Below are positions 1 through 64,000 of a stretch of 64,000 nt of DNA, piece after piece (positions within the stretch are counted from its first letter, which is position 1; each line of letters starts with the position of its first letter). The DNA lies in the NCBI RefSeq assembly GCF_000300005.1, contig NC_018691.1:4483001-4547000 (forward strand), given 5' to 3'. The stretch is from Alloalcanivorax dieselolei B5 (GTDB taxonomy: Bacteria; Pseudomonadota; Gammaproteobacteria; Pseudomonadales; Alcanivoracaceae). The position numbers were made by a program, and so were the translations under genes. Below the pieces are notes generated by a model. It was not told the origin of the DNA, ran no database searches, and worked only from the letters and a program-made list of their open reading frames with translations.

Positions 1-338
1 TTCCAGCCGGTACGGAAAAACGAATGAAACGCCAGATCATTATCGCTGGCGGCCTGGCGAATATAGCCTTCGTCGAACAGCTTCATGGCCTCGTCGCGGA
101 AGACTTGCCAGTTGTCGCGCAGCAAATCCAGGTCGGGGAAGGCGGAACAGTCCAGTAACGGCGTGTTTTCCACTTCGCTGGTGGCGTACACGAAGCAGTT
201 ATAGGGCCCCATGATGGTGGAATGATCCAACAACTGGCGGCTGAAGGAATGCCGGATCCGACCGCGAAAATGCACATAGGTCCCGCACACGATGAAGGTG
301 TACAACACCAGCATCTTTCCTGACCATAACCATGCCAC
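1..338 (-). CDS. lpxO: LpxO-type lipid A / aspartyl-asparaginyl beta-hydroxylase (partial, 3' end outside window)
   Basis: This is the N-terminal 112 residues of an Fe(II)/2-oxoglutarate hydroxylase of the LpxO type, which 2-hydroxylates a secondary acyl chain of lipid A at the inner membrane. The sequence shows a short N-terminal hydrophobic anchor, then the family blocks [20 protein letters not shown] and, further on, [14 protein letters not shown] and [14 protein letters not shown]. The catalytic HxD and distal His lie beyond base 1. I chose the GTG at 338 because GGAGG stands 7 bases upstream; an in-frame ATG at 314 would cut into the hydrophobic anchor. The gene is divergent from ubiD. 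LpxO versus another member of the aspartyl-hydroxylase family cannot be settled on this fragment, but the spacing and words fit LpxO well. Confidence 0.8.
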
Positions 339-363
339 GAGTCATCCTCCCCTGGGCTGAGCG

Positions 364-386
364 GTGTACAAAGCGGTATTGTACAC
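364..386. promoter_or_regulatory. Perfect inverted repeat between lpxO and ubiD, operator-like
   Basis: GTGTACAA and TTGTACAC form perfect 8-base arms around a 7-base spacer. The site lies in the roughly 110-base gap between two divergent genes, where a dimeric repressor would be expected to bind. I do not recognise the regulator. The size and symmetry fit a TetR-, LysR- or GntR-class site, but this is inference. Confidence 0.4.
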
Positions 387-446
387 CCGGACTGTGGCAA
401 CATAGTGTTAACATTTTTTCATCTTGACCGGGAAAGTAAATCGCCC

Positions 447-1913
447 ATGAAATACCGCGATCTGCGCGACTTCATTCAGCAACTGGAACAGCAAGGCGAA
501 TTGAAACGGATCCAAGCCGCCGTGGATCCGCGCCTGGAAATGACGGAAATCTGCGACCGTACCCTCAAGGCCGGCGGCCCGGCGTTGTTGTTCGAAAACC
601 CCAAAGGCTTTTCCATTCCGGTTTTGGGCAATCTGTTTGGCACCGAGCGCCGGGTGGCACTGGGTATGGGCCGGGATTCCATCGATGAACTGAGAGAATT
701 GGGAGAGTTGCTGGCGTTTCTCAAGGAGCCGGAGCCGCCCAAGGGATTCCGTGACGCCTGGAGCAAACTGCCGATTTTCCGCAAGGTCCTGAGCATGGGA
801 CCGAAGCTGCTGAGCAGCGCGCCCTGCCAGGAACAGGTACTCGAAGGCGGCGACGTGGACCTGTTCCAACTGCCGATCCAGACCTGCTGGCCGGAAGACG
901 CCGGCCCCCTGGTGACCTGGCCGCTGGTGATTACCCGTGGCCCCAACAAGGAGCGTCAGAATCTGGGGATTTACCGCCAGCAACTGATCGGCCGCAATAA
1001 ACTGATCATGCGCTGGCTGAGCCACCGCGGCGGCGCCCTGGATTTCCAGGAATGGCGTCAGGCCCATCCCGGTGAGCCGTTCCCGGTGGCAGTGGCGTTG
1101 GGCGCCGATCCGGCCACCATTCTCGGCGCGGTGACGCCGGTACCGGATACCCTCAGCGAATACGCTTTCGCCGGGTTGTTGCGTGGCGGCAAAACCGAAC
1201 TGATCAAGGCCATCGGCTCTGACCTGCAGGTTCCCGCCAGCGCCGAGTTCGTGCTGGAAGGGCATATTTATCCCAACGAGTACGCCGACGAGGGCCCCTT
1301 CGGCGACCATACCGGCTATTACAATGAAGTGGAGCGTTTCCCGGTCTTCACGGTGGAGCGCATCACCCACCGCCGCGACCCGATCTACCACAGCACCTAC
1401 ACCGGCCGTCCCCCGGATGAGCCTGCGGTGCTGGGTCTGGCGATGAACGAGATCTTCGTGCCGATCCTGAAAAAGCAGTTCCCGGAAATCGAGGATTTCT
1501 ACCTGCCGCCGGAGGGCTGCTCCTACCGCATGGCGGTGGTGACCATGAAGAAGCAATACCCCGGCCATGCCAAAAGGGTAATGATGGGGGTGTGGTCGTT
1601 CCTGCGGCAGTTCATGTACACCAAATTCGTCATTGTCTGCGACGACGACGTCAACGCCCGCGACTGGAAGGACGTGATCTGGGCCATTACCACCCGCATG
1701 GACCCCCGGCGCGACACCGTGCTGGTGGACAATACCCCCATCGATTATCTGGATTTCGCCTCCCCAGTGGCGGGGCTGGGCTCGAAGATGGGGTTGGACG
1801 CCACCAGCAAATGGCCCGGCGAGACCGACAGGGAATGGGGCCGTGCCATTACCATGAGCGAAACCGTGAAGATGCGGGTGGATGAGATCTGGGACAGCCT
1901 CGGCATCGACTAG
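447..1913 (+). CDS. ubiD: 4-hydroxy-3-polyprenylbenzoate decarboxylase UbiD
   Basis: UbiD removes the carboxyl group from 3-polyprenyl-4-hydroxybenzoate in ubiquinone synthesis. It uses a prenylated FMN made by UbiX and a divalent metal. The 488 residues match the usual length of about 490. Recognisable blocks are [20 protein letters not shown] (around 172-191, cofactor and metal region) and [20 protein letters not shown] (around 276-295, holding the conserved acidic residues of the active site), with an intact C-terminal half. The reading frame is open upstream to a GTG at 405, but the family N-terminus [10 protein letters not shown] begins at the ATG at 447, so I used that. No ubiX is in the window. 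The neighbour upstream is divergent lpxO; an SDR follows 44 bases downstream. Confidence 0.95.
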
Positions 1914-1957
1914 CCGGCGGGCTGTGCCACAAACCGCCCGGTACCGACGAGGACGCG

Positions 1958-2884
1958 ATGATGAGCTGGAGCCCGCAAGACATTCCGGACCAACAATCCC
2001 GCACCGCCGTGGTGACCGGCGCCAACAGCGGTATCGGCTTCGAGACCGCCCTGGCACTGGCCGACAAGGGCGCCCGGGTGGTTCTGGCGTGCCGCGACCT
2101 GGCCAAGGCGGAGGCCGCCCGGGAACGCATCCATGAAAAGACCGGCGGGCGCGGCGAAATACAGATCGTGGAACTGGATCTGGCCAGCCTGAACAGCGTG
2201 CGACGCGCCGCAGATACGCTGCGCGAGCGCTATCCACGGCTGGATTTGCTGATCAACAATGCCGGTGTCATGTGGCTGCGCCAAGGCCGTACCGAGGATG
2301 GCTTCGAGCGCCAGTTCGGCGTCAATCACCTCGGCCACTTCGCCTTGACCGGTCTGCTGTTGCCGGCGCTGCGCGACGTGCCGGATTCCCGCATCGTCAC
2401 TGTCAGCAGCCTGGCCCACAAAGCCGGCCGGCTGCATCTGGATAACCTGCAACTGGAGGGCCGCTATGGCCGGCAGCGAGCTTATGCTCAAGCCAAGCTG
2501 GCCAATCTGTTGTTCTCCCTGGAACTGGAAAGACGACTGCGCGCGGCGGAGGCCTCGACGCTCTCCCTGGCCTGCCACCCGGGCTTCGCCAATACCAATC
2601 TGGCGGAATCCGGTGTTGCCCGGGAAAGCCCGTTCGGGGTGGGCTATATCGCCCGCTGGCTGTGGCCCTTCTTCACCCAGAACGCCGCCCGCGGCGCCGC
2701 GCCCACCCTCTATGCCGCCACTAGCCCGCAGGTGCAGGGCGGCGGTTATTACGGCCCCGCCTACCTTAAGGAAGCGGTGGGCCCGCCGACGCTGGTGCAC
2801 CCCAGCCGCCGCGCCCGTGACGCCGACGACGCGGCGCGCCTGTGGGAGCAATCCGAAGCGCTTACCGGCGTCCACTATCCCTGA
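1958..2884 (+). CDS. Short-chain dehydrogenase/reductase, retinol-dehydrogenase-like
   Basis: This is an NAD(P)-dependent oxidoreductase of the SDR superfamily, closest in style to the retinol dehydrogenase/WW-domain oxidoreductase group (308 residues). The nucleotide-binding motif TGANSGIG is near residue 20, LINNAGVMW near 100, and the catalytic pair lies in YAQAKLANLL near 175. The later HPGF block is typical of this subgroup. Start: tandem ATGs at 1958 and 1961 follow GAGGA. The gene begins 44 bases after ubiD and may be cotranscribed with it. The substrate is unknown; lipidic alcohols or aldehydes are usual for the subgroup. Confidence 0.85.
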   Translation: MMSWSPQDIPDQQSRTAVVTGANSGIGFETALALADKGARVVLACRDLAKAEAARERIHEKTGGRGEIQIVELDLASLNSVRRAADTLRERYPRLDLLINNAGVMWLRQGRTEDGFERQFGVNHLGHFALTGLLLPALRDVPDSRIVTVSSLAHKAGRLHLDNLQLEGRYGRQRAYAQAKLANLLFSLELERRLRAAEASTLSLACHPGFANTNLAESGVARESPFGVGYIARWLWPFFTQNAARGAAPTLYAATSPQVQGGGYYGPAYLKEAVGPPTLVHPSRRARDADDAARLWEQSEALTGVHYP

Positions 2885-2970
2885 TCACCCCGCCACGATC
2901 TCCTGTTACTGGCTTCCTTTTTTCTTTTTGTGGTACGTTGGTGCCATAAAAAGAAAATCAAGGATCCAAC

Positions 2971-4344
2971 ATGTTGCCAACACTGCCGCGGCGCGCCCTG
3001 CTGAAGGCCTTGCTCGTCACCACCGGCGCCGCCATCCTGCCGTTATCCGCCCGCGGCCGCGCCGGACAGCCCCCATCCTGGAACAACTGGTCCGGCAACC
3101 AGAGCGTCACGCCAAAGCAACTTCTCTATCCCGCCGCCGAAAATCAGCTGGCCGATCTGTTGCGCCAAAGCAGCGGCACCGTGCGAGCGTTCGGCGGCAG
3201 CCACTCCTTCAGCCCCATTGTTCCCACCGATGACACCCTGCTGTCCCTGGAAGCCCTTAACGGCCTGCGCGGTCAGGACGACAGCGGCAATCTGACCTTC
3301 GGCGCCGGCACCCGGCTGGGCGCGGCGTCCGCCCAGGCCTGGCAGGTCGGCCACAGCCTCCGCAACGAGCCGGATATCAACCTGCAGTCCCTGGCTGGCG
3401 CCATCGCCACCGGCACCCACGGCACCGGCATCACTCTGCCCTGCCTCAGCGCCCAGGTAGGAGCACTGAGGGTCGTGCGCCCGGATGGCGAAGCGGTGTC
3501 CCTGACCACCGGTGACGGCGACGCTTTTCAGGCCGCCTGCTGCGGTCTCGGCGCCCTCGGGGTGATGACCCAGGTGACGTTGCGCGGCGACCCGGCCTAC
3601 CGTCTGCGAGAACACACCTGGACCCTGCCACTGGACGACGCCATCGACTTCGTCGGCGCCAACCGGGACCGCTATCGCAATATTGAGTTTTTCGCCTTTC
3701 CGCTCGGTCGCACCGCCATCGTCAAAACCATGGAGCTGACCGATCAGGAAGACCAGCCGCTGATCCAGGACGACAGCAATGACTTGCTGGAAATGGTCTG
3801 TGAACTGAGCCTGCGCGCCCCCTGGCTTACCAGCACCCTGCAGAAGCTGGTGACGCTGTTCGTCAGCGACGAAGTCCGTCAAGGACCGGCCCATCAAATC
3901 TACGCCAACCGTCGCACCGTCCGCTTCAACGAAATGGAATACACGGTGCCCGCCGATGATGGCCTGGACTGCCTGCGCGAGGTCTGTGAGCGGATCCGCG
4001 ATCAGGACATCAACGTGTTCTTTCCGATCGAATACCGCTACACCGCCGCCGACGACACCCTGCTGTCCATGTTCAGCGAACGCGCCGGCGCCAGTATTTC
4101 CGTGCACCAATACTACAAACAGGACTACCGGCCGCTGTTCGACGCGGTGGAGCCGATCTTTCAGCGCTTCGCAGGACGGCCCCACTGGGGCAAGTTGCAC
4201 AGCCTCGACGCGACCCGCCTGCGCCCCCTTTATCCGCGCTTCGACGATTTCCTGGCGTTGCGTCGTGAGTTCGACCCCGAAGGCAGGATGCTCAATCCTT
4301 ATCTGCGCCGGGTATTGGGCATTGAAACCGGGGGCCGCCGATGA
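2971..4344 (+). CDS. FAD-linked oxidase of the sugar-lactone / alditol oxidase type with Tat-like leader
   Basis: This 457-residue flavoprotein of the VAO/PCMH fold resembles D-arabinono-1,4-lactone and L-gulono-1,4-lactone oxidases, which oxidise aldonolactones or polyols with oxygen or another acceptor. The FAD-binding part shows VRAFGGSHSFSP near 70 and ATGTHGTG near 150. The C-terminal part ends with the ALO-domain signature PHWGKLHSL. The N-terminus PRRALLKALLVTTGAAIL is a plausible twin-arginine leader, so periplasmic location is likely. AGGA precedes the ATG by 6 bases. The stop codon overlaps the next gene's ATG (ATGA), so the two are probably translated together. The real substrate cannot be deduced. 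Confidence 0.85.
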   Translation: MLPTLPRRALLKALLVTTGAAILPLSARGRAGQPPSWNNWSGNQSVTPKQLLYPAAENQLADLLRQSSGTVRAFGGSHSFSPIVPTDDTLLSLEALNGLRGQDDSGNLTFGAGTRLGAASAQAWQVGHSLRNEPDINLQSLAGAIATGTHGTGITLPCLSAQVGALRVVRPDGEAVSLTTGDGDAFQAACCGLGALGVMTQVTLRGDPAYRLREHTWTLPLDDAIDFVGANRDRYRNIEFFAFPLGRTAIVKTMELTDQEDQPLIQDDSNDLLEMVCELSLRAPWLTSTLQKLVTLFVSDEVRQGPAHQIYANRRTVRFNEMEYTVPADDGLDCLREVCERIRDQDINVFFPIEYRYTAADDTLLSMFSERAGASISVHQYYKQDYRPLFDAVEPIFQRFAGRPHWGKLHSLDATRLRPLYPRFDDFLALRREFDPEGRMLNPYLRRVLGIETGGRR

Positions 4345-5654
4345 AACGACGTCATTTTCTGCTGGCCCTGGCCGGCGGCGCGGCGCTGGCCTGGTGGCTC
4401 AAGCCCGGTGATCAGGGCCACCCCCATGCGCCCTACTTTCAGACGCTCAACGATACCCTGCGCGAAGGCCCGGGGCGGCCGCTGCTGTTGATTGACCAGG
4501 AACGGCTGGCCGCCAACTGCGCGCAGCTGGTGGCCGGACTACCGGCGGGCCGTCACTACCGCATCGTCGCCAAGTCCCTGCCCAGCGTGCCGCTGGTGCG
4601 CCAGGTGATGGCTCTGACCCACACCCGGCGGGTCATGGTCTTTCACCAGCCCTTCATCAATGCCATGGCGACGGCGGAGCCGGACTGCGATCTGCTGCTG
4701 GGCAAGCCAATGCCCGTGAGCGCCGCCGCGCTGTTTTACCAGGCGTTGCCCGCAAACGGCTTTGATCCGGACCGGCAACTGCAATGGCTGATCGACGGTA
4801 GCGAGCGCCTCCAACAGTACCTCGCCCTGGCCCGGCGCCTGAACCGGCGGCTGCTGATCAATGTGGAAATCGACGTGGGGCTGCATCGTGGCGGCCTCAC
4901 CGGAGCCGAACAACTGGACGAGTTGCTGGCGTTGATCCACGCCCATCCCGAACACCTGGCCTTCAGCGGCTTCATGGGTTACGACGCTCAGGTGGGCAAA
5001 CTGCCCGGCTGGATCGAGGACCGCGACACCAGTTTGCGCAAATCCCAGGACCGCTATCGTGCTTTCATCGAGCGTCTGTATCAGTTGGAACCGGCCTACC
5101 GGGAACAAGCGCTGACCTTCAACGGCGCCGGCAGCCCGACGCTGCGTCTGCATGGTGACGACACGCCCCTCAATGAACTGGCCGCCGGCTCCTGTCTGCT
5201 CAAGCCCACCGACTTCGACCTGGATACCCTGACGGATTTCCAGCCCGCCGCCTTCATCGCCGCTCCGGTTCTGAAACGGCTACCAGGGCTGCATCTGCCG
5301 GGACCGCTGCCCCTCGGCGAAATCTGGTCCTGGTGGGACCCGAACCGTCGCCAAACCTATTTCATCTACGGCGGCGCCTGGAAAGCCGAGCCCGCCTCCC
5401 CGCCAGGCATCCGCGCCAATCCGGTGTATGGCATCAGCACCAATCAGATGATGTTCAACGGCGCGCCCGCCACCGCCCTGCGCGAGGACGACCAGATCTT
5501 TTTCCGTCCTACCCAGAGCGAGTTCGTATTGCTGCAATTCGGTGACCTGGCGGTTATCGAACAAGGCCGGGTACACGCCTGGTGGCCGCCCTTCCCGCAA
5601 CAGCCGGAAACCGCCCCGGTTGCGGCAAGGACGGGCGCGGCAGACGCCACGTAA
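4341..5654 (+). CDS. Fold-III PLP enzyme, alanine-racemase-N / DSD1-like, with Tat-like leader
   Basis: The protein (437 residues) has an alanine racemase N-terminal-type TIM barrel followed by a D-serine-dehydratase-like C-terminal domain, as in D-threonine aldolase and D-serine dehydratase relatives. RIVAKSLPSVPLVRQV near residue 75 carries the expected PLP lysine. INVEIDVGLHRGG and FSGFMGYDAQVGK are barrel strands. The N-terminus KRRHFLLALAGGAALAWWL is a twin-arginine-like leader without a clear AxA cleavage site, so it may stay membrane-anchored. It overlaps the upstream FAD oxidase by 4 bases. Its last 101 bases are antisense to the downstream TPR gene. The reaction is unknown; aldolase, dehydratase or racemase activity are all possible. 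Confidence 0.8.
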   Translation: MKRRHFLLALAGGAALAWWLKPGDQGHPHAPYFQTLNDTLREGPGRPLLLIDQERLAANCAQLVAGLPAGRHYRIVAKSLPSVPLVRQVMALTHTRRVMVFHQPFINAMATAEPDCDLLLGKPMPVSAAALFYQALPANGFDPDRQLQWLIDGSERLQQYLALARRLNRRLLINVEIDVGLHRGGLTGAEQLDELLALIHAHPEHLAFSGFMGYDAQVGKLPGWIEDRDTSLRKSQDRYRAFIERLYQLEPAYREQALTFNGAGSPTLRLHGDDTPLNELAAGSCLLKPTDFDLDTLTDFQPAAFIAAPVLKRLPGLHLPGPLPLGEIWSWWDPNRRQTYFIYGGAWKAEPASPPGIRANPVYGISTNQMMFNGAPATALREDDQIFFRPTQSEFVLLQFGDLAVIEQGRVHAWWPPFPQQPETAPVAARTGAADAT

Positions 5655-6000
5655 GCGCGGCGGGCAGCAGCTGATCGGCCGGCATTTGATTGGCCTTCAT
5701 CTGGTCCGCATAGTCCATCAGCAACCGTCCTCTGAGCGGCGCCCCCAATTGGCACCAGGTCACGCCCAGATTGAACACGGTGTTGGCATCATCCCGGTTC
5801 CATACCAACGCGCGTTGGAAGCGGCACAGAGCGCGGGGCCAGTCCCCGCACCGTGCCCAATAGATGCCCTCGATACTGCACAGGGCCGCGTTTTCCGGGT
5901 AACGCTGCCGCAACCCTTGCAGCTCTTCCTCGGCCTGTTGCCAGACCCCGCCATCGATCAGGCCGCGCAGGCGCAGCGCGTGTTCGCAGCGCACGCTCAT
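5554..6000 (-). CDS. Small TPR-repeat protein downstream of creD
   Basis: The product is 148 residues. Residues about 5-90 form two to three tetratricopeptide-like helical pairs (AEEELQGLRQRYPENAAL, then WPRALCRFQRALVWNRDDA and VFNLGVTWCQLG), so it probably mediates protein contacts. No signal peptide is visible and it should be cytoplasmic. The ATG overlaps the creD stop in an ATGA, so the gene is the last cistron of the cre operon. The proline/arginine-rich tail after about residue 110 runs antisense to the end of the PLP-enzyme gene. That tail may be unstructured. Function unknown. Confidence 0.65.
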   Translation of the reverse strand: MSVRCEHALRLRGLIDGGVWQQAEEELQGLRQRYPENAALCSIEGIYWARCGDWPRALCRFQRALVWNRDDANTVFNLGVTWCQLGAPLRGRLLMDYADQMKANQMPADQLLPAALTWRLPRPSLPQPGRFPAVAGRAATRRVPGLVR

Positions 6001-7346
6001 GAGGACGCCCCTCCCCGTTGAGCCAGCCCATGCCAATCGACCCGGCGAGTCAGAATCATCACCGCCGCCAGCGCCGCGAACAGCAACAACGAGCCCATCA
6101 GCAACGCGTAGTCCTCGGCCAGCAGGATGGCGAACAACAACCCCAGCACGATCAACTGCGCCGAAGCGAATCCCCAACCCGCCAGTTTCGACTTCAACAC
6201 CGCGCTCAGGTACACCCCGATCAACCCAACGCAGGCCACCGCGCCCGATACATAGGCCCAGACAAAGTCCACGTGCTCGCCCAGTGCCACCAGCAGCAGG
6301 TAAAACATCGCCAGCGCCAGTCCCACCAGCAAATACTGCATCGGGTGCATGGCCACCCGGCGCATCACCTCGAACAGGAAGAAGGCGGCGAACGTCAGCC
6401 CGACGATCAGAAAGCTGTACTTCAAGGCCCGCTCACTGGAAAGCAGACCGGTGACCGGCTGCACCAGATCGACGCGCAAGAACTGGCTGTCATTCCTACA
6501 ACGCCCGTCGCTTTGCAGGCAGTCGATGGCGCTGGAAGCCGCCAGGCTGTTGGTCTGCCAGCGACCGATGAAACCGTCCTCGCTGACCTCCCGTTCCGCC
6601 GGCAGCATCAGTCCGGAGAAGCTCGGATGCGGCCAGTCACCACGCAGGGTCATGCGGGTTTCCTTGGCCATCGGCAACGCCGCCAGGCTGGTGCTGCCGT
6701 TCAGGTTCAAACGCAAACGGACCGTGAAGGGGCCGGACAGATCCTCCGGCAAAGGCGCCGCCACCACACCGCCGCCCTGCAGAACGGAGGGCATCGACGC
6801 TGGCTCCACCAACGGCAACGTACGCTCGCCGATACGCAACACCGGCCGCTCCACCAGGCCGCGCAGGTCGCCAACCCGGAACACCAGCAGCGGCGTGCCG
6901 GACGACACTATGGACGCATCCGCTTTGGCGGCCTGCAGCCATTCCGCCGGGAAATGCGCCTCCAGTTCAATCACGCTTTGATACACCGGTGTACCGTAAA
7001 TGCCACGGTACAGCATGCGGCTTTGCAGATTACCTTCGATGTCCAGGGTATTCGGCAGATAACGATCCAGGTCACGGCGCAGCTTGCGGCGCGGGCTCGC
7101 CGCTTCTTCCTCGGTGGCATCGCGGGTGCTCTCCGTCGCCCAGTACTCGCGCACGCGCGGCACCATCAGCAGCGGCCCGGACAACGTCTGTTCCTTGGCG
7201 AATTGGTTGCTGATTTCGTGGCTCACCAGCAGTGCGCGGTTCTGGCGCTCATCGATCTTTATCTGAATCATCAACAGCGGACCGACCAACACCAGCATCA
7301 GGCCGCAAATCATCAGGATTTTCTTCAGTGGACTGTAAGAAGCCAT
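5997..7346 (-). CDS. creD: Inner membrane protein CreD
   Basis: CreD is the classic target of the CreBC two-component system and is linked to envelope integrity and beta-lactam response. This 449-residue protein begins with one membrane helix (about 10-27). A large periplasmic domain follows, with the family words IKIDERQNRALLVSHEIS and LSGPLLMVPRVREYW. It ends with about five membrane helices (about 310-440). GGGGAG lies 7 bases before the ATG. It is separated from creC by 78 bases that contain a candidate CreB-type repeat, so it may have its own promoter as well as read-through. Confidence 0.9.
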   Translation of the reverse strand: MASYSPLKKILMICGLMLVLVGPLLMIQIKIDERQNRALLVSHEISNQFAKEQTLSGPLLMVPRVREYWATESTRDATEEEAASPRRKLRRDLDRYLPNTLDIEGNLQSRMLYRGIYGTPVYQSVIELEAHFPAEWLQAAKADASIVSSGTPLLVFRVGDLRGLVERPVLRIGERTLPLVEPASMPSVLQGGGVVAAPLPEDLSGPFTVRLRLNLNGSTSLAALPMAKETRMTLRGDWPHPSFSGLMLPAEREVSEDGFIGRWQTNSLAASSAIDCLQSDGRCRNDSQFLRVDLVQPVTGLLSSERALKYSFLIVGLTFAAFFLFEVMRRVAMHPMQYLLVGLALAMFYLLLVALGEHVDFVWAYVSGAVACVGLIGVYLSAVLKSKLAGWGFASAQLIVLGLLFAILLAEDYALLMGSLLLFAALAAVMILTRRVDWHGLAQRGGASS

Positions 7347-7388
7347 GGGTCACTCCCCTCTTTGGAGTGCCCAGCTTGCCCGCGCTGT

Positions 7389-7415
7389 TTGAGAGGAGTG
7401 TGGGGGTTTTGTGAG
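7389..7415 (-). promoter_or_regulatory. Candidate CreB-binding repeats upstream of creD
   Basis: Read on the minus strand, three 5-base words recur every 11 bases: CTCAC, CCCAC and CTCAA, each separated by 6 bases, about 43 bases upstream of the creD ATG. The known CreB (BlrA) tag is two TTCAC words 6 bases apart. The period matches; the words match only 4/5, 3/5 and 3/5. The position fits regulation of creD by CreB, but the word match is weak. Confidence 0.35.
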
Positions 7416-7424
7416 GATGGGACG

Positions 7425-8840
7425 CTACCCCAGGCACAACCGCACCCGTACGCCCAGATCCAGGTTTTCCACCCGCAACCAGCCGCCATGCAGCTCACCG
7501 ATTTCCTCCACCATGGCCAGTCCGAGCCCGGAGCTTTTTTCCTCTCCCGGCGCCGGCAGAGAGTAAAATCGCTCGGTGACCCGGGCCAGCGCGTAGTCCG
7601 GAATACATGGCCCCCGGTTGCTGACGTCGATGCCCTGCTGGCCCCCTTCCCGCCAACCGTCGACGTCGATGGTGGAACCCGGTTCGGCGAACCGCAGGGC
7701 ATTGTCCAGCAGATTGAACAGGGCCAGACGGGTAGTATCCGGTTCCACCCGCAATACCGGTTCGCCACTCAACGCCACACTCAGCCGTTTCTCATCCAGC
7801 AGCACCTGGCGGCTGAGCTGCCACTCCGCCAGCAACGCCGCCAACCGCTGCGGTTCCCGGGGCGGCAGACTCTCCAGTTTTTCCAGCCGCGCCAGCGCCA
7901 GCATGCGATCCAGCAGATCGCTGAGCCGCTGGCTCTCGTGCACCACATTACCGGTCAGTCGGCTCAGGGCGGGCTCGCTCACCTCCTCGGCCAGAATCTC
8001 CCCGGCCCCCCGGATGGCCGCCAGCGGACTCTTCATTTCGTGGGTCAGCATGGTGATGTGATTTTCCAGCCGCGCCCGTTCCTCCAGACGGCGGCGCATG
8101 GCGGTGACGGCATCGGCCAGTTCGCGGATCTCATCATGAACGCGGAAGCGCGGCGGCGACGGCCTGCGCCCATCGGCCACCGCCAGGGCATAGCCGCGCA
8201 GCCGTCCGACCCGGTGGCTGATCCACCAGGCCAGACCGATGCCCAGCAACAGACAGGCGACCAGCGCCTGCCAGCCGTAGCGGATCAGGCGCTGTTCCGC
8301 CTGTTCGATGAACGGTTCGATGGCGGCCCCCGGCTTGCCCAGGGTCACCACGCCAATCAGCGTGCCCTGGTGGCGCACCGGCGCCGCCACGTACAACACC
8401 GAGGACGCCGGGTCATTGGGGTCGGTGCGGGTGGTGCGGGCGCCGTATTTGCCCTGCAAGGTCAGGTGCACATCGTTCCAGCGGGAAAAATCCTTGCCTT
8501 CGTTCTCGCCGCGCGAATCGAACAAAACGATGCCATCGGCACTGGTGATGTAGATGTGGGTATCGATGCGATTCTTGCTCAATCCCCAGATGTTGGCGCC
8601 CGGCAGCCGCTGGGCGTAACGCCTCAGTGCCGAGCGCAGTGCCGGGGTGACCACCAACTCGTCTCCCCGGGTGTCCATGGCGATCACCTCCGCCAGCAGA
8701 TTGGCGGCATCCACCAGGGTTTCCTCCGCCGACTGGCGCACCAGCGGCTGGGCCTCATCCAGCACCAGGTCCATGGTGAACCAGCTCACCAGCCCCATGA
8801 TCAGGAAGAAGATCAGCAGGAACTGACCGCTGAGTTTCAT
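7425..8840 (-). CDS. creC: Sensor histidine kinase CreC
   Basis: This membrane histidine kinase (471 residues) pairs with CreB. Helix 1 is at about 8-26. A periplasmic sensor region follows, with AEETLVDAANLLAEVIA typical of CreC. Helix 2 is at about 189-207, then a HAMP-like linker. The dimerisation box THEMKSPLAAIRGAGEIL has the phospho-accepting His267. The ATPase part shows NLLDNALRFAEPGS (N box) and SSGLGLAMV (G2 box). Its ATG overlaps the creB stop by 4 bases. All catalytic motifs are intact. Confidence 0.9.
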   Translation of the reverse strand: MKLSGQFLLIFFLIMGLVSWFTMDLVLDEAQPLVRQSAEETLVDAANLLAEVIAMDTRGDELVVTPALRSALRRYAQRLPGANIWGLSKNRIDTHIYITSADGIVLFDSRGENEGKDFSRWNDVHLTLQGKYGARTTRTDPNDPASSVLYVAAPVRHQGTLIGVVTLGKPGAAIEPFIEQAEQRLIRYGWQALVACLLLGIGLAWWISHRVGRLRGYALAVADGRRPSPPRFRVHDEIRELADAVTAMRRRLEERARLENHITMLTHEMKSPLAAIRGAGEILAEEVSEPALSRLTGNVVHESQRLSDLLDRMLALARLEKLESLPPREPQRLAALLAEWQLSRQVLLDEKRLSVALSGEPVLRVEPDTTRLALFNLLDNALRFAEPGSTIDVDGWREGGQQGIDVSNRGPCIPDYALARVTERFYSLPAPGEEKSSGLGLAMVEEIGELHGGWLRVENLDLGVRVRLCLG

Positions 8841-9511
8841 GGCCGCTCCAGCACGTAGCCGAGACCGCGCCGGGTGACGATCCAGGCGTCCCCGCCCAGC
8901 GGCCGCAGCTTGGCGCGCAGCGTTTTGATATGAGTATCCACGGCCCGCTCGAAACTGTCCTCGTCACTGCCACAGATATCCAGCAGCCGGGCCCGGCTGT
9001 ACACCTGGCCCGGATGTTTCACCAGCGCCTCGAGAATCAAATACTCGGAGCGGGTCAGAGACAGCGCCTGATCCCGAAACCAGGCTTTCGCCGCCTGCTC
9101 GTCCACCCGCCATTCCCTTCCCTGCGCCACGGGCGCCGGCGCGCCTTTATCCAGGCGTTTGAGAATGGCACGGATGCGCGCCACCACTTCGCGCGGACTG
9201 AAAGGCTTGGTGACGTAGTCGTCACCACCCAGTTCCAGACCGAGAATGCGATCCACCTCATCCTGGCGGGCGGTGAGGAACAACACCGGCACTTCGCTGG
9301 AACGGCGTAATTGTTTGAGAACCTCGAAGCCATTGAGATCCGGCAGCCCCACATCCAGCACCACCAGCGCCGGGCTGTCGCCGTCCAACCGCGCCAAGGC
9401 CTGTTCACCACGTTCCACATGGGTGACCTGAAAGTGCTCCCGCTGCAAAGCGAAGATCAGTGGCTCCGCCACCCGAGGCTCATCATCGACAATCAAAATG
9501 TGTTCCGTCAC
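8837..9511 (-). CDS. creB: Response regulator CreB, OmpR family
   Basis: The DNA-binding response regulator (224 residues) has a receiver domain with DDEP at the N-terminus, the phospho-acceptor Asp in LVVLDVGLPDLNGFE, Thr in FLTARQ and Lys in VTKPF. A winged-helix C-terminal domain (RAVDTHIKTLRAKL, ending TRRGLGYVLERP) follows. I chose the GTG at 9511, which follows AAGGGGG by a suitable distance and starts directly with TEHILIVDDEP. A longer frame to 9544 would add 11 residues not typical of the family. The gene is first in creB-creC-creD. Confidence 0.9.
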   Translation of the reverse strand: MTEHILIVDDEPRVAEPLIFALQREHFQVTHVERGEQALARLDGDSPALVVLDVGLPDLNGFEVLKQLRRSSEVPVLFLTARQDEVDRILGLELGGDDYVTKPFSPREVVARIRAILKRLDKGAPAPVAQGREWRVDEQAAKAWFRDQALSLTRSEYLILEALVKHPGQVYSRARLLDICGSDEDSFERAVDTHIKTLRAKLRPLGGDAWIVTRRGLGYVLERP

Positions 9512-9637
9512 CGGGCACCCCCTTCTCTGGATCGCGCCCATCATACCCTACCGGTTGCCCTGAGCGCCGCTGACGGCTTACCGTTGGGGCTCGCGAGGGC
9601 CGAGCGCCTGCCAACAAACAACAGGAAGGGAAGAATC

Positions 9638-10813
9638 ATGAGCGAGGCACGGGAGTTTGATCTGATTGTATTCGGCGCCAGCGGCTTCACTGGCCGCCTG
9701 GTGGCGGAGTATGTACAGCAGCGCTATGGCACCGACGGCGGGCTGCGCTGGGCCCTGGCCGGTCGCAACGAAAGCAAGCTGGAACAGGTACGCGACGAAC
9801 TCGGCATTGATCCCGGCGTGGCGATCCTCAAGGCCGACGTCACCGACGCCGACAGTCTGCGCGCCCTGGCGCGGCGGACCCGGCTGGTATTGACCACCGT
9901 CGGCCCTTATCAGCTCTACGGCGAGCCTCTGGTGGCCGCCTGTGCCGGCGCCGGCACCGACTATGTGGATCTGTGCGGCGAAGTGGCGTGGATGCGTCAC
10001 ATGGTCGACAAATACCAGGAACAGGCGCAAAGCAGCGGCGCCCGCATCGTTTTCTCCTGCGGCTTCGACTCCATCCCTTTCGACCTTGGCGTCTGGTTCC
10101 TGCAAGAACAGGCGCGGGCCAGACTGGGCGCGCCGCTGCCCCGCATCAAGGGACGGGTACGGCGGATGAAGGGCACGTTCTCCGGCGGCACCGCCGCCAG
10201 CCTGCAAGCCACCCTGGCCTCGGCGCGGGACGCGGAAGTCCGTAAGCTGCTGGTGAATCCATTCGCCCTGACCCCGGGTTTCGAAGGCCCGAAGCAGCCA
10301 CCAGCCGCCGAGATCGAGTATGACCAAACCCTCGGCAGTTGGGTGGCGCCTTTCATCATGGCGGCCATTAATACCCGCAACGTGCACCGCTCCAACTTCC
10401 TGCTCGGTCACCCCTACGGCGAGGACTTCGTCTACGATGAGATGATCCTCACCGGCCCCGGCGACAAAGGCGAGGCCACCGCCCAGGCGGTGGCCAACGA
10501 TCGTTCCCTGACCGGTGACAAGGCGCCCAAGCCCGGCGAGGGGCCGGGCAAGGAGGAGCGGGAAAACGGCTTCTACGATGTGCTGTTCCTGGGTGAAACC
10601 GCCGACGGCCAGACTCTCGCCGCCAGTGTCTCCGGTGACAAGGATCCCGGTTACGGTTCCACCTCGCGCATGATCACCGAGAGCGCCCTGTGTCTGCTGC
10701 GGGACGCCACCGACACCCCCGGCGGCATCTGGACCACGGCGCCGGCCATGGGCGACAAACTGATCCGCCGCCTGGAACAGAACGCCGGACTGCGTTTCGC
10801 CCTGGAAGACTGA
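9638..10813 (+). CDS. Saccharopine dehydrogenase-like NAD(P)-binding protein (trans-acting enoyl reductase family)
   Basis: This 391-residue Rossmann-fold protein begins LIVFGASGFTGRLVAEYV, the saccharopine-dehydrogenase-like nucleotide-binding motif. VDLCGEVAWMRHMVDKY and FSCGFDSIPFDLGVWFLQ follow, as in the group that includes mycobacterial trans-acting enoyl reductases and eukaryotic SCCPDH. The true substrate is unknown and lysine metabolism is unlikely. The ATG at 9638 follows GGAAGGGAAG. It is divergent from creB and stands alone on its strand. Confidence 0.8.
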   Translation: MSEAREFDLIVFGASGFTGRLVAEYVQQRYGTDGGLRWALAGRNESKLEQVRDELGIDPGVAILKADVTDADSLRALARRTRLVLTTVGPYQLYGEPLVAACAGAGTDYVDLCGEVAWMRHMVDKYQEQAQSSGARIVFSCGFDSIPFDLGVWFLQEQARARLGAPLPRIKGRVRRMKGTFSGGTAASLQATLASARDAEVRKLLVNPFALTPGFEGPKQPPAAEIEYDQTLGSWVAPFIMAAINTRNVHRSNFLLGHPYGEDFVYDEMILTGPGDKGEATAQAVANDRSLTGDKAPKPGEGPGKEERENGFYDVLFLGETADGQTLAASVSGDKDPGYGSTSRMITESALCLLRDATDTPGGIWTTAPAMGDKLIRRLEQNAGLRFALED

Positions 10814-10833
10814 CCGCCCACAGCACGGCCAGG

Positions 10834-10872
10834 GAGCACGGGAATCAAGGAAAGCCCCGTACTTCCCGGCTC
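10834..10872. terminator. Imperfect stem-loop between convergent genes
   Basis: GAGCACGGGAA (10834-10844) can pair with TTCCCGGCTC (10863-10872) with one bulge. It lies exactly between the ends of the convergent reductase and amidohydrolase genes. There is no clear T-tract, so a terminator role is only suggested by position. Confidence 0.3.
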
Positions 10873-11785
10873 AGTCGTCGAACTGGTAAAGACGGGCGGG
10901 GTTGTCGGTCAGCACCTGTTTTCTTGTCGACAGGTCCGGCACCAGGCGCAGAAACTCATTGACCAGATCCCCATCGTCCGGGATTGGCCCTGGCAGTTGC
11001 ACGTGAGGCCAGTCGGTCCCGAACAGGCAACGATCCGCCCGCACCTCCAACAGCGTGGAGAAGAACGGGTCCACATCGTGAAACGGCGCGCGCTCCAGGG
11101 CGGTAATGCGGTTCGGTCCGGTGAGCTTCACCCAGGTGCGTCCGCCTTGCAGCAACTCCAGGAGAGCCCGGAAGCCGGGATGCTCGATTCCCCGGTGGGT
11201 GGGAATATGGCCCATGTGGTCGACCACGCTGTCGGTGGGCAGCCGGTCCAGGCGCTCGACCAGCCGTTCGAACCGCGACACGTCCACCAGGAACTGAACA
11301 TGCCATCCCAGCCCGGCGATTCGTCGGGACAGCAGTTCAACGTCCGCGAACGTCAGGCCGCCGGGAAACACCAGATTGACGCGCACGCCGCGCACCCCGG
11401 CCTCATGCATACGCTCAAGCTCGGCGTCGCTGATGCGGTTATCCACCACGGCGATGCCACGCCATTGGATATCATCGTCAGCGCGCCGGCGGGCCAGGGC
11501 GTCCAGCATGCGCCGGTTATCGGTGCCGTACACACTGGGCTGCACCAGCACCGCGCGCTGAAAACCCAGGGTGTGCAACAAGTCCCGATAGGCTTCCTCG
11601 GAAGCGTCCGGCGGTGTGTAACTGCGGTTGGGCTGATACGGGTACCGGCTTTGCGGGCCAAACAGATGGGCGTGGGTATCACACGCTCCCCGGGGCAAGG
11701 CGCTTGCGGGCTTGCTTGGCGCCGGGTGCGGTCCCGGGATCGTCGGCTCACTGATTCCGGACGTCGGTTTCTGATTCACGGTCAT
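10871..11785 (-). CDS. LigI-like amidohydrolase (2-pyrone-4,6-dicarboxylate lactonase family)
   Basis: This 304-residue TIM-barrel hydrolase belongs to the amidohydrolase-2 / LigI group, which opens lactones or cleaves carboxylated rings without needing the usual two metals. HxH is present in CDTHAHLFGP (near 36-45), the second histidine region in VVDHMGHIPTHRG and the catalytic Asp region in FGTDWPHVQLPGPIPDD. It is the last gene of a minus-strand set beginning with the TRAP transporter, 15 bases after the large permease, so its substrate is probably what the transporter imports. It is clearly paralogous to the C-terminal half of the fusion protein at 14896-16506 (shared RSYTPP and VQPSVYG blocks). 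Confidence 0.85.
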   Translation of the reverse strand: MTVNQKPTSGISEPTIPGPHPAPSKPASALPRGACDTHAHLFGPQSRYPYQPNRSYTPPDASEEAYRDLLHTLGFQRAVLVQPSVYGTDNRRMLDALARRRADDDIQWRGIAVVDNRISDAELERMHEAGVRGVRVNLVFPGGLTFADVELLSRRIAGLGWHVQFLVDVSRFERLVERLDRLPTDSVVDHMGHIPTHRGIEHPGFRALLELLQGGRTWVKLTGPNRITALERAPFHDVDPFFSTLLEVRADRCLFGTDWPHVQLPGPIPDDGDLVNEFLRLVPDLSTRKQVLTDNPARLYQFDD

Positions 11786-11800
11786 ACCATCTCTATTTTG

Positions 11801-13081
11801 CTAGCCCAACAGGCCCGGAAGCCAAAGCGTCACCGCCGGAACATAGGCGGTCAGTGCCACTACGCCAATGAGAACCAGGAAGAACGGCCAGAGATTGCGG
11901 GCCACTTTCTCGATACTCAAACCACTGATGGTGGAGGCGACGAACAGGGAGTACCCCAGCGGCGGGGTGATCATTCCCACGGCGAAATTGATCACCACCA
12001 TGGCGCCCAGTTGCACCGGATCCAGCCCCACCTGGGTGCCCACGGCGGTCAGAACCCCGCTGAGGATGACCATCGCGGACACGGTGTCCATGACCGCGCC
12101 GAGCACCAGCAACATGATGTTCAGCAACAGCAGGATCAGGAACGGGTTCGATGTAATGCTCAGCAGTACTTGCGTGACCTGCGAGGGAATCTGCTCACTG
12201 GCGATGATCCAGGCAAAGCCGTAGGCCACCACGATAATGAACATGATCACCGTGGTGGTACGCATCGACTTTATGAACAACGGGATCAGCGATTTCCATT
12301 GCAGATCCTTATAAATGAACAGGCCAATGACGAGGCTGTACAAGGCGCCCACCATGGCCGCCTCGGTGGGGGTAAACACGCTCCCGTAAATACCTCCGAG
12401 GATCACCACCGGCGCCAACAACGCCCATATCCCTTCACGTATCGCCGCCAGGATCTCCCGGACACCGGGGCGCTTCTCCCTGGTGATACCCAGGCGCCGG
12501 GCATAGAGATAACTGACAACGCAGAACCCCGCCGCCGCGATCAGACCGGGCAGGACACCCGCCAGGAACAATTTGGAGATCGACTCTTCCGCCAGCACCC
12601 CCCAGATGATCATGGGAATGGAGGGCGGGATCATTTGCCCCAGCGGCCCGATGGAAGTGGACAACGCCGCGCCGTAGCCCCGTGAATAGCCGCGTTTTTC
12701 CAGCTCATCGATCATCACCGACCCCACCGCGGCGGTGGTGGCCGGCGCGGATCCGGTAATGGCGCCGAAAAACGTACCGGCCGCCACGGTGGACATGGAA
12801 AGTCCGCCAGTTAAGTGGCCAAAACAGACCGAAGCCACCCTGACCAGACGCTTGGACAGCCCACCCGCGCTCATCAGGTCCCCCACCAGAATGAAACCGG
12901 GAATCGCCAGCAGGCTGGTGATGGTGCTCCCCGCGATCAGGCGCTGGGCCAGGATCATCGGATTGTAGTCGGCCATCCAGATACCCACGGCGGTGAGCAG
13001 GCCCAGGGTAAAGGCGATGGGAACCCCCAGCAGCAGCAGGACGAACAGCCCGACGATCAGAACAACGCCAATCTCACTCAT
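11801..13081 (-). CDS. TRAP transporter large permease (DctM family)
   Basis: This 426-residue integral membrane protein of the DctM type has about 12 hydrophobic helices and the characteristic GTFFGAITGSAPATTAAVGS and MIPPSIPMIIWGVL blocks. It forms the sodium-driven channel of a tripartite ATP-independent transporter. I used the ATG at 13081 (MSEIGVVLIVGLFVLLLLGV); a longer open frame to 13138 has no family support. It overlaps the end of the small permease by 8 bases, which indicates translational coupling. Confidence 0.92.
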   Translation of the reverse strand: MSEIGVVLIVGLFVLLLLGVPIAFTLGLLTAVGIWMADYNPMILAQRLIAGSTITSLLAIPGFILVGDLMSAGGLSKRLVRVASVCFGHLTGGLSMSTVAAGTFFGAITGSAPATTAAVGSVMIDELEKRGYSRGYGAALSTSIGPLGQMIPPSIPMIIWGVLAEESISKLFLAGVLPGLIAAAGFCVVSYLYARRLGITREKRPGVREILAAIREGIWALLAPVVILGGIYGSVFTPTEAAMVGALYSLVIGLFIYKDLQWKSLIPLFIKSMRTTTVIMFIIVVAYGFAWIIASEQIPSQVTQVLLSITSNPFLILLLLNIMLLVLGAVMDTVSAMVILSGVLTAVGTQVGLDPVQLGAMVVINFAVGMITPPLGYSLFVASTISGLSIEKVARNLWPFFLVLIGVVALTAYVPAVTLWLPGLLG

Positions 13082-13574
13082 CGACGGCGCCTCCGTGCTC
13101 ACCAAGCGACCCGGGGCGGAACAGCAACACCAAGGCATGGAAGACGATCAAGGCGCCACTCGCCGGCACCGCCGCACCTTGCAACCACAAGGGATAACGC
13201 AGCGCCGGTGACACCTGGTGCGCGGTAAAGGCGGTGAATTGCCAGCCGGCCCACAACATCAACCCGCCGAACAGCAGAATCAGTATCACGCTGCCCCGCT
13301 CAAGCAAGTGCCTGGGCAGGCCGGGTAAGGCGTCCACCACAATGGAGACGCGCACGTGTCCGAACTCCCGCGTCAGTACGCTGGCGAACAAAAACACTGT
13401 CCAACTGAACGCCAGCAGCGCGATCTCATCACTCCAGGACAAGGAAGAGTTCAGCACATAGCGGCAGAACACCCCGGCCAGCAGGGCCAGGGTCATGATC
13501 AACGCGCTGGCCGCGCCAAGCGCGGCCGTCACGGCGGCAAGGTATTTGCTGCCTGCTTCGAGATATCTATACAT
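13074..13574 (-). CDS. TRAP transporter small permease (DctQ family)
   Basis: This 166-residue protein has four hydrophobic helices and the DctQ word VFCRYVLNSSLSWSDEIALL. It forms the small membrane subunit that pairs with the DctM channel. It is the middle gene of the transporter set, 58 bases after the binding protein gene and overlapping the large permease by 8 bases. Confidence 0.9.
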   Translation of the reverse strand: MYRYLEAGSKYLAAVTAALGAASALIMTLALLAGVFCRYVLNSSLSWSDEIALLAFSWTVFLFASVLTREFGHVRVSIVVDALPGLPRHLLERGSVILILLFGGLMLWAGWQFTAFTAHQVSPALRYPLWLQGAAVPASGALIVFHALVLLFRPGSLGEHGGAVDE

Positions 13575-13632
13575 GCTGGTATCCGTTAAGGAACGAGGCT
13601 CCGAGAGCGGGTTGGAGCCCTATGCCACACCG

Positions 13633-14637
13633 TTATTCCGTGACCAGTTCCATGGCGCGATCAACCAGGTCTTCGCCGATGCGTGGCCGATATTCTTCAT
13701 AGACCGGCCGCACCTCGTCGCGGAAAGCGCCGGTATCGGCAATCCCGGTAACCGCCATGCCCTTCGCCTTGATCTTCTCGATCAACGCCTGCTCGTTCTT
13801 CGCCACCTCGGCGCGTTGCCGCTCGATGGCTTTCCGCGCGGCGCTACGCACCGCCTCCTGCTGCTCGGACGACAGACGGGAGAACGCCTGTTTGGACATC
13901 AGCAGCGGCAAGGCGTTATAGGTGTGGTTGGTCAGCGAAAGATACTTCACCACGTCGGCGTACTTGTTGGCGTAAATCACCGCCAGCGGGATCTCGAGGC
14001 CGTCCACCGTGCCTTGCTGCACCGCCATGTAGGCGTCGCTCCAGGCCATGGGAACCGGATTGGCGCCCAGGGCCCGGAAGCTGGCGATAAACAGATCGCT
14101 CGGCTGCACGCGCAGCTTCACGCCCTGCAAATCGTCCGGTGCCTGCACCGGCCGCTTATTGTTGATGACATGGCGGAAGCCGGCTTCGGCAAAGCCCAGG
14201 CCGATCAGACCCTGTTTCTCCAGTCGGGCGAACAGTTCCTGCCCCACCTCGCCATCCAGTACCTCGTGGGCCTGGGCCCGATCCTTGAACAGAAACGGCA
14301 GGTCAAGGAGCTGGAAGCTCTTGTCCAGAGTGCCTAACTGGGTGCCGGTGATAACGCCGGCATCCAGCGTGCCGAATTGCATCCCTTGCAGCATGTCCGT
14401 GTCGTTACCCAACTGGTTGTTGGGGAAGAACTTGATCTCGAACTGTCCCGGCGCCGCGGCTTCCAGCTCTTCCTGGAAGTAGTGGGCGGCGATGGCATAG
14501 GGATCCACTTCGCTGTCGGCGGTGGTCCATCCCAGGCGGATCACGGTGGCGGCCTGAGCCACGCTCACCGCGGCCAGGGCCGCCGCCAAAATGGCAGCGG
14601 GCATCAACGTTTTGACGGATCGGAGTAAGGGCGTCAT
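13633..14637 (-). CDS. TRAP transporter periplasmic substrate-binding protein (DctP family)
   Basis: This 334-residue secreted binding protein has a signal peptide ending VSVAQA about 30 residues in. DctP-family blocks follow, including IKFFPNNQLGNDTDMLQGMQ, KLRVQPSDLFIASFRALGAN (with the conserved Arg that pairs with a carboxylate) and GTVDGLEIPLAVIYANKY. The substrate is therefore most likely an organic acid. The ATG at 14637 is preceded by AGGAAA; a GTG one codon earlier is an alternative. A promoter with an overlapping palindrome lies upstream, between this gene and the divergent GntR-fusion gene. Confidence 0.9.
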   Translation of the reverse strand: MTPLLRSVKTLMPAAILAAALAAVSVAQAATVIRLGWTTADSEVDPYAIAAHYFQEELEAAAPGQFEIKFFPNNQLGNDTDMLQGMQFGTLDAGVITGTQLGTLDKSFQLLDLPFLFKDRAQAHEVLDGEVGQELFARLEKQGLIGLGFAEAGFRHVINNKRPVQAPDDLQGVKLRVQPSDLFIASFRALGANPVPMAWSDAYMAVQQGTVDGLEIPLAVIYANKYADVVKYLSLTNHTYNALPLLMSKQAFSRLSSEQQEAVRSAARKAIERQRAEVAKNEQALIEKIKAKGMAVTGIADTGAFRDEVRPVYEEYRPRIGEDLVDRAMELVTE

Positions 14638-14704
14638 CACGGCTTTCCTGTTTGTTTTGATGGGGTTGTGGCATGGGACAGGCGGGGCGAAAAGCGCTCC
14701 ACCA

Positions 14705-14752
14705 AACTTGTCCTACAAGTTGATCATAATTTTACCAGTGCTGTAAAGTCAG
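14705..14752 (-). promoter_or_regulatory. Candidate promoter and GntR-type operator for the TRAP-hydrolase operon
   Basis: On the minus strand CTGACT (14752-14747) and TATGAT (14728-14723) are separated by 18 bases, a reasonable sigma-70 promoter. Immediately downstream, AACTTGT-CCT-ACAAGTT (14705-14721) is a perfect inverted repeat with 7-base arms. Its TTGT-N3-ACAA core has the architecture of FadR-subfamily GntR operators. Binding there would block initiation. The GntR fusion gene starting at 14896 is the obvious candidate repressor. This is inference from position and symmetry. Confidence 0.5.
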
Positions 14753-14895
14753 TCATCACCCCCCGGCCAATCCTCCCCGGTCCGAGTCATAACCGGTCCG
14801 TACGTGGAGCAGCGAGCCCCCGGAGAGGTACTATTACCGCCAGCGGCCCCGATGCCGTTTAGCCAACGCCGTTTGCACCGAACAGGATGAGCCCT

Positions 14896-16506
14896 ATGAA
14901 ACAAGCTGCCGCTGCAGGACGCAGCCAGCTTTCCGTGAAGATTTCCCGCCATCTGGAAGCGGAGATTTCCGCCGGCCGCCTCAAGCCCGGTGACCGCATC
15001 CCCAGTGAGTCCCAACTGACGGCGCGGTTCGGTGTCGGCCGCAACGTGGTCCGGGAGGCGATAGCGCGGCTCAAATCGGAAGGTCTGGTGGAGAGTCATC
15101 AGGGCCTGGGTGCCTTCGTATCCAGCAAGGCCCATCGCAACAGTTTTCGCATCGACCACGATGAACTGAGCCATCTGCCCAAACTCCGCCAACTCTATGA
15201 GTTGCGTCTCGATCTCGAAGTCTCCGCCGCCGGCATGGCTGCCCGCCGCCGTTCCCGCAGCCAGCTTGCGGCGATCCAGGCCGCCCTGTCCACGTTACGC
15301 GACGCCCTTGCCAACGGTCAGGGCATGGTCGAGAGCAGCCTGGCTTTCAAACGCGCCATTGCCGACGCCACCGGTAACGAATACTTCAAGAACTTCGTGC
15401 TGTTTCTGACCGCCCACATCTTTGAGGCCGCTTCTTTCGAACGGCGCATCGCCACTTCCGGAGCGCTGCGCGAAACCGTGCTGACCGAATACGAGTCGAT
15501 CCTCGAGGCGATCACCGTGGGCGACCCGGACCTCGCCCGCCGCGCCGCCTGGACCCAGATCATCAATTCCGCCGAGCGCAACGGGCTGCGTGGTCTGCAA
15601 GGCTGGGAGGTCACGCGCATGACCTCGCTTGGCGAGACCTACGCCCCACCCTGCGCGCCACCGGTATCGAGCTGCAGCGCCCCATCGTTACCGCTTCCCG
15701 ACGGTGCCTGCGATTGCCACTTCCACATCATCGGTGACGCCGCGGACCACCCTTTCACCCCGCATCGCTCCTATACGCCGCCGCCCGCGTCACTGGACGA
15801 CTACCGGAAAATGCAGGGCACGCTGGGTCTGAGCCGGGGGGTTATCGTGCAACCCAGCGTCTACGGTTATGACAACCGGGTGGCACTGGAAGCCTTGCGT
15901 CAAGGCGGCGGCCACTATCGCGGCGTGGTGGTGATCAGTGATCAGACCAGTGAACAGGAATTGCAGGAAATGGACGCCCTCGGGGTACGCGGGGTGCGCG
16001 TCAACCTGATCTACAAAAGCGGTGTCGAGGTCTCGGATGTGGCCAGTCTGGCGCGCAAGGTGGCGCCGTTGGGCTGGCATCTGCAATTGCTGATCGACAT
16101 CTCGGAATTCGCCGATCTCTACGACACCGTGGCCAACCTGCCGGTGGAGGTGGTGATCGATCACATGGGACACATGCCGGCCAGCATCGGTGTGAAGCAT
16201 CCGGGATTCCGCGACCTGCTGCGTCTGGCCCGGGACGGCAAGGCGTGGGTAAAGTTATCCGGCGCTTACCGCTTCACCAACCAGCCGGACACGCCCTACT
16301 CCGATGTCACGCCCTATGCCAAGGCGCTGATCAAAGCCAATCCCGATCAGATCCTGTGGGCCAGTGACTGGCCCCACGTGTGTATTTCCGTGCCGATGCC
16401 GGACGACACCACCCTGCTGGAAGAATTCTTCCAGTGGACCGGACACGACGAGACCATAATCCGCAAGATTCTGGTCGACAATCCCGCCCGCCTTTACGGT
16501 TTTTAA
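14896..16506 (+). CDS. GntR/FCD transcription regulator fused to an LigI-like amidohydrolase
   Basis: One uninterrupted 536-residue frame encodes two proteins' worth of domains. Residues about 10-75 are a GntR winged helix (SESQLTARFGVGRNVVREAI). Residues about 85-240 are an FCD effector domain. After a proline/serine-rich linker, residues about 265-536 are an amidohydrolase with HxH at 275/277, IDHMGHMP and ASDWPHV all intact. Family FCD domains hold a metal with three His; here the equivalent places read AFKRAIADATGN (Lys152), EYESILEAI (Tyr) and AAWTQI (Gln), so the site is lost. GGGAGG at 15605-15610 precedes an in-frame ATG at 15619, so the hydrolase might also be made alone. I chose the ATG at 14896 (AGGA 8 bases upstream); an ATG at 14887 is an alternative. 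It is divergent from the TRAP operon. Confidence 0.85.
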   Translation: MKQAAAAGRSQLSVKISRHLEAEISAGRLKPGDRIPSESQLTARFGVGRNVVREAIARLKSEGLVESHQGLGAFVSSKAHRNSFRIDHDELSHLPKLRQLYELRLDLEVSAAGMAARRRSRSQLAAIQAALSTLRDALANGQGMVESSLAFKRAIADATGNEYFKNFVLFLTAHIFEAASFERRIATSGALRETVLTEYESILEAITVGDPDLARRAAWTQIINSAERNGLRGLQGWEVTRMTSLGETYAPPCAPPVSSCSAPSLPLPDGACDCHFHIIGDAADHPFTPHRSYTPPPASLDDYRKMQGTLGLSRGVIVQPSVYGYDNRVALEALRQGGGHYRGVVVISDQTSEQELQEMDALGVRGVRVNLIYKSGVEVSDVASLARKVAPLGWHLQLLIDISEFADLYDTVANLPVEVVIDHMGHMPASIGVKHPGFRDLLRLARDGKAWVKLSGAYRFTNQPDTPYSDVTPYAKALIKANPDQILWASDWPHVCISVPMPDDTTLLEEFFQWTGHDETIIRKILVDNPARLYGF

Positions 16507-16564
16507 ACGGGCTCCTCGGCGGCCTTCCGGGCGCCAGCGACATCAACCGCTGGCACATAAGGGA

Positions 16565-16656
16565 CTACGAAGCCGCTGTAGGAGCTTGCCTGCAAGCGAA
16601 TCTTGAGACCCGGAGGCCCATTCGCTTGCAGGCAAGCTCCTACAGCGGCTTCGTAG
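16565..16656. repeat. REPIN-like element 1 (two inverted REPs)
   Basis: Two perfect 37-base inverted arms (16565-16601 and 16620-16656) enclose an 18-base loop. Each arm carries a GTAG head followed by an inner hairpin, GCTTGC-CT-GCAAGC, the layout of Pseudomonas-type REP sequences, and the paired arrangement is that of a REPIN. It sits between the converging ends of the GntR-fusion gene and the amidase gene. Confidence 0.85.
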
Positions 16657-16756
16657 CGACCTCCGGATTTATGTCTCCAAACAGGCTTGAGACTTAACGT
16701 CACAGCGATTGTGGGATACCAGCGGCCAGAAGAACACCTGCGCTTGCCGGCTACCT

Positions 16757-16867
16757 CGAAGCGGAGCTGTGTTAGGCCTTTGCGGGACCCTGTCGAACAG
16801 GGACGTTCGACCGGGAGCTTACATGGACGTATTCACGGCGTTCCCGCAAAGGTCTAACGCGGCTTCG
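16757..16867. repeat. Large imperfect inverted repeat with internal hairpins
   Basis: The outer arms 16757-16787 and 16842-16867 share the words CGAAGC, GTTAG and CTTTGCGGGA in inverted order with small insertions. Inside, CCCTGT-CGA-ACAGGG (16788-16802) forms a tight hairpin, and GTCGAAC with GTTCGAC (16792-16798, 16805-16811) is an alternative pairing. With REPIN 1 this fills the 400-base space between the convergent GntR-fusion and amidase genes. It may be a second kind of interspersed repeat or a bidirectional transcription stop. Confidence 0.5.
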
Positions 16868-16906
16868 CCGCCCTCGATGGAGAGATCGCCAAACCCCGAG
16901 GAGCGC

Positions 16907-18394
16907 TTATAACTCCGGCGGTATCCGGTCAAACCACGGTTCGGCCCGTTCCAATTGTGCCGCCAGGGACAACAGCTTGCCTTCGTCGCCATGGCCACCG
17001 ACAAACTGCACGCCCAGCGGCAGGCCGTTGTCACACCAGTGCAGCGGCACCGACATGGCCGGCACGCCGGTGACGTTGGCCAACTGCGTGAACGGCGTGT
17101 ACTTCAGGTTTTCCCGTGCCATCTGCTCCACCAGTCCGGTTTTCATCAGCAGTTTTTGCGCACCGGTTTTCAGTACCAGTTTCAGCGCCGCCTGCTGCAA
17201 GGGCGGTGTCGCCATGGCCCCGATACGCGCCGGCGGCATGGCCAGGGTCGGCGTCATCAAGAAGTCATACCCTTGAAGGAACGCCATCAACTGACGCGTG
17301 TAGGTTTGCCAGCGCTGGTAGCACTGCAGATAATCCGGCGCGCTCAGGCTGCGCCCGAACGCCGCCATCGCCAGGGTATCCAATTCGAAGCCGTCGTCGC
17401 CGGCGCCGGTGAGCCGGCGCATCTCGTTGACGCTGTCGGCGCACTTGGCGAACCAGACCATCAGCCAGTCCATGCTCATGGCCATGACATCGATGTCCGG
17501 CTCCGCTTCTTCCACCCGGTGGCCGAGGAATTCCAGCAAAAGGGCTGTCTTCTCCACCGCCTTCACCGCCTCGGGGTCCACTTCTGTACCGATGGGCGAG
17601 CGGTTGGTGAAGGCGATGCGCAAAGTCCCCGGGTCACGTTCCGTCTCCTCCCGGTAAGGCCGCGCGGGGGGCGCCAGCGGATAGAGGCTGGCCAGTTCGT
17701 CTCCGGCCACCGCATCCAGCAGTACCGCGCAATCGCGCACCGAACGGGTCACCGCGTGATTCACCGACAGTCCGTGCAGGGCTTCACCGAAATCCGGCCC
17801 CCAGGGTGTGCGGCCACGGCCGGGCTTGAGCCCGAACAGGCCACAACAGGCCGCCGGAATACGGATACTGCCACCGCCATCATTGGCGCCGGCGAAGGGC
17901 ACCACCCCGGCGGCCACCAGGGACGCCGAACCACCGGAAGAACCGCCGGGGGTGTGATCGGGATTCCAGGGATTGCGGCAGGGACCGAACGAATCCGGCT
18001 CGGTGATCCCCTTGGCGCCAAACTCCGGCGTATTGGTGCGCCCGAACAGTACCAGACCGGCCTGGCGCCAGCGCTTCACCAGCTCCGAATCATGGGGAGC
18101 GCGGAAGCCCATGCTCTTGAGCGCCTTGTTACCCATATAACAGGGCGCTCCGGCCATCTCCTGGAACAGGTCCTTGGCCAGCATGGGCACCCCCGCCAAC
18201 GGTCCGGAGAGCGGTCTCTCCGCCGTGCGCCGGCCTTCCTGGTAAAGCGGAATGACCAGGCCGTTGAGCTTCGGGTTGACCTGTTCCGCCCGGGCGATGG
18301 CCAGTTCCAGCAATTCCGCCGCGCTGACTTCCCCCGAAGCCACCAGTCCGGCCAGCGCAACGCCATCCAACTTACGGTATTCGTCAAAATTCAT
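16907..18394 (-). CDS. Amidase signature family hydrolase
   Basis: This 495-residue enzyme has the Ser-cisSer-Lys amidase fold. The catalytic Lys lies in [10 protein letters not shown] (near 75), the Gly/Ser-rich core is [20 protein letters not shown] (near 148-167) and the nucleophile segment is [20 protein letters not shown]. It is most like the 6-aminohexanoate-cyclic-dimer hydrolase / general aliphatic amidase group rather than GatA, since no gatB/gatC is adjacent. Several Met/Ala-rich helices occur in the C-terminal half. It is a single gene, divergent from the MDR oxidoreductase. The substrate is unknown. Confidence 0.88.
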
Positions 18395-18535
18395 GATGGT
18401 ATCCTTATGGTTATCGTATGGAGTCCGACCCCAATCTCCACACCGCCCTTGAACTTGTTTGGGCTCTTATCCTACATGGCATCCGGCGATGGGTATGGGC
18501 TCCCTTTGCGCCAAATACGTCCTCAGGAGGTAATG

Positions 18536-19549
18536 ATGAAAGCAGTGGGTTTTGACCGCCCCCGAACCATTGAAGACTTGCACGCGTTACAGGATATCGA
18601 GATGGACACCCCGGTTCCCGGTCCCCGCGATCTGCTGATCGCGGTGGAAGCGGTATCGGTGAACCCCGTGGACACCAAGGTGCGCCAGCGGCCACTGGCC
18701 GAACCCGGCTTCCGGGTGCTCGGTTATGACGCCGCCGGCCGGGTGCAGGCGGTGGGTGACCAGGTTCAGGGTTTCAAGCCCGGCGACCGGGTCTGGTATG
18801 CCGGCGCCATGCAACGCCAGGGCAGCAACGCCCAGTTCCAATGCGTTGATGAAAGACTGGTGGCGCACAAACCCGACAGTCTCGGCATGCAGGAAGCCGC
18901 CGCGTTGCCGCTGACCACGCTGACGGTCTGGGAAGCCCTGGAAGACCAGCTCGGTCTGACCCCGGACACCGCCAAGGGCAAGACCTTGCTGGTGGTGGGA
19001 GGCGCCGGAGGGGTCGGTTCCATCGGCATTCAACTGGCCGCCCGCCATTTTGGTATGACGGTGATCGCCACCGCCGGCCGCGACGAATCCGCCCGCTGGT
19101 GTCAGTCCATGGGGGCCGCCCACACCATCGATTACCGCCAGGGGCTGGTAGAACCGGTAAAAGCCCTCGGTATCGACGGCGTGGACGCTGTTCTGCTGGC
19201 CCAGGAGCCGGATCCGTATTGGGCCGAAGCCTGCGAACTGGTCAAACCGCTGGGCGGCATCGTTACCATTGTCGACGCCCGCGGCCCTCTGGATCTGAAC
19301 GCGCTGAAACCCAAAAGCGCCCGCTTCGCCTGGGAATTCATGTTTACCCGGGCCATGTTCGGCGTGGACATGGAGCGCCAGGGGGAGATTCTGTCCCAGG
19401 CCGCCAAACTGGTGGATGAAGGTGTACTGCAAACCACCCTGGGCGAGTCCCTGGGCCCGATCAACGCCGCCAACCTGAAGCAGGCGCACCGCCGTATCGA
19501 GGATGGCCGGACCATCGGCAAACTGGTTCTGGCCGGCTGGGAGGACTAA
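18536..19549 (+). CDS. MDR-type oxidoreductase (zinc-type alcohol dehydrogenase-like, quinone reductase group)
   Basis: This 337-residue NADPH-dependent medium-chain oxidoreductase has a catalytic domain with VSVNPVDTKVRQR and VLGYDAAGRVQAVG, then a Rossmann fold with VVGGAGGVGSIGIQLA. The Cys/His residues that bind catalytic zinc in true alcohol dehydrogenases are not evident, so a quinone/enone reductase role is likelier. The start at 18536 is set by a perfect AGGAGG at 18525-18530; another ATG at 18533 is too close to it. Its last 4 bases overlap the end of the convergent acyl-CoA synthetase gene. Confidence 0.85.
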   Translation: MKAVGFDRPRTIEDLHALQDIEMDTPVPGPRDLLIAVEAVSVNPVDTKVRQRPLAEPGFRVLGYDAAGRVQAVGDQVQGFKPGDRVWYAGAMQRQGSNAQFQCVDERLVAHKPDSLGMQEAAALPLTTLTVWEALEDQLGLTPDTAKGKTLLVVGGAGGVGSIGIQLAARHFGMTVIATAGRDESARWCQSMGAAHTIDYRQGLVEPVKALGIDGVDAVLLAQEPDPYWAEACELVKPLGGIVTIVDARGPLDLNALKPKSARFAWEFMFTRAMFGVDMERQGEILSQAAKLVDEGVLQTTLGESLGPINAANLKQAHRRIEDGRTIGKLVLAGWED

Positions 19550-21345
19550 GCGGACATCAGCACCAGTCCCAGTTCCGCCAGCCGCTCCCGCGCCCGATCA
19601 TGCATGGCCGCGGCCGCCGACGAGGACCAGTCGATAACGATTGATTTGGCGTCCGGCTGCGGGCAACTCACCCGGGCGCCGGTATCCAGTTCGGCGATCA
19701 GTTGTCCGGCCCGGTAGCTCACCGCTTTTTGCCGCAATTGATAACGCGCCACCTTGCCCAGCGGTGTCATCGGCATCGAGGGCAATACGAACACATGGCG
19801 GGGGCGGGCCTGTGGCACGGCGATACGATCACACACGAAGGCATCGATGCTTTCGACACTGCGCGCATCCGTCCCGGCGCGCAGTGTCACGTACAGCACC
19901 GGCAGCTCTCCGGCATACTGATCCGGCATCGCCACCACGGCCGCCTCCAGCACCGCCGGGTGTTCTTCCGCCACCTGCTCCAGCATTTGCGGATCAATGT
20001 TATGGCCACTGCGGATAATCACTTCCTTGGTGCGGCCGACAATCCGCAGTTGCCCGTCATCAGTGACGGCCACCAAATCCCCGGACGGTATCCAGCCGTT
20101 GCGCGGCCGATCCTGCGTGCCGGTGGCGGTACGATAGCCGACGAAGACATTGGGGCCCCGCACCCACAGCTCGCCACGCTGGCCCGCCCTGAACGGCCGG
20201 CCCGGCTCCTCGATGGCCACCTCCACCAACGGCACCGGGTGTCCGGCCAGCGGCGGCCGGAACATCCCGTCGATGAACTGGGCGGTAACGATACCGGCGG
20301 ACTCGGTCATGCCGTAAAGCTGATACACCGGGGCGCCGCTGATCGTTTCCAGGCGCCGGGCCAGTTGCGGATTGAGCGCCGAACCACCGGTGAGAAAGGC
20401 TCTCAGGGAAGCGCATCGTTGCTGTTGGCGGGGGGCGTCGGCCAGGGTTGAAAGCGTGGCCGGCACGCCGCCCACCAGCGTCACCTCCAACGCGTCCAGC
20501 ATCGACCAGAAACGCCGGATCACCGCCGGATTCTTTAACCCCAGGGCAGTGGGCAGCACCAGCGTGGCACCGGCGGCGATAATCGCCAGCACGGCGTCCA
20601 CCGAACTGCCCACATGGAACAGGGGCAAGCCGTTCAGGAGGCGGTCGCCCTGACTGTAGCCGCACCCGGCGCAGGTCATCACGCCGCCGGCGGCCAGATT
20701 GCCCAGGGTCAGCTCCGCCAGCTTCGGCGCGTAAGTGGTCCCTCCGGTGTGCAGCAGAGCGGCCACCCGCTCCGGATCATCGTCCGCGGCCAGAACGGCA
20801 TTCCCTGCCTTCGCCACGAACGTCGACCAGGGCTCCCCGTCGAACGTCGCGTCCCCTGCTTCCCCCAACGGCACGACCACCACATGGGGCGGTCGCGGCA
20901 GGCTCGCGGCGGCGGCGCTGACCCGTTCGCTCAAATCCGACTCCGCATGGGATCCCACGGTGATCACCACTTTGCAGCGGGCCAGCGCCAGTTGGGAGGC
21001 GATCGCCTGTTCCGACATCAGCAGATTCACCGGAAACGCCACCCCCACCGAACACGCGGCGATCAAGGCCGATACCGCTTCCGGCACCAGAGGCAAAAAC
21101 ATCGCCACGCCATCTTCCGGGGTAACCCCGCTGGCACGCAGGGCACGGGCCACTGCTTCGGTCTCGGCCAGCAATTGAGCATAGCTGACCGTCACCGGCT
21201 GGCCGCTATCGGCATCGCACAGATACACCAAGGCCGGATGATCCGGATAGCGCGCCGCGGCCTGACGCAGCAAGCGCAGCGGCGTTGGCGCCCGCTCCAG
21301 ACAGGCCCGAACCGCACTACTGGTGTTCGCGATAGCTGGTTCCAT
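19546..21345 (-). CDS. Acyl-CoA synthetase (AMP-binding family)
   Basis: This 599-residue adenylate-forming ligase activates a carboxylic acid with ATP and joins it to CoA. The motifs are LLHTGGTTYAPKLAELT (phosphate-binding loop), YQLYGMTES, SGDLVAVTDDGQLRIVGRTK (hinge region) and a C-terminal GKVARYQLR containing the catalytic Lys. The N-terminus has no signal. Three start codons are stacked at 21351-21343; the ATG at 21345 has AGGA at 7 bases and is preferred. It is divergent from a PaaX-type regulator, a common pairing for CoA-ligase catabolic genes. The acid is not identifiable, though long-chain or aromatic acids are plausible. Confidence 0.85.
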   Translation of the reverse strand: MEPAIANTSSAVRACLERAPTPLRLLRQAAARYPDHPALVYLCDADSGQPVTVSYAQLLAETEAVARALRASGVTPEDGVAMFLPLVPEAVSALIAACSVGVAFPVNLLMSEQAIASQLALARCKVVITVGSHAESDLSERVSAAAASLPRPPHVVVVPLGEAGDATFDGEPWSTFVAKAGNAVLAADDDPERVAALLHTGGTTYAPKLAELTLGNLAAGGVMTCAGCGYSQGDRLLNGLPLFHVGSSVDAVLAIIAAGATLVLPTALGLKNPAVIRRFWSMLDALEVTLVGGVPATLSTLADAPRQQQRCASLRAFLTGGSALNPQLARRLETISGAPVYQLYGMTESAGIVTAQFIDGMFRPPLAGHPVPLVEVAIEEPGRPFRAGQRGELWVRGPNVFVGYRTATGTQDRPRNGWIPSGDLVAVTDDGQLRIVGRTKEVIIRSGHNIDPQMLEQVAEEHPAVLEAAVVAMPDQYAGELPVLYVTLRAGTDARSVESIDAFVCDRIAVPQARPRHVFVLPSMPMTPLGKVARYQLRQKAVSYRAGQLIAELDTGARVSCPQPDAKSIVIDWSSSAAAAMHDRARERLAELGLVLMSA

Positions 21346-21533
21346 CATCACATCCTGTTATTTTCACGCTCCCTTGGCGCATGCCGCATTCCCATCAAAC
21401 CGGAACGCGAGCATCCGCGTCTTCCTTCAATTCCAGGTGGCAACCCGGCCTTCAAGCGAGTAAGTAAGACGATTGGATTTCATGGGATACTACTCCCCGG
21501 CCACACAACACTTGTTACTCAAAAGTGGAATCA

Positions 21534-22367
21534 ATGAAAGATGATGTAACTCCCCGGGGACGACCGTCAATCCCCTCGCTCACCAAACTAGCGGAATTGA
21601 CCCCCAGAACGCTGGTCCTGGATATGCTCGCCGTGGCCGGAGACACCGCGCTGACCTCCGTGGCGCTGGCCCAGGGCGGTGACATCATGGGGTTCAAGGC
21701 CGGCGCCGTTCGTGTGGCGGTGAGCCGTTTGTCCACGCAGGGCGCCATCACCAGTCCCCGACGCGGCAGCTGGCGATTGGCGGAAAACGCCCCCTGGGCC
21801 CGGGAACAGGGCCGTTGGCGGGCTCTGAGTGAGTTGCTGTGCCCTTGGAGGGAGGATTGGTGGGTGGCGGTCACCCACCAGGTGTCGCGTTCCAACCGCA
21901 GCGGCTGGCGGGAACATGAGAGAGCCCTTTGGCAAAGGGGGTTCGCCGAGGTGCAACGGGATCTTTTCGTCCGCCCCGCCAACCTGTCACTGAGCTTCTC
22001 CGACCTGAAACAGCAGTTGCAGGCATTGGGCATGGCTCCGCAAACCGTGCTGCTGCATGCCGATCAGTTGTCGGTCACCCCCAGGCCCGGTTTGTGGGAT
22101 TTTCGGCGCCGTCACACCCTGCTCGAGAAGGTCCGTGATGAAATGTGTCGGCTGCTTGACCAGGCCCCCGCCGGCACCGCCCCCGACAAAGTCCTGTGCG
22201 CGCGTTTTTTGCGCGTGGGCCGGGCCGCCACCAAGATCCTCAACACCGACCCGTTATTGCCGGAAGAATGGACCGGTCCATCACCGCGTGGCGAGGTGAT
22301 CCAGTTGCTGCCCCACTTCATCAGTACCGGTCGCACGCTGTGGTTTCGTTACATGGGCATCGACTAG
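21534..22367 (+). CDS. PaaX-family transcriptional regulator
   Basis: This 277-residue protein resembles PaaX, the repressor of phenylacetate catabolism that responds to phenylacetyl-CoA. The N-terminal winged helix covers LVLDMLAVAGDTALTSVALA and AVRVAVSRLSTQGAITSP. The central PaaX domain has WREDWWVAVTHQV and the C-terminal domain ends FISTGRTLWFRYMGID. A GTG at 21525 in the same frame is a possible alternative start; no strong ribosome site is seen before either. Divergence from the acyl-CoA synthetase suggests it controls that gene, with an acyl-CoA as effector. It ends 7 bases from the convergent phosphatase gene. Confidence 0.75.
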   Translation: MKDDVTPRGRPSIPSLTKLAELTPRTLVLDMLAVAGDTALTSVALAQGGDIMGFKAGAVRVAVSRLSTQGAITSPRRGSWRLAENAPWAREQGRWRALSELLCPWREDWWVAVTHQVSRSNRSGWREHERALWQRGFAEVQRDLFVRPANLSLSFSDLKQQLQALGMAPQTVLLHADQLSVTPRPGLWDFRRRHTLLEKVRDEMCRLLDQAPAGTAPDKVLCARFLRVGRAATKILNTDPLLPEEWTGPSPRGEVIQLLPHFISTGRTLWFRYMGID

Positions 22368-22374
22368 GCGCTGG

Positions 22375-24318
22375 CTAGGTGCCGATCTCGCCGCCGTCGT
22401 CGCGTGTGATCAACACCGTGGTGGAACGGGGGCGGGTGCGGCCATCGCTGGCCGGATAGCTGATCCCCGGATGCTGCACATTGATCCACAAGGTCCGCCC
22501 ATCCGGCGTGCCGGTGATGCCGGTGATTTCGCATCCCCGTGGCCCGACCAGAAAACGACGCACCTCGCCGCTGTCCGGGTCCGCGCACAACAGCTGATTG
22601 GTTCCCATGGCCTGGTGATCCGGGCTTTCGTCGTCGTAATCGGTTTCGATCCAGAGACGCCCCGCCGGATCGAACCACAATCCGTCCGGCGAGGAGAACA
22701 CGTCCCCCTGGATCGTGCCCCACTGGTGGGCCGGCGCGTCACTGCCGGCGGGGTAACCCGCCAATAAAAACAGCGCCCAATCAAAAACCGTGGCGGCGGG
22801 ATCATTGTCCCGCTCCCGCCAGCGCAGAATCTGTCCGTGCAGGTTCCTGGGCCTGGGATTGGCGGCGTTCACCGGTTGCCCGTCATCGACACCGCGCTCA
22901 TCGTTATTGGTCAGCGTAACGTAAACCTCGCGGCTGCCGGGCCGCACCGCCACCCATTCGGGCCGGTCCATGCGGGTAGCGCCGAGCAGATCCGCGGCGC
23001 CGCGCGCGTTGATCAGCACGGCCGCCTGATCCGGGAAGCCATTGGCGGCGTTGAGCGGCCCCTGACCGTGCCGCAAGGGCCGCCATTCACCTCGGCCGTC
23101 ATCATGGAATACCGCCACATACAAAGTGCCGTGATCCAGCAGCTCCCGGTTGGCGCCGGGATCATCCGCGCGGTAACGATCACGGGGCACGAATTTGTAG
23201 ATGTACTCACCGCGAGTGTCATCCCCGAAGTAAAACGCCATGCGCCCGTCATCGGCCAGCGAAGGCGTGGCGCATTCACGCACCAGCCGTCCCATGGCGG
23301 TACGCTTCACCGGTGTGCTGTTCGGGTCGAAGGGATCGATTTCCACCACCCAGCCGAACCGGTTCGGTTCATTGACCTCACCCTGGTGAGGCAGGGAGCG
23401 GTCCGGCGTGGCGTCGAAGCGGGATTGCGCGGTTTCCCACAAATAATAGTTACTGCGCTCGCCCTGACTGAGCCGGTAGCGGGCCTGTTGCGGACGCCGC
23501 TGATAATCCTCCGCGTCCCGATTGACGAAGTAGTTCGGCCAGTTTTCCTCACAGGCCAGATAAGTGCCCCAGGGGGTGTAGCCCAGCGCGCAATTGGCGA
23601 ACGTGCCAATCACCCGGCGCCCGGTGGGATCCGAGGCGGTGCACATGGCTTCGGCCCCCGCCGCCGGACCGCTCAGTATCATCGGCGTCAAACCGCTGAT
23701 GCGACGGTTATAGGACGACGTCATGATTCGCCGCCACTGACCGGCGCGGTCCTTGGCGATCTCGATGACGCTGACACCGTGGGCGGCCAGTTCTTTGTTC
23801 ACTTCTTCGCCGGGCCGGCGCGGCCTGCCCTGTTCGTCCTGAAGTACCGTGGCGCCCCGTGGATGCAGGAAATCCGTCGCCACTTTTTCATGATTGATCA
23901 CCAGCAACCCGTGCCCGTTGGGATTATCCGGAAACGGAAAATAGTGCATCCCGTCATGGTTATCGCCGGCCTGCCGCAGCTGATCGCGCCAATCGTTACC
24001 GGCATCCGCGCGCCACCGTGGTGCCTCGGCATCAATCGGATCCCCCCAGCTGTAGAAAGGCACCGCGCGATATCCCGCCGGCACCTGTACAGCATCAAAG
24101 TCGGGATTGGTTTGCGCCGGCAGCGGCGTGAATCCGATGCGTGGCCGCGCGCCACCGGTCATCGCGCAGCCTCCGACAAAGACCGCCGCCACCCCCAGGC
24201 CACCCTTGAGCACACCGCGCCGGGTCAGACTGAGCCAATGTCCCCCGGTGCTCCGGAGCACCGGGTGATCGTCCTGTGTTTCCCAGTCCTCGGCATCGGT
24301 TCGCCATTCCCCGCTCAT
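22375..24318 (-). CDS. PhoX-type phosphatase (DUF839 family), Tat-exported
   Basis: This 647-residue protein belongs to the PhoX/DUF839 group of calcium- and iron-dependent alkaline phosphatases and beta-propeller relatives. The leader TRRGVLKGGLGVAAVFVGGC has a twin-arginine motif and a lipobox-like VGGC near residue 52, so it may be a Tat-exported lipoprotein. The family core appears as GLLVINHEKVA near 170, FANCALGYTPWGTYLACEEN and DDESPDHQAMGTNQLLCADP. The N-terminus precedes the Tat motif by about 30 residues, as is usual for the group. Its ATG overlaps the phytase stop by 4 bases, so it is the last gene of a phosphorus operon. It would release phosphate from esters in the periplasm. Confidence 0.85.
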   Translation of the reverse strand: MSGEWRTDAEDWETQDDHPVLRSTGGHWLSLTRRGVLKGGLGVAAVFVGGCAMTGGARPRIGFTPLPAQTNPDFDAVQVPAGYRAVPFYSWGDPIDAEAPRWRADAGNDWRDQLRQAGDNHDGMHYFPFPDNPNGHGLLVINHEKVATDFLHPRGATVLQDEQGRPRRPGEEVNKELAAHGVSVIEIAKDRAGQWRRIMTSSYNRRISGLTPMILSGPAAGAEAMCTASDPTGRRVIGTFANCALGYTPWGTYLACEENWPNYFVNRDAEDYQRRPQQARYRLSQGERSNYYLWETAQSRFDATPDRSLPHQGEVNEPNRFGWVVEIDPFDPNSTPVKRTAMGRLVRECATPSLADDGRMAFYFGDDTRGEYIYKFVPRDRYRADDPGANRELLDHGTLYVAVFHDDGRGEWRPLRHGQGPLNAANGFPDQAAVLINARGAADLLGATRMDRPEWVAVRPGSREVYVTLTNNDERGVDDGQPVNAANPRPRNLHGQILRWRERDNDPAATVFDWALFLLAGYPAGSDAPAHQWGTIQGDVFSSPDGLWFDPAGRLWIETDYDDESPDHQAMGTNQLLCADPDSGEVRRFLVGPRGCEITGITGTPDGRTLWINVQHPGISYPASDGRTRPRSTTVLITRDDGGEIGT

Positions 24319-26177
24319 GGCCGCGCCTCCCTGGTCAGGTTCAACGCCTCACGTACCGCCGACCAGGGCACGTACTTGAAGTTTTGCGGCGCCTGCGGCA
24401 ACCGGTTGCGCCCATCCTGAACCACCAGCAGCCCTTCTCCGTAAGCACCACCCAGATTGGCGGAGGTCACTTCCAGACCATCGGTCTCCGACACGCCGTC
24501 CACGCCGCGCCGTGAATCCAAAGCAATGCGGAACCGTCCCCGGTAGGCATAAGGTGGCAGGGCGTCCAGCACCACATAACTGTCGTTGCCCTGACTGGAA
24601 ATCACCAGATAACGGTGGTGCTCGCCGGCGTAAATCGCCAGCCCTTCAATATCGGCCACCAGTTTCTCACCCACGGCCATGACTTTGGTCAGCGTGCCCG
24701 GCGAGCCGGGATCGGCCGGCAGTGTCCACACCGCTCGATCCTCCTCGCCGACAAACAGTTGGCCGGTCATCTCATCGGCCACGCATCCCTCCGGCTGGCT
24801 GTCCACCCGGAAACGCCGTGCCAGAATCGCCGAGGGCGCCTCGCCGGTGAGGTCCAGGCGATACTGCTCAAACTCGCCATTTTTGCCGTTGGCGATGGCA
24901 TGCAACTCATCGACACCGGCTTGATAAAGACATAAACCGTAAATGTCCTTGAGCGTGGTTTCGATTTCACCGGCGTTGGAGACGTTGCCTTCGGTGTCGA
25001 TGCGAAACACCTGGAGGCTGTCATGATCCCGGTTGCTGGCCACCGCCCAGTCACCGCGCACGTCCACATTGTTGAGCCGCCCCACGGGCAGGAACTGCCG
25101 GGTTTGGCCGAGCAGATCGTAAACGTACAAACCCGCCTTTTTATCGGTGCCGAGCACCCGGCCGAGCTCCGGTTTTTCAGGGTGCAGCCAGATCGCCGGA
25201 TCATCCGCGGCGTCACCGAAACGGGCCACCGGATCGGTTTGTGCCACCGCGTGCACCACCGCCATATCCGTGTCGCCGGAAGCCTGGTTCGTCCCCCGCC
25301 AGGGCAGCGTCATGGTCTGGGCGGCACTTCCTTCGTCGTCCAGTACCACCAGGGTCAGCTTTCCGTCCCGCCAGGTCGCCGCCAGTTTTTCCGGTTCCTT
25401 CTGAGCCGGCACCTTTATCGCCTCTCCCACCGGTTCGCCGTCGCGATACAGGTGCAAGGTCCCGGTATCCTTGTCCAGCACCGCCAGCCCATCCGGAATC
25501 ACCGCCAGACCGGCGGCGCCCTGCTGTAACCCGCCTCGGGGCGCCACCATATCCACCACCCGGCGCTCGGCGTCCCGCTCGGCATCGGCGGCATAACGCC
25601 AGACACCAACCTGCTCCTCGCTGACGTAGAGGTCACCGTCACGGTCGTCTACCCGGCAGGCCTGAACCTCCGGCGGCAATACCAGATGGCGCAGCGCCGC
25701 CACCGCTCCCTCACCGATCAACCACTGGTCGGCACCGCCCCGCTCATCCAGCAGAAATACCGACAACAGACCGTCCCGGTCCTGATACAGACAGAGACCG
25801 GCCACTTCATAGTCCGGAGCGGGGAGGGTACTGCCTGCCGTGACCCGGCCATCACGGATGGTCAGGACACGCACTTCATTGCTGCTCTGCTCCGCCAATG
25901 CCAGGCGCCAGTCTCCCGGAGCCATCACACGGCCATCCAGATGCTGATAGCCCCGGTAGGTGGTCGACTGCCGTTCGCCGTTGATCCAGAGCCCGCCCCG
26001 TTGATCCAGCGCCGCCCACTGGCGGGTGCCCGGCGCCAGCCAAAGATCCTGGAATTGCCGCTCCGGTTCCCAGCTCCGCCACTCGGATTCCGCCACACGA
26101 TCCATAGCGCAGCCCGCCAATCCCAGACCACCGCAGAGCACCACCGCCAGCCACCGTGTTTTTTCCATCAGTCTCAT
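24315..26177 (-). CDS. Beta-propeller phytase lipoprotein with tandem propellers
   Basis: This 620-residue lipoprotein has lipobox LAGC with Cys23. The C-terminal half (about 300-620) is a typical calcium-dependent beta-propeller phytase with FGDAADDPAIWLHPEKP, GTDKKAGLYVYDL and GRLNNVDVRG, and should cleave phosphates from phytate. The N-terminal half (about 45-295) repeats the same plan in degraded form: GLCLYQDRDGLLSVFLLD mirrors the later GLCLYQAGVDELHAIANG, and GDLYVSEEQVGVWRY mirrors GQLFVGEEDRAVWTL. It lacks the DDPAIW motif, so only the second propeller looks catalytic. AAGGAG stands 7-8 bases before the ATG. It is coupled to the TonB receptor (11 bases) and to PhoX (4-base overlap). 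Confidence 0.9.
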   Translation of the reverse strand: MRLMEKTRWLAVVLCGGLGLAGCAMDRVAESEWRSWEPERQFQDLWLAPGTRQWAALDQRGGLWINGERQSTTYRGYQHLDGRVMAPGDWRLALAEQSSNEVRVLTIRDGRVTAGSTLPAPDYEVAGLCLYQDRDGLLSVFLLDERGGADQWLIGEGAVAALRHLVLPPEVQACRVDDRDGDLYVSEEQVGVWRYAADAERDAERRVVDMVAPRGGLQQGAAGLAVIPDGLAVLDKDTGTLHLYRDGEPVGEAIKVPAQKEPEKLAATWRDGKLTLVVLDDEGSAAQTMTLPWRGTNQASGDTDMAVVHAVAQTDPVARFGDAADDPAIWLHPEKPELGRVLGTDKKAGLYVYDLLGQTRQFLPVGRLNNVDVRGDWAVASNRDHDSLQVFRIDTEGNVSNAGEIETTLKDIYGLCLYQAGVDELHAIANGKNGEFEQYRLDLTGEAPSAILARRFRVDSQPEGCVADEMTGQLFVGEEDRAVWTLPADPGSPGTLTKVMAVGEKLVADIEGLAIYAGEHHRYLVISSQGNDSYVVLDALPPYAYRGRFRIALDSRRGVDGVSETDGLEVTSANLGGAYGEGLLVVQDGRNRLPQAPQNFKYVPWSAVREALNLTREARP

Positions 26178-26188
26178 TCAATGGCTCC

Positions 26189-28678
26189 TTAGTAGTGCTT
26201 CAGCGACAGGCCCAGTTTGTAGGTGGCGCCGTACTCTTCATACTGCGCGTTGTAGCGTTCCCTGCCGGTGTAGGCATAGAAGGGTTCGTCGGTGAGGTTG
26301 ATCGCCTCGAAGGTCAGTTGCAGCCGTTCCGTCAGGAAATAATGACCGGTGAAATCCAGTTGCACGTGATCGTCCACGTGAATGTCATAGCGTTTGTCCA
26401 GAGGATCCTGCACTTCCTGAAGATAGTTCCCGGTGTAGTTGGCGGCCAGCCGCAGGCTGAGCTTGCGGGTCTCGTAACCCACCATCAGATTGGCGGTCAG
26501 ATCCGACTGGCTCGGCAGAGCGATGGTGCGATCCCGGTACCCTCCAGCGTCCTCGTCGTAGGCGCGAATACGTGCCTCGGAATCGACCAGGGTGGCGTTG
26601 GCGCCGATCAGCAGACCGTTAAACGGCGCGGGCAGACCACTGAAGGTTTTCGAGTAGGCCAGCTCCAGACCGTACAAGGATGCGCTGTCGCCATTTTCAA
26701 ATGTCTCCGCCTCGTCGTACATCTCATAGCCGGCGGCACCGCCCACATCGGTGCGATAAACGAAATTCTTCAGATCCTTATAGAACAGGAACGCGGACAC
26801 CACGCCGGCGCGTCCCAGGTAATGCTCAATGCCCAGATCGTAGTTGTCCGCTTGCAGGGACTTGAGCGCCGGATTGCCGAAACTGGCCTCGTCACCGTCG
26901 ATTTCATAACCCGGCGATAATTGCTCGAAGGTGGGCCGCACCACACTCTGGGTGAACGCCGCCCGGAGCTGAGTATCCGCTCCCAACCGGTAACGCAGAT
27001 GTAGCGCCGGCAGCCAGTGCTGTTCGTCCTCGTCGAAGCGGTTGGCGACGATATCGCCATCCTCCACGCCGTACCCTCTGGCGGAGAAGTCCGTGCTCTG
27101 ATAGCGCACCCCGCCCAGGACACGCAGATCCCCCACGTCCACGGTGCCCATCACATAGGCCGCCCGGCTGTCCTCGGAGATGTCGTAATCCTCGATGGTG
27201 GATTCCTCATCATCCCGTTCGCCGAGACCGCTGAGCAGACCGTCTACGCCGGTGTCGACGCCCGATCCCATCTCACCCAGCCCGTAGTCCACGTCCTTGG
27301 CGAAGTCCGACAGATTGCCCTCGGGCTCGTAGATCCAGGTTTCGGCGTCGGACTCCTTGTCCCGGCGGGCCACCTTGCCGCCGAACTTGAGGGTGGCGAA
27401 GTGCTGGTTCCACATCAGATCACGGGTGAAATCCAGCTTCAGATCGGTTTGCCGGTCCTTGGTGTTACTCTGGGCGACCTCCACTTCGTCCAGTTCATAC
27501 AGGGCATCGTCGAAAAAACCAGACGGAAAAACCGGGCGGGGTTTATGACCGCCGTAATAGCCGCCATCGTCGAACTCGGCGGCAAACACGGCGCCACCGG
27601 TATGGCGGGGCTCGTCCTCGCTGGCCCGACTGTGACCGATACGGTACTCCATGGCCCAGTCATTCCAGCGTTGCTCACCGCCGAACACCACCGAGGTGAT
27701 CTTCTGGGTTTCCTCGCGGTTCTTCAGCTCTTTCTGTACTTCCACGGCGCCGGTTTCGTTGGGCGCCATGGCTTCCTCGAAGCCGAACACGTTGGCCTGA
27801 CGGATTTCCTCATCCCGGAAACGGCTGTGCAGGGTACGCAAGTAATAGCGGCTGTTGTCGTTGGGCAGGTAATCGAAGTTCAACGCCAGACCGAGCCGTT
27901 CCCGAGTGATGGTGTAATCCCGCTGTTCGAATTCCTCCAGCCGCGCATCACCGTCATCGAAGTCCCAGCCGCCACCGGTTTCCACGTTGTCGGAGCCGAA
28001 GTCACGCTCGGACCAGCTGAATGCCGCCGCTACGCCAAAGTTGTCTTCTCCGGAACCGATACTGAAACGATTACTGAAAGCGGCGGACAATTCCGGGCTG
28101 GTTTCATCCATCAGCTCGTTGTAACTGCCCTTTCCGGTCACCGAATAGTAAAGGCCCGGGCGGTCGAAGGCGGACAGGCTGCGCACCTGTACCGTCCCGC
28201 CGAGGGAATTGGCGTCCATGTCCGGGGTCAGGGTCTTGACCACGGTGAGCGATTCCAGCAGATCCGCCGGCACCACATCCAGAGCCACCGCCCGACGCCC
28301 CGCCTCCGGCGCCGGAATCTGTATCCCGTCCACAGCCACCGCGTTGTAATCCGGCGCCAGACCACGCACCCGCACGAAGCGGCCCTCGCCCTGATCCCGT
28401 TCGATGGACACACCGGGCAGGCGTTGCAGTGATTCCGACACGTTGGTGTCCGGCAACTGACCGATGGCATCGGCGCTCACCGTGGTCTGGATGTTGTCGG
28501 CCGCCCGCTGGCTGGCCAGCGCCTCTTCCACACTGGCGCTTTGACCGACCACTTCCACCGCCCGCAGACGGTGGCTCTCCGCGCTCTCTTCGGCGCCGGC
28601 ACCCTGCGCCAGGGCGCCGATCACCGAGGCCAGTAACGTACGTTTCAAAACAGGTGTATTCAATTGATAGCGGGTCAT
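26189..28678 (-). CDS. TonB-dependent outer membrane receptor of the phytase operon
   Basis: This 829-residue outer-membrane gated porin has a signal peptide ending QGAGA near 30. The plug domain (about 50-190) has VSESLQRLPGVSIERDQGEG and FVRVRGLAPDYNAVAVDGIQ. A long beta-barrel follows, ending LGLSLKHY with an aromatic last residue. The plug's LPGVSIERDQGEGRF style is the large TonB family that often carries carbohydrates or phosphorylated substrates. Being first in the operon with phytase and PhoX, it probably takes up phytate or its breakdown products; this is inferred from context only. Upstream is a 330-base divergent gap. Confidence 0.85.
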   Translation of the reverse strand: MTRYQLNTPVLKRTLLASVIGALAQGAGAEESAESHRLRAVEVVGQSASVEEALASQRAADNIQTTVSADAIGQLPDTNVSESLQRLPGVSIERDQGEGRFVRVRGLAPDYNAVAVDGIQIPAPEAGRRAVALDVVPADLLESLTVVKTLTPDMDANSLGGTVQVRSLSAFDRPGLYYSVTGKGSYNELMDETSPELSAAFSNRFSIGSGEDNFGVAAAFSWSERDFGSDNVETGGGWDFDDGDARLEEFEQRDYTITRERLGLALNFDYLPNDNSRYYLRTLHSRFRDEEIRQANVFGFEEAMAPNETGAVEVQKELKNREETQKITSVVFGGEQRWNDWAMEYRIGHSRASEDEPRHTGGAVFAAEFDDGGYYGGHKPRPVFPSGFFDDALYELDEVEVAQSNTKDRQTDLKLDFTRDLMWNQHFATLKFGGKVARRDKESDAETWIYEPEGNLSDFAKDVDYGLGEMGSGVDTGVDGLLSGLGERDDEESTIEDYDISEDSRAAYVMGTVDVGDLRVLGGVRYQSTDFSARGYGVEDGDIVANRFDEDEQHWLPALHLRYRLGADTQLRAAFTQSVVRPTFEQLSPGYEIDGDEASFGNPALKSLQADNYDLGIEHYLGRAGVVSAFLFYKDLKNFVYRTDVGGAAGYEMYDEAETFENGDSASLYGLELAYSKTFSGLPAPFNGLLIGANATLVDSEARIRAYDEDAGGYRDRTIALPSQSDLTANLMVGYETRKLSLRLAANYTGNYLQEVQDPLDKRYDIHVDDHVQLDFTGHYFLTERLQLTFEAINLTDEPFYAYTGRERYNAQYEEYGATYKLGLSLKHY

Positions 28679-29008
28679 GTGTCCCCCAAGGCAGTCAGCA
28701 ACGTCATCCGCGTTGCACGGAACCTAGGCAGAGGCCATGTCACTTCCGTTACACCCAACCGCCAAACCCTTTGTTATCAGGGCTTCCGGCGCCATTTCCG
28801 GCCCCCGTTGAGCTGATCGCACCCTCTCGTCCGGGCGATTTACCGGCACTGGAGCCACTGCCTGCGAGGCGCTTGCCCGATTCAACACGGCAAAATCACC
28901 GATACCATGAGCTGATCCGACCCCCTGCGGCGACCGCACCGATCCTGTCACGCCGGTGCAATGCCCGCGGCGTAGGAAGGACAGGAGTTCAAAAAGGAGT
29001 AAAAACGG
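28679..29008. other. Divergent intergenic region, no gene seen
   Basis: This 330-base gap separates the TonB receptor (minus) from the degenerate-GGDEF gene (plus). It must hold both promoters. AAGGAG at 28994-28999 is the ribosome site of the plus-strand gene. I looked for PhoB boxes and found only weak partial words (CGTCAT near 28702, TGTCAC near 28739), not enough to call. No RNA gene or repeat was recognised. Confidence 0.5.
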
Positions 29009-29911
29009 ATGTGGGGATTCGCACTGCATCGATGGAAGTGGTTTGCTCTGCTGACCATCGCCTCGGCGATACTGGCGCTCAATGCATTGACCGGCACCCT
29101 GAAACCGATGGCAGAGGTGGTCTGGCTGGATATCGCCGGCGAAGGCGGCGCCGCCCTGCTGGTTCTGATCTGGCTGGCCCTGATGCTCAACAGCCGGCCC
29201 GCCGGCCGTGTCACCAACCTTTTGGCACTGGGGCTCAGCGGCATTTTCGTGGCCTACTGGCAGGATGTCATGGACGAGGTCATTCAACTGCCGGCCACCA
29301 TAGTCTGGGATCACTGGCTGGAATCCGGAGCCATGCCGGTGGGCATGTTGCTGCTGACGCTGGGTCTGTATCACTGGCACAAGGAGCAACAGGCGATCTG
29401 CGATCAACTGCGCAAGCGGGAAAAGCTGTTCCGGGAGCATCGGGATTTTGATCGTCTGACCCCGCTCACCCGGGCCGGTTATCTGCGCGAGCATCTGGCC
29501 CTCGCGTCCCGTTGTGCCGCCCCTCCTGTTCTGTTGATGATGGAATTGCCGGACTTCGATGCCGCTCGCCGTCATCTCGGCGAGCGGGACGGCCAACGGC
29601 TGCTGCAGGAAGTGGCCGAATTACTGTTGCTGAACCTGCGCCGCAACGACCTGCTGTGCCGCTACGCCGGCCACCGTTTCGCGGCGTTACTGACCGATAT
29701 CGATGCCAGGCGGGCGCTGGATCTGGCGCGGGAACTGGAGCAGGCGGTGGCGGCTTTCGCCTTCAAGAGCGGCCAGGGCGGCACCCATTATTCACGGCTG
29801 GTGACGGCCGTCACCGAAGCCGGCGCGGACACCCCCGAGGCCTGGCTGGAACGCGCCAACCGGGATCTGGATGAAGTCCGCCGGCGGCGGGCGGCGAACA
29901 TCGCGGCCTGA
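29009..29911 (+). CDS. Membrane protein with degenerate GGDEF domain
   Basis: The product is 300 residues. Residues about 8-130 contain about four hydrophobic helices. A short linker leads to a GGDEF-like fold (about 145-290). DRLTPLTRAGYLREHL stands where active cyclases have the D-LTGL-NR motif, and RYAGHRFAALL stands where GGDEF should be: the signature reads AGHRF at residues 220-224. The metal- and substrate-binding acidic residues are gone, so it should not make cyclic di-GMP. It may act as a membrane sensor or protein partner. The AraC regulator gene starts 2 bases after its stop. Confidence 0.75.
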   Translation: MWGFALHRWKWFALLTIASAILALNALTGTLKPMAEVVWLDIAGEGGAALLVLIWLALMLNSRPAGRVTNLLALGLSGIFVAYWQDVMDEVIQLPATIVWDHWLESGAMPVGMLLLTLGLYHWHKEQQAICDQLRKREKLFREHRDFDRLTPLTRAGYLREHLALASRCAAPPVLLMMELPDFDAARRHLGERDGQRLLQEVAELLLLNLRRNDLLCRYAGHRFAALLTDIDARRALDLARELEQAVAAFAFKSGQGGTHYSRLVTAVTEAGADTPEAWLERANRDLDEVRRRRAANIAA

Positions 29912-29913
29912 TC

Positions 29914-30981
29914 ATGCACGGCGACCTTCAGCATTACATGGGTTATCAGCGGGACAGCCGCTTCATCCCCTGTCACCATCACCCGGCGCTGTTGCTGGAA
30001 ATGGTGCGCGAACAGGGGCTGGACGATCACAAGGCGCTCAGACATACCGGCCTGTTTCCCGACGATCTTCTGGATACCAGCGCGCGTTTGTCGCCGCGCC
30101 AATACCTGCAACTGGTGCATAACATTCGCCGCCTGCACCCGGATCCCGAGCTCGGCTTCCGCTATGGGCAGACACTGCTTCCCGGCCACTATGGCGCGAT
30201 CAGCACGCTGCTCGGCAACGCCGCCCATCTGGATCAAGCGCTCATCACGCTGGAGGATTATCAGCCTCTGATCACACCACTACTGGCGCCCCGCATCATC
30301 CGTACTGGCGAATATTGTTGCGTGCAGTGGCTGGACAGCTGTGGCGCGGGGAATGAGTACCGGTTTCTGGTGGAGAGCATGATGTCGGCCCTGGCCTCGG
30401 TGACCCGCTGGCTCAGCGGCGGCCCGTTGCCGTGGACCTTCCAATTCAGTTACCCACAACCGGACTATCCGGAGCACTATCAGGTTTACCTCGGCGCCCA
30501 GCTGTACTTCGAGGCGCAGATGGATGCCATGCTGATTCCCGCCCACTATCTGAATCAGCCCTGGCCCAGGGGCTCGCACACCGCGCGGGCGGTTTCCGAG
30601 CAACAATGCCGCGAACAACAGCTGGCCCTGGGATGCGACACCAGTCTGGTTCACCAACTCTATCTGACGCTGATCGAGCGTATCCGCGAGCCACCGTCCC
30701 TGGATACCACCGCGCGGGAGTTGGGCCTGAGTCCAGCCACGTTAAAACGCAAACTCAAACACCACGGCACTCACTTTCAGGATCTGCTGGATCGGGCGCG
30801 CAAGCATACCGCTCTGCATCTCTTGCAGTTTTACGGCTACAACAGTGAGCAGGTGGCGCGCTATTTACGCTTCAACGACAACACCAATTTCCGCCGCTCG
30901 TTCAAACGCTGGACCGGCCTCACCCCGCGCGCCTGCCAACAGTTGGTGGATCGCGCCATGACCACGCTGAAACCGCTATAG
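29914..30981 (+). CDS. AraC-family transcriptional regulator
   Basis: This 355-residue regulator has an N-terminal ligand domain of the arabinose-binding-like type common in lipid and virulence AraC proteins (HTGLFPDDLLDTSARLSPRQ and GHYGAISTLLGNAAHLDQAL). The C-terminal double helix-turn-helix has ARELGLSPATLKRKLKHHGT and the closing motif FNDNTNFRRSFKRWTGLTPR. It follows the degenerate-GGDEF membrane protein by 2 bases, so the two are likely a signalling unit. The target could be the divergent TonB-phytase operon or a distant one. It ends with a 6-base overlap of the convergent YdjM-like gene. Confidence 0.85.
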   Translation: MHGDLQHYMGYQRDSRFIPCHHHPALLLEMVREQGLDDHKALRHTGLFPDDLLDTSARLSPRQYLQLVHNIRRLHPDPELGFRYGQTLLPGHYGAISTLLGNAAHLDQALITLEDYQPLITPLLAPRIIRTGEYCCVQWLDSCGAGNEYRFLVESMMSALASVTRWLSGGPLPWTFQFSYPQPDYPEHYQVYLGAQLYFEAQMDAMLIPAHYLNQPWPRGSHTARAVSEQQCREQQLALGCDTSLVHQLYLTLIERIREPPSLDTTARELGLSPATLKRKLKHHGTHFQDLLDRARKHTALHLLQFYGYNSEQVARYLRFNDNTNFRRSFKRWTGLTPRACQQLVDRAMTTLKPL

Positions 30982-32019
30982 TGCCGTGTCCAGGCAATCC
31001 GTCGGCGCCTCTCCCAGTTGCAGGGTACGCAGACAAAGCACGGGTTTGATGGCGAACGTGCGCCGCCACAATGTCGACCACATTCCATCATGGATTCTGA
31101 CGTCGCTCAGACGAGTGCTTGGCAAAGGCCGCCAGTCATCACCATCAAATGCCGCCAGCACAAAACGGAACGGATGGGCGCCCGGAACCCCAAGGCGGAC
31201 GTCCGTCACCACCAGTTGTTCCTGCTCGCGCTGATAATCCAGCAGACCACCGGTAAACCAGACCAGCCGTCGCGCTTCCGGCAGCCCGGCGGCGACCGCC
31301 TCAAGCTCCCGATGACGCGGAAACCGTTCCAACGTCATGCTGCCTGGGTGATCCAATACACCGGTGACCATTTCCAGGCGCTGATCATCGGTCAGTGCGG
31401 TGGCCCGCCAAAGCAGAGTCGAGAACGGCATGGGCTGCACCAGCAGCCGCTGTGGCGTGATGCCGATACCGGCCAGTTCGGCGCGCACCCGCTGTGTCAT
31501 CCAATGCTGGGCGGCCAGACTCCAGATCAGATAGGCGCTGGACAGCGTCAGCCCCAACGCCAACGCCCGCCGCGACGGCGGCCGCCACAGCGCCACCAAC
31601 ACCGCCAATAGCAATGGCAGGGTGTACAACGGATCGATAATGAACACACTGCTCAACGCCACTGGTTCCCCAAGGGGCCACCACAATTGGGTGCCATAGG
31701 TGGTAAAAGCATCCAGCAGGGGATGGGTAAGCAATACCAGAGCGGTGAACGCCCACCAGCGCGCCAGCGACACATCACGCCAACGGCGAGACAACAGGAT
31801 CGCCAGCAGCAGCGCACAAGGCGTCAGCACCAGCAAGGAGTGGCTGAAACCGCGGTGCTCGGAAAAATTCGCCACCGCGCTGCCGTAATCGATCAACACA
31901 TCCAGATCCGGCAAGGTCGCCAGCAGCGCCCCGCCGAGGATCGCGCCACGCGGGAAACGGCGCCCCAAAACGGCGCCGCCCAAGGCTCCCCCCAGGACCG
32001 CCTGAGTCAGAGAATCCAT
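30976..32019 (-). CDS. Membrane-bound metal-dependent hydrolase, YdjM family
   Basis: This 347-residue inner membrane protein belongs to the YdjM/LexA-binding-hydrolase-like group. It opens with MDSLTQAVLGGALGGAVLG, continues with ATLPDLDVLIDY and the metal-site word HRGFSHSLLVL near 54, then shows four to five membrane helices to about 180 and a soluble C-terminal domain of about 150 residues. The physiological role of the family is not established; a phospholipid or related substrate has been proposed on fold grounds. It is a single gene convergent with the AraC regulator. Confidence 0.8.
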   Translation of the reverse strand: MDSLTQAVLGGALGGAVLGRRFPRGAILGGALLATLPDLDVLIDYGSAVANFSEHRGFSHSLLVLTPCALLLAILLSRRWRDVSLARWWAFTALVLLTHPLLDAFTTYGTQLWWPLGEPVALSSVFIIDPLYTLPLLLAVLVALWRPPSRRALALGLTLSSAYLIWSLAAQHWMTQRVRAELAGIGITPQRLLVQPMPFSTLLWRATALTDDQRLEMVTGVLDHPGSMTLERFPRHRELEAVAAGLPEARRLVWFTGGLLDYQREQEQLVVTDVRLGVPGAHPFRFVLAAFDGDDWRPLPSTRLSDVRIHDGMWSTLWRRTFAIKPVLCLRTLQLGEAPTDCLDTAL

Positions 32020-32442
32020 TGCTTTTCCTTCCTCTCTTGCCTTTTCCGGCTCGGACGGCCACGCCTATGAATCCCATAGTTTTGATACATAACGGCGATA
32101 ACCCCATGAATTAATTTGAAAAAAATCAGGCACTCAAACAGCGAAGCGATAACGAAGGGCTTGCACCCGTGATCAGACCGTCAAAGAATGGGGAACGCGC
32201 GTTTAATCCGCCCGTGCGAAGAATCGGATTATTGCGCCATGGCACAGGGAGAGGCCACCGCCAATCGACGATTGGCACGACCCCGGGGCGGCCGGAGCCG
32301 TGTAGTACTGCATCCGCCGTTCCCGGATGACGGTGACATCCGGCAGGGAAACACGCTTCATCGTCGCACAATAATCAGGGCAATGGGCAGCCAAGCTGCA
32401 GCCCGTGACCCATGCAGTTCATCACCCGAAGGGAGGCACTGT
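32020..32442. other. Long untranslated region upstream of cfa, with one palindrome
   Basis: This is 423 bases between the YdjM-like gene (minus) and cfa (plus). The reading frame of cfa is open upstream to 32188, but codon content and family length speak against translation there. The region near 32080-32130 is AT-rich against the surroundings and is a likely promoter zone. GCCAATCG-A-CGATTGGC at 32260-32276 is a perfect palindrome with 8-base arms that could bind a regulator. No RNA gene was recognised. Confidence 0.45.
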
Positions 32443-33603
32443 ATGTTAGGTTCACGCAGCCGGGACGACACCACCCACACCGGTTCCCGCTCCATCGACG
32501 CGATGATTTCCGAGATCCTCGCCAACGCCGACATTCAGATCAATGGCCGGCGTCCCTGGGATCTGCACCTTCACCATCCCGATACTTTGTCCCGATTCGC
32601 CGCGCAACGTTCCCTCGGGCTTGGCGAATCGTACATGGACGGCTGGTGGGACTGTGACGCCATCGATGAATTCATTACCCGCATCCTGCGCGCCGGCGCC
32701 GACGGCATCAGTCAGCCGCGCTGGATGGTGGCGGTACAACTGGCCGGCTATGCGCTACGCAACCGGCAAAGCCTGCGCCGCTCCCGGCAAGTGGCGGAGA
32801 AACACTACGATCTGGACAACCATCTGTTTCAACTGATGCTGGATCCGACCATGGCCTACAGCTGCGGCTACTGGAAGGACGCAGCCACCCTGCACGAAGC
32901 CCAGCAGGCCAAGCTTGATCTGATCTGCCGAAAACTGGAGCTGGAGCCGGGCATGACCCTGCTCGACATCGGTTGCGGCTGGGGGTCGCTGGTGGAGCAC
33001 GCCACCCGCCATTACGGCGTGCGCGCCCATGGCGTCACCGTCTCCGGCGAACAGGCGGCTCTGGCCCGCGAGCGCTGCAAGACACTGCCGGTTGAGATCA
33101 TGCTCAAGGATTACCGCACCGTCACCGGACACTACGACCGGGTGGTGTCGGTGGGCATGTTCGAGCACGTCGGGCGCCGCAACTATCACACCTTCATGAA
33201 AACCGCCGCCAACCTGCTCAAGGAGCGCGGCCTGATGCTGCTGCATACCATTGGCAACAACCTCAGCAGCGCCGCCCATGATGCCTGGATCGACAAGTAT
33301 ATTTTCCCCAACGGTGAGCTGCCCTCGATCAAACAGATCGCCCGCGCCGCCGAGCCCTTCTATGTGGTGGAGGATATACAGAACTTCGGCCCCGACTACG
33401 CCAAGACCCTGAAAGCCTGGGACGCCAACTTCCAGGCCAACTGGGATCAGCTCAAGGACCGCTACGACGATCGCTTCTTCCGCATGTGGCACTATTACCT
33501 GAATGTCTGCGCCGGCGGCTTCCGCGCCCGCCACATTCAGCTGTGGCAATGGGTGTTCAGCAAGCCCGGCCAGCGCTCCCGCACCTATCACGCCCCTCGT
33601 TGA
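32443..33603 (+). CDS. cfa: Cyclopropane-fatty-acyl-phospholipid synthase
   Basis: Cfa adds a methylene group from S-adenosylmethionine to unsaturated acyl chains of membrane phospholipids, usually on entry into stationary phase. This 386-residue protein shows the substrate-side word MAYSCGYWKDAATLHEAQQA, the SAM-binding LLDIGCGWGSLVEHATRHYG (near 174) and VSVGMFEHVGRRNY, all typical of the family. GGGAGG lies 7 bases before the ATG at 32443. It is monocistronic with a long upstream region that could hold stationary-phase control. All expected motifs are present. Confidence 0.95.
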   Translation: MLGSRSRDDTTHTGSRSIDAMISEILANADIQINGRRPWDLHLHHPDTLSRFAAQRSLGLGESYMDGWWDCDAIDEFITRILRAGADGISQPRWMVAVQLAGYALRNRQSLRRSRQVAEKHYDLDNHLFQLMLDPTMAYSCGYWKDAATLHEAQQAKLDLICRKLELEPGMTLLDIGCGWGSLVEHATRHYGVRAHGVTVSGEQAALARERCKTLPVEIMLKDYRTVTGHYDRVVSVGMFEHVGRRNYHTFMKTAANLLKERGLMLLHTIGNNLSSAAHDAWIDKYIFPNGELPSIKQIARAAEPFYVVEDIQNFGPDYAKTLKAWDANFQANWDQLKDRYDDRFFRMWHYYLNVCAGGFRARHIQLWQWVFSKPGQRSRTYHAPR

Positions 33604-33685
33604 TGTTCTCCGCTCTGCGCTCTTCTCTGCTCGGGTGCCGCTGGCGCCCGGGCGGGGATATCGGCATAATTGCGCCCTGAATTCG

Positions 33686-33701
33686 GAATCATTATCATTT
33701 A
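33686..33701 (+). promoter_or_regulatory. Fur-box-like site upstream of fecI-type sigma gene
   Basis: AATCATTATCATTT lies about 25 bases before the sigma-factor ATG. Its AATCATTATC is identical to one half of the Fur consensus and continues with a further hexamer-like repeat. The left half is poor. Together with the gene type (iron-responsive ECF sigma), Fur control is likely. Confidence 0.6.
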
Positions 33702-33722
33702 ACGTAATCCGGGCGGACCTCC

Positions 33723-34232
33723 ATGCAAGCGGATCCCCGCGACCATCTGTTCCAGCAGCATGCGGCGGAACTCACCGGCTATCTGAACCGGCGTCTGCAA
33801 TCACCGGAACTGGCCGCCGAGTTATGCCAGGAAGTGTATCTGCGCCTGCGCCGGGTGCCGCGCCATCAAGCACTGGACAACCCCCGCGCCTTCCTGTTCC
33901 GCATCGCCCGTAACCTGCTCATCGATCACCTGCGCCAGCAAAACGGCCAACCCGCCTCCATCACCCTGCAGGAGGCAGCCGAGGACCTGGAAAGCCCCGC
34001 CCCGGACCCGGAAACCGCCGCCAGCGACGCCCAGGTGCTCGACAGCCTGCGTGAAGCGCTCGGCGAACTGCCCCATCATGTGCGCCAGGCCCTGCTGTGG
34101 AATCGCCTGGAAGGGCTCACGCAAAAGGAGATCGCCGGCCGGCTCGGGGTATCCGAACGGATGGTCGGCAAGTATATTCTGCGCGCCCTAAACCATTGCC
34201 AGGCGCGCCTGGCCCGGGAAGCGCAAGGATGA
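33723..34232 (+). CDS. ECF sigma factor, FecI family
   Basis: This 169-residue extracytoplasmic-function sigma factor has region 2 with LCQEVYLRLRRVP and NPRAFLFRIARNLLIDHLRQ, and region 4 with LTQKEIAGRLGVSERMVGKY. It directs RNA polymerase to the promoter of the associated receptor gene when the receptor is occupied. Its stop overlaps the ATG of the fecR-type gene (ATGA). A Fur-like site lies just upstream, so iron starvation should induce it. Confidence 0.92.
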   Translation: MQADPRDHLFQQHAAELTGYLNRRLQSPELAAELCQEVYLRLRRVPRHQALDNPRAFLFRIARNLLIDHLRQQNGQPASITLQEAAEDLESPAPDPETAASDAQVLDSLREALGELPHHVRQALLWNRLEGLTQKEIAGRLGVSERMVGKYILRALNHCQARLAREAQG

Positions 34233-35170
34233 ACCCGATGCCGGAACACCGCCCTCCACCGCTAGATCAGGAAGCCAACCGCTGGCTCGCACACCTGCAT
34301 TCCGGCCGGGCCCGGGAACAGGACCACCAGGACCTGGACTGCTGGCGCCGGCGCAGCCCGGCCCACGAGGCGGCCTACCAGCGCGCCCAGACCTTGTGGG
34401 GACACCTGGGCTCCCTCTCCCTCGACGGCGCGTCCCTTGATAACGGGGCAGAAATGGCCGCGCCAAGGCGTCAGCGCCGGCTCCTGCCGCTGGCGCTGGC
34501 TGCCGCCGTGGTACTGGCCCTGGTGCTCCTCGGGCAGTCCCCATGGCGGCTGTGGCAGGCGGACCTGCGCACCGCCGCCGGCGAGCAGCTTTCCCGCGAA
34601 CTGGCCGACGGCAGCCACCTGGTTCTGAATGGCAACAGCGCCGCCAACTGGCACCTGGACGCCGTCAGCCGCCACATAGAGCTGCTGCGCGGCGAGGCCC
34701 TGTTCCAGGTGGCCCCGGATCGCCAGCGGCCGTTCACCGTGCAGGCCGGTGATGCCCGCATTCGCGTCACCGGGACCCGCTTCAATGTCGCCCGCGAAGG
34801 TGACGACGTCCTGCTCACCGTCATCGAGGGACAGGTACTGGCCAGCGATCGGCGGCACCGGGAAACCCTCAACCCCGGTCAGGCGGTACGCTGGAAAGAC
34901 GGCGGGCTGCAGGATCCGGTCAACGTCGACGCGGCGCGGGCCGAGGCCTGGACACGCGGGCGTCTGATCGTGCGCGATCTGCCCCTGGAGGAGGTGGCCC
35001 GCCGTCTGGAGCGCTACCAGGACACCCCGATCTGGGTACTCGGCGACGCCCGCCATCGGCGGGTCAGCGGTGTCTTCGACACCGCTGACCCGGAGGCCAT
35101 GCTCACCGCGCTCGCCGCCAGCCTGTCGATCCATCAGTACCGGCTGCCAGGTCTGATCATTCTGCGCTGA
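34229..35170 (+). CDS. FecR-family anti-sigma / signal transducer
   Basis: This 313-residue inner membrane protein carries the receptor signal to the FecI sigma factor. The cytoplasmic N-terminus (DUF4880 type, QEANRWLAHLHSGR and DLDCWRRRSPAHEAAYQRA) binds sigma. A single membrane helix follows at about 87-106. The periplasmic FecR domain has RGEALFQVAPDRQRPFTVQA and ITGTRFNVA-like VTGTRFNVAREGDDV. The C-terminal part (DLPLEEVARRLERYQDTPIW) contacts the receptor's STN domain. It is translationally coupled to the sigma gene by ATGA. Confidence 0.9.
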   Translation: MNPMPEHRPPPLDQEANRWLAHLHSGRAREQDHQDLDCWRRRSPAHEAAYQRAQTLWGHLGSLSLDGASLDNGAEMAAPRRQRRLLPLALAAAVVLALVLLGQSPWRLWQADLRTAAGEQLSRELADGSHLVLNGNSAANWHLDAVSRHIELLRGEALFQVAPDRQRPFTVQAGDARIRVTGTRFNVAREGDDVLLTVIEGQVLASDRRHRETLNPGQAVRWKDGGLQDPVNVDAARAEAWTRGRLIVRDLPLEEVARRLERYQDTPIWVLGDARHRRVSGVFDTADPEAMLTALAASLSIHQYRLPGLIILR

Positions 35171-35221
35171 CGCCAGATCCTTGGCACGCTAGCTGGCCCT
35201 GGAGATATGAGCTCAGAGATC

Positions 35222-35318
35222 ACTACAAGGCTACTGTAGGAGCTTGCCCTGCAAGCGAATGGCTCTCTGCGTTGTAAGAATTCGCTTGCAGGGCAAGCTC
35301 CTACAGCGGCCTTGTAGT
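35222..35318. repeat. REPIN-like element 2
   Basis: Inverted arms of 39 bases (35222-35260 and 35280-35318) differ at only two positions and enclose a 19-base loop. Each arm has a GTAG head and the inner hairpin GCTTGC-CCT-GCAAGC. It is closely related to REPIN 1 but has one more C in the hairpin loop. It lies in the 339-base gap between the fecR-type gene and its receptor gene, which also holds a Fur-like site, and so separates the two transcription units. Confidence 0.85.
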
Positions 35319-35459
35319 CTGGTCTGAGAAAAGCGGCTTTCGTGGTACGCGTATGTGGGTTGGTGGCCCATCAATCGTAATTTTCAGCCTCCGATAAAAA
35401 TTTCCTCTCCCTTGGTTCAGAAATCCGGACCGGCTTCGTCTTCTCCGGCAGTGCAATCT

Positions 35460-35474
35460 AAATCATTTTCATTC
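35460..35474 (+). promoter_or_regulatory. Fur-box-like site upstream of the siderophore receptor gene
   Basis: AAATCATTTTCATTC, 35 bases before the receptor ATG, shares the AATCATT-TCATT pattern of the site before the sigma gene. It fits Fur regulation of the receptor. The sequence is a half-match to the full 19-base consensus. Confidence 0.55.
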
Positions 35475-35509
35475 GCAGAATTGTCACAGCACAGGAAACC
35501 GAACCGCCC

Positions 35510-37837
35510 ATGAGTCTGAACCCCTTGCGTGCCGCCCTGTTCGGCGCGGTTATTCTGACTTCCGCCGCCCAGGCGGCGCCGCTGAACCTGCCCGCCCAGT
35601 CCCTGGATCAGGCCCTGCTGGATCTGGCCGACGCCACCGGCGTCACGCTGATCTACGACACCGCCCTGACCCGGGGCAAACAAAGCCCGGCCCTGCGCGG
35701 CGATTATTCCACCACGGCGGCGCTGGACCAGTTGCTGGCCGGCAGCGGCCTGCGCTACCGGCGCAACGACGACGGCAGCTACACCCTGGAAACGGCCCCG
35801 GTCCAAAGCTCCCGGGCCCACTCCCCGGCCCGGCCCAACGTACTGGCTACGGTGGCGGTGACCGCCCAGGCCGCCACCAAGATCGACCAGCCCACTTTGG
35901 AAACACCGCAGTCCATCTCCGTGGTCCGCCGCGAGCAAATCGAGTCCCAGGGTTCGGAAACCGTGCAGCAGGCCCTGCGCTATACCCCCGGCGTGTTCAC
36001 TGATCAGATCGGCGCCTCCAAACGCTACGACTATGTGGTGATGCGCGGCTTTTCCGACGACAGCATCGACAACATCTACCTGGATGGTCTCAAGACCATG
36101 GGCGATCCGGGGACCTTCAATTCGATCCAGGTCGACCCGTACTTCCTGGAGCGGGTGGAAGTGGTCAAAGGCCCATCCTCGGTGCTGTACGGCCGCGCCT
36201 CGCCCGGCGGCCTGGTGAACCTGACCAGCAAGCAGCCGCTGTTCGAGACGCGTCAGGAAATCCAGTTCCGTGCCGGCAATAATGATTATCTGGGCGCCGC
36301 CTTCGACTTCGCCGGACCGCTCGGCGACCGTGCCGCTTACCGCATCATCGGCCTCACCGAAGGCGGCGACACCCAGTTTGATCACGTGGAACAGAAGCGC
36401 CACGCCATCGCGCCATCGTTCACCATTGATCTGAGCGACCGCACCACTCTGGATCTGATGGCCTATTACCAGGATGACCCGGAAGGCGGCAGTCACAGCG
36501 GCCTGCCGGCGGAAGGCACGTTATATCGCCATAACGGGCGCTATGTTTCCCGGCATTTCTTCGAAGGTGAGCCGGGCTATGAACAGTATGAACGCACCCA
36601 GAAAATGATCGGCTACCGCCTGGAACACGTGCTCAACGATACCTTCCGGTTCCGGCAGAACTACCGCTATCTGGAAAGCGACGTGCAATTGCAGCAGGTC
36701 TACGCCTATGGCTGGGTCGGCGACAGCAATGAGTTGAACCGCTATTTCTCCGGCGCCGACGAGCACCTCAGTGCCCATGCCGTGGATACACAGTTGCAGG
36801 CGGACTTCGATAAATTGGGGCTGCGCCATACCGTGCTGCTGGGTTTCGACTACCAGCACCGTGACGTGGACGCGCTCTGGCTGAGCGGCGCTTTCCCGCC
36901 CATCGACGCCTTCGATCCGGTCTATGGCGCGGGGCCGATGGCGGACTTCGTCCCATCCGACAACGACCGCAAGCTGATCCAGACCGGTATTTACTTGCAG
37001 GACACCATGAGTCTCGACAACTGGCGCTTCTCACTGGGTGGCCGTCAGGACTGGGTGCGGACCGCCAATGTGGATGTCGCCAGCGGTGCCCGCTCCAGCC
37101 AGAACCGCAGCCGCTTCAGTGGCCGTGCCGGCGTGCTCTACCTGTTCGATAACGGTCTGGCCCCCTACGTCAGTTATTCGGAGTCGTTCAATCCCAGCGT
37201 CTACACCGACGAAGACGGCAATCCGCTCAAACCCACCGAGGGCACCCAGTACGAAACCGGGGTGAAATACCAACCGCGTGACGGTCGCGGGATCTACACC
37301 TTATCGCTGTTCCACATCGACCAGGAAAACGTCGCCATTCGCGAGCCGCAGGCGGCGATCTATCTGCCCATCGGCCAGATCCGTTCCCGTGGCGTGGAGC
37401 TGGAAGCGCAGACCATGGTCACCGACCAGTTGGCGCTGCAGGCCAGCTACACCTATACGGATATCCGCTACCAGGACGCGGAACAGGACATCGAGGGCAA
37501 CCGGGTCAATCAGGCGCCGCGTCACCAGGCCGCCCTGTGGGGACAATACCGGTTCAACGACGGCGCTCTGGACAGTCTTGATGTGGGGCTGGGCGCCCGG
37601 GTCGTCACCGATATCGTGGCGGATCGCGCCAATACTCGAACGGTGCCTTCCTACACTTTGTTCGACGCTTCCCTGGGCTACGATCTGAGCCGTATCGGCC
37701 TGCACGGCATGGATCTGCGCGTCAACGTCAACAATCTGACGGACAAGGAATACGTGGCGTCCTGCTATTCCCTCGATTACTGCTACATGGGCGCCGAGCG
37801 CAGCGTCATGGCCACACTCACTTATCGCCTGCGTTAA
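35510..37837 (+). CDS. TonB-dependent siderophore receptor with STN signalling domain
   Basis: This 775-residue outer-membrane receptor of the FecA/FpvA transducer type has a signal peptide ending SAAQA near 22. The STN domain (about 25-75: LNLPAQSLDQALLDLADATG) contacts FecR. The TonB-box region and plug (about 105-235) have ETPQSISVVRREQIESQGSE and VEVVKGPSSVLYGRASPGGL. The barrel ends MATLTYRLR, without the usual final aromatic residue. It imports a ferric siderophore and signals occupancy through FecR to the FecI sigma factor upstream. The siderophore is unknown. A good terminator follows. Confidence 0.92.
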   Translation: MSLNPLRAALFGAVILTSAAQAAPLNLPAQSLDQALLDLADATGVTLIYDTALTRGKQSPALRGDYSTTAALDQLLAGSGLRYRRNDDGSYTLETAPVQSSRAHSPARPNVLATVAVTAQAATKIDQPTLETPQSISVVRREQIESQGSETVQQALRYTPGVFTDQIGASKRYDYVVMRGFSDDSIDNIYLDGLKTMGDPGTFNSIQVDPYFLERVEVVKGPSSVLYGRASPGGLVNLTSKQPLFETRQEIQFRAGNNDYLGAAFDFAGPLGDRAAYRIIGLTEGGDTQFDHVEQKRHAIAPSFTIDLSDRTTLDLMAYYQDDPEGGSHSGLPAEGTLYRHNGRYVSRHFFEGEPGYEQYERTQKMIGYRLEHVLNDTFRFRQNYRYLESDVQLQQVYAYGWVGDSNELNRYFSGADEHLSAHAVDTQLQADFDKLGLRHTVLLGFDYQHRDVDALWLSGAFPPIDAFDPVYGAGPMADFVPSDNDRKLIQTGIYLQDTMSLDNWRFSLGGRQDWVRTANVDVASGARSSQNRSRFSGRAGVLYLFDNGLAPYVSYSESFNPSVYTDEDGNPLKPTEGTQYETGVKYQPRDGRGIYTLSLFHIDQENVAIREPQAAIYLPIGQIRSRGVELEAQTMVTDQLALQASYTYTDIRYQDAEQDIEGNRVNQAPRHQAALWGQYRFNDGALDSLDVGLGARVVTDIVADRANTRTVPSYTLFDASLGYDLSRIGLHGMDLRVNVNNLTDKEYVASCYSLDYCYMGAERSVMATLTYRLR

Positions 37838-37895
37838 CCTCTGTTCGACGCACCCTTCTTCCAGTTTCTCCTCAAGAGGGCGCGCATCGATTAAG

Positions 37896-37923
37896 AAACC
37901 CGATCATACCGGTCGGGTTTTTT
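37896..37923 (+). terminator. Rho-independent terminator after the siderophore receptor gene
   Basis: AAACCCGA (37896-37903) and TCGGGTTT (37913-37920) form an 8-base stem with a 9-base loop, running directly into a T-run to 37923. It lies 58 bases after the receptor stop on the same strand. Confidence 0.85.
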
Positions 37924-38108
37924 CTATTTTTCTTATCCTTGTCCGCCCCCATCGTATAGCCATCCCGGCAGCCCTTGTTGCCAGGACAAGTAGCGCGCGC
38001 AGAATCGGGCAATGATCTTCCGGATCCGTTCTACCGCCCGCATCAGGCCAGCGCCTATAGTGCGCAGCGCCGGCATCGTCCGGCCATGAACCCTGGAGAA
38101 ACGACGCC

Positions 38109-39260
38109 ATGACCGTGTTGCCCTCAACGCGGCGAGGTCCTCTATTGCTTATCGCCGCGTCCAGTCTTGCCCTGCTGACCGCCGCCGCCCACGCCCAACC
38201 CGCCGTGTCCGTGCCCGGTCTTGATAGCGAACTTCGCCTGGCCATGCTGCCTGGCGAAGAACAACGTCCACGCCGCCCGCGCCCGCAACCCGAACAGGAG
38301 CGCCCGGCCGCTTCCTGGTCGGTGGCACTGGACAACGACATTCTGGTGCCCGGCTCCCGGGATCAGGACTACACCTATGGGCTCAGCTTTTCCTACACCG
38401 GTGCCCGGGCCGCCGATGCCTGGTTCTCCCTGGACCGGCCACTGGGGTGGCTGGACCGGCTGGTGGGCGTGGACGACCAATCACCGGAAGGCATCGACGG
38501 CCACAGTATTGAGTTCGGCATGCAGGCGTTCACTCCGGAAGAGGTCGAGATAAAGGATTTGCTGCCCGGTGATCGCCCCTACGCCAGCCTGGTGTATTTG
38601 TCTTCCCACCGGGAGCAGATCGACCGTACCCGCGACCTGGCCTGGCACACCAGTTTCACCGTCGGCGCCCTCGGCCTGCCGCTGGTGGGCGAGGCGCAGA
38701 ACACCGTGCACCGGATCACCGGCAGCAACCGGGCCCGGGGCTGGAACCATCAGATCAGCGACGGCGGCGAACCCACCGCCCGCTACACCGTGGCCCGGCA
38801 AAAGTACCTGACACCCGGCCACCCCAATCTGGAAGTGAAAAGCACGCTGCAAGGATCCGTCGGCTATCTGACCGAGGCGCGCTGGAGCCTCAGCTTCCGC
38901 GCCGGGCGGCTACGCAGTCCCTGGTGGCGGTTCAACCCGGAACTGGCCCGCTACGGCGAAGGCGCCAGCTACGCCAATCCGCCCGGTGGCGTTCAGGAGC
39001 ACTACGTGTGGGGAGGCATCGGTACCGCCGCGCGGGCTTACAACGCCTTCCTGCAAGGTCAGTTCCGTGACAGCGATCTTAGCTATGACCATGATGAAGT
39101 GCGTCATCTGGTGGGCGAAGCCTGGCTCGGCTATACCCTGGCCTGGCACAACGGCTGGCGCCTCAGTTATGTGCTGCGCGCGCAGAGCTCCGAGTTGAAG
39201 GACGGCCCCGGCGATCGCCACCTGCTGTGGGGCGGCATGGTCATCGCCCATACCTTCTGA
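38109..39260 (+). CDS. Lipid A 3'-O-deacylase LpxR family (DUF2219) outer membrane protein
   Basis: This 383-residue protein of the LpxR family is an outer-membrane barrel that removes the 3'-linked acyloxyacyl group of lipid A. The signal peptide ends near TAAAHA (29). WSVALDNDILVPGSRDQDYT holds the calcium-site acidic residues, GDRPYASLVYLSS follows, and VGEAQNTVHRITGSNRARGW contains the catalytic His. It ends with the barrel-closing phenylalanine (VIAHTF). A Pro/Arg/Glu-rich stretch follows the leader (about 50-68). It is a single gene. With lpxO at the window start, it suggests lipid A remodelling. Confidence 0.8.
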   Translation: MTVLPSTRRGPLLLIAASSLALLTAAAHAQPAVSVPGLDSELRLAMLPGEEQRPRRPRPQPEQERPAASWSVALDNDILVPGSRDQDYTYGLSFSYTGARAADAWFSLDRPLGWLDRLVGVDDQSPEGIDGHSIEFGMQAFTPEEVEIKDLLPGDRPYASLVYLSSHREQIDRTRDLAWHTSFTVGALGLPLVGEAQNTVHRITGSNRARGWNHQISDGGEPTARYTVARQKYLTPGHPNLEVKSTLQGSVGYLTEARWSLSFRAGRLRSPWWRFNPELARYGEGASYANPPGGVQEHYVWGGIGTAARAYNAFLQGQFRDSDLSYDHDEVRHLVGEAWLGYTLAWHNGWRLSYVLRAQSSELKDGPGDRHLLWGGMVIAHTF

Positions 39261-39584
39261 TCCCGACCGGCAGCCAGTTCACGCAAGACCCGCCTCTTCT
39301 CCCGTTGCTAGCGTCGGATTTCCGGCCGGTTCTGGAACGCTGGGTGGATCCGGTGAGGACATCGACAGCGCCGAAGCTTTGCCGAATCCGCACTGAAAGG
39401 AAGCCTATTCCAAGGTGAATGTGAGTCAGCACGGTTTGTGATTCCCCGCTCCAAAGCGCGGCGCCACCGGCACGTCGCGCTTGCCTTTTCAACTTTCCCC
39501 ACATTTCCTCCCCCCGCCATCAATAGTACGATGGAGCCGCCGTTAGCCCCGGCATCACCATCAAAAAGAAAAGGGAAGCGAATA
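39261..39584. other. Intergenic region, no gene seen
   Basis: This is 324 bases between the LpxR-type gene and the lipoprotein gene. The frame of the lipoprotein gene is open back to 39438, but the lipoprotein leader sets the start at 39585. The only clear signal is the ribosome site AAGGGAAG at 39571-39578. No stem-loop, repeat or RNA gene stands out. Confidence 0.4.
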
Positions 39585-40118
39585 GTGAGGAAGATAGTGC
39601 TCGTGACGGTCATCGCCGTCTTTTTGGGGGGCTGCGCGTCAGCCGCAAAAATGGGAAACATGGTCTACCAGGACGATGACACGCACAGGAGCTACGATCC
39701 AGCCCTGATGAACGCGGTGACACTCGAGAAAGTAACCGGAGGCAAAAAGACCAACCCCCTCTGGGCCTCCGAGATCAGCAGCGATGCGTTTCAGGACGCC
39801 TTGTCACAAACCCTGAAAAACGAAGGGCTGTACGCGGAAAACGGTCCTTTCCATCTGAACGTGGAATTGCTGCATGTGGACCGGCCCATCGCCGGGTTGC
39901 ACATGACCAGCACCACCTATGTGGACTACATCCTCACGGACTCGAATTCCGGCACTCTGGTGATGCGCGACCAGATCAGTGCTCCCCAGACGGTCAAGTT
40001 CAAGGAAGCTCTCATCGCCGTTACGCGGCAACGCATGGCAAATGAGAAGTCAGCGAAAAAGAACATTGAGCTGTTTCTGGGCAAGCTGGCCAAACTGGTC
40101 ATAACGAAATCAGAATAA
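39585..40118 (+). CDS. Lipoprotein of unknown function
   Basis: This 177-residue lipoprotein has the leader VRKIVLVTVIAVFLGGC (lipobox LGGC, Cys17). The GTG start at 39585 is supported by AAGGGAAG 6 bases upstream and by the leader itself. The mature protein includes DPALMNAVTLEKVTGGKKTN and YVDYILTDSNSGTLVMRDQI, the style of small UPF/DUF lipoproteins with an alpha-beta fold. It is more lysine-rich and AT-richer than its neighbours. I do not recognise a named family. A strong stem-loop follows 109 bases downstream. Confidence 0.7.
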   Translation: MRKIVLVTVIAVFLGGCASAAKMGNMVYQDDDTHRSYDPALMNAVTLEKVTGGKKTNPLWASEISSDAFQDALSQTLKNEGLYAENGPFHLNVELLHVDRPIAGLHMTSTTYVDYILTDSNSGTLVMRDQISAPQTVKFKEALIAVTRQRMANEKSAKKNIELFLGKLAKLVITKSE

Positions 40119-40226
40119 GCGCAACCGCGGAAACGTACCCACATGCGACCAGACGGCGTTCTGCTTGGCGGCAAGTCGGAAGGCTGCGTGCACGTGGGCC
40201 GGTCGCCCAGAAATTACGAGACGACA

Positions 40227-40255
40227 GCGGTCCTTTTCATACAGAGAAGGACCGC
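40227..40255. terminator. Stem-loop between convergent genes
   Basis: GCGGTCCTT (40227-40235) and AAGGACCGC (40247-40255) form a perfect 9-base stem with an 11-base loop. It lies between the end of the lipoprotein gene (plus) and the CbiX-type gene (minus), and probably stops transcription from both sides, though no long T-run follows. Confidence 0.55.
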
Positions 40256-40296
40256 GACACCAATGCGAGCCATACCGCCAATCGACGGCCAGGGAT

Positions 40297-40671
40297 TCAA
40301 GAAGCGGTTTGCTCTCCCACATGGCGGGCCATGAGGTCCGCCAGATCCGGGGTGCTACCGAGGTATTCCAACAGCTCGATGTTCAATTCAGGGTAACGCT
40401 CCCGCGCCTCGCGCACCTGGGCGGGGATATCCCGGGCAACGTGTTTGCCACCGTTGAAGAACATGGGATAAACAAAAACCCGCTGCACCGGCTGGTGAGT
40501 GAGCTGCTGAATCGCTTCATTCAATGACGGGCTCGCCAGCTCCAGGAAGCAGGGCACCACGGCGACAAACTCGGAGCAACGCCGTGCCAGTTGTTCCACC
40601 TGTGAGCGGAATTCATCGTTGGCCGCCGCGGCGCGGCTGCCATGGGCCATGACGACCAGTGCCTTGCTCAT
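40297..40671 (-). CDS. CbiX/SirB-type short sirohydrochlorin chelatase
   Basis: This 124-residue single-domain chelatase has the family start ALVVMAHGSRAAAANDEFRS (metal His in AHGS) and the later VYPMFFNGGKHVARDIP with the second His. Short forms insert cobalt, iron or nickel into tetrapyrroles, or may only bind metal. Start at 40671, where MSKALVVMAHGSR begins; the frame extends upstream without family support. No cobalamin or siroheme genes are adjacent. It runs in the same direction as DUF3820 upstream. Confidence 0.85.
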   Translation of the reverse strand: MSKALVVMAHGSRAAAANDEFRSQVEQLARRCSEFVAVVPCFLELASPSLNEAIQQLTHQPVQRVFVYPMFFNGGKHVARDIPAQVREARERYPELNIELLEYLGSTPDLADLMARHVGEQTAS

Positions 40672-40694
40672 AGCGCTCTCCGGATTCGGGACGA

Positions 40695-40931
40695 TTATGA
40701 TACCACTCCCGGCCCGGTACCCCGGAACGGCGCCACCAGTTCGGCCAGGCCCTCCACCTTGATGATCATCGCCAGGGCCATCAGCCGCCCCAGCTCGCCC
40801 TTGGGAAAGCCCTTGTCGGCGAACCACAGCAAGTAGGGTTCCGGCAGATCGATGACCGGACAGTTCTGGTATTTGCCGAACGGCATGGTGCGCTGGCACA
40901 CCGCTTTGAGATCCTCGGGTTTGAATTCCAT
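40695..40931 (-). CDS. DUF3820 family protein
   Basis: This 78-residue cytoplasmic protein has the DUF3820 signature MPFGKYQNCPVIDLPEPYLL followed by WFADKGFPKGELGRLMALA. The family is widespread in gammaproteobacteria and of unknown molecular function; a relation to nuclease-associated small domains has been suggested. GAGG stands 5 bases before the ATG at 40931. It lies 23 bases upstream of the CbiX-type gene and may be cotranscribed with it. Confidence 0.8.
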   Translation of the reverse strand: MEFKPEDLKAVCQRTMPFGKYQNCPVIDLPEPYLLWFADKGFPKGELGRLMALAMIIKVEGLAELVAPFRGTGPGVVS

Positions 40932-40978
40932 GACGCCCTCTGTTTCAACCGTGCCGGTAGCATACATACCGGCCCCGG

Positions 40979-41605
40979 CTAGCACGAGGAACAACCGCTG
41001 CCTTCTCCCCGAGCCTCGGCGTTGGCCTGACGCAGGATCGCCATGGCGCTGTGACTGAACAGGGCGGCGATCGCCACCGCCACGATCAGATCCGGCCAGT
41101 GGCTGCCGCTGACCATTACCGCCAGGCCGGCGCCGATCACCGCCACATTGGCGACGGCGTCATTACGGGAACACAACCATACCGAACGGATATTGGCGTC
41201 GCCCTGACGATAACGCATCAGCAACGCCAGGCTGGTCAGATTGGCCGCCAGCGCCAGCAGGCCGATGCCAGTCATGGTGTATCCCGGCGGCGGCGCGCCG
41301 TTGGTCATCGCCAGCAGACTGTCCGCCAGCACCAGTAGTCCCAGCAATAGTAACGACACCCCCTTGATCCGCGCCGCCCGCAATCGCCAGGCCAGAGACT
41401 GCCCCAGTGCCCACAGCGTCAAGGCATAAGTGGCGCTGTCGCCGAGGAAATCCAGCGCGTCGGCGCGTAATGCCCTGGAGCCGGAGAACCACCCCACCAG
41501 AGCTTCCACCAGAAACAGGGTGATATTGATCAGCAGCACCGCGATCAGTACGCGGCGGTAAGCCGGTGGTGCCTCCGGTTTCAATTCCGGTTCGCAACAT
41601 GCCAT
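40979..41605 (-). CDS. Cation-diffusion-facilitator-like transporter with Cys-rich ends
   Basis: This 208-residue membrane protein has six hydrophobic helices and resembles the cation diffusion facilitator family without the C-terminal cytoplasmic domain. Helix 2 has ADALDFLGDSATYAL (acidic metal site). The helix 5 site reads VWLCSRNDAVANVAV, with Cys where zinc transporters have His or Asp. Cys pairs occur at both ends (MACCE and GCSSC), suggesting thiol-metal binding. It follows the larger CDF gene by 14 bases, so the two form an operon under the MerR-type promoter. Confidence 0.8.
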   Translation of the reverse strand: MACCEPELKPEAPPAYRRVLIAVLLINITLFLVEALVGWFSGSRALRADALDFLGDSATYALTLWALGQSLAWRLRAARIKGVSLLLLGLLVLADSLLAMTNGAPPPGYTMTGIGLLALAANLTSLALLMRYRQGDANIRSVWLCSRNDAVANVAVIGAGLAVMVSGSHWPDLIVAVAIAALFSHSAMAILRQANAEARGEGSGCSSC

Positions 41606-41619
41606 GAAACCACCTCCTG

Positions 41620-42528
41620 TCAGCGATGCAGCACGCAGACGTGTTCACTGTCGCCGCGCTCCACCTGCAAAGTAGCGTGCTCAATACGGAAACGATGGTG
41701 CAGCTCGTCGGCCACGCCATCGACAAAGGCATCATCGGCGCCGTTGGGCATCACCAGATGGGCGGTGAGGGCGCTTTCCGTGGTGCTCATGCCCCACACG
41801 TGCAGATCATGAATATCCAGCACCCCGGGCTGATCGCGCAGCCAGGCCTCCACTTCGTCCAAATCGATGTGCGCCGGCACCGCGTTCAGCGCCAGTTTCA
41901 GCGATTCCCTGAGCAGCCCCCAGGTGCCGATCACGATCACCACCACGATCAGCAGGCTGACCACCGGATCCAGCCAGTTCCAGCCGGTCAGCAGGATCGC
42001 CACACCGGCGATCACGACGCCCAGGGACACCGCCGCATCCGCCGCCAAATGGAGAAACGCGCCGCGAATATTGAGATCGTCCTTGCTGCCCTTGACGAAC
42101 AGCCAGGCCGAAGCGGTGTTGACCAGAATGCCGATGGACGCGACCACGATCACCGTCATCGACGACACTTCCGGCGGATCAGCAAGACGACGAATGGCGT
42201 CCCAACTGATGGCACCGCAGGCAATCATCAGGAACATGGCGTTGGCCAGGGCGGCCAGGATCGAGCTGCCGCGCAGGCCGTAGGTAAACCGCTGATCCGG
42301 TATCTTGCGGGCCAGCAACACACCGGCCCAGGCCACCACCAGCCCCAGCACATCGGACAAATTGTGGCCGGCGTCCGCCATCAGCGCGGAGGATTGCGCC
42401 AGAAACCCGTAGATGAACTCCACCACGGTGAAGCCCACGTTCAGTGAAATGGCAATGACGAATGCCTTGCCGAAACTGGCCGGCGCCTGGTGTGAGTGGC
42501 CGTGTTCGTGACCATGGTGCGCGTGCAT
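41620..42528 (-). CDS. Cation diffusion facilitator zinc/cadmium exporter (CzcD/ZitB type)
   Basis: This 302-residue proton-driven exporter of divalent metals has the His-rich N-terminus MHAHHGHEHGHSHQ. The metal sites are in helix 2 (ALMADAGHNLSDV) and helix 5 (AFLHLAADAAVSLG), each with the H/D-xxx-D pattern. The C-terminal domain (IDLDEVEAWLRDQPGVLDIH and DLHVWGMS) forms the cytoplasmic dimer. It is divergent from a CadR/PbrR-type MerR gene, and its promoter has the 19-base spacer such regulators need. Confidence 0.92.
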   Translation of the reverse strand: MHAHHGHEHGHSHQAPASFGKAFVIAISLNVGFTVVEFIYGFLAQSSALMADAGHNLSDVLGLVVAWAGVLLARKIPDQRFTYGLRGSSILAALANAMFLMIACGAISWDAIRRLADPPEVSSMTVIVVASIGILVNTASAWLFVKGSKDDLNIRGAFLHLAADAAVSLGVVIAGVAILLTGWNWLDPVVSLLIVVVIVIGTWGLLRESLKLALNAVPAHIDLDEVEAWLRDQPGVLDIHDLHVWGMSTTESALTAHLVMPNGADDAFVDGVADELHHRFRIEHATLQVERGDSEHVCVLHR

Positions 42529-42627
42529 CCGCGTCTCCTCTGGCTTGTGGCGGTCGTGTTATCCCCCGGCAGGGCTACAGGACCGCGATTCTTGCGGTTC
42601 CGTCCTTGACGGCCGCGATGTCCCCCT

Positions 42628-42658
42628 ATTTGAATACCTGTAGCGGCTACAGCTTCAA
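42628..42658 (-). promoter_or_regulatory. MerR-type promoter with 19-base spacer and operator
   Basis: Read leftward, TTGAAG (42658-42653) and TCAAAT (42633-42628) are 19 bases apart. The spacer contains the palindrome CTGTAG-CGG-CTACAG (42638-42652). An over-long spacer with a central dyad is the mark of promoters activated by metal-bound MerR proteins. The dyad closely resembles CadR-type sites. It drives the two CDF genes. Confidence 0.75.
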
Positions 42659-42669
42659 GAGGAGACAGC

Positions 42670-43092
42670 ATGTTTTCCATCGGCGATTTGGCCCGGGACA
42701 CCGGCTGCAAGGCGGAAACCATCCGTTACTACGAACAGATCGGGCTGATGCCCGAACCGGCCCGCAGCGCCGGGAACCAACGGCGCTACACGCAGCGGCA
42801 CAGGGACCGGCTGCACTTCATCCGCCACGCCCGGTCGCTCGGTTTCACCATTGATGATATCCGCGAGTTGCTGTCACTGTCCGACGATGAGCATCGGGAT
42901 TGTTCGGCGGTGGATGCCCTGGCCCGGCGCCACCGGGACGCGGTCACCGCCCGCATCGAGTCACTGATGACGTTACGCCGGGAGCTGGACCGGATGATCG
43001 GCGAATGCGGCGGCGGCGAGGTGGGGCAGTGCCGGATCATCGAGGTTCTGCGCGACCACCGGTTGTGTGAGAGCGGGCATCCCTTGGCCTGA
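42670..43092 (+). CDS. MerR-family metal-responsive regulator, CadR/PbrR type
   Basis: This 140-residue activator has an N-terminal winged helix MFSIGDLARDTGCKAETIRY, a coiled-coil dimer helix, and metal-site cysteines Cys78, Cys113 and Cys121, the pattern of CadR and PbrR (cadmium, lead, zinc). Cys133 and a His follow in the tail. AGAGGAGA precedes the ATG. It is divergent from the CDF exporter genes and should untwist their promoter when metal is bound. Confidence 0.88.
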   Translation: MFSIGDLARDTGCKAETIRYYEQIGLMPEPARSAGNQRRYTQRHRDRLHFIRHARSLGFTIDDIRELLSLSDDEHRDCSAVDALARRHRDAVTARIESLMTLRRELDRMIGECGGGEVGQCRIIEVLRDHRLCESGHPLA

Positions 43093-43219
43093 ACACGCCG
43101 ATTTCCCGCCGGCGAATGAGGACCGTCCAGGCCCTCGCCACGGCCTTGCCCAAAAGGTCGCAAGCTTGACCCAAAAGCGCTAGAATCCGCCCCGCTGATT
43201 CCTGCCTTGGAAGTCCCCT

Positions 43220-44449
43220 ATGACCGTATTGCTACTTATCCTGGTGGCTCTCGGCTTCCTGTCCATCGTCGTCGAAGACGTGGTTCACATCGACAAGGCC
43301 AAGACCACTCTGTTCTTCGGATCCCTGGTTTGGGTTCTGTTCTTTATTGCCCCGCCCTCTCATCTCACCCATGAAGCCCTGATGGAGCAGTTGAACGACC
43401 AGCTCCTCGATATTGCCACCCTGTGGCTGTTCCTGATGGCGGCGATGACGTTTGTCGCTTACCTGTCCGGGAAAGGCATTATCGACGGTATCGTCAACAG
43501 GCTGATGCCCTCGCGCATGTCCGAGCGCAAGCTGATGATCATGACCGGGCTGTTCGCCTTCCTGTTCTCCTCCATGGCCGACAACATCACCGCCACCCTG
43601 GTGTGTATCGCGGTGCTGATGAACCTGCGACTGCCGGCGAAGAAGCTGCTGCGCTACGTGGTGCTGGTGGTGTTCTCGGTGAACGCCGGCGGTACCGCGT
43701 TGATCACCGGTGACGTTACCACGCTGATGATCTTCCTCGCCGACAAGGTGGAGATCGTCGATCTGCTGGTACTGAGCCTGCCGGCCTTCGTCGCGGTGAT
43801 GAGTCTGGCGTTCATGCTCTCCCTGGGACTCAAGGGCGATCTGGAGCTGGAAAAGCGGGACATCACCTTCGGACACGGCGACAAAGCGGTGGCGGCGTTG
43901 TTCTTCATGACCATCCTCACCACCATCGGCGCCAACGTGGCCTTTGGTATTCCGCCGGTGCTGACCTTCCTGTTCGGGCTGTCATTGATGTTCATGGTGG
44001 TGCAGTTCATGAACAAGGACGAGCCGGTACTCGATTACATCCGCAAGATCGAGTTCGACACTCTGCTGTTCTTCCTCGGTGTGCTGCTGCTGGTGGGCAT
44101 GCTCAAGGAACTGGGCATCCTTGCCTATTTCCCGAAGCTGTACGACATCATGCCGACCCTCGCCGCCAACTACGTGGTGGGCATGGTCTCCGCGCTGTTC
44201 GACAACGTGCCATTGACCGCCGCCTTGTTGAAATCCGGTATCGAGATGACGCTGCCGCAATGGCTGACCCTGACCTACTCCGTGGGCGTGGGCGGCTCTC
44301 TGCTGATTATCGGTTCCGCCGCCGGCGTAGTCGCCATGAGCAAGGTCGAGGAGCTGACCTTCGCCAGCTACCTGCGCTACGCCGGCTATCTGTTCGTCGC
44401 CTACACCGTCGGTTTCTTCGGCGTACTGGCCATCGGCGTCATGCTTTGA
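43220..44449 (+). CDS. nhaD: Sodium/proton antiporter NhaD
   Basis: This 409-residue membrane protein of the ion-transporter superfamily has about 11-12 hydrophobic helices and the paired re-entrant signatures FLFSSMADNITATLVCIA and VSALFDNVPLTAALLKSG. NhaD exports sodium or lithium in exchange for protons and is common in marine and halophilic bacteria. It is monocistronic and ends 6 bases from the convergent dioxygenase gene. Confidence 0.9.
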   Translation: MTVLLLILVALGFLSIVVEDVVHIDKAKTTLFFGSLVWVLFFIAPPSHLTHEALMEQLNDQLLDIATLWLFLMAAMTFVAYLSGKGIIDGIVNRLMPSRMSERKLMIMTGLFAFLFSSMADNITATLVCIAVLMNLRLPAKKLLRYVVLVVFSVNAGGTALITGDVTTLMIFLADKVEIVDLLVLSLPAFVAVMSLAFMLSLGLKGDLELEKRDITFGHGDKAVAALFFMTILTTIGANVAFGIPPVLTFLFGLSLMFMVVQFMNKDEPVLDYIRKIEFDTLLFFLGVLLLVGMLKELGILAYFPKLYDIMPTLAANYVVGMVSALFDNVPLTAALLKSGIEMTLPQWLTLTYSVGVGGSLLIIGSAAGVVAMSKVEELTFASYLRYAGYLFVAYTVGFFGVLAIGVML

Positions 44450-44455
44450 GTCCGC

Positions 44456-45259
44456 TCAGTTCCCTGGCCGCCACAGCAGGGAACTGACGCTCACCTCGCC
44501 CATGCGTCCCGTGAACACCCGGTCCGCCGGCTTGCCGGCGGCGCCGGCGCACACCAGTGCGGGGAGCAGATGCTCCTCGCGCGGGTGACTGAACGTTCCA
44601 CCGGGAGCCTGACGCCAGGCACACAACCGTTTTCCCCGCTCGTCCTCGTCCCAGTCTCCGTTCTGGCAGGTCCGCCACAGCCACTGCTCGAAATCCCGAT
44701 TGGCATCCAGCGCCTCCGCCAGATCGCCACGCCCCCGCAGCACCTCCATGTTATGAAACGAGGAGCCGGAACCGATCACCGCCACGCCCTGCGCCACCAG
44801 CGGCACCAGCGCACGGCCCAGGCGCCAGTGCGCCCCGGCGTCCAGGGAATCCAGCAGCGACATCTCCACCACCGGCACATCCGCCTCCGGGTACATCAGC
44901 GACAACGGCACGAACAGGCCATGATCGAAGCCACGCTCCCTATCCACTCGTGCCTCGATACCCGCCTCGTGCAGCAGACTGGCGGCGCGGGCCGCCAGGA
45001 CCGGATCGCCGGGAGCAGGGTATTGCAGGTGGTAGGCGGGCTCGGGAAAGCCGTAATAGTCGTAGATCAGTGGCGGACGAGCGCCGCCGGTGAACGACGC
45101 CACCGGCGCCTCCCAATGGGCACTGATCAACAGGATCGCCTTGGGACGCGGCACCACCCCGGTCAGTTCACGCAGCGACGCGACCAGCTCCCGATGCCCC
45201 GGATCGTCGAGCAACGGCAGGGGACCACCACCATGAGTAACATAAGCAACGAATGACAT
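44456..45259 (-). CDS. ygiD: 4,5-DOPA-dioxygenase-type extradiol ring-cleavage enzyme
   Basis: This 267-residue enzyme of the LigB/DODA class III extradiol family resembles E. coli YgiD. Metal ligands are in YVTHGGGPLPLLDD (His9), LLISAHWEAP and, near the end, TFSHPREEHLLPALV; FDHGLFVPLSLMYP is also a family block. The family opens catechols such as DOPA in vitro, but its role in bacteria is uncertain. No catechol pathway surrounds it. The start ATG at 45259 gives the standard N-terminus. Confidence 0.85.
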   Translation of the reverse strand: MSFVAYVTHGGGPLPLLDDPGHRELVASLRELTGVVPRPKAILLISAHWEAPVASFTGGARPPLIYDYYGFPEPAYHLQYPAPGDPVLAARAASLLHEAGIEARVDRERGFDHGLFVPLSLMYPEADVPVVEMSLLDSLDAGAHWRLGRALVPLVAQGVAVIGSGSSFHNMEVLRGRGDLAEALDANRDFEQWLWRTCQNGDWDEDERGKRLCAWRQAPGGTFSHPREEHLLPALVCAGAAGKPADRVFTGRMGEVSVSSLLWRPGN

Positions 45260-45405
45260 GGATCACTCCCAACACGGATTGTGTTCAGAGTACGGCATCG
45301 GCGTCAGGCAAGGGATTCAGCAATTGGTGCGATTACATCAGTTTTCTTGAAGCCGCTGCGGCAATCTCCGAATTCATGGCGGCAAAGCCCGTCGCCAAGG
45401 CGACG

Positions 45406-45600
45406 TCAATCATTGCGGCCGATGGTGATGCCAGCGATCCGGGTCACACCACGCAAGCGCAGCAACGCCCAGATCATACCCGCCAGTCCGATGATTGGCG
45501 CCAGATAGAGAGTACGGTCGGCGAACAACATCAGCGCCATACTGGCGAAGAACATCAGCGCGAAAATGACGAGGAACAGATAAAGAGGCTTTTTGTTCAT
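45406..45600 (-). CDS. Small two-helix membrane protein
   Basis: The product has 64 residues and two hydrophobic segments (about 5-27 and 32-48) joined by a short DRTLYLAP turn, with a basic tail GVTRIAGITIG. GGGAGT and CGGAG precede the ATG at 45600. No family was recognised. The composition and position alone in the gap between the dioxygenase and selO genes suggest a real but uncharacterised inner membrane peptide. Confidence 0.6.
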   Translation of the reverse strand: MNKKPLYLFLVIFALMFFASMALMLFADRTLYLAPIIGLAGMIWALLRLRGVTRIAGITIGRND

Positions 45601-45849
45601 GCTCCGCTACTCCCGGGGAATCCCATGGAAGGCTCTCCATGAGAAGGAAAGCCCCATTTTGTTATTATCAGCCCATGCAGGGACGTCAAGCGGACCTCCC
45701 CGGCCGGATTCATTAATCTTTTCATGGAAACCAGCGCAATGCGATAGTCCGGTATTCGCTCTTTTTGACCACCCGGTCATGCCTCTTTTCCGCCGCCCCG
45801 GTCTGTTACTCTGTCAGACCCGCACCGGAGTTCCCGACTGGAGTATTGG

Positions 45850-47310
45850 ATGAACAGTCCCTACGGCTTCCATTTTGACAACGGCTACGCCCGCCTGCCG
45901 GAGCGCCTGTTCGCCCGCTGCGAACCGACACCGGTGGCCGCCCCTGTTAGGGTCCTGTTCAACGGCCCGCTGGCCGGGCAACTGGGCCTGGACGCCTGCG
46001 CTCTGGACAGCCCGGACGGCGCCGCTCTGCTGGCGGGCAATACTCTGGCCGAAGGCAGCGAGCCGATCGCCCAGGCCTATGCCGGCCACCAGTTCGGCTA
46101 TCCGAACATGCTCGGCGATGGCCGCGCCATCCTGCTTGGTGAACAGCTCACTCCCGACGGCTGGCGCCGCGACATCCAGCTCAAGGGCGCCGGCCGGACA
46201 CCCTTTTCCCGTGGCGGCGATGGCCGTGCCGCTCTCGGTCCGATGCTGCGGGAATACCTGATCAGCGAAGCGATGCACGCTCTCGGCATTGCCACTACCC
46301 GTAGCCTGGCAGTAGTGGCCACCGGAGAGCCGGTATACCGCGAAACCGCTTTGCCCGGCGCCATCCTGACCCGCGTGGCGGCTTCGCATCTGCGCGTGGG
46401 CACCTTCCAGTTCGCCGCCGGCCAGCGCGACCCGGCGCTGCTGGAAACACTGGTGGATTACACCCTGGAACGCCATTACCCGGAACTGAGTGACAGCGAC
46501 AACAAAGCCCTGGCACTGCTGGACTCGGTAATGGAACGGCAACTGGACCTGATCGTCCACTGGATGCGGGTGGGCTTTATTCATGGCGTGCTGAACACCG
46601 ACAACGTGGCGCTCTCCGGCGAGACCATCGACTACGGTCCCTGCGCCTTCATGGACCAGTACCACCCGGACACGGTATTCAGCTCCATCGACCACCAGGG
46701 CCGCTACGCCTATGGCAACCAGCCGGCGATCACCCAGTGGAACCTGACCCGCTTCGCCGAAACCCTGCTGCCGCTGATCGACACGGACACCGACACCGCC
46801 GTGCAAAAAGCCACCAACGTGATCAAGTCCTTCAGCGGACGCTACGACGACAAATGGCTGGCGATGATGCGTGCCAAGCTGGGCCTGTTCGGAGAAGATC
46901 CGGTGGACGCCACGCTGGTCCAGGATCTGCTGGACTGGATGCAGCGGCGCCAGGCGGATTACACCAACACGTTCCGCGACCTGATCGACGAGACCGCGCC
47001 GGTGGATGAGATCTATCAGGACGACGCCTTCGAGAACTGGCACCAGCGCTGGCAAGCCCGCTTGAGCCGCAACGCCAAACCGCTCAAGTCTTCGTTCTGT
47101 CTGATGCGCAACCACAATCCGGCGGTGATCCCCCGCAACCACAAAGTGGAAGAAGCCCTGAACGCGGCGGTGCGCGACGATGACCTCGGCCCCACGCACC
47201 GGCTGCTCGATGCGCTGTCCCACCCTTATCAGGATCGCGATGACATCAATGACTATCGGCAACCGCCGAAGCCGACGGAGCGGGTACTGCAAACCTTCTG
47301 CGGCACCTGA
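45850..47310 (+). CDS. selO: Protein adenylyltransferase SelO (YdiU)
   Basis: This 486-residue pseudokinase-fold enzyme transfers AMP to Ser, Thr or Tyr of target proteins and is linked to redox stress. The nucleotide-binding part shows DIQLKGAGRTPFSRGGDGRA and the active-site part IHGVLNTDNVALSGETIDYG. The C-terminus ends TFCGT, with Cys at the position of selenocysteine in eukaryotic SelO, as is normal in bacteria. GGAG lies 7 bases before the ATG. Full length. Confidence 0.95.
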   Translation: MNSPYGFHFDNGYARLPERLFARCEPTPVAAPVRVLFNGPLAGQLGLDACALDSPDGAALLAGNTLAEGSEPIAQAYAGHQFGYPNMLGDGRAILLGEQLTPDGWRRDIQLKGAGRTPFSRGGDGRAALGPMLREYLISEAMHALGIATTRSLAVVATGEPVYRETALPGAILTRVAASHLRVGTFQFAAGQRDPALLETLVDYTLERHYPELSDSDNKALALLDSVMERQLDLIVHWMRVGFIHGVLNTDNVALSGETIDYGPCAFMDQYHPDTVFSSIDHQGRYAYGNQPAITQWNLTRFAETLLPLIDTDTDTAVQKATNVIKSFSGRYDDKWLAMMRAKLGLFGEDPVDATLVQDLLDWMQRRQADYTNTFRDLIDETAPVDEIYQDDAFENWHQRWQARLSRNAKPLKSSFCLMRNHNPAVIPRNHKVEEALNAAVRDDDLGPTHRLLDALSHPYQDRDDINDYRQPPKPTERVLQTFCGT

Positions 47311-47361
47311 CCACCCGCTCGGGATATAAACGCGAGCCGATACGAGAAGGAAGGAAAACAC

Positions 47362-47988
47362 ATGGAGAATACCCGGCGGATAGCCGCTCCCTTGCTGGTC
47401 GCGCTACTTATGCTGGCCGGCTGCGACAGCACCGCAGAAACCGGCACGAAAGCCTCTCCCAACGCCTTTCACAGCGACGAATACGGCATCGGCCTGGCCT
47501 ATGACAACCATCAGGCCCACGCCGTAACGGACACCGGCGGCTACTTCGGCGACCCCGCCTGGCGGCTGGATGCCGATGCGGATACCCCTGGCGAGCGGCT
47601 GCTGGTGTTGCGCCTTAACGACTCCGACGAGATCCTCACCGGCGAACTGCGTCTGGGGGTCAGTCGTGATCCTGACCAGGTGAAACACTGCACCCGTCCC
47701 GGTGCCCTGGCGACATCACGCGAGACCGGCACCACCGAACTGGACGGCGCGCTCTTCACCACCTATCGCGGAGGCGACGCCGCCATGAGCCATTTTCAGA
47801 GTCTGCGCGCCTACCGGGCCGTTCACCATGGCACCTGCTACGCCATCGATCTGGTCCTCCAGGGCACCAATCCGGAGGTGTACGATCCTCCCCGGGAAGC
47901 CCCGTTCAGCCGCGAGGAAGGTTTTGCAAGGCTGAAAGCCCTGCTCAGTGGCGTGGCATTCGATGAGAAACCGCAAGGACGCAGTTAA
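47362..47988 (+). CDS. Lipoprotein of unknown function
   Basis: This 208-residue lipoprotein has the leader MENTRRIAAPLLVALLMLAGC (lipobox LAGC, Cys21). The mature part has two more Cys (HCTRPG and GTCYAIDL) that could pair, and blocks such as YGIGLAYDNHQAHAVTDTGG and HFQSLRAYRAVHHGTCYAID. No named domain was recognised. AAGGAAGGAAA precedes the ATG. It follows selO by 51 bases, so cotranscription is possible. Confidence 0.75.
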   Translation: MENTRRIAAPLLVALLMLAGCDSTAETGTKASPNAFHSDEYGIGLAYDNHQAHAVTDTGGYFGDPAWRLDADADTPGERLLVLRLNDSDEILTGELRLGVSRDPDQVKHCTRPGALATSRETGTTELDGALFTTYRGGDAAMSHFQSLRAYRAVHHGTCYAIDLVLQGTNPEVYDPPREAPFSREEGFARLKALLSGVAFDEKPQGRS

Positions 47989-47994
47989 TCCCCA

Positions 47995-48024
47995 GCCCCG
48001 CCTTCCTTGAAAGGAAGACGGGGC
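47995..48024. terminator. Bidirectional stem-loop between lipoprotein and RND genes
   Basis: GCCCCG-C-CTTCCTT (47995-48008) pairs with AAGGAAG-A-CGGGGC (48011-48024), one mismatch in 14, with a 2-base tip. It sits in the 43-base space between convergent genes, so it likely ends both transcripts. No T-run is present. Confidence 0.6.
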
Positions 48025-48031
48025 GGCCTGT

Positions 48032-51000
48032 CTAACGCCGCAACTCTTCTATCTTCTTCCTGGAAAACAGGCCATAGAGGCTCGGCAGCACCAGCAGTGT
48101 CAATGCCGTGGCCGAGACCAGACCACCGACGATCACCGCCGCCAGCGGTCGCTGGACTTCACTGCCGACGCCGGTGGCCAACAGCATCGGCATCAACCCG
48201 AGCATGGAGGTCAACGCGGTCATCAGCACCGGACGCAGCCGCGATACCGCGCCTTCGAAGACGGCCTGATCGACGCTTTCGCCGTCACGCAATCGCATGT
48301 TGATCGCTTCCACCATCACCACGCCATTGAGCACCGCCACCCCGAACAGGGTGATGAAGCCCACCGAACTGGGCACCGACAGGTACTGGCCGCTGATCGC
48401 CAGGGAGAGAATGCCGCCGATCAACGCCAGGGGCACATTGACCAGGATCAGCAATGCCTGGGCCACCGAGCCGAAAGCAAAGTAGAGCAGCAGGGCGATC
48501 AGCCCCACGGCCACCGGGACCACCATGGACAAACGTTGTTGTGCCCGTTGCTGGTTTTCGTACTGGCCGCCGATATCGATGTTGTAACCGGACGGCAGAT
48601 CCACCTCGGCATCGATAGCACGCTGGATATCCGCGACCACCGAGCCCATGTCACGGCCGGCCACATTGGCCTGGATCACCACTCGCCGCTGCACATCGTC
48701 GCGGCTGATCTGCGGCGGCCCGGTGACCAGTTCCACCCGCGCCACGTCGGCCAGGCGCACCCAGGCGCCATTGGCGGCCTGCAGTCGCAGGTTGCGGATG
48801 GTTTCCGCGTCGCGGCGGGCGGCCTGCTCGAAGCGCACATAGATATCATAGCGTTCGTTGCCGTTGATCACCTGTCCGGCACTGCCGCCGCCGAGCCCAT
48901 TGCTGACCAGACTCATTACCTGATCAACGCTGAGCCCATAGCGGCTCAGTGCATTCCGGTCCGGTTCAACCACCAGCTGCGCCTCACCGGCAATCTGTTC
49001 AAGCTGCACATCCGTGGCACCGTTCACTTCACGCACGGCCTGCGTGATGGCCTCGCCTTTTTCCTGTAGAACCTGCAGATCCGGCCCGAACAGTTTTATC
49101 GCCAATTGCGCTTTGACGCCGGAAAGCAGCTCATCCACGCGCATGGCGATAGGTTGCGAGAAATTGAGCAGCAGTCCGGGATGGGCTTGCAGTTTTTCCT
49201 CAATTTTCTCCTGCAACTCCAATCGATTTCTGGCGCTAGTCCATTGGTCCACCGGTTTCAGGCCGATATAAATCTCCACATTGCTGACCGGTTCGGGGTC
49301 GCCGCCGATCTCCGCGCGGCCAACCCGGCTCAGCGCGTAGGTCACTTCCGGAAAGGTCATGATTTCCCGTTCCAGTTTCTCCCCTACTTCCAGCGCCGTA
49401 TCCAGGCTGGATGACGGCGCCAGCGTAACCCGTAACGCCAACGTGCCTTCCTCCAATACCGGTACGAACTCAGTACCGATGAACGGCACCGTGGCCAGCG
49501 CCAATACCAACAAGCCGACCGCGCCACCAATCACCACCTTGCGAGCGGCCAGAGCCCTTGCCAGCAGGGCGCGATAGCGTGCTTCCAGCCAGCCGACCAG
49601 TTTATTGGGTTTTTCTTCCACACCATGCCGGAACAGGAAAGACGCCAGCGAAGGCACCACGATCAACGCCACCAGTACGGCGGCGGCCATGGCCAGCATG
49701 ATGCTGATCGCCATCGGCACGAACATCTTCGCTTCCACCCCCTCGAAGGCGAACAACGGCATGAACACCACCAGAATAATGCTGGCGGCGAAAAACACCG
49801 GCCGAGCCACTTCCTGGGCGGCGTCCTTGACCCGCAACGCGATGCCGCCGGGCGCATCATCAGCACCCTCCCGGCGGCTCAGATGTTTGAAGATGTTCTC
49901 CACCATCACCACCGAGCCGTCCACCAGCATGCCGATGGCCACGGCCAGACCGCCCAGGGACATCAGATTGGCGGACATGCCCAGGCTCGCCATCACCAGC
50001 AGCGCGAGGCCAATGGACAGGGGAATCGACAACAGCACCAGCACGGTGGCACGCAGGTTCATCAAAAACAGAGCCAGCACGATAACGATAAACAGGAACG
50101 CCAACAGCAGCGCGCTGACCACCGTACTCACCGCCTTTTCCACCAGATCCGCCTGATCGTAGAACACTTCGAAGCGCACCCCGTCCGGCAACGCCTGCTG
50201 AATGCGTTCCACCCTTTCTTCGATACCATCAATGGTGGCCTTGGTGTTGGCGCCCATGCGTTTGAGGACAATGCCCGCCACCACTTCACCGAGGAATTCC
50301 GGATTTCCTTCTGCATCGCGGCGGGTCATGGTCAGCGCTCCCTGACGGATTTCACCGCCGAACTCCACCCGCGCCACGTCACGCACCCGAACCTGAGTGC
50401 CGTCGACTTCCTTGAGAGGAATGGCGGCGATGTCCCTGAGCCCCTGCTCGCCGCTGCCGACCCACCCCATGCCGCGAATCACCAGTTGCTCGGCGCCGCG
50501 ATCCAGGTACCAGCCACCGGCATTGCGATTATTCGCGGCGATGGCCTCCATCACCTGCTGCAACGTCAGGTCGTAGGCCAGCAGGCGGGTCGGATTGACG
50601 TTGACCTGATACTGCCGCACTTCACCACCGTAGCTGAGCACGTCGGTAACGCCGCCCACCGGCATCAGCAGCAGTTTCACCACCCAGTCGTTAAGGCTGC
50701 GCAGCTGCATGGCATCAATACCGGAACCGGGTTCAGCGGTGAGCAGGTATTGATACACCTGCCCGAGGCCGGAGGTGTTCGGGCCCATTTCCGGCGTACC
50801 GACCCCTTCGGGAATATCTTCCCGCGCGGCCTGTAAACGCTCGAAAACCAGTTGCCGGGCGAAGTAGATGTCGGTGCCGTCCTCGAACACCACGGTGACA
50901 ATGGACAGGCCGGTTTTGGAAATCGAACGGACTTCCGCCACCTGCGGCAATGCATACATCACCGCTTCGATCGGATAGCTGATCAGTTGCTCCACTTCCT

Positions 51001-51175
51001 CCGCCGCCAGCCCGGGGGCTTCGGTGTTCACCTGCACCTGAACGTTGGTGACGTCGGGAAAGGCATCCAGTTTCAAGCGTGGCATTTGCCAGGCGATCAC
51101 CCCCACGGTGATCACCAGCAAAAGCAGCACCACCAAGCGGTTGTTCACCGCCCAGTCAATACAGCGATTCAACAT
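48032..51175 (-). CDS. Heavy-metal RND efflux pump, CzcA/CusA family
   Basis: This 1047-residue inner membrane pump of the HME-RND class has 12 helices and two large periplasmic loops. The helix-4 signature reads AIGMLVDGSVVMVEN: it has neither the DFG of zinc/cobalt/cadmium pumps nor the DAA of copper/silver CusA, so the metal is uncertain. Other blocks are TNVQVQVNTEAPGLAAEEVE and FGVAVLNGVVMVEAINMRL. It is the third gene of an outer-membrane factor, adaptor and pump operon, 30 bases after the adaptor gene. Confidence 0.9.
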   Translation of the reverse strand: MLNRCIDWAVNNRLVVLLLLVITVGVIAWQMPRLKLDAFPDVTNVQVQVNTEAPGLAAEEVEQLISYPIEAVMYALPQVAEVRSISKTGLSIVTVVFEDGTDIYFARQLVFERLQAAREDIPEGVGTPEMGPNTSGLGQVYQYLLTAEPGSGIDAMQLRSLNDWVVKLLLMPVGGVTDVLSYGGEVRQYQVNVNPTRLLAYDLTLQQVMEAIAANNRNAGGWYLDRGAEQLVIRGMGWVGSGEQGLRDIAAIPLKEVDGTQVRVRDVARVEFGGEIRQGALTMTRRDAEGNPEFLGEVVAGIVLKRMGANTKATIDGIEERVERIQQALPDGVRFEVFYDQADLVEKAVSTVVSALLLAFLFIVIVLALFLMNLRATVLVLLSIPLSIGLALLVMASLGMSANLMSLGGLAVAIGMLVDGSVVMVENIFKHLSRREGADDAPGGIALRVKDAAQEVARPVFFAASIILVVFMPLFAFEGVEAKMFVPMAISIMLAMAAAVLVALIVVPSLASFLFRHGVEEKPNKLVGWLEARYRALLARALAARKVVIGGAVGLLVLALATVPFIGTEFVPVLEEGTLALRVTLAPSSSLDTALEVGEKLEREIMTFPEVTYALSRVGRAEIGGDPEPVSNVEIYIGLKPVDQWTSARNRLELQEKIEEKLQAHPGLLLNFSQPIAMRVDELLSGVKAQLAIKLFGPDLQVLQEKGEAITQAVREVNGATDVQLEQIAGEAQLVVEPDRNALSRYGLSVDQVMSLVSNGLGGGSAGQVINGNERYDIYVRFEQAARRDAETIRNLRLQAANGAWVRLADVARVELVTGPPQISRDDVQRRVVIQANVAGRDMGSVVADIQRAIDAEVDLPSGYNIDIGGQYENQQRAQQRLSMVVPVAVGLIALLLYFAFGSVAQALLILVNVPLALIGGILSLAISGQYLSVPSSVGFITLFGVAVLNGVVMVEAINMRLRDGESVDQAVFEGAVSRLRPVLMTALTSMLGLMPMLLATGVGSEVQRPLAAVIVGGLVSATALTLLVLPSLYGLFSRKKIEELRR

Positions 51176-51205
51176 AATGTTCTCCTTGCCGGATCCGCGT
51201 GGGCC

Positions 51206-52375
51206 TTAATGAGCGTGGACATCGAAGCCCGACTTGGCCTGTTCACTGGCGAGGAAGAAGGCGCCTCGGGTAACGATACGGGTGCCCGCCGGCAGCCCCT
51301 CGACCACACGGGCACCATCCAGCGCTTGTCCCGGAGTGACTTCACGGGCTTCGTAAACTCCCGGCTCTTCCTCCACGAAAACTTGCCAGTCGCCATCGCC
51401 ACCACGGGTCAGGGCTTCCTCCGGCACCACCAGGGCGTTGTCCGGTAACGGCAACACCAGCTCCACGTCGGCGAACATCCCCGGATGGAGCAGATGGTTT
51501 TCATTGGGAACGCGAATACGGACTTCCATGGTCCGGGTGACCGGATCGAGCCGGTGACCGGAGAGAATCACCTCACCGTCCACCTGGGTCTCACCAACTC
51601 GCACCCGGGCCGGCGTACCGGTGTCGACTCTGAGTCCCGGTTGTGGCGGCAACGCCGCTTCCGCCCACAGTTCGCTTTCGTCCACCAGAGTGATCAGTGG
51701 ACTGCCGGCGGCGAGCCACTGGCCTTGCTGGAAGGCGTCGCTGAGAACCAGGCCGGTATCCGGCGCGCGCAACGTGTAAACGCCGGCTTCGCCTTTGCCC
51801 TTCTCGATGTCCGCCAGATCCGCATCGGCAAGCCCGTAACCACGTCCTCGTGCCTTCAGATCCTGGTAACGGCCCTGCACATCCAGGTAACGCTGATTGC
51901 CCACCGTGGCACGGCCAAGACTACGAACCCGGCGCCATTCGTCGGACACGGCTCGCAACTCGGCCTGCAGGGTAGCCATCTCGGCGCTAAACAGGGTGGC
52001 GACAGGGTCGCCTTTCTCCAGGTGCTGGCCCAGGGTGGCGGAGCGCGACAGCACCTGGGAATCCACCCGCACCGGTACTTCCCAGGTGCGATACAGATTA
52101 CTGGTGATTTCCGCCGGCAAACGCAGCGAACGGGTGGCGCCGGCACCGGATTGCAAGGTGATCACGCGCAGCCCGAGCATACGTCGCTGCGCCTCGGTCA
52201 GCGTCAGATCATCACCATGCCCATTTGCTTCGCCGGCGGACTCTTCCTGGCCATGCTCATGCTCGGCGGCACCAGCACCATCGTCATGCCCTTCGCCTTG
52301 ATCCGCCCAAACCGACGAAAAGGCCAGCAGCAACAGGCAAAGTCCCACTCTTTTTCTCGTGATCACGTTCTTCAT
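51206..52375 (-). CDS. RND efflux periplasmic adaptor (CzcB/CusB type)
   Basis: This 389-residue membrane-fusion protein has a signal peptide ending SSVWA near 24. A His/Glu-rich stretch follows (about 28-55, with EHEHGQEESAGEANGHGDD) that may bind metal, and then the barrel-sandwich and hairpin domains with LPAEITSNLYRTWEVPVRVD and LRAPDTGLVLSDAFQQGQWL. The C-terminus ends DVHAH. It links the RND pump to the outer membrane channel. Its ATG overlaps the stop of the outer membrane factor gene by 4 bases. Confidence 0.88.
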   Translation of the reverse strand: MKNVITRKRVGLCLLLLAFSSVWADQGEGHDDGAGAAEHEHGQEESAGEANGHGDDLTLTEAQRRMLGLRVITLQSGAGATRSLRLPAEITSNLYRTWEVPVRVDSQVLSRSATLGQHLEKGDPVATLFSAEMATLQAELRAVSDEWRRVRSLGRATVGNQRYLDVQGRYQDLKARGRGYGLADADLADIEKGKGEAGVYTLRAPDTGLVLSDAFQQGQWLAAGSPLITLVDESELWAEAALPPQPGLRVDTGTPARVRVGETQVDGEVILSGHRLDPVTRTMEVRIRVPNENHLLHPGMFADVELVLPLPDNALVVPEEALTRGGDGDWQVFVEEEPGVYEAREVTPGQALDGARVVEGLPAGTRIVTRGAFFLASEQAKSGFDVHAH

Positions 52376-53646
52376 GATTGTCCTCCCTGCCCCCGATTTC
52401 CGGCGGCCAACATCTCGATCCAGCTATCCAATTGCGCACTTTGATAGAGCCATTCCAGCCACGCCTTTTGCATCGACTCGCGCAGAGCGATGCCGGCCAA
52501 TAGCGCGTCCTGACGCTGGTTGAGGCCTTGCAGATAGTCCTGGGTGGTGATTTCTCCCAGTTGCCAGGTGCGCTGCAGCAGGTCGGCGGCATCCGCCAGG
52601 CGGGCTCCGGACAGTTCCCGCCAGGACAACCAGCGGGCGCGGCGTTGCCGGTAATCAATCAGCGCGCCTTCGACTTCGGCGCTCAACGCCCGTTGTTGCT
52701 GATCCAGCAGGGCCTGTTGCGCATCACCGTCGGCCAACGCCGCCTGGTACTCGGCTTTGCCGGTATTGAACAGCGGCAGTGGCAGGCTGAAATCCAGCCC
52801 CCACAGGTTGTCCTCGCCTTCCCGGCCAACGGTGACGCCAAGGGTGGGGTCGGTGCGGCGTTGCTTGCCGGCGAGCTCCACCTGACGCTCCGCCGCCATC
52901 ACCTGCAGACGGGCCAGACGCAGGTCATAACTGTCCTTCGCGCGGACGGCATCCATCACCACGGAACCATCCGCCTCCCATAGCCCGGCATCCGGCAACG
53001 GGTAATCCGGCGCCGCCTGATTGAATACGGCGCGCAAGCGGGTCTCGGCGGCGGTGGCTTCACTTTCCGCGTCGGCCAGAGCTTGCTGGGTCCGGCCCAG
53101 GGCCAGATACGACAACTGCGCGCTCATGCGCCCCAGATCACCGGCGCGCTCACGCTTGCGTACCAGCGCCAGCAGATCCGACAGGCGCTGCTCCTGCTCG
53201 CGGACGCCCTGCAGGCGGGCCTGGGCGGCGTCATAGGCGGCCAAAGCGGAAAGCACATCCACCGCCAATCGTGCCCGCGCCTTCTCGGCGCGGACTTCCG
53301 CCAGTTGCGCCTGCACGTCACCGAGGCGAGCACCACTACGGCCTTTACCGGACCAGTCCAGGGTCTGCCCGAGACCGACGGTGCGTGTGGTTTCGGTGCT
53401 GTTTTCGTAGCCGATGTTCAGTTCCGGGTTGTACAGAGGCTGCGACTGGGCGCGGGCCTCGACCCGATCACGTTGCAGGCGCGCCTCAATGGCGCGGTTG
53501 GCGGGCAGGTCCGCCATTTCGCGGTTGACCCAGCGCGCCCAGGTGCTGGTGTCCGCGGCAGCGGGCGCCACCAGCAACACCGTCAGGCAGGCAACACCCA
53601 TGGCGAGCAGGGGCCGCGCCCTTACAGGGAGGATAGGCATCATCAT
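52372..53646 (-). CDS. Outer membrane efflux protein (TolC-like, CzcC/CusC type)
   Basis: This 424-residue outer-membrane factor has a signal peptide ending LVAPAAA near 31 and the two long helical repeats of the TolC family (ARLAVDVLSALAAYDAAQAR and ALIDYRQRRARWLSWRELSG). NIGYENSTETTRTVGLGQTL is typical of CzcC-type members. Three ATG codons are stacked at 53646-53638; GGAG upstream fits the second or third best. It is the first of the three pump genes, 112 bases after a small His/Cys-rich protein gene. Confidence 0.85.
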   Translation of the reverse strand: MMMPILPVRARPLLAMGVACLTVLLVAPAAADTSTWARWVNREMADLPANRAIEARLQRDRVEARAQSQPLYNPELNIGYENSTETTRTVGLGQTLDWSGKGRSGARLGDVQAQLAEVRAEKARARLAVDVLSALAAYDAAQARLQGVREQEQRLSDLLALVRKRERAGDLGRMSAQLSYLALGRTQQALADAESEATAAETRLRAVFNQAAPDYPLPDAGLWEADGSVVMDAVRAKDSYDLRLARLQVMAAERQVELAGKQRRTDPTLGVTVGREGEDNLWGLDFSLPLPLFNTGKAEYQAALADGDAQQALLDQQQRALSAEVEGALIDYRQRRARWLSWRELSGARLADAADLLQRTWQLGEITTQDYLQGLNQRQDALLAGIALRESMQKAWLEWLYQSAQLDSWIEMLAAGNRGQGGQS

Positions 53647-53758
53647 GACTCCGGATTCGGACCCGGCGAAATCGGTTTACGGGTCCGGACCAATGGACAC
53701 GGGAAGACTCCGGCCTAACGCCGGCAACGGTTCCCGTGGACAAAAGCGATGTCGGGAG

Positions 53759-54076
53759 TCAGGCGATGGGAGGTCGATACGGTGAGGAAGGGGGCGGTAC
53801 CGGCAGAGCAGGTACCCGGCTGTCCGCCAGTACCGGCAAGGGCGCCCGGGCGCTCTGCTCGACGGCGGGGGATGCCATGAAGCCGTGGCACTGACAGCAG
53901 TGCTGGCCGCCGCCATGGTGCTCGATGCCGGCATGCTGGTCCGGCTGATCCAGGGCCACGCTCAGTTCATGGCCGTCCGTCACTGGCACCCGCTCATGGC
54001 TGGCCACGTCCGTCACCAGCACATGAAAGCTGGTCACGCACAGCAGCAGCAAAGCCATACAACGTCGAAGTACCAT
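53759..54076 (-). CDS. Small secreted His/Cys-rich protein leading the metal efflux operon
   Basis: The product has 105 residues: a hydrophobic leader (MVLRRCMALLLLCVTSFHVL), then HELSVALDQPDQHAGIEHHG and the cluster GGGQHCCQCHGF (three Cys, two His within 10 residues), ending in a Pro-rich tail. Short proteins of this kind (DUF2946- or CopL-like) precede metal efflux genes in many proteobacteria and are thought to bind metal in the periplasm. I cannot assign the family firmly. The start ATG at 54076 has a weak ribosome site; a GTG at 54103 is possible. Confidence 0.65.
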   Translation of the reverse strand: MVLRRCMALLLLCVTSFHVLVTDVASHERVPVTDGHELSVALDQPDQHAGIEHHGGGQHCCQCHGFMASPAVEQSARAPLPVLADSRVPALPVPPPSSPYRPPIA

Positions 54077-54232
54077 GGCGGATCCATATCGGTAAAGAAA
54101 CACGACTCACGCACGAAGCGCGGCCGCGCCTGAGTATGCTTGGAACCGGCGTGCCATGACAAGTTCCCCGGCCCTCTTGCAGTTTCCTTCCGGCACGGCA
54201 TAGTGAGCCGCCATGTTGACTGTGAGAGCACC

Positions 54233-54652
54233 ATGGACAAAAACACCCTGATTGATACCATCCTGGCCCGCCCTCTGCACCGCGCCTGCGGCCTGAACCT
54301 GGTGCGCAGCGCCGATGGCGAGAGCGAGGTCACCCTGGAACTGAACGAGTTCACTCTGGGCCCCACCGGGGATCTGCACGGCGGCATACTCTACGCCTTT
54401 TTCGACGTAGCCAGCTTTCTCGCCCTGCTTTCGGTGTTGCCGGAGGACCGCTACGCGGTGTCCATCGAGACCCATACCAGCCTGTTGCGCGGTGCCAGCG
54501 GCGAAGGGCGGATCGTGATCCGCACGCGTGTGGACCGGCTCGGCCGTACTCTGGCGTCGATGCGTGGCGAAGCCTTCTTCCAGGCCGCGGACGGCACCGA
54601 AAAGCTGATTGCCACCGGCTCGGTGACCAAGGCAGTGGTGGCCAAAGGCTGA
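54233..54652 (+). CDS. Hotdog-fold acyl-CoA thioesterase (PaaI family)
   Basis: This 139-residue thioesterase of the PaaI/hotdog type has the active-site helix block GDLHGGILYAFFDVASFLAL near 45-64, followed by beta strands with VSIETHTSLLRGASGEGRIV. It hydrolyses acyl- or aryl-CoA thioesters; the substrate is not defined. The ATG at 54233 follows GAGAG and gives the usual family length. It is 21 bases upstream of trpS and probably cotranscribed. Confidence 0.85.
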   Translation: MDKNTLIDTILARPLHRACGLNLVRSADGESEVTLELNEFTLGPTGDLHGGILYAFFDVASFLALLSVLPEDRYAVSIETHTSLLRGASGEGRIVIRTRVDRLGRTLASMRGEAFFQAADGTEKLIATGSVTKAVVAKG

Positions 54653-54673
54653 TACCCATACTGAGGAAACCCG

Positions 54674-55672
54674 ATGACCGACAAGATTCTCACCGGCGAC
54701 CGTCCCACCGGCCACTTGCATCTCGGCCACTACGTGGGCTCCCTGCGCGCCCGGGTGGAGCTGCAGGACCAGTACCCGCAGACCATTCTGATCGCCGACA
54801 TGCAGGGCCTCACCGACAACGGCCACAACCCGGCCAAGGTCGCCGAGAACATTCTCAATGTGTTGGCCGACTATCTGGCGGTGGGTATCGACCCGCAACG
54901 CACCACCCTGTGCCTGCAATCCGGCCTGCCGGCGCTGGCCGAACTGACCCAGTTCTACGCCAACCTGGTGACGGTCGCGCGGCTGGAACGCAACCCGACG
55001 GTGAAGGCGGAGATCGCCAGCAAGGAGTTCGGTGCCTCCATTCCCGCCGGCTTCCTGACCTACCCGATCAGCCAGGCCGCCGACATCACCGCCTTCCGCG
55101 CCACCCTGGTACCGGTGGGCGATGACCAGTTGCCGATGATCGAGCAGACCAACGAGGTGGTACGCAAGGTCAATAACGTGGCCGGCCAGGAGTTGCTGGT
55201 GGAGTGCCGCGCGCTGATCGGCAAGGCTTCCCGTTTGCCCGGCGTCGATGGCAAGGCGAAGATGTCCAAATCCCTGGGCAACGCGCTGGTGCTGGGCGCC
55301 AGCGAAAAGGACATCTCCAAGGCGGTGAAGAAGATGTACACCGACCCCGGCCATCTGCGCATCGAGGACCCGGGCAAGGTGGAAGGCAATGTGGTGTTCA
55401 CCTATCTGGACGCCTTCCATCCGGACGACGCCCTGGTGGCGGGCCTCAAGGAACACTATCAGCGCGGTGGCCTGGGCGACGGACAGGTGAAGAAAGTTCT
55501 GGAAGAATGTCTGCAGGAGCTGCTGGCGCCGATCCGCGAACGCCGGGAACGTTTCATCGCCGACAAGGGTGAATTGATGCGTATCCTCACGGCCGGCACG
55601 CAGGCGGCGCGGGAAGAAACCGGAGTAGTGCTGGAAGACTTGAAACGGGCTTTCGGTTTGCCGATCCTCTGA
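54674..55672 (+). CDS. trpS: Tryptophan--tRNA ligase
   Basis: This 332-residue class I aminoacyl-tRNA synthetase charges tRNA-Trp. It shows the HIGH-type motif GHLHLGH (residues 13-19) and KMSKS near 196, with ADMQGLTDNGHNP and PVGDDQLPMIEQTNEVVRKV between them. Length and the TGDRPTG start match the bacterial TrpS group found in Alcanivorax-like organisms. AGGAAA lies 6 bases before the ATG. No attenuator or T-box was seen upstream. Confidence 0.95.
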   Translation: MTDKILTGDRPTGHLHLGHYVGSLRARVELQDQYPQTILIADMQGLTDNGHNPAKVAENILNVLADYLAVGIDPQRTTLCLQSGLPALAELTQFYANLVTVARLERNPTVKAEIASKEFGASIPAGFLTYPISQAADITAFRATLVPVGDDQLPMIEQTNEVVRKVNNVAGQELLVECRALIGKASRLPGVDGKAKMSKSLGNALVLGASEKDISKAVKKMYTDPGHLRIEDPGKVEGNVVFTYLDAFHPDDALVAGLKEHYQRGGLGDGQVKKVLEECLQELLAPIRERRERFIADKGELMRILTAGTQAAREETGVVLEDLKRAFGLPIL

Positions 55673-55790
55673 CCCTCTCCCGGGCGGCGAATTCGAAAGC
55701 AAGGAACGGAGCGTCACACCGTTCCCGCCGCCCTACTCTGGCTCTGTCCATGCCGGTACACCCGGCGATCCGGTTTCCCAGGAGGCAGCC

Positions 55791-56879
55791 ATGAACAGAG
55801 CAGCAAGCAAACAGCAACAGGCCGAGGCCATCCTTGCCGATCCGCGCTGGCGGGCCCTGGTAGCGCGCGATGCCAGTGCCGACGGCCACTTCTACTACGC
55901 CGTCATCACCACCGGGGTTTATTGCCTGCCGTCCTGCGCGGCACGGCGGGCGCGGCCGGAGAATGTGCGTTTCTTCGACACCCGCGAACAGGCCGAGTCC
56001 GCCGGCTTTCGCCCCTGCGCCCGCTGCCGCCCGGACCGGGAGGCCCCGGCGCACCTGCCGGCGATCATCGCTGCCTGCCGCCATATGGAGCGGGCGGAAA
56101 TACCGCCGACCCTGAATCAGTTGGCGGAACAGGCCGGTCTCAGCCCCCATCACTTTCACCGGGTGTTCAAGCGGATCCTGGGCGTCACTCCCAAGGCCTA
56201 CGCCAGCGCGATACGGGCACGCCAGTTGCGCGAGGGGCTGCAACGGGATGGCCGTATCACCGATGCCATCTTCGACGCCGGCTACAACAGCAGTGGCCGT
56301 TTTTACACGCAGGCCCGGGCTCTGCTGGGCATGGAACCGGCCCGCTTCCGCGATGGCGGCAACGGTGAACGTATCGAGGTGGCCGTGGGCCAGTGCTCGC
56401 TCGGGGCCCTGCTGGTGGCGCGCAGTGGTCAGGGCATTTGCGCCATCGCCCTCGGCGACGACGCCGACGCCTTGCTGCGCGAGTGCCAGGATCACTTTCC
56501 CAAGGCCGAGTTGCAGCCCGGCAACGGCGAGTTCGAAGCGCTGGTGGCCCGGGTGGCGGCATTGATGGACCACCCGGAACAGTCGCTGGATTTGCCATTG
56601 GATATCCGTGGCACCGCGTTCCAACAGAAAGTCTGGCAGGCGCTGCGCCAGATACCCGCCGGCGAAACCCTGAGCTACGCGGAACTGGCCAAACGCATCG
56701 GTTCACCGAAGGCGGTGCGGGCGGTGGCCGGTGCTTGCGCCAACAACCCGCTGGCGGTGGTGATCCCCTGTCACCGTGTGGTGCGCAGCGACGGCGACGT
56801 GTCCGGTTACCGCTGGGGCGTGGAGCGCAAACGCGCACTGCTGGAGCGAGAGTCCTGTTCACAGGAGGGCCGTTCATGA
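55791..56879 (+). CDS. ada: Bifunctional DNA alkylation repair protein and regulator Ada
   Basis: This 362-residue Ada has three parts. The N-terminal zinc domain has Cys45, Cys49, Cys76 and Cys79 (YCLPSC and CARC) and takes methyl groups from phosphotriesters. The AraC-type helix-turn-helix covers about 105-190 (LAEQAGLSPHHFHRVFKRIL). The C-terminal O6-methylguanine methyltransferase has Cys327 in VIPCHRVV. Methylation of the first domain should turn it into an activator of its own operon. AGGAGG stands 5 bases before the ATG. It overlaps the next gene by ATGA. Confidence 0.95.
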   Translation: MNRAASKQQQAEAILADPRWRALVARDASADGHFYYAVITTGVYCLPSCAARRARPENVRFFDTREQAESAGFRPCARCRPDREAPAHLPAIIAACRHMERAEIPPTLNQLAEQAGLSPHHFHRVFKRILGVTPKAYASAIRARQLREGLQRDGRITDAIFDAGYNSSGRFYTQARALLGMEPARFRDGGNGERIEVAVGQCSLGALLVARSGQGICAIALGDDADALLRECQDHFPKAELQPGNGEFEALVARVAALMDHPEQSLDLPLDIRGTAFQQKVWQALRQIPAGETLSYAELAKRIGSPKAVRAVAGACANNPLAVVIPCHRVVRSDGDVSGYRWGVERKRALLERESCSQEGRS

Positions 56880-57583
56880 CACCCTGGCAACGCCTGGAGC
56901 AGGTGGATTGGCCGGCCGTGGAGCAACATCTCGATGATAACGGCCATGCGGTCATTCCCGCCCTGCTCGGCGCCGACGAGTGCGCCGGGCTGGCCGCGCT
57001 GTACGCCGAAACGGACCGTTTTCGTTCGCGGGTGGTGATGGCACGGCACGGCTTTGGCAGGGGCGAATACCAGTACTTCGCCTATCCGCTGCCGCCATTG
57101 GTCGACACCTTGCGTCAGGACCTCTATCCACGGCTGGTACCGATAGCCAATCGCTGGCAGGCCCGCCTGGGCAAGGCCCGGCGGTTTCCAGCGCAGCACA
57201 ACGCTTACCTGGCTCAATGCCATGACGACGGCCAATGCCGCCCCACGCCCTTGCTGCTGCGTTACCAGCCCGGTGATTACAATTGCCTGCATCAGGATCT
57301 CTACGGCGAGAACTGGTTTCCACTGCAAGTGGCGGTGTTGCTGTCGGCACCGGGCGAACAGTTCGAAGGCGGCGAGTTCGTGCTTACCGAACAGCGTCCG
57401 CGCCGCCAATCCCGGGCCATGGTGCCTCCGCTTCGACAGGGCGACGCCCTGGTGTTCGCGGTCAATCAAAGGCCGGTGGCCGGTCAGCGTGGGGACTACC
57501 GGGTCACTCTGCGCCACGGCGTCAGCGAACTTCGCCGGGGTCAACGCTATACTCTCGGGCTGATCTTTCATGACGCCGCCTGA
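56876..57583 (+). CDS. 2OG-Fe(II) oxygenase coupled to ada
   Basis: This 235-residue oxygenase has the iron ligands HQD in NCLHQDLYGENWFPLQVAVL and the distal His/Arg in VTLRHGVSELRRGQRYTLGL. The family (PF09859 type) is described as acting on alkylated DNA, in the manner of AlkB. Overlap of its ATG with the ada stop makes co-translation almost certain, so it is a second repair enzyme of the adaptive response. The true base specificity is unknown. Confidence 0.85.
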   Translation: MTPWQRLEQVDWPAVEQHLDDNGHAVIPALLGADECAGLAALYAETDRFRSRVVMARHGFGRGEYQYFAYPLPPLVDTLRQDLYPRLVPIANRWQARLGKARRFPAQHNAYLAQCHDDGQCRPTPLLLRYQPGDYNCLHQDLYGENWFPLQVAVLLSAPGEQFEGGEFVLTEQRPRRQSRAMVPPLRQGDALVFAVNQRPVAGQRGDYRVTLRHGVSELRRGQRYTLGLIFHDAA

Positions 57584-57630
57584 GTGAGCCCGTTTCGGGG
57601 CCACCGGCGGCCCTGACTCGGGAGCTCCAC

Positions 57631-58413
57631 ATGCAAATAAAAAACGCCGTCGCTCTGATCACCGGTTCATCCTCCGGCATCGGCGCCGCCACCGCCCGCT
57701 TGTTCGCCGAATACGGCTGCAACGTGGTCATCAACTACAGCCGTAACGAAGCGGGGGCACAGAAAGTGGCCGACGATTGCCGCGCCCTCGGCGTGGAAGC
57801 CCTGGTGGTGCAGGCGGACGTCAGCCGCGACGAGGATTGCCGGGCACTGGTGCAGGCCACGCTGGATCAGTTCGGCCGTCTCAACATTCTCGTCAACAAC
57901 GCCGGCACCACCCTGTTCTGCGCTCATGAAAACCTGGACGGTCTCAGCGCCGACGACTTCCTCAACATTTACCGGGTCAACACCGTCGGCCCCTACCAGA
58001 TGGTGCGGGCGGCGGAAAAAGCCCTGCGCGACAGTGGCGTTGCCCACGTCGTCAACATGGCCTCGATCGCCGGGCTGGCCGGGGTCGGCAGCTCCATCGC
58101 CTACGCCGCCTCCAAGGGCGCGCTGCTGACCATGACCAAATCCCTGGCGCGGGTGATGGGCCCGCAGGTGCGCGTCAATGCCATCTGTCCGGGCTTCGTG
58201 CAAGGGGAATGGCTGGCCCAGGGCCTGGGCCAGGAGCGCTATGACGCGCTGTTGGAGCAAACCAAAAGAGGCGCCGCGCTGAATGACGCCGCGTCACCGG
58301 AAACCGTGGCTCAGGCGGTACTGGGCCTGGTGATCGGCGGCGACCTGAGCACCGGCGAAGCATTGCTGGTGGACGGCGGCAGCCATCTCAACGCCAGCGG
58401 CGTAAAACGCTAG
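57631..58413 (+). CDS. Short-chain dehydrogenase/reductase, 3-oxoacyl-ACP-reductase-like
   Basis: This 260-residue classical SDR shows TGSSSGIGAATARLF (cofactor), ILVNNAGTT, the catalytic Ser in NMASIAGLAG and YAASKGALL with Tyr and Lys, and the C-terminal ALLVDGGSHLNASG. It is FabG-like in form, but outside a fatty-acid gene cluster the substrate is open. It lies 47 bases after the oxygenase gene and could be cotranscribed with ada. It is convergent with DUF3325. Confidence 0.88.
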   Translation: MQIKNAVALITGSSSGIGAATARLFAEYGCNVVINYSRNEAGAQKVADDCRALGVEALVVQADVSRDEDCRALVQATLDQFGRLNILVNNAGTTLFCAHENLDGLSADDFLNIYRVNTVGPYQMVRAAEKALRDSGVAHVVNMASIAGLAGVGSSIAYAASKGALLTMTKSLARVMGPQVRVNAICPGFVQGEWLAQGLGQERYDALLEQTKRGAALNDAASPETVAQAVLGLVIGGDLSTGEALLVDGGSHLNASGVKR

Positions 58414-58460
58414 GGAACCCGGTCTGGGACTGCTGGCCTACGCGGCCTTTCCGGTGCCGA

Positions 58461-58790
58461 TCAACCGGCCTGCCGCCGTGGCGGCCGTGCCGCCAGCAGC
58501 GCCAGCCAGTGGGGGCGCCAGGACAGTGTGAACGCCACGATCAGGGCCGCGCCGGCCAGGGACATGATCCACACCAGGGCCGCCATGGTCGGATGATCCA
58601 CTTGCAGGCACAGGATCAGCGACAGCGCCAGCGCGACACCGCCAAACAGCCTCAACCCGCGGGCGGAAGCCACTCCACGGGCCTGCTTGCCGCAGGCCTG
58701 TTTCCAATGCACGTCCAACGCCAGGGCAAACCAGCCCAGGCCGATCACGCTGAGCAGCAAGGCCGCCAGTAACAGGACGTTCTCAGGCAT
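58461..58790 (-). CDS. DUF3325 family membrane protein
   Basis: This 109-residue inner membrane protein has three hydrophobic helices (about 3-20, 44-60 and 68-86). It starts PENVLLLAALLLSVIGLGWF and contains WKQACGKQARGVASARGLRL, typical of DUF3325. The family accompanies PepSY reductases in iron-uptake loci. Its ATG overlaps the end of the PepSY gene by 8 bases. It is the last gene of a three-gene iron accessory operon. Confidence 0.8.
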   Translation of the reverse strand: MPENVLLLAALLLSVIGLGWFALALDVHWKQACGKQARGVASARGLRLFGGVALALSLILCLQVDHPTMAALVWIMSLAGAALIVAFTLSWRPHWLALLAARPPRRQAG

Positions 58791-60453
58791 GGGCGGCCTC
58801 CCCGGACAGCTCGCCGCTGTCCGCCGGCTGCGGACGGGCACGGCGTTTCAGACGCCGCGCGGTGAGCACCGCCACCAGTGCACTCACCAGCATGAACAGA
58901 TCCACCCCCGCCACCGGCCAATAACCGGCACTCAGGGTTTTCAACAGATGGTCGCCGGTGGTGACCCAGTTGAGCACCACCGCGCTCACCGCCAGCACGG
59001 CGATGGCCCAGCACTGCTCGCCCCAGGCCGGCGCCAGCCTGGCCCGGGCCACCGGCGCGGTGCGCCAGAACGCGTGCGCCATGGCCAGCGCCCACACGCC
59101 CCAGAAGCAATATTGCTCCCAATCGCCCCGGGCCGGCAGATTGGTCGGCAGCAAGCGGTTGGCGATAAGAATCCCCAGCGTGGCGATCAGCATGCCGGTG
59201 ACCGTGGTCACCGCCAGGGCGTCCACCACCCGCGAGCCGATCTGGCCGCGTTTGGCATGCTGACGCTTGCGTTTTTCCACGAAGAACAGGAAGCCGGTGG
59301 CGATACAGGCGCAGCCGGCAAGACCGCCGAGCACGTAGAGCCAGCGCAACAGCCAGTGGCGGAAATGCTGCAAATGCAGACCGGTGAGGAACTCATCGAT
59401 CCGTTCCACCGCCGACGGCGGCGGGTCCTCGCGCAGCACTTCACCGGTGGAGGCCTTGAAGTGAATCCCTTCCCCGGTGAGGGCGATACGGTCGGTACCG
59501 GCGCGGTAAATGCTCACGTAGCCATTGGCGTCGCCAACGTGCTGCAACGCCAGAAAGCCCACGTCGCCGGCCATGTCCTTTGCCGCCCAGCGGCGCCGGG
59601 CTTCCGCCACCATCGCGTCCACCGAGGCAATCGGCGCGGCGACGCCGGCCCGTTCGTGGGGCAAGCCGGTTTCCTGGGATTCGATCACTTCGTGCAGATC
59701 GTGCAGGGGTTCCAACTGCGTGTGAGTGACGGGGAAATAGATGCCCGCGAAAATCACCAGTCCGGTGAACGCGAACATGAAGTGAAACGGCAGCGCCACC
59801 ACGCCAGTCAGGTTGTGCAGATCGAGAATACTGCGCTGCTTGCTTTTGTTCGGCCGGAAAGTGAACAGCTCGCGGAACAGCTTGCGGTGCATGATCACGC
59901 CGGTGACCAGCGCCACCAGCATAATCAGCGCCGCCAGCCCGACGATCCAGTAGCCCAGATCCTTCCAGTGCAGATTGAGGCTGTAGTGCAGCGGATAGAA
60001 GAAGCGGCTGCCGATCTTCAGTTGATCGTCCGGCAGGGACTCGCCGGTGCGCGGGTCAATGGTGCGAGTGCCCCACACCAACTCGTCCGGGTTGTTGGCG
60101 TTGGGCACCTGGTAGCCGGCGAACAGCCCCAGCACCGGGTCCCGGTGCGTGGTGTAGGCGCCCCAACGCACCGGCGTGTCGAAATGCTCCGGCATCGGCC
60201 CGTCCACCCGGGGGCGCATCTGATCGACGCTTTCCTTGGCCGGCTGCATGTCCTCGAATACCGGCTTGAGGATTTCGTCGAAGGACGGCATCGGCTGCGG
60301 CTCGAAGCGGCTCTCGGGAATCGCCCAGCGGTCGATTTCCCGATCGAACACCGACAGCGAACCGAAGAAGAACACCACCATCAGCACGAAACCCAGGAAC
60401 AGCCCGAACCAGGTGTGAACCCAGGCCATGGCGAGACGGAAATTCTGAAACAT
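58783..60453 (-). CDS. PepSY-associated membrane protein, probable inner membrane ferric-siderophore reductase
   Basis: This 556-residue membrane protein of the PepSY_TM family has one N-terminal helix (AWVHTWFGLFLGFVLMVVFF) and several paired helices. Histidines sit at membrane positions: HYSLNLHW, LHNLTGVVALPFHFMFAFTG and HLQHFRHWLL. Such His pairs hold heme in FoxB-type enzymes that reduce ferric siderophores at the inner membrane. A PepSY-like periplasmic region follows near 300-360. AAGGAG precedes the ATG at 60453. Flanking DUF3649 and DUF3325 genes support an iron role. Confidence 0.85.
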   Translation of the reverse strand: MFQNFRLAMAWVHTWFGLFLGFVLMVVFFFGSLSVFDREIDRWAIPESRFEPQPMPSFDEILKPVFEDMQPAKESVDQMRPRVDGPMPEHFDTPVRWGAYTTHRDPVLGLFAGYQVPNANNPDELVWGTRTIDPRTGESLPDDQLKIGSRFFYPLHYSLNLHWKDLGYWIVGLAALIMLVALVTGVIMHRKLFRELFTFRPNKSKQRSILDLHNLTGVVALPFHFMFAFTGLVIFAGIYFPVTHTQLEPLHDLHEVIESQETGLPHERAGVAAPIASVDAMVAEARRRWAAKDMAGDVGFLALQHVGDANGYVSIYRAGTDRIALTGEGIHFKASTGEVLREDPPPSAVERIDEFLTGLHLQHFRHWLLRWLYVLGGLAGCACIATGFLFFVEKRKRQHAKRGQIGSRVVDALAVTTVTGMLIATLGILIANRLLPTNLPARGDWEQYCFWGVWALAMAHAFWRTAPVARARLAPAWGEQCWAIAVLAVSAVVLNWVTTGDHLLKTLSAGYWPVAGVDLFMLVSALVAVLTARRLKRRARPQPADSGELSGEAAHA

Positions 60454-60470
60454 GAGAGAGCTCCTTCCGG

Positions 60471-60767
60471 TCACACCAGAGCGTGTTGAATGAGGGATGC
60501 CAGCGCCGCCATCATCGCGCCGCCACCAGCCAGAACCAGCCATACCCGGCGCGGATCGCGGGCGGCGAAGCTCCATAAAAAGGTCACCAGGTAGAGCAGA
60601 AAAGCCAGCAGGCTGAACAAATGCTCGGCGTCGTGGAAAGGCATGCCGGCGGCGAAGGCGGCGGCCACGCCCAGCGCGATGAAGCCCCAGGCGAACACAT
60701 AACCGCCCAGCAAGGCGGCGGCGATGCGGGAGAGAAGTTGTGTGCGGGACACGGTTGCGATGCTCAT
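60471..60767 (-). CDS. DUF3649 family iron-uptake-associated membrane protein
   Basis: This 98-residue protein has about three hydrophobic helices, with AALLGGYVFAWGFIALGVAA and AEHLFSLLAFLLYLVTFLWS. These features match DUF3649, described as an iron-uptake-associated membrane protein. It leads the DUF3649-PepSY-DUF3325 operon, 17 bases ahead of the PepSY gene. A Fur-like sequence lies about 55 bases upstream. The start ATG at 60767 begins MSIATVSRTQLL. Confidence 0.8.
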   Translation of the reverse strand: MSIATVSRTQLLSRIAAALLGGYVFAWGFIALGVAAAFAAGMPFHDAEHLFSLLAFLLYLVTFLWSFAARDPRRVWLVLAGGGAMMAALASLIQHALV

Positions 60768-60821
60768 GGTCTTCCTGTCCGGGACGCCGGGCGTCCTGTT
60801 CGCGGGTTGGCGGAATGCCGC

Positions 60822-60838
60822 AAATGATACTCGATCGC
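60822..60838 (-). promoter_or_regulatory. Fur-box-like site upstream of the DUF3649-PepSY operon
   Basis: AAATGATACTCGATCGC keeps the AATGATA-TC core of the Fur consensus with about three differences, 55-70 bases before the DUF3649 start. It fits iron repression of the operon. The match is moderate. Confidence 0.45.
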
Positions 60839-60866
60839 AAACACTAATGAAATTCGCCCCAAATGA

Positions 60867-61246
60867 CGGCGCCGGCATGGGCAACAATGGGCTCATCGAG
60901 TGGCCGGAGCGTTGCTGGTGGCGCCAGCGGACGTGGAACGGGGCACCGCACCAGCGGCGTTGCGAGGTTTTGCCCCGGTGCCCATGGAGCCGCTGCCGTT
61001 CCGATCGATCCTGATTGGTTCCAGCAACGACCGTGCCGCCAGCCCCGCCCGGGCGGGGCACTTTGCCGATGAATGGGGCAGTGACTTCACTTCGAGTTGC
61101 TGGAAGGCGTGGGGCATATCAACGTGGCTTCCGGCCACCATCGCCGGGACGACGGCCGCCGTTATCTGCGGCGCCTGACCGCGGAGTTTCCTGCGATGCC
61201 GACGGCGCCGCGCATCACTCCTTCCGCTGTCTCCCAGGCGTATTGA
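60867..61246 (+). pseudogene. Remnant of an RBBP9/YdeN-family serine hydrolase (5' truncated, frameshifted)
   Basis: The first frame reads QWAHRVAGALLVAPADVERG, then PLPFRSILIGSSNDR and ARAGHFADEWGSDF, the middle of an RBBP9/YdeN alpha/beta hydrolase. Near 61083-61094 the homology jumps frame (net loss of one base or gain of two) and resumes as ELLEGVGHINVASGHHRRDD, which includes the catalytic His, ending at a stop at 61244-61246. A stop at 60864 and the neighbouring promoter region replace the first 90 or so residues, including the GxSxG serine. The gene is dead. It lies between the iron operon and REPIN 3. Confidence 0.75.
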
Positions 61247-61345
61247 TGGATCGCGGTCCGTGGACCGCTGGAGTCCCATAATTCGTTGACACGCCAAACC
61301 CGAGGCCCGCTTTCGCGGCCTTGTAGACATGAATTTTGGAGATCT

Positions 61346-61445
61346 CTACGAAGCTGCTGTAGGAGCTAGCCCTGCTGGCGAATTCTTCCACCATTCGGGA
61401 ACAATTCATTCGCCAGCGAGGCTAGCTCCTACAGCGGCATCGTAG
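61346..61445. repeat. REPIN-like element 3, divergent member
   Basis: Arms 61346-61383 and 61408-61445 pair with a few mismatches. They share the CTACGA and GCTGTAGGAGC blocks of the other two elements. The inner hairpin word is changed from GCTTGC/GCAAGC to GCTAGC/GCTGGC, so pairing is largely kept despite base changes. It lies downstream of the hydrolase remnant and of ahpF. Confidence 0.8.
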
Positions 61446-61458
61446 TTCGGTCTGTGGG

Positions 61459-61486
61459 AAGCTGCCCCACAATTGTGGGGCAGCTT
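61459..61486. terminator. Perfect 28-base palindrome, terminator downstream of ahpF
   Basis: AAGCTGCCCCACAA (61459-61472) and TTGTGGGGCAGCTT (61473-61486) are perfect complements. As RNA this gives a very stable hairpin with a small loop. It starts 14 bases after the ahpF stop. The T-run is short on both strands. Confidence 0.7.
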
Positions 61487-61500
61487 TATCCCGCCCATGA

Positions 61501-63072
61501 TCAGGCGGCGTCACTCACCGAGGTGCGGATCAGGTGGTCGAAGGCGCTCAGCGCGGCCTTGGCCCCTTCGCCCATGGCAATGACGATCTGCTTGTACGGC
61601 ACCGTGGTGACGTCGCCGGCGGCGTAGATGCCCGGGATAGACGTCTCGCCGCGGGCGTCGGTGATGATCTCACCGTGGCGGGACAGCTCCACCGTGCCCT
61701 TCAGCCAGTCGGTGTTGGGCACCAGGCCGATCTGCACGAACACCCCGGCCAGTTCCACGCGGTGCTCTTCGCCACTGTCACGATCCTTGTACAGCAGCCC
61801 GTTCACTTTGGTGCCATCACCGGTGATCTCGGTGGTCTGGGCGTTCACGTGCACGGTGACGTTGGCCAGGCTGTGCAGTTTCTTCTGCAGCACGGCATCG
61901 GCGCGCAGCTTGGTGTCGAACTCCAGCAGAGTGACGTGCTCGACGATGCCGGCCAGATCGATGGCCGCTTCCACGCCGGAGTTACCGCCGCCGATCACCG
62001 CCACGCTCTTGCCTTTGAACAGCGGACCGTCGCAGTGCGGGCAGTACGCCACGCCGCGTCCCCGGTACTCTTTCTCACCGGGCACGTTCACTTCACGCCA
62101 GCGGGCGCCGGTGGCCAGAATCAGCGTTTTCGTTTTGAGGCTGGCACCGGAGGCGAACCGGACTTCATGCAAGCCGCCTTCGCTGGCCGCCGGAATCAGT
62201 TGCTGCGCGCGCTGCAGATTCATGATGTCCACATCGTAATCACGGACGTGCTGCTCCAGCGCGGTGGCCAGTTTCGGGCCCTCGGTTTCCTTCACCGAGA
62301 TGAAGTTCTCGATCGCCATGGTATCCAGCACCTGACCACCGAAACGCTCGGCGGCGACACCGGTGCGGATGCCTTTACGGGCGGCGTAGATGGCACTGGC
62401 GGCACCGGCGGGCCCACCGCCCACCACCAGCACATCGAAGGCCTCCTTGGCGTTCAGTTTCTCGGCGTCACGCTCGGCGGCGCCGGTGTCCAGTTTGGCG
62501 AGGATTTCCTCCAACCCCATGCGGCCCTGGCCGAATTCCTCGCCGTTCAGGAACACGCTGGGCACCGCCATCACCTGGCGCTGATCGACTTCGTCCTGGA
62601 ACAGGGCGCCGTCGATGGCCACGTGTTTGATGTTCGGATTCAGTACTGCCATCAGATTCAACGCCTGGACCACGTCCGGGCAGTTCTGGCAGGACAGAGA
62701 GAAATAGGTTTCGAAGCGGAAGTCGCCTTGCAGCGCTTGCACTTGCTCGATCACCTCGTCGCTGACCTTGGGCGGATGGCCACCCACTTGCAACAGTGCC
62801 AGCACCAAAGAGGTGAATTCATGGCCCATGGGAATACCGGCGAAGCGCAGGCTGATGTCACCGTCCACACGGTTCAGGCTGAATGAGGGCCGGCGCTCGT
62901 CATCGCCATCCTCACGCAACGTGATCTTGTCGGACATCGCCTCGATGTCGCGCAGCAGCTCCGACAGCTCCCGGGATTTGTCGCCATCATCCAGGGACGC
63001 GACCATCTCGAACGGTTGCGTGATGCGCTCCATGTAGGATTGCAATTGGGTTTTCAAGTTGGCGTCCAGCAT
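61501..63072 (-). CDS. ahpF: Alkyl hydroperoxide reductase subunit F
   Basis: AhpF passes electrons from NADH through FAD to AhpC. This 523-residue protein has the N-terminal double-thioredoxin domain with Cys128/Cys131 (SCQNC), an FAD site [20 protein letters not shown] near 214, and the thioredoxin-reductase-like pair Cys344/Cys347 (YCPHC), with NADH site [17 protein letters not shown] chose the ATG at 63072 ([14 protein letters not shown] 8 bases upstream); an ATG five codons earlier is less typical. It follows ahpC by 85 bases with a hairpin between. Confidence 0.95.
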
Positions 63073-63114
63073 GCTGGCGGTCTCCATGAACGATTAGCAG
63101 GATTTCGATTAAAA

Positions 63115-63134
63115 CCCGGGCCCGTGGGCCCGGG
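63115..63134 (-). terminator. GC-rich hairpin with T-run between ahpC and ahpF
   Basis: On the minus strand CCCGGGCCC and GGGCCCGGG (63134-63126 and 63123-63115) form a 9-base stem followed by TTTTAAT. It looks like a terminator or attenuator that would reduce ahpF transcription relative to ahpC, in keeping with the larger need for AhpC protein. Confidence 0.75.
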
Positions 63135-63157
63135 ATTGATCCATGCCCGTGGCGGGA

Positions 63158-63721
63158 TCAGATTTTGCCGACCAGATCCAGGGACGGAGCCAGGGTGGCT
63201 TCGCCTTCTTTCCATTTGGCCGGGCATACTTCGCCAGGATGGGCACGCACATATTGAGCGGCTTTCACCTTGCGCAGCAGGTCTTCGGCGTCACGGCCGA
63301 TGCCTTCGGCGGTGATCTCCATGGCTTGGATGATGCCGTCCGGATCAACGATGAAGGTGCCGCGGTTGGCCAGGCCTTCGTCTTCACGCAGTACCTCGAA
63401 GTTACGGCTGATTTGCATGGTCGGATCGCCGATCATGGTGTACTTGATCTTGGCGATGGTTTCGGAGCTGTCGTGCCATGCTTTATGGGTGAAGTGGGTG
63501 TCGGTGGAGACAGAGTAGATTTCCACGCCCATCTTCTGGAACTCTTCGTAATGATCGGCCACGTCGCCCAGCTCAGTGGGACAAACGAAGGTAAAATCGG
63601 CCGGGTAGAAGAAGAACACTCCCCACTTGCCTTTCAGGTCGGCTTCGGTCACTTCGACGAATTTACCGTCCTTGAACGCCTGGGCTTTGAACGGCTTGAT
63701 TTCGGTATTGATTACAGACAT
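63158..63721 (-). CDS. ahpC: Alkyl hydroperoxide reductase subunit C (peroxiredoxin)
   Basis: AhpC is a 187-residue typical 2-Cys peroxiredoxin that reduces hydrogen peroxide, organic peroxides and peroxynitrite. The peroxidatic Cys47 is in DFTFVCPTE and the resolving Cys166 in EVCPAKW; length and start ([11 protein letters not shown]) match E. coli AhpC exactly. AAGGAG stands 6 bases before the ATG. AhpF downstream recycles it. A candidate OxyR site lies about 70-106 bases upstream. Confidence 0.97.
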
Positions 63722-63790
63722 GTCTTGCTCCTTTCGAAAGGTTGTCAACTTGACGGAGAGAAGCATAACGCCGGCGAAACGATATTCATA

Positions 63791-63827
63791 ATGGATAGGC
63801 AGAATGGTCGCGATTGGTTTTTCCTAT
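63791..63827 (-). promoter_or_regulatory. Candidate OxyR-binding site upstream of ahpC
   Basis: Read toward ahpC, the four tetrads are ATAG, CAAT, ATTC and CCAT, each separated by 7 bases. The OxyR consensus is ATAG-N7-CTAT-N7-ATAG-N7-CTAT; 12 of 16 bases agree and the spacing is exact. The place, 70-106 bases upstream of the ahpC ATG, is where activation by OxyR is expected. Confidence 0.55.
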
Positions 63828-64000
63828 CAGTGTTTCGTGCCGCCGGGCGCTCGACTTTTCCCTGAAACGGGCGCTATCCGTGAGTCGCCCGTCCGGGCCC
63901 CATCTTCATTACCCTCGGTGACACTGGCAAGACGGTGCCCTGAATCAAGGGCGGCGCGCGTTGTCATCACCTCTTCCCGCGCCGGTAAAGAAAGCGACAA

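Follow-up and report, generated by a model that had tools for sequence, protein, structure and literature searches.

A single open frame encoding 536 amino acids in the genome of Alloalcanivorax dieselolei B5 joins a GntR/FCD regulator to a lactonase-type amidohydrolase resembling LigI (Table 1). Both the fused architecture and its regulatory linkage are well supported, and we infer a coupling of catalysis to DNA binding. With moderate confidence, we read the product as a single-chain trigger enzyme in which a FadR-type repressor and a lactonase-type enzyme together control substrate uptake. Positions refer to the window, the whole 64,000-nucleotide stretch of DNA that was analysed, unless another locus (L numbers) is named.

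Table 1 Features of the fused gene and its surroundings, with dehydrogenase homologues at other fused loci.
Feature	Position	Strand	Basis or remark
HYD2, second free lactonase-type amidohydrolase	10871..11785	-	PF04909; 45% identity with the fused one
dctM, TRAP large membrane subunit	11801..13138	-	PF06808; true start possibly further in
dctQ, TRAP small membrane subunit	13074..13574	-	PF04290
dctP, TRAP solute-binding protein	13633..14640	-	PF03480, E 1.4e-87
Palindrome AACTTGT-CCT-ACAAGTT, candidate operator	14705..14721	.	Recurrence in fused loci
Promoter-like site facing dctP, CTGACT-18-TATGAT, just upstream of palindrome	14723..14752	-	Motif search
Fused CDS: GntR DNA-binding, FCD, junction and LigI-like lactonase-type domain	14896..16506	+	Pfam; frame kept in relatives
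GntR winged-helix domain, residues 14-75	14935..15120	+	PF00392, E 3.5e-21
FCD domain, residues 99-219	15190..15552	+	PF07729, E 8.4e-20
Junction NGLRGLQGWEVTRM, residues 229-242, core GLQGWE..RM	15580..15621	+	Alignment of 20 fused proteins
Internal SD-like GGGAGG, 8-nt spacer and ATG (Met242); potential second start	15605..15621	+	Sequence
Amidohydro_2 domain, residues 272-536	15709..16503	+	Pfam, E 7.9e-53
YdiJ-like or D-2-hydroxyglutarate-dehydrogenase-like gene, L021	6263-7807
YdiJ-like or D-2-hydroxyglutarate-dehydrogenase-like gene, L029	9715-12894
YdiJ-like or D-2-hydroxyglutarate-dehydrogenase-like gene, L035	12510-15461
YdiJ-like or D-2-hydroxyglutarate-dehydrogenase-like gene, L038	12502-15405
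YdiJ-like or D-2-hydroxyglutarate-dehydrogenase-like gene, L039	12490-15369

Both regulator domains score above their curated Pfam cut-offs (GntR, 75.1 versus 27 bits; FCD, 71.9 versus 24.3 bits), which places the protein by domain content in the FadR (FCD) subfamily of the GntR superfamily. The match to Amidohydro_2 (PF04909; 180.5 versus 26.4 bits) covers positions 1-289 of the 289-position profile, and the enzyme domain is therefore complete. The open frame and these domains bear out the initial annotation, which had described a GntR/FCD regulator and a LigI-like hydrolase in one frame. An alternative in-frame ATG lies 9 nt 5' of the listed start, at 14887, but 14896 is the likelier start because AGGA at 14884-14887 is spaced 8 nt from it. 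An AlphaFold model of the fused protein (20-row alignment) has a mean pLDDT of 80.1 and a pTM of 0.64, with pLDDT below 50 at residues 236-249; a fixed contact between the two halves is therefore not predicted. Directly 3' of the gene lies a perfect 37-nt inverted repeat (16565-16601 / 16620-16656), which we take to be REP-like and whose core, TGTAGGAGC, occurs in further inverted pairs at 35235/35297 and 61358/61425.

The best matches of the enzyme half, in sequence and in fold, are LigI and related 2-pyrone-4,6-dicarboxylate hydrolases (2ffi and 4d8l; fold match to 4d8l, E 3.3e-17) and Atu3138 (4mup), presumably a galactaro delta-lactone isomerase. Residues H275, H277, H395, H423, H426 and D491 are identical in 20 of 20 fused proteins, and D491 aligns with Asp248 of LigI, the residue changed in 4di8/4dia. 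From its complete domain and active-site motifs, this half is predicted to be a LigI-like lactonase of the Amidohydro_2 family.

The regulator half has a changed FCD pocket. The three metal-binding histidines that are common, though not universal, in the FadR subfamily correspond to positions 152, 199 and 221, as judged from alignment with DhdR and from the spacing given for TM0439 and related proteins in excerpts of the literature; in the window protein these read K/Y/Q, with 221 just past the Pfam match. None of the 24 fused rows has the complete triad, compared with 31 of 35 unfused rows, the other four of which keep two histidines. Fused rows instead carry KHQ (9), KYQ (7), HLH (3), HYH (2), QHH (1), HFH (1) or HYA (1), and as 7 of the 24 retain two of the three histidines, the loss is partial in the alphaproteobacterial branch. 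According to excerpts of PMC7674646, FadR senses its ligand without a metal triad and DgoR has a partly different set. Triad loss thus marks a changed pocket rather than a dead one, and is no proof that sensing has moved to the enzyme.

To assess the conservation of the fusion, we investigated its distribution. A stop-free fused frame was found in 4 of 13 genomes of the genus, and these are also the 4 found among 46 genomes of the family; the protein is 98% identical in A. balearicus and A. xenomutans, and a frame with 52% identity is present on plasmid pTM3 of Tistrella mobilis. In a scan of a genome collection, of which the best 80 of 244 relatives were kept, 20 of the 80 loci matched the fused query from end to end (residues 1, 8 or 10 to 536). 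Nineteen of these are stop-free. The twentieth, L041 from Pseudomonas, looks split at the junction (about 8725-8756), where a run of N identifies the apparent frame break as an assembly gap. The 20 loci come from Alloalcanivorax/Alcanivorax, Stutzerimonas, Pseudomonas and Alcaligenaceae (Gamma- and Betaproteobacteria), from Lutibaculum, Stappia, Shimia, Sulfitobacter and Tistrella (Alphaproteobacteria among them), and from two metagenome-assembled genomes (MAGs) labelled Desulfobacterales and Denitrovibrio, other phyla, although these labels could reflect binning error. The fused frame recurs in independent assemblies at identities as low as about 49%. Because one of the two peptide patterns used in the scan was the junction itself, the scan is biased towards the fused family and leaves others uncountable. 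A further divergent member, L172, was found by a search of the Paenalcaligenes family.

Within larger taxa the fusion is sporadic. Counts of genomes with the fused frame, all lower bounds with at most 6 to 10 candidates scored per genome and centre genomes included, were at least 3 of 398 in the genus Pseudomonas, at least 2 of 394 in the Sulfitobacter family (where 17 had a regulator match at 1e-50), at least 3 of 268 in the Paenalcaligenes family (where 5 had one at 1e-60) and at least 1 of 370 in the class (where 6 had one at 1e-40, and the fused frame is that of the window's own genome). A search for independent fusions in 397 genomes of the phylum, 72 of which had a match, gave a full-length match only in the window's own genome, with mostly 3 candidates per genome. 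Six fetched stretches with hydrolase open frames of 445-667 amino acids contained no GntR/FCD match at E 1e-6, so those frames look like read-through, and no such match was found in the free-lactonase stretch L171. Only 2 of 60 free-lactonase loci had a GntR/FCD-like open reading frame at E 1e-8, and neither adjoins the lactonase.

In a tree of regulator domains, built by a quick method and with several long branches among the unfused rows, all 24 fused rows (including two identical pairs) lie on one side of a branch with SH-aLRT 99, opposite 35 unfused rows, giving the regulator half one origin. Fused rows need two changes in the hydrolase-domain tree, because a free lactonase of L037 falls among them, and the starred branches force only one; this tree does not establish a single origin for the enzyme half. 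The sporadic spread of the fusion suggests horizontal transfer. Among close relatives, purifying selection acts on both halves: in comparisons with L022, L023, L026 and L028 each domain gives a dN/dS of 0.01-0.09 (some more distant pairs are saturated), and the junction one of 0.03-0.21, with few changes.

Two loci carry the same kinds of gene unfused. In L123 (genome G225, minus strand, about 5141-6717), GntR and lactonase genes lie behind dctPQM in a TRAP operon and share an ATGA overlap of regulator stop and lactonase start; its DctM is 78% identical to that of the window, its lactonase 72% identical to HYD2, its nearer relative, and its regulator 36% identical to the fused one. On plasmid pCB3060_1 of Rhizobium sp. 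CB3060 (L152, 5001-10850), a GntR gene, a gap of about 1.1 kb, a lactonase gene, dctP, dctQ and dctM follow one another on one strand, with products 25-38% identical to those of the window. In an informal comparison, Met242 of the fused protein, 33 residues before HxH, falls close to the point at which several free lactonases can start. The free regulators listed end no more than about 35 residues from position 219. The fusion therefore seems to have joined two whole genes end to end.

To probe the regulatory linkage, we analysed the genomic context of the fusion. TRAP genes lie near it in the window's kin (L022, L026 and L028), Stutzerimonas, both Alcaligenaceae loci, Tistrella, Lutibaculum, Stappia, the Denitrovibrio MAG, Shimia, Sulfitobacter and L172. 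The fusion is divergent from dctPQM and a second lactonase gene in the window's kin, Stutzerimonas, Paenalcaligenes and L172, and TRAP genes and a lactonase gene face it in the Denitrovibrio MAG. In alphaproteobacterial loci L021, L035, L036, L038 and L039, dctPQM lies downstream of the fusion in the same orientation, and no second lactonase was found in the stretch searched. At seven Pseudomonas loci (L027, L029-L033 and L041) a lactonase gene lies upstream of the fusion on the same strand and no TRAP gene was found near the fusion; an MFS gene separates the two in the five loci inspected (L027, L029, L030, L031 and L033; Pfam on two). An MFS gene also adjoins the fusion in L135 and L136, and no transporter was found in L034, where the contig stops 0.3 kb after the fused gene. 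The closest solved relatives of the TRAP binding protein (4nq8 and 4p47) bear generic names, so no ligand can be named.

Homologues of FAD-linked D-2-hydroxyacid dehydrogenases were found near the fusion in 5 of the 16 loci compared; the stretches of L022 (window kin), L023 (Stutzerimonas) and L025 (Paenalcaligenes) had none. That of L029 exceeds the YdiJ cut-off (1565.7 versus 1350 bits), three others fall below it (914.7-1077.5 bits), and that of L021 matches D-2-hydroxyglutarate dehydrogenase chains (6lpn, E 2.7e-92), ranked after an unnamed oxidoreductase. The P. protegens dehydrogenase gene, which is convergent with the fusion, may be an unrelated neighbour. These genes give only a hint that the fusion's product is a D-2-hydroxy acid.

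A FadR-type palindrome, TTGTNNNACAA, occurs on the promoter side of the transporter operon in 18 of 20 fused loci, compared with 0.15 expected from first-order simulations. In the remaining two, L035 and L037, a version with a single mismatch lies upstream of the fusion, and in L172 one lies between the fusion and dctP. The other 357,900 bases contained four matches to TTGTNNNACAA; two of these fall within the fused gene, in L024 and in L025. In Pseudomonas the palindrome is absent from the gap between the MFS gene and the fusion (0 of 7) and sits upstream of the first lactonase gene instead. As the 4.93-Mb genome contains CTTGTNNNACAAG at 4 places and a reversed-pattern control at 10, the weight of the palindrome rests on its position and recurrence. 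The promoter-like site facing dctP is one of 2 overlapping matches in the stretch (mean of 0.1 in shuffles), and the palindrome lies just downstream of its -10-like box, which fits repression.

Taken as a trigger enzyme, a single chain of about 58 kDa would combine a FadR-type repressor with a lactonase-type enzyme. Its GntR domain would bind the candidate palindrome as a dimer and block the operon of transporter and second lactonase, as predicted from the position of the palindrome relative to the -10-like box. The imported compound, or the ring-opened hydroxy acid made from it, would then release the repressor. Because the FCD domain has lost its full metal triad and the lactonase motifs remain intact, it is probable that the enzyme domain shares in sensing, and on the strength of those motifs it would both bind the inducer and consume it by hydrolysis, so that uptake would stop once the substrate is gone. 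A possible substrate is a lactone of a 2-hydroxy acid, given the D-2-hydroxyacid dehydrogenase homologues near some fusions. It had been proposed from the window alone that the enzyme controls the uptake of its own substrate; the linkage stands, as the conserved fusion is often found beside uptake genes with a FadR-type palindrome, and the coupling itself is the part we infer. More tentatively, these proteins may be self-limiting one-component switches of single origin and horizontal spread, in which the repressor's sensor pocket decayed after fusion to a live lactonase, and active-site occupancy and turnover came to set DNA binding and hence uptake of the same substrate.

Two alternatives to a trigger enzyme centre on the junction, where the initial annotation had noted GGGAGG (15605-15610), an 8-nt spacer, an ATG (15619-15621) and a next-frame TGA (15620-15622) overlapping that ATG, all of which are present. 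The resulting ATGA had suggested one indel in an ATGA-coupled pair as the plain alternative, and the unfused pair of L123 shows such an arrangement. As a sequencing or assembly error, or as a fresh event, this has a negligible probability. The fused frame is conserved in independent assemblies, both halves are under purifying selection, and the core GLQGWE..RM is identical in 20 of 20 aligned fused proteins (the window protein and 19 loci), is also present in L172 and is among the most conserved parts of the protein in that alignment. No indel near 15600 separates the genes in close relatives, the lone break being the N-filled gap of L041, and an artefact or recent indel is thereby ruled out. 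As deep history, however, a coupled pair is plausible, given L123 and the position of Met242. The same ATG could instead give a second product, with one mRNA yielding both the fusion and a free lactonase. Met242 and an SD-like run before it are kept in all 20 fused genes, none of the other five conserved Met codons has a mean SD energy as strong as that of Met242 (-7.7 kcal/mol), and several free lactonases can start near this position relative to HxH. We nonetheless consider two products unlikely: the run is mostly dictated by the protein, as the motif GWE forces TGGGAR; codons 228-250 showed no excess synonymous conservation (mean -0.002, reached by 174 of 308 windows; 13 divergent sequences); and in the close kin L022 and L028 the weaker GGGAAG replaces GGGAGG.

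Other alternatives concern what the enzyme half does. The fusion could be architectural only, with the FCD domain sensing alone, the lactonase carried as a passenger at equal amounts and catalysis having no effect on DNA binding. Consistent with this, a second free lactonase lies near the fusion in the window's kin, Stutzerimonas, Paenalcaligenes, the Pseudomonas loci, the Denitrovibrio MAG and L172, the model of the junction has low confidence, and FadR, in the excerpts of PMC7674646, shows that an FCD domain without the triad can sense. We regard a passenger as a serious but lesser chance, as the junction is so strongly conserved, the complete triad is missing in every fused row but kept in most unfused ones, and no unfused regulator was seen close to the fused clade (E falls from 1e-107 or better to 1e-64 or worse, with few candidates per genome). 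Alternatively, the lactonase domain could be a catalytically dead ligand sensor, for which MocR regulators, with GntR joined to an enzyme-like sensory domain (excerpts of PMC5320631), offer a precedent and with which the frequent presence of a separate free lactonase would agree. The invariant histidines and D491, with its LigI counterpart, and the five alphaproteobacterial loci without a second lactonase in the stretch searched make this quite improbable.

If catalysis and DNA binding are coupled in a single-chain trigger enzyme, the fusion would be a compact metabolite switch in which the sensor uses up its own signal. It would also offer a natural test of the way adjacent genes give rise to trigger enzymes, and could serve as a scaffold for lactone biosensors.

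Several known systems resemble parts of this architecture. The nearest solved regulator is DhdR, a GntR/FCD repressor of D-2-hydroxyglutarate catabolism (9jpj, E 3.8e-30; listed as a pyruvate dehydrogenase complex repressor but titled DhdR), and a link to D-2-hydroxyacids is shared by DhdR and those fused loci with dehydrogenase homologues. Its footprinted operator, given as GTTATCAGATAAC in excerpts of PMC8651671, resembles the GTTGTCAGACAAC read at four alphaproteobacterial fused loci (Tistrella, Stappia, Shimia and Sulfitobacter). Unlike the fusion, DhdR is a free regulator with histidine at all three triad positions and no enzyme domain. LigI shares the HxH, DHxG and DWPH motifs with the fused enzyme half but has R in place of H426, and LigI and 4mup-type proteins are free enzymes with 25-31% identity to it. 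The best NCBIfam model, 4-sulfomuconolactone hydrolase (NF042924), scores 205.8 bits against a cut-off of 500, so the enzyme half is not a member of that family.

Regulator-enzyme fusions are known in kind, as in MocR, but we found no description in the open-access PMC literature of an intact lactonase-type enzyme fused to a GntR/FCD regulator, in agreement with the initial annotation, which knew of none. MocR regulators carry an aminotransferase-like part that is often described as a ligand sensor without catalytic activity. MocR, GabR and EnuR join a GntR DNA-binding domain to an enzyme-like sensing domain, as described in excerpts of PMC5320631. Their C-terminal domain is aminotransferase-like, whereas the fusion keeps FCD and an Amidohydro_2 domain with intact motifs, and it is therefore not a MocR protein. 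PutA is a trigger enzyme that combines catalysis and DNA binding in one chain; the fusion may follow the same one-chain plan by analogy, although the folds differ. Finally, the unfused clusters of L123 and L152 place the same kinds of gene (GntR, lactonase and TRAP) side by side but as separate proteins, and the ATGA-coupled pair of L123, in a related operon, offers a before-and-after comparison for the fusion.
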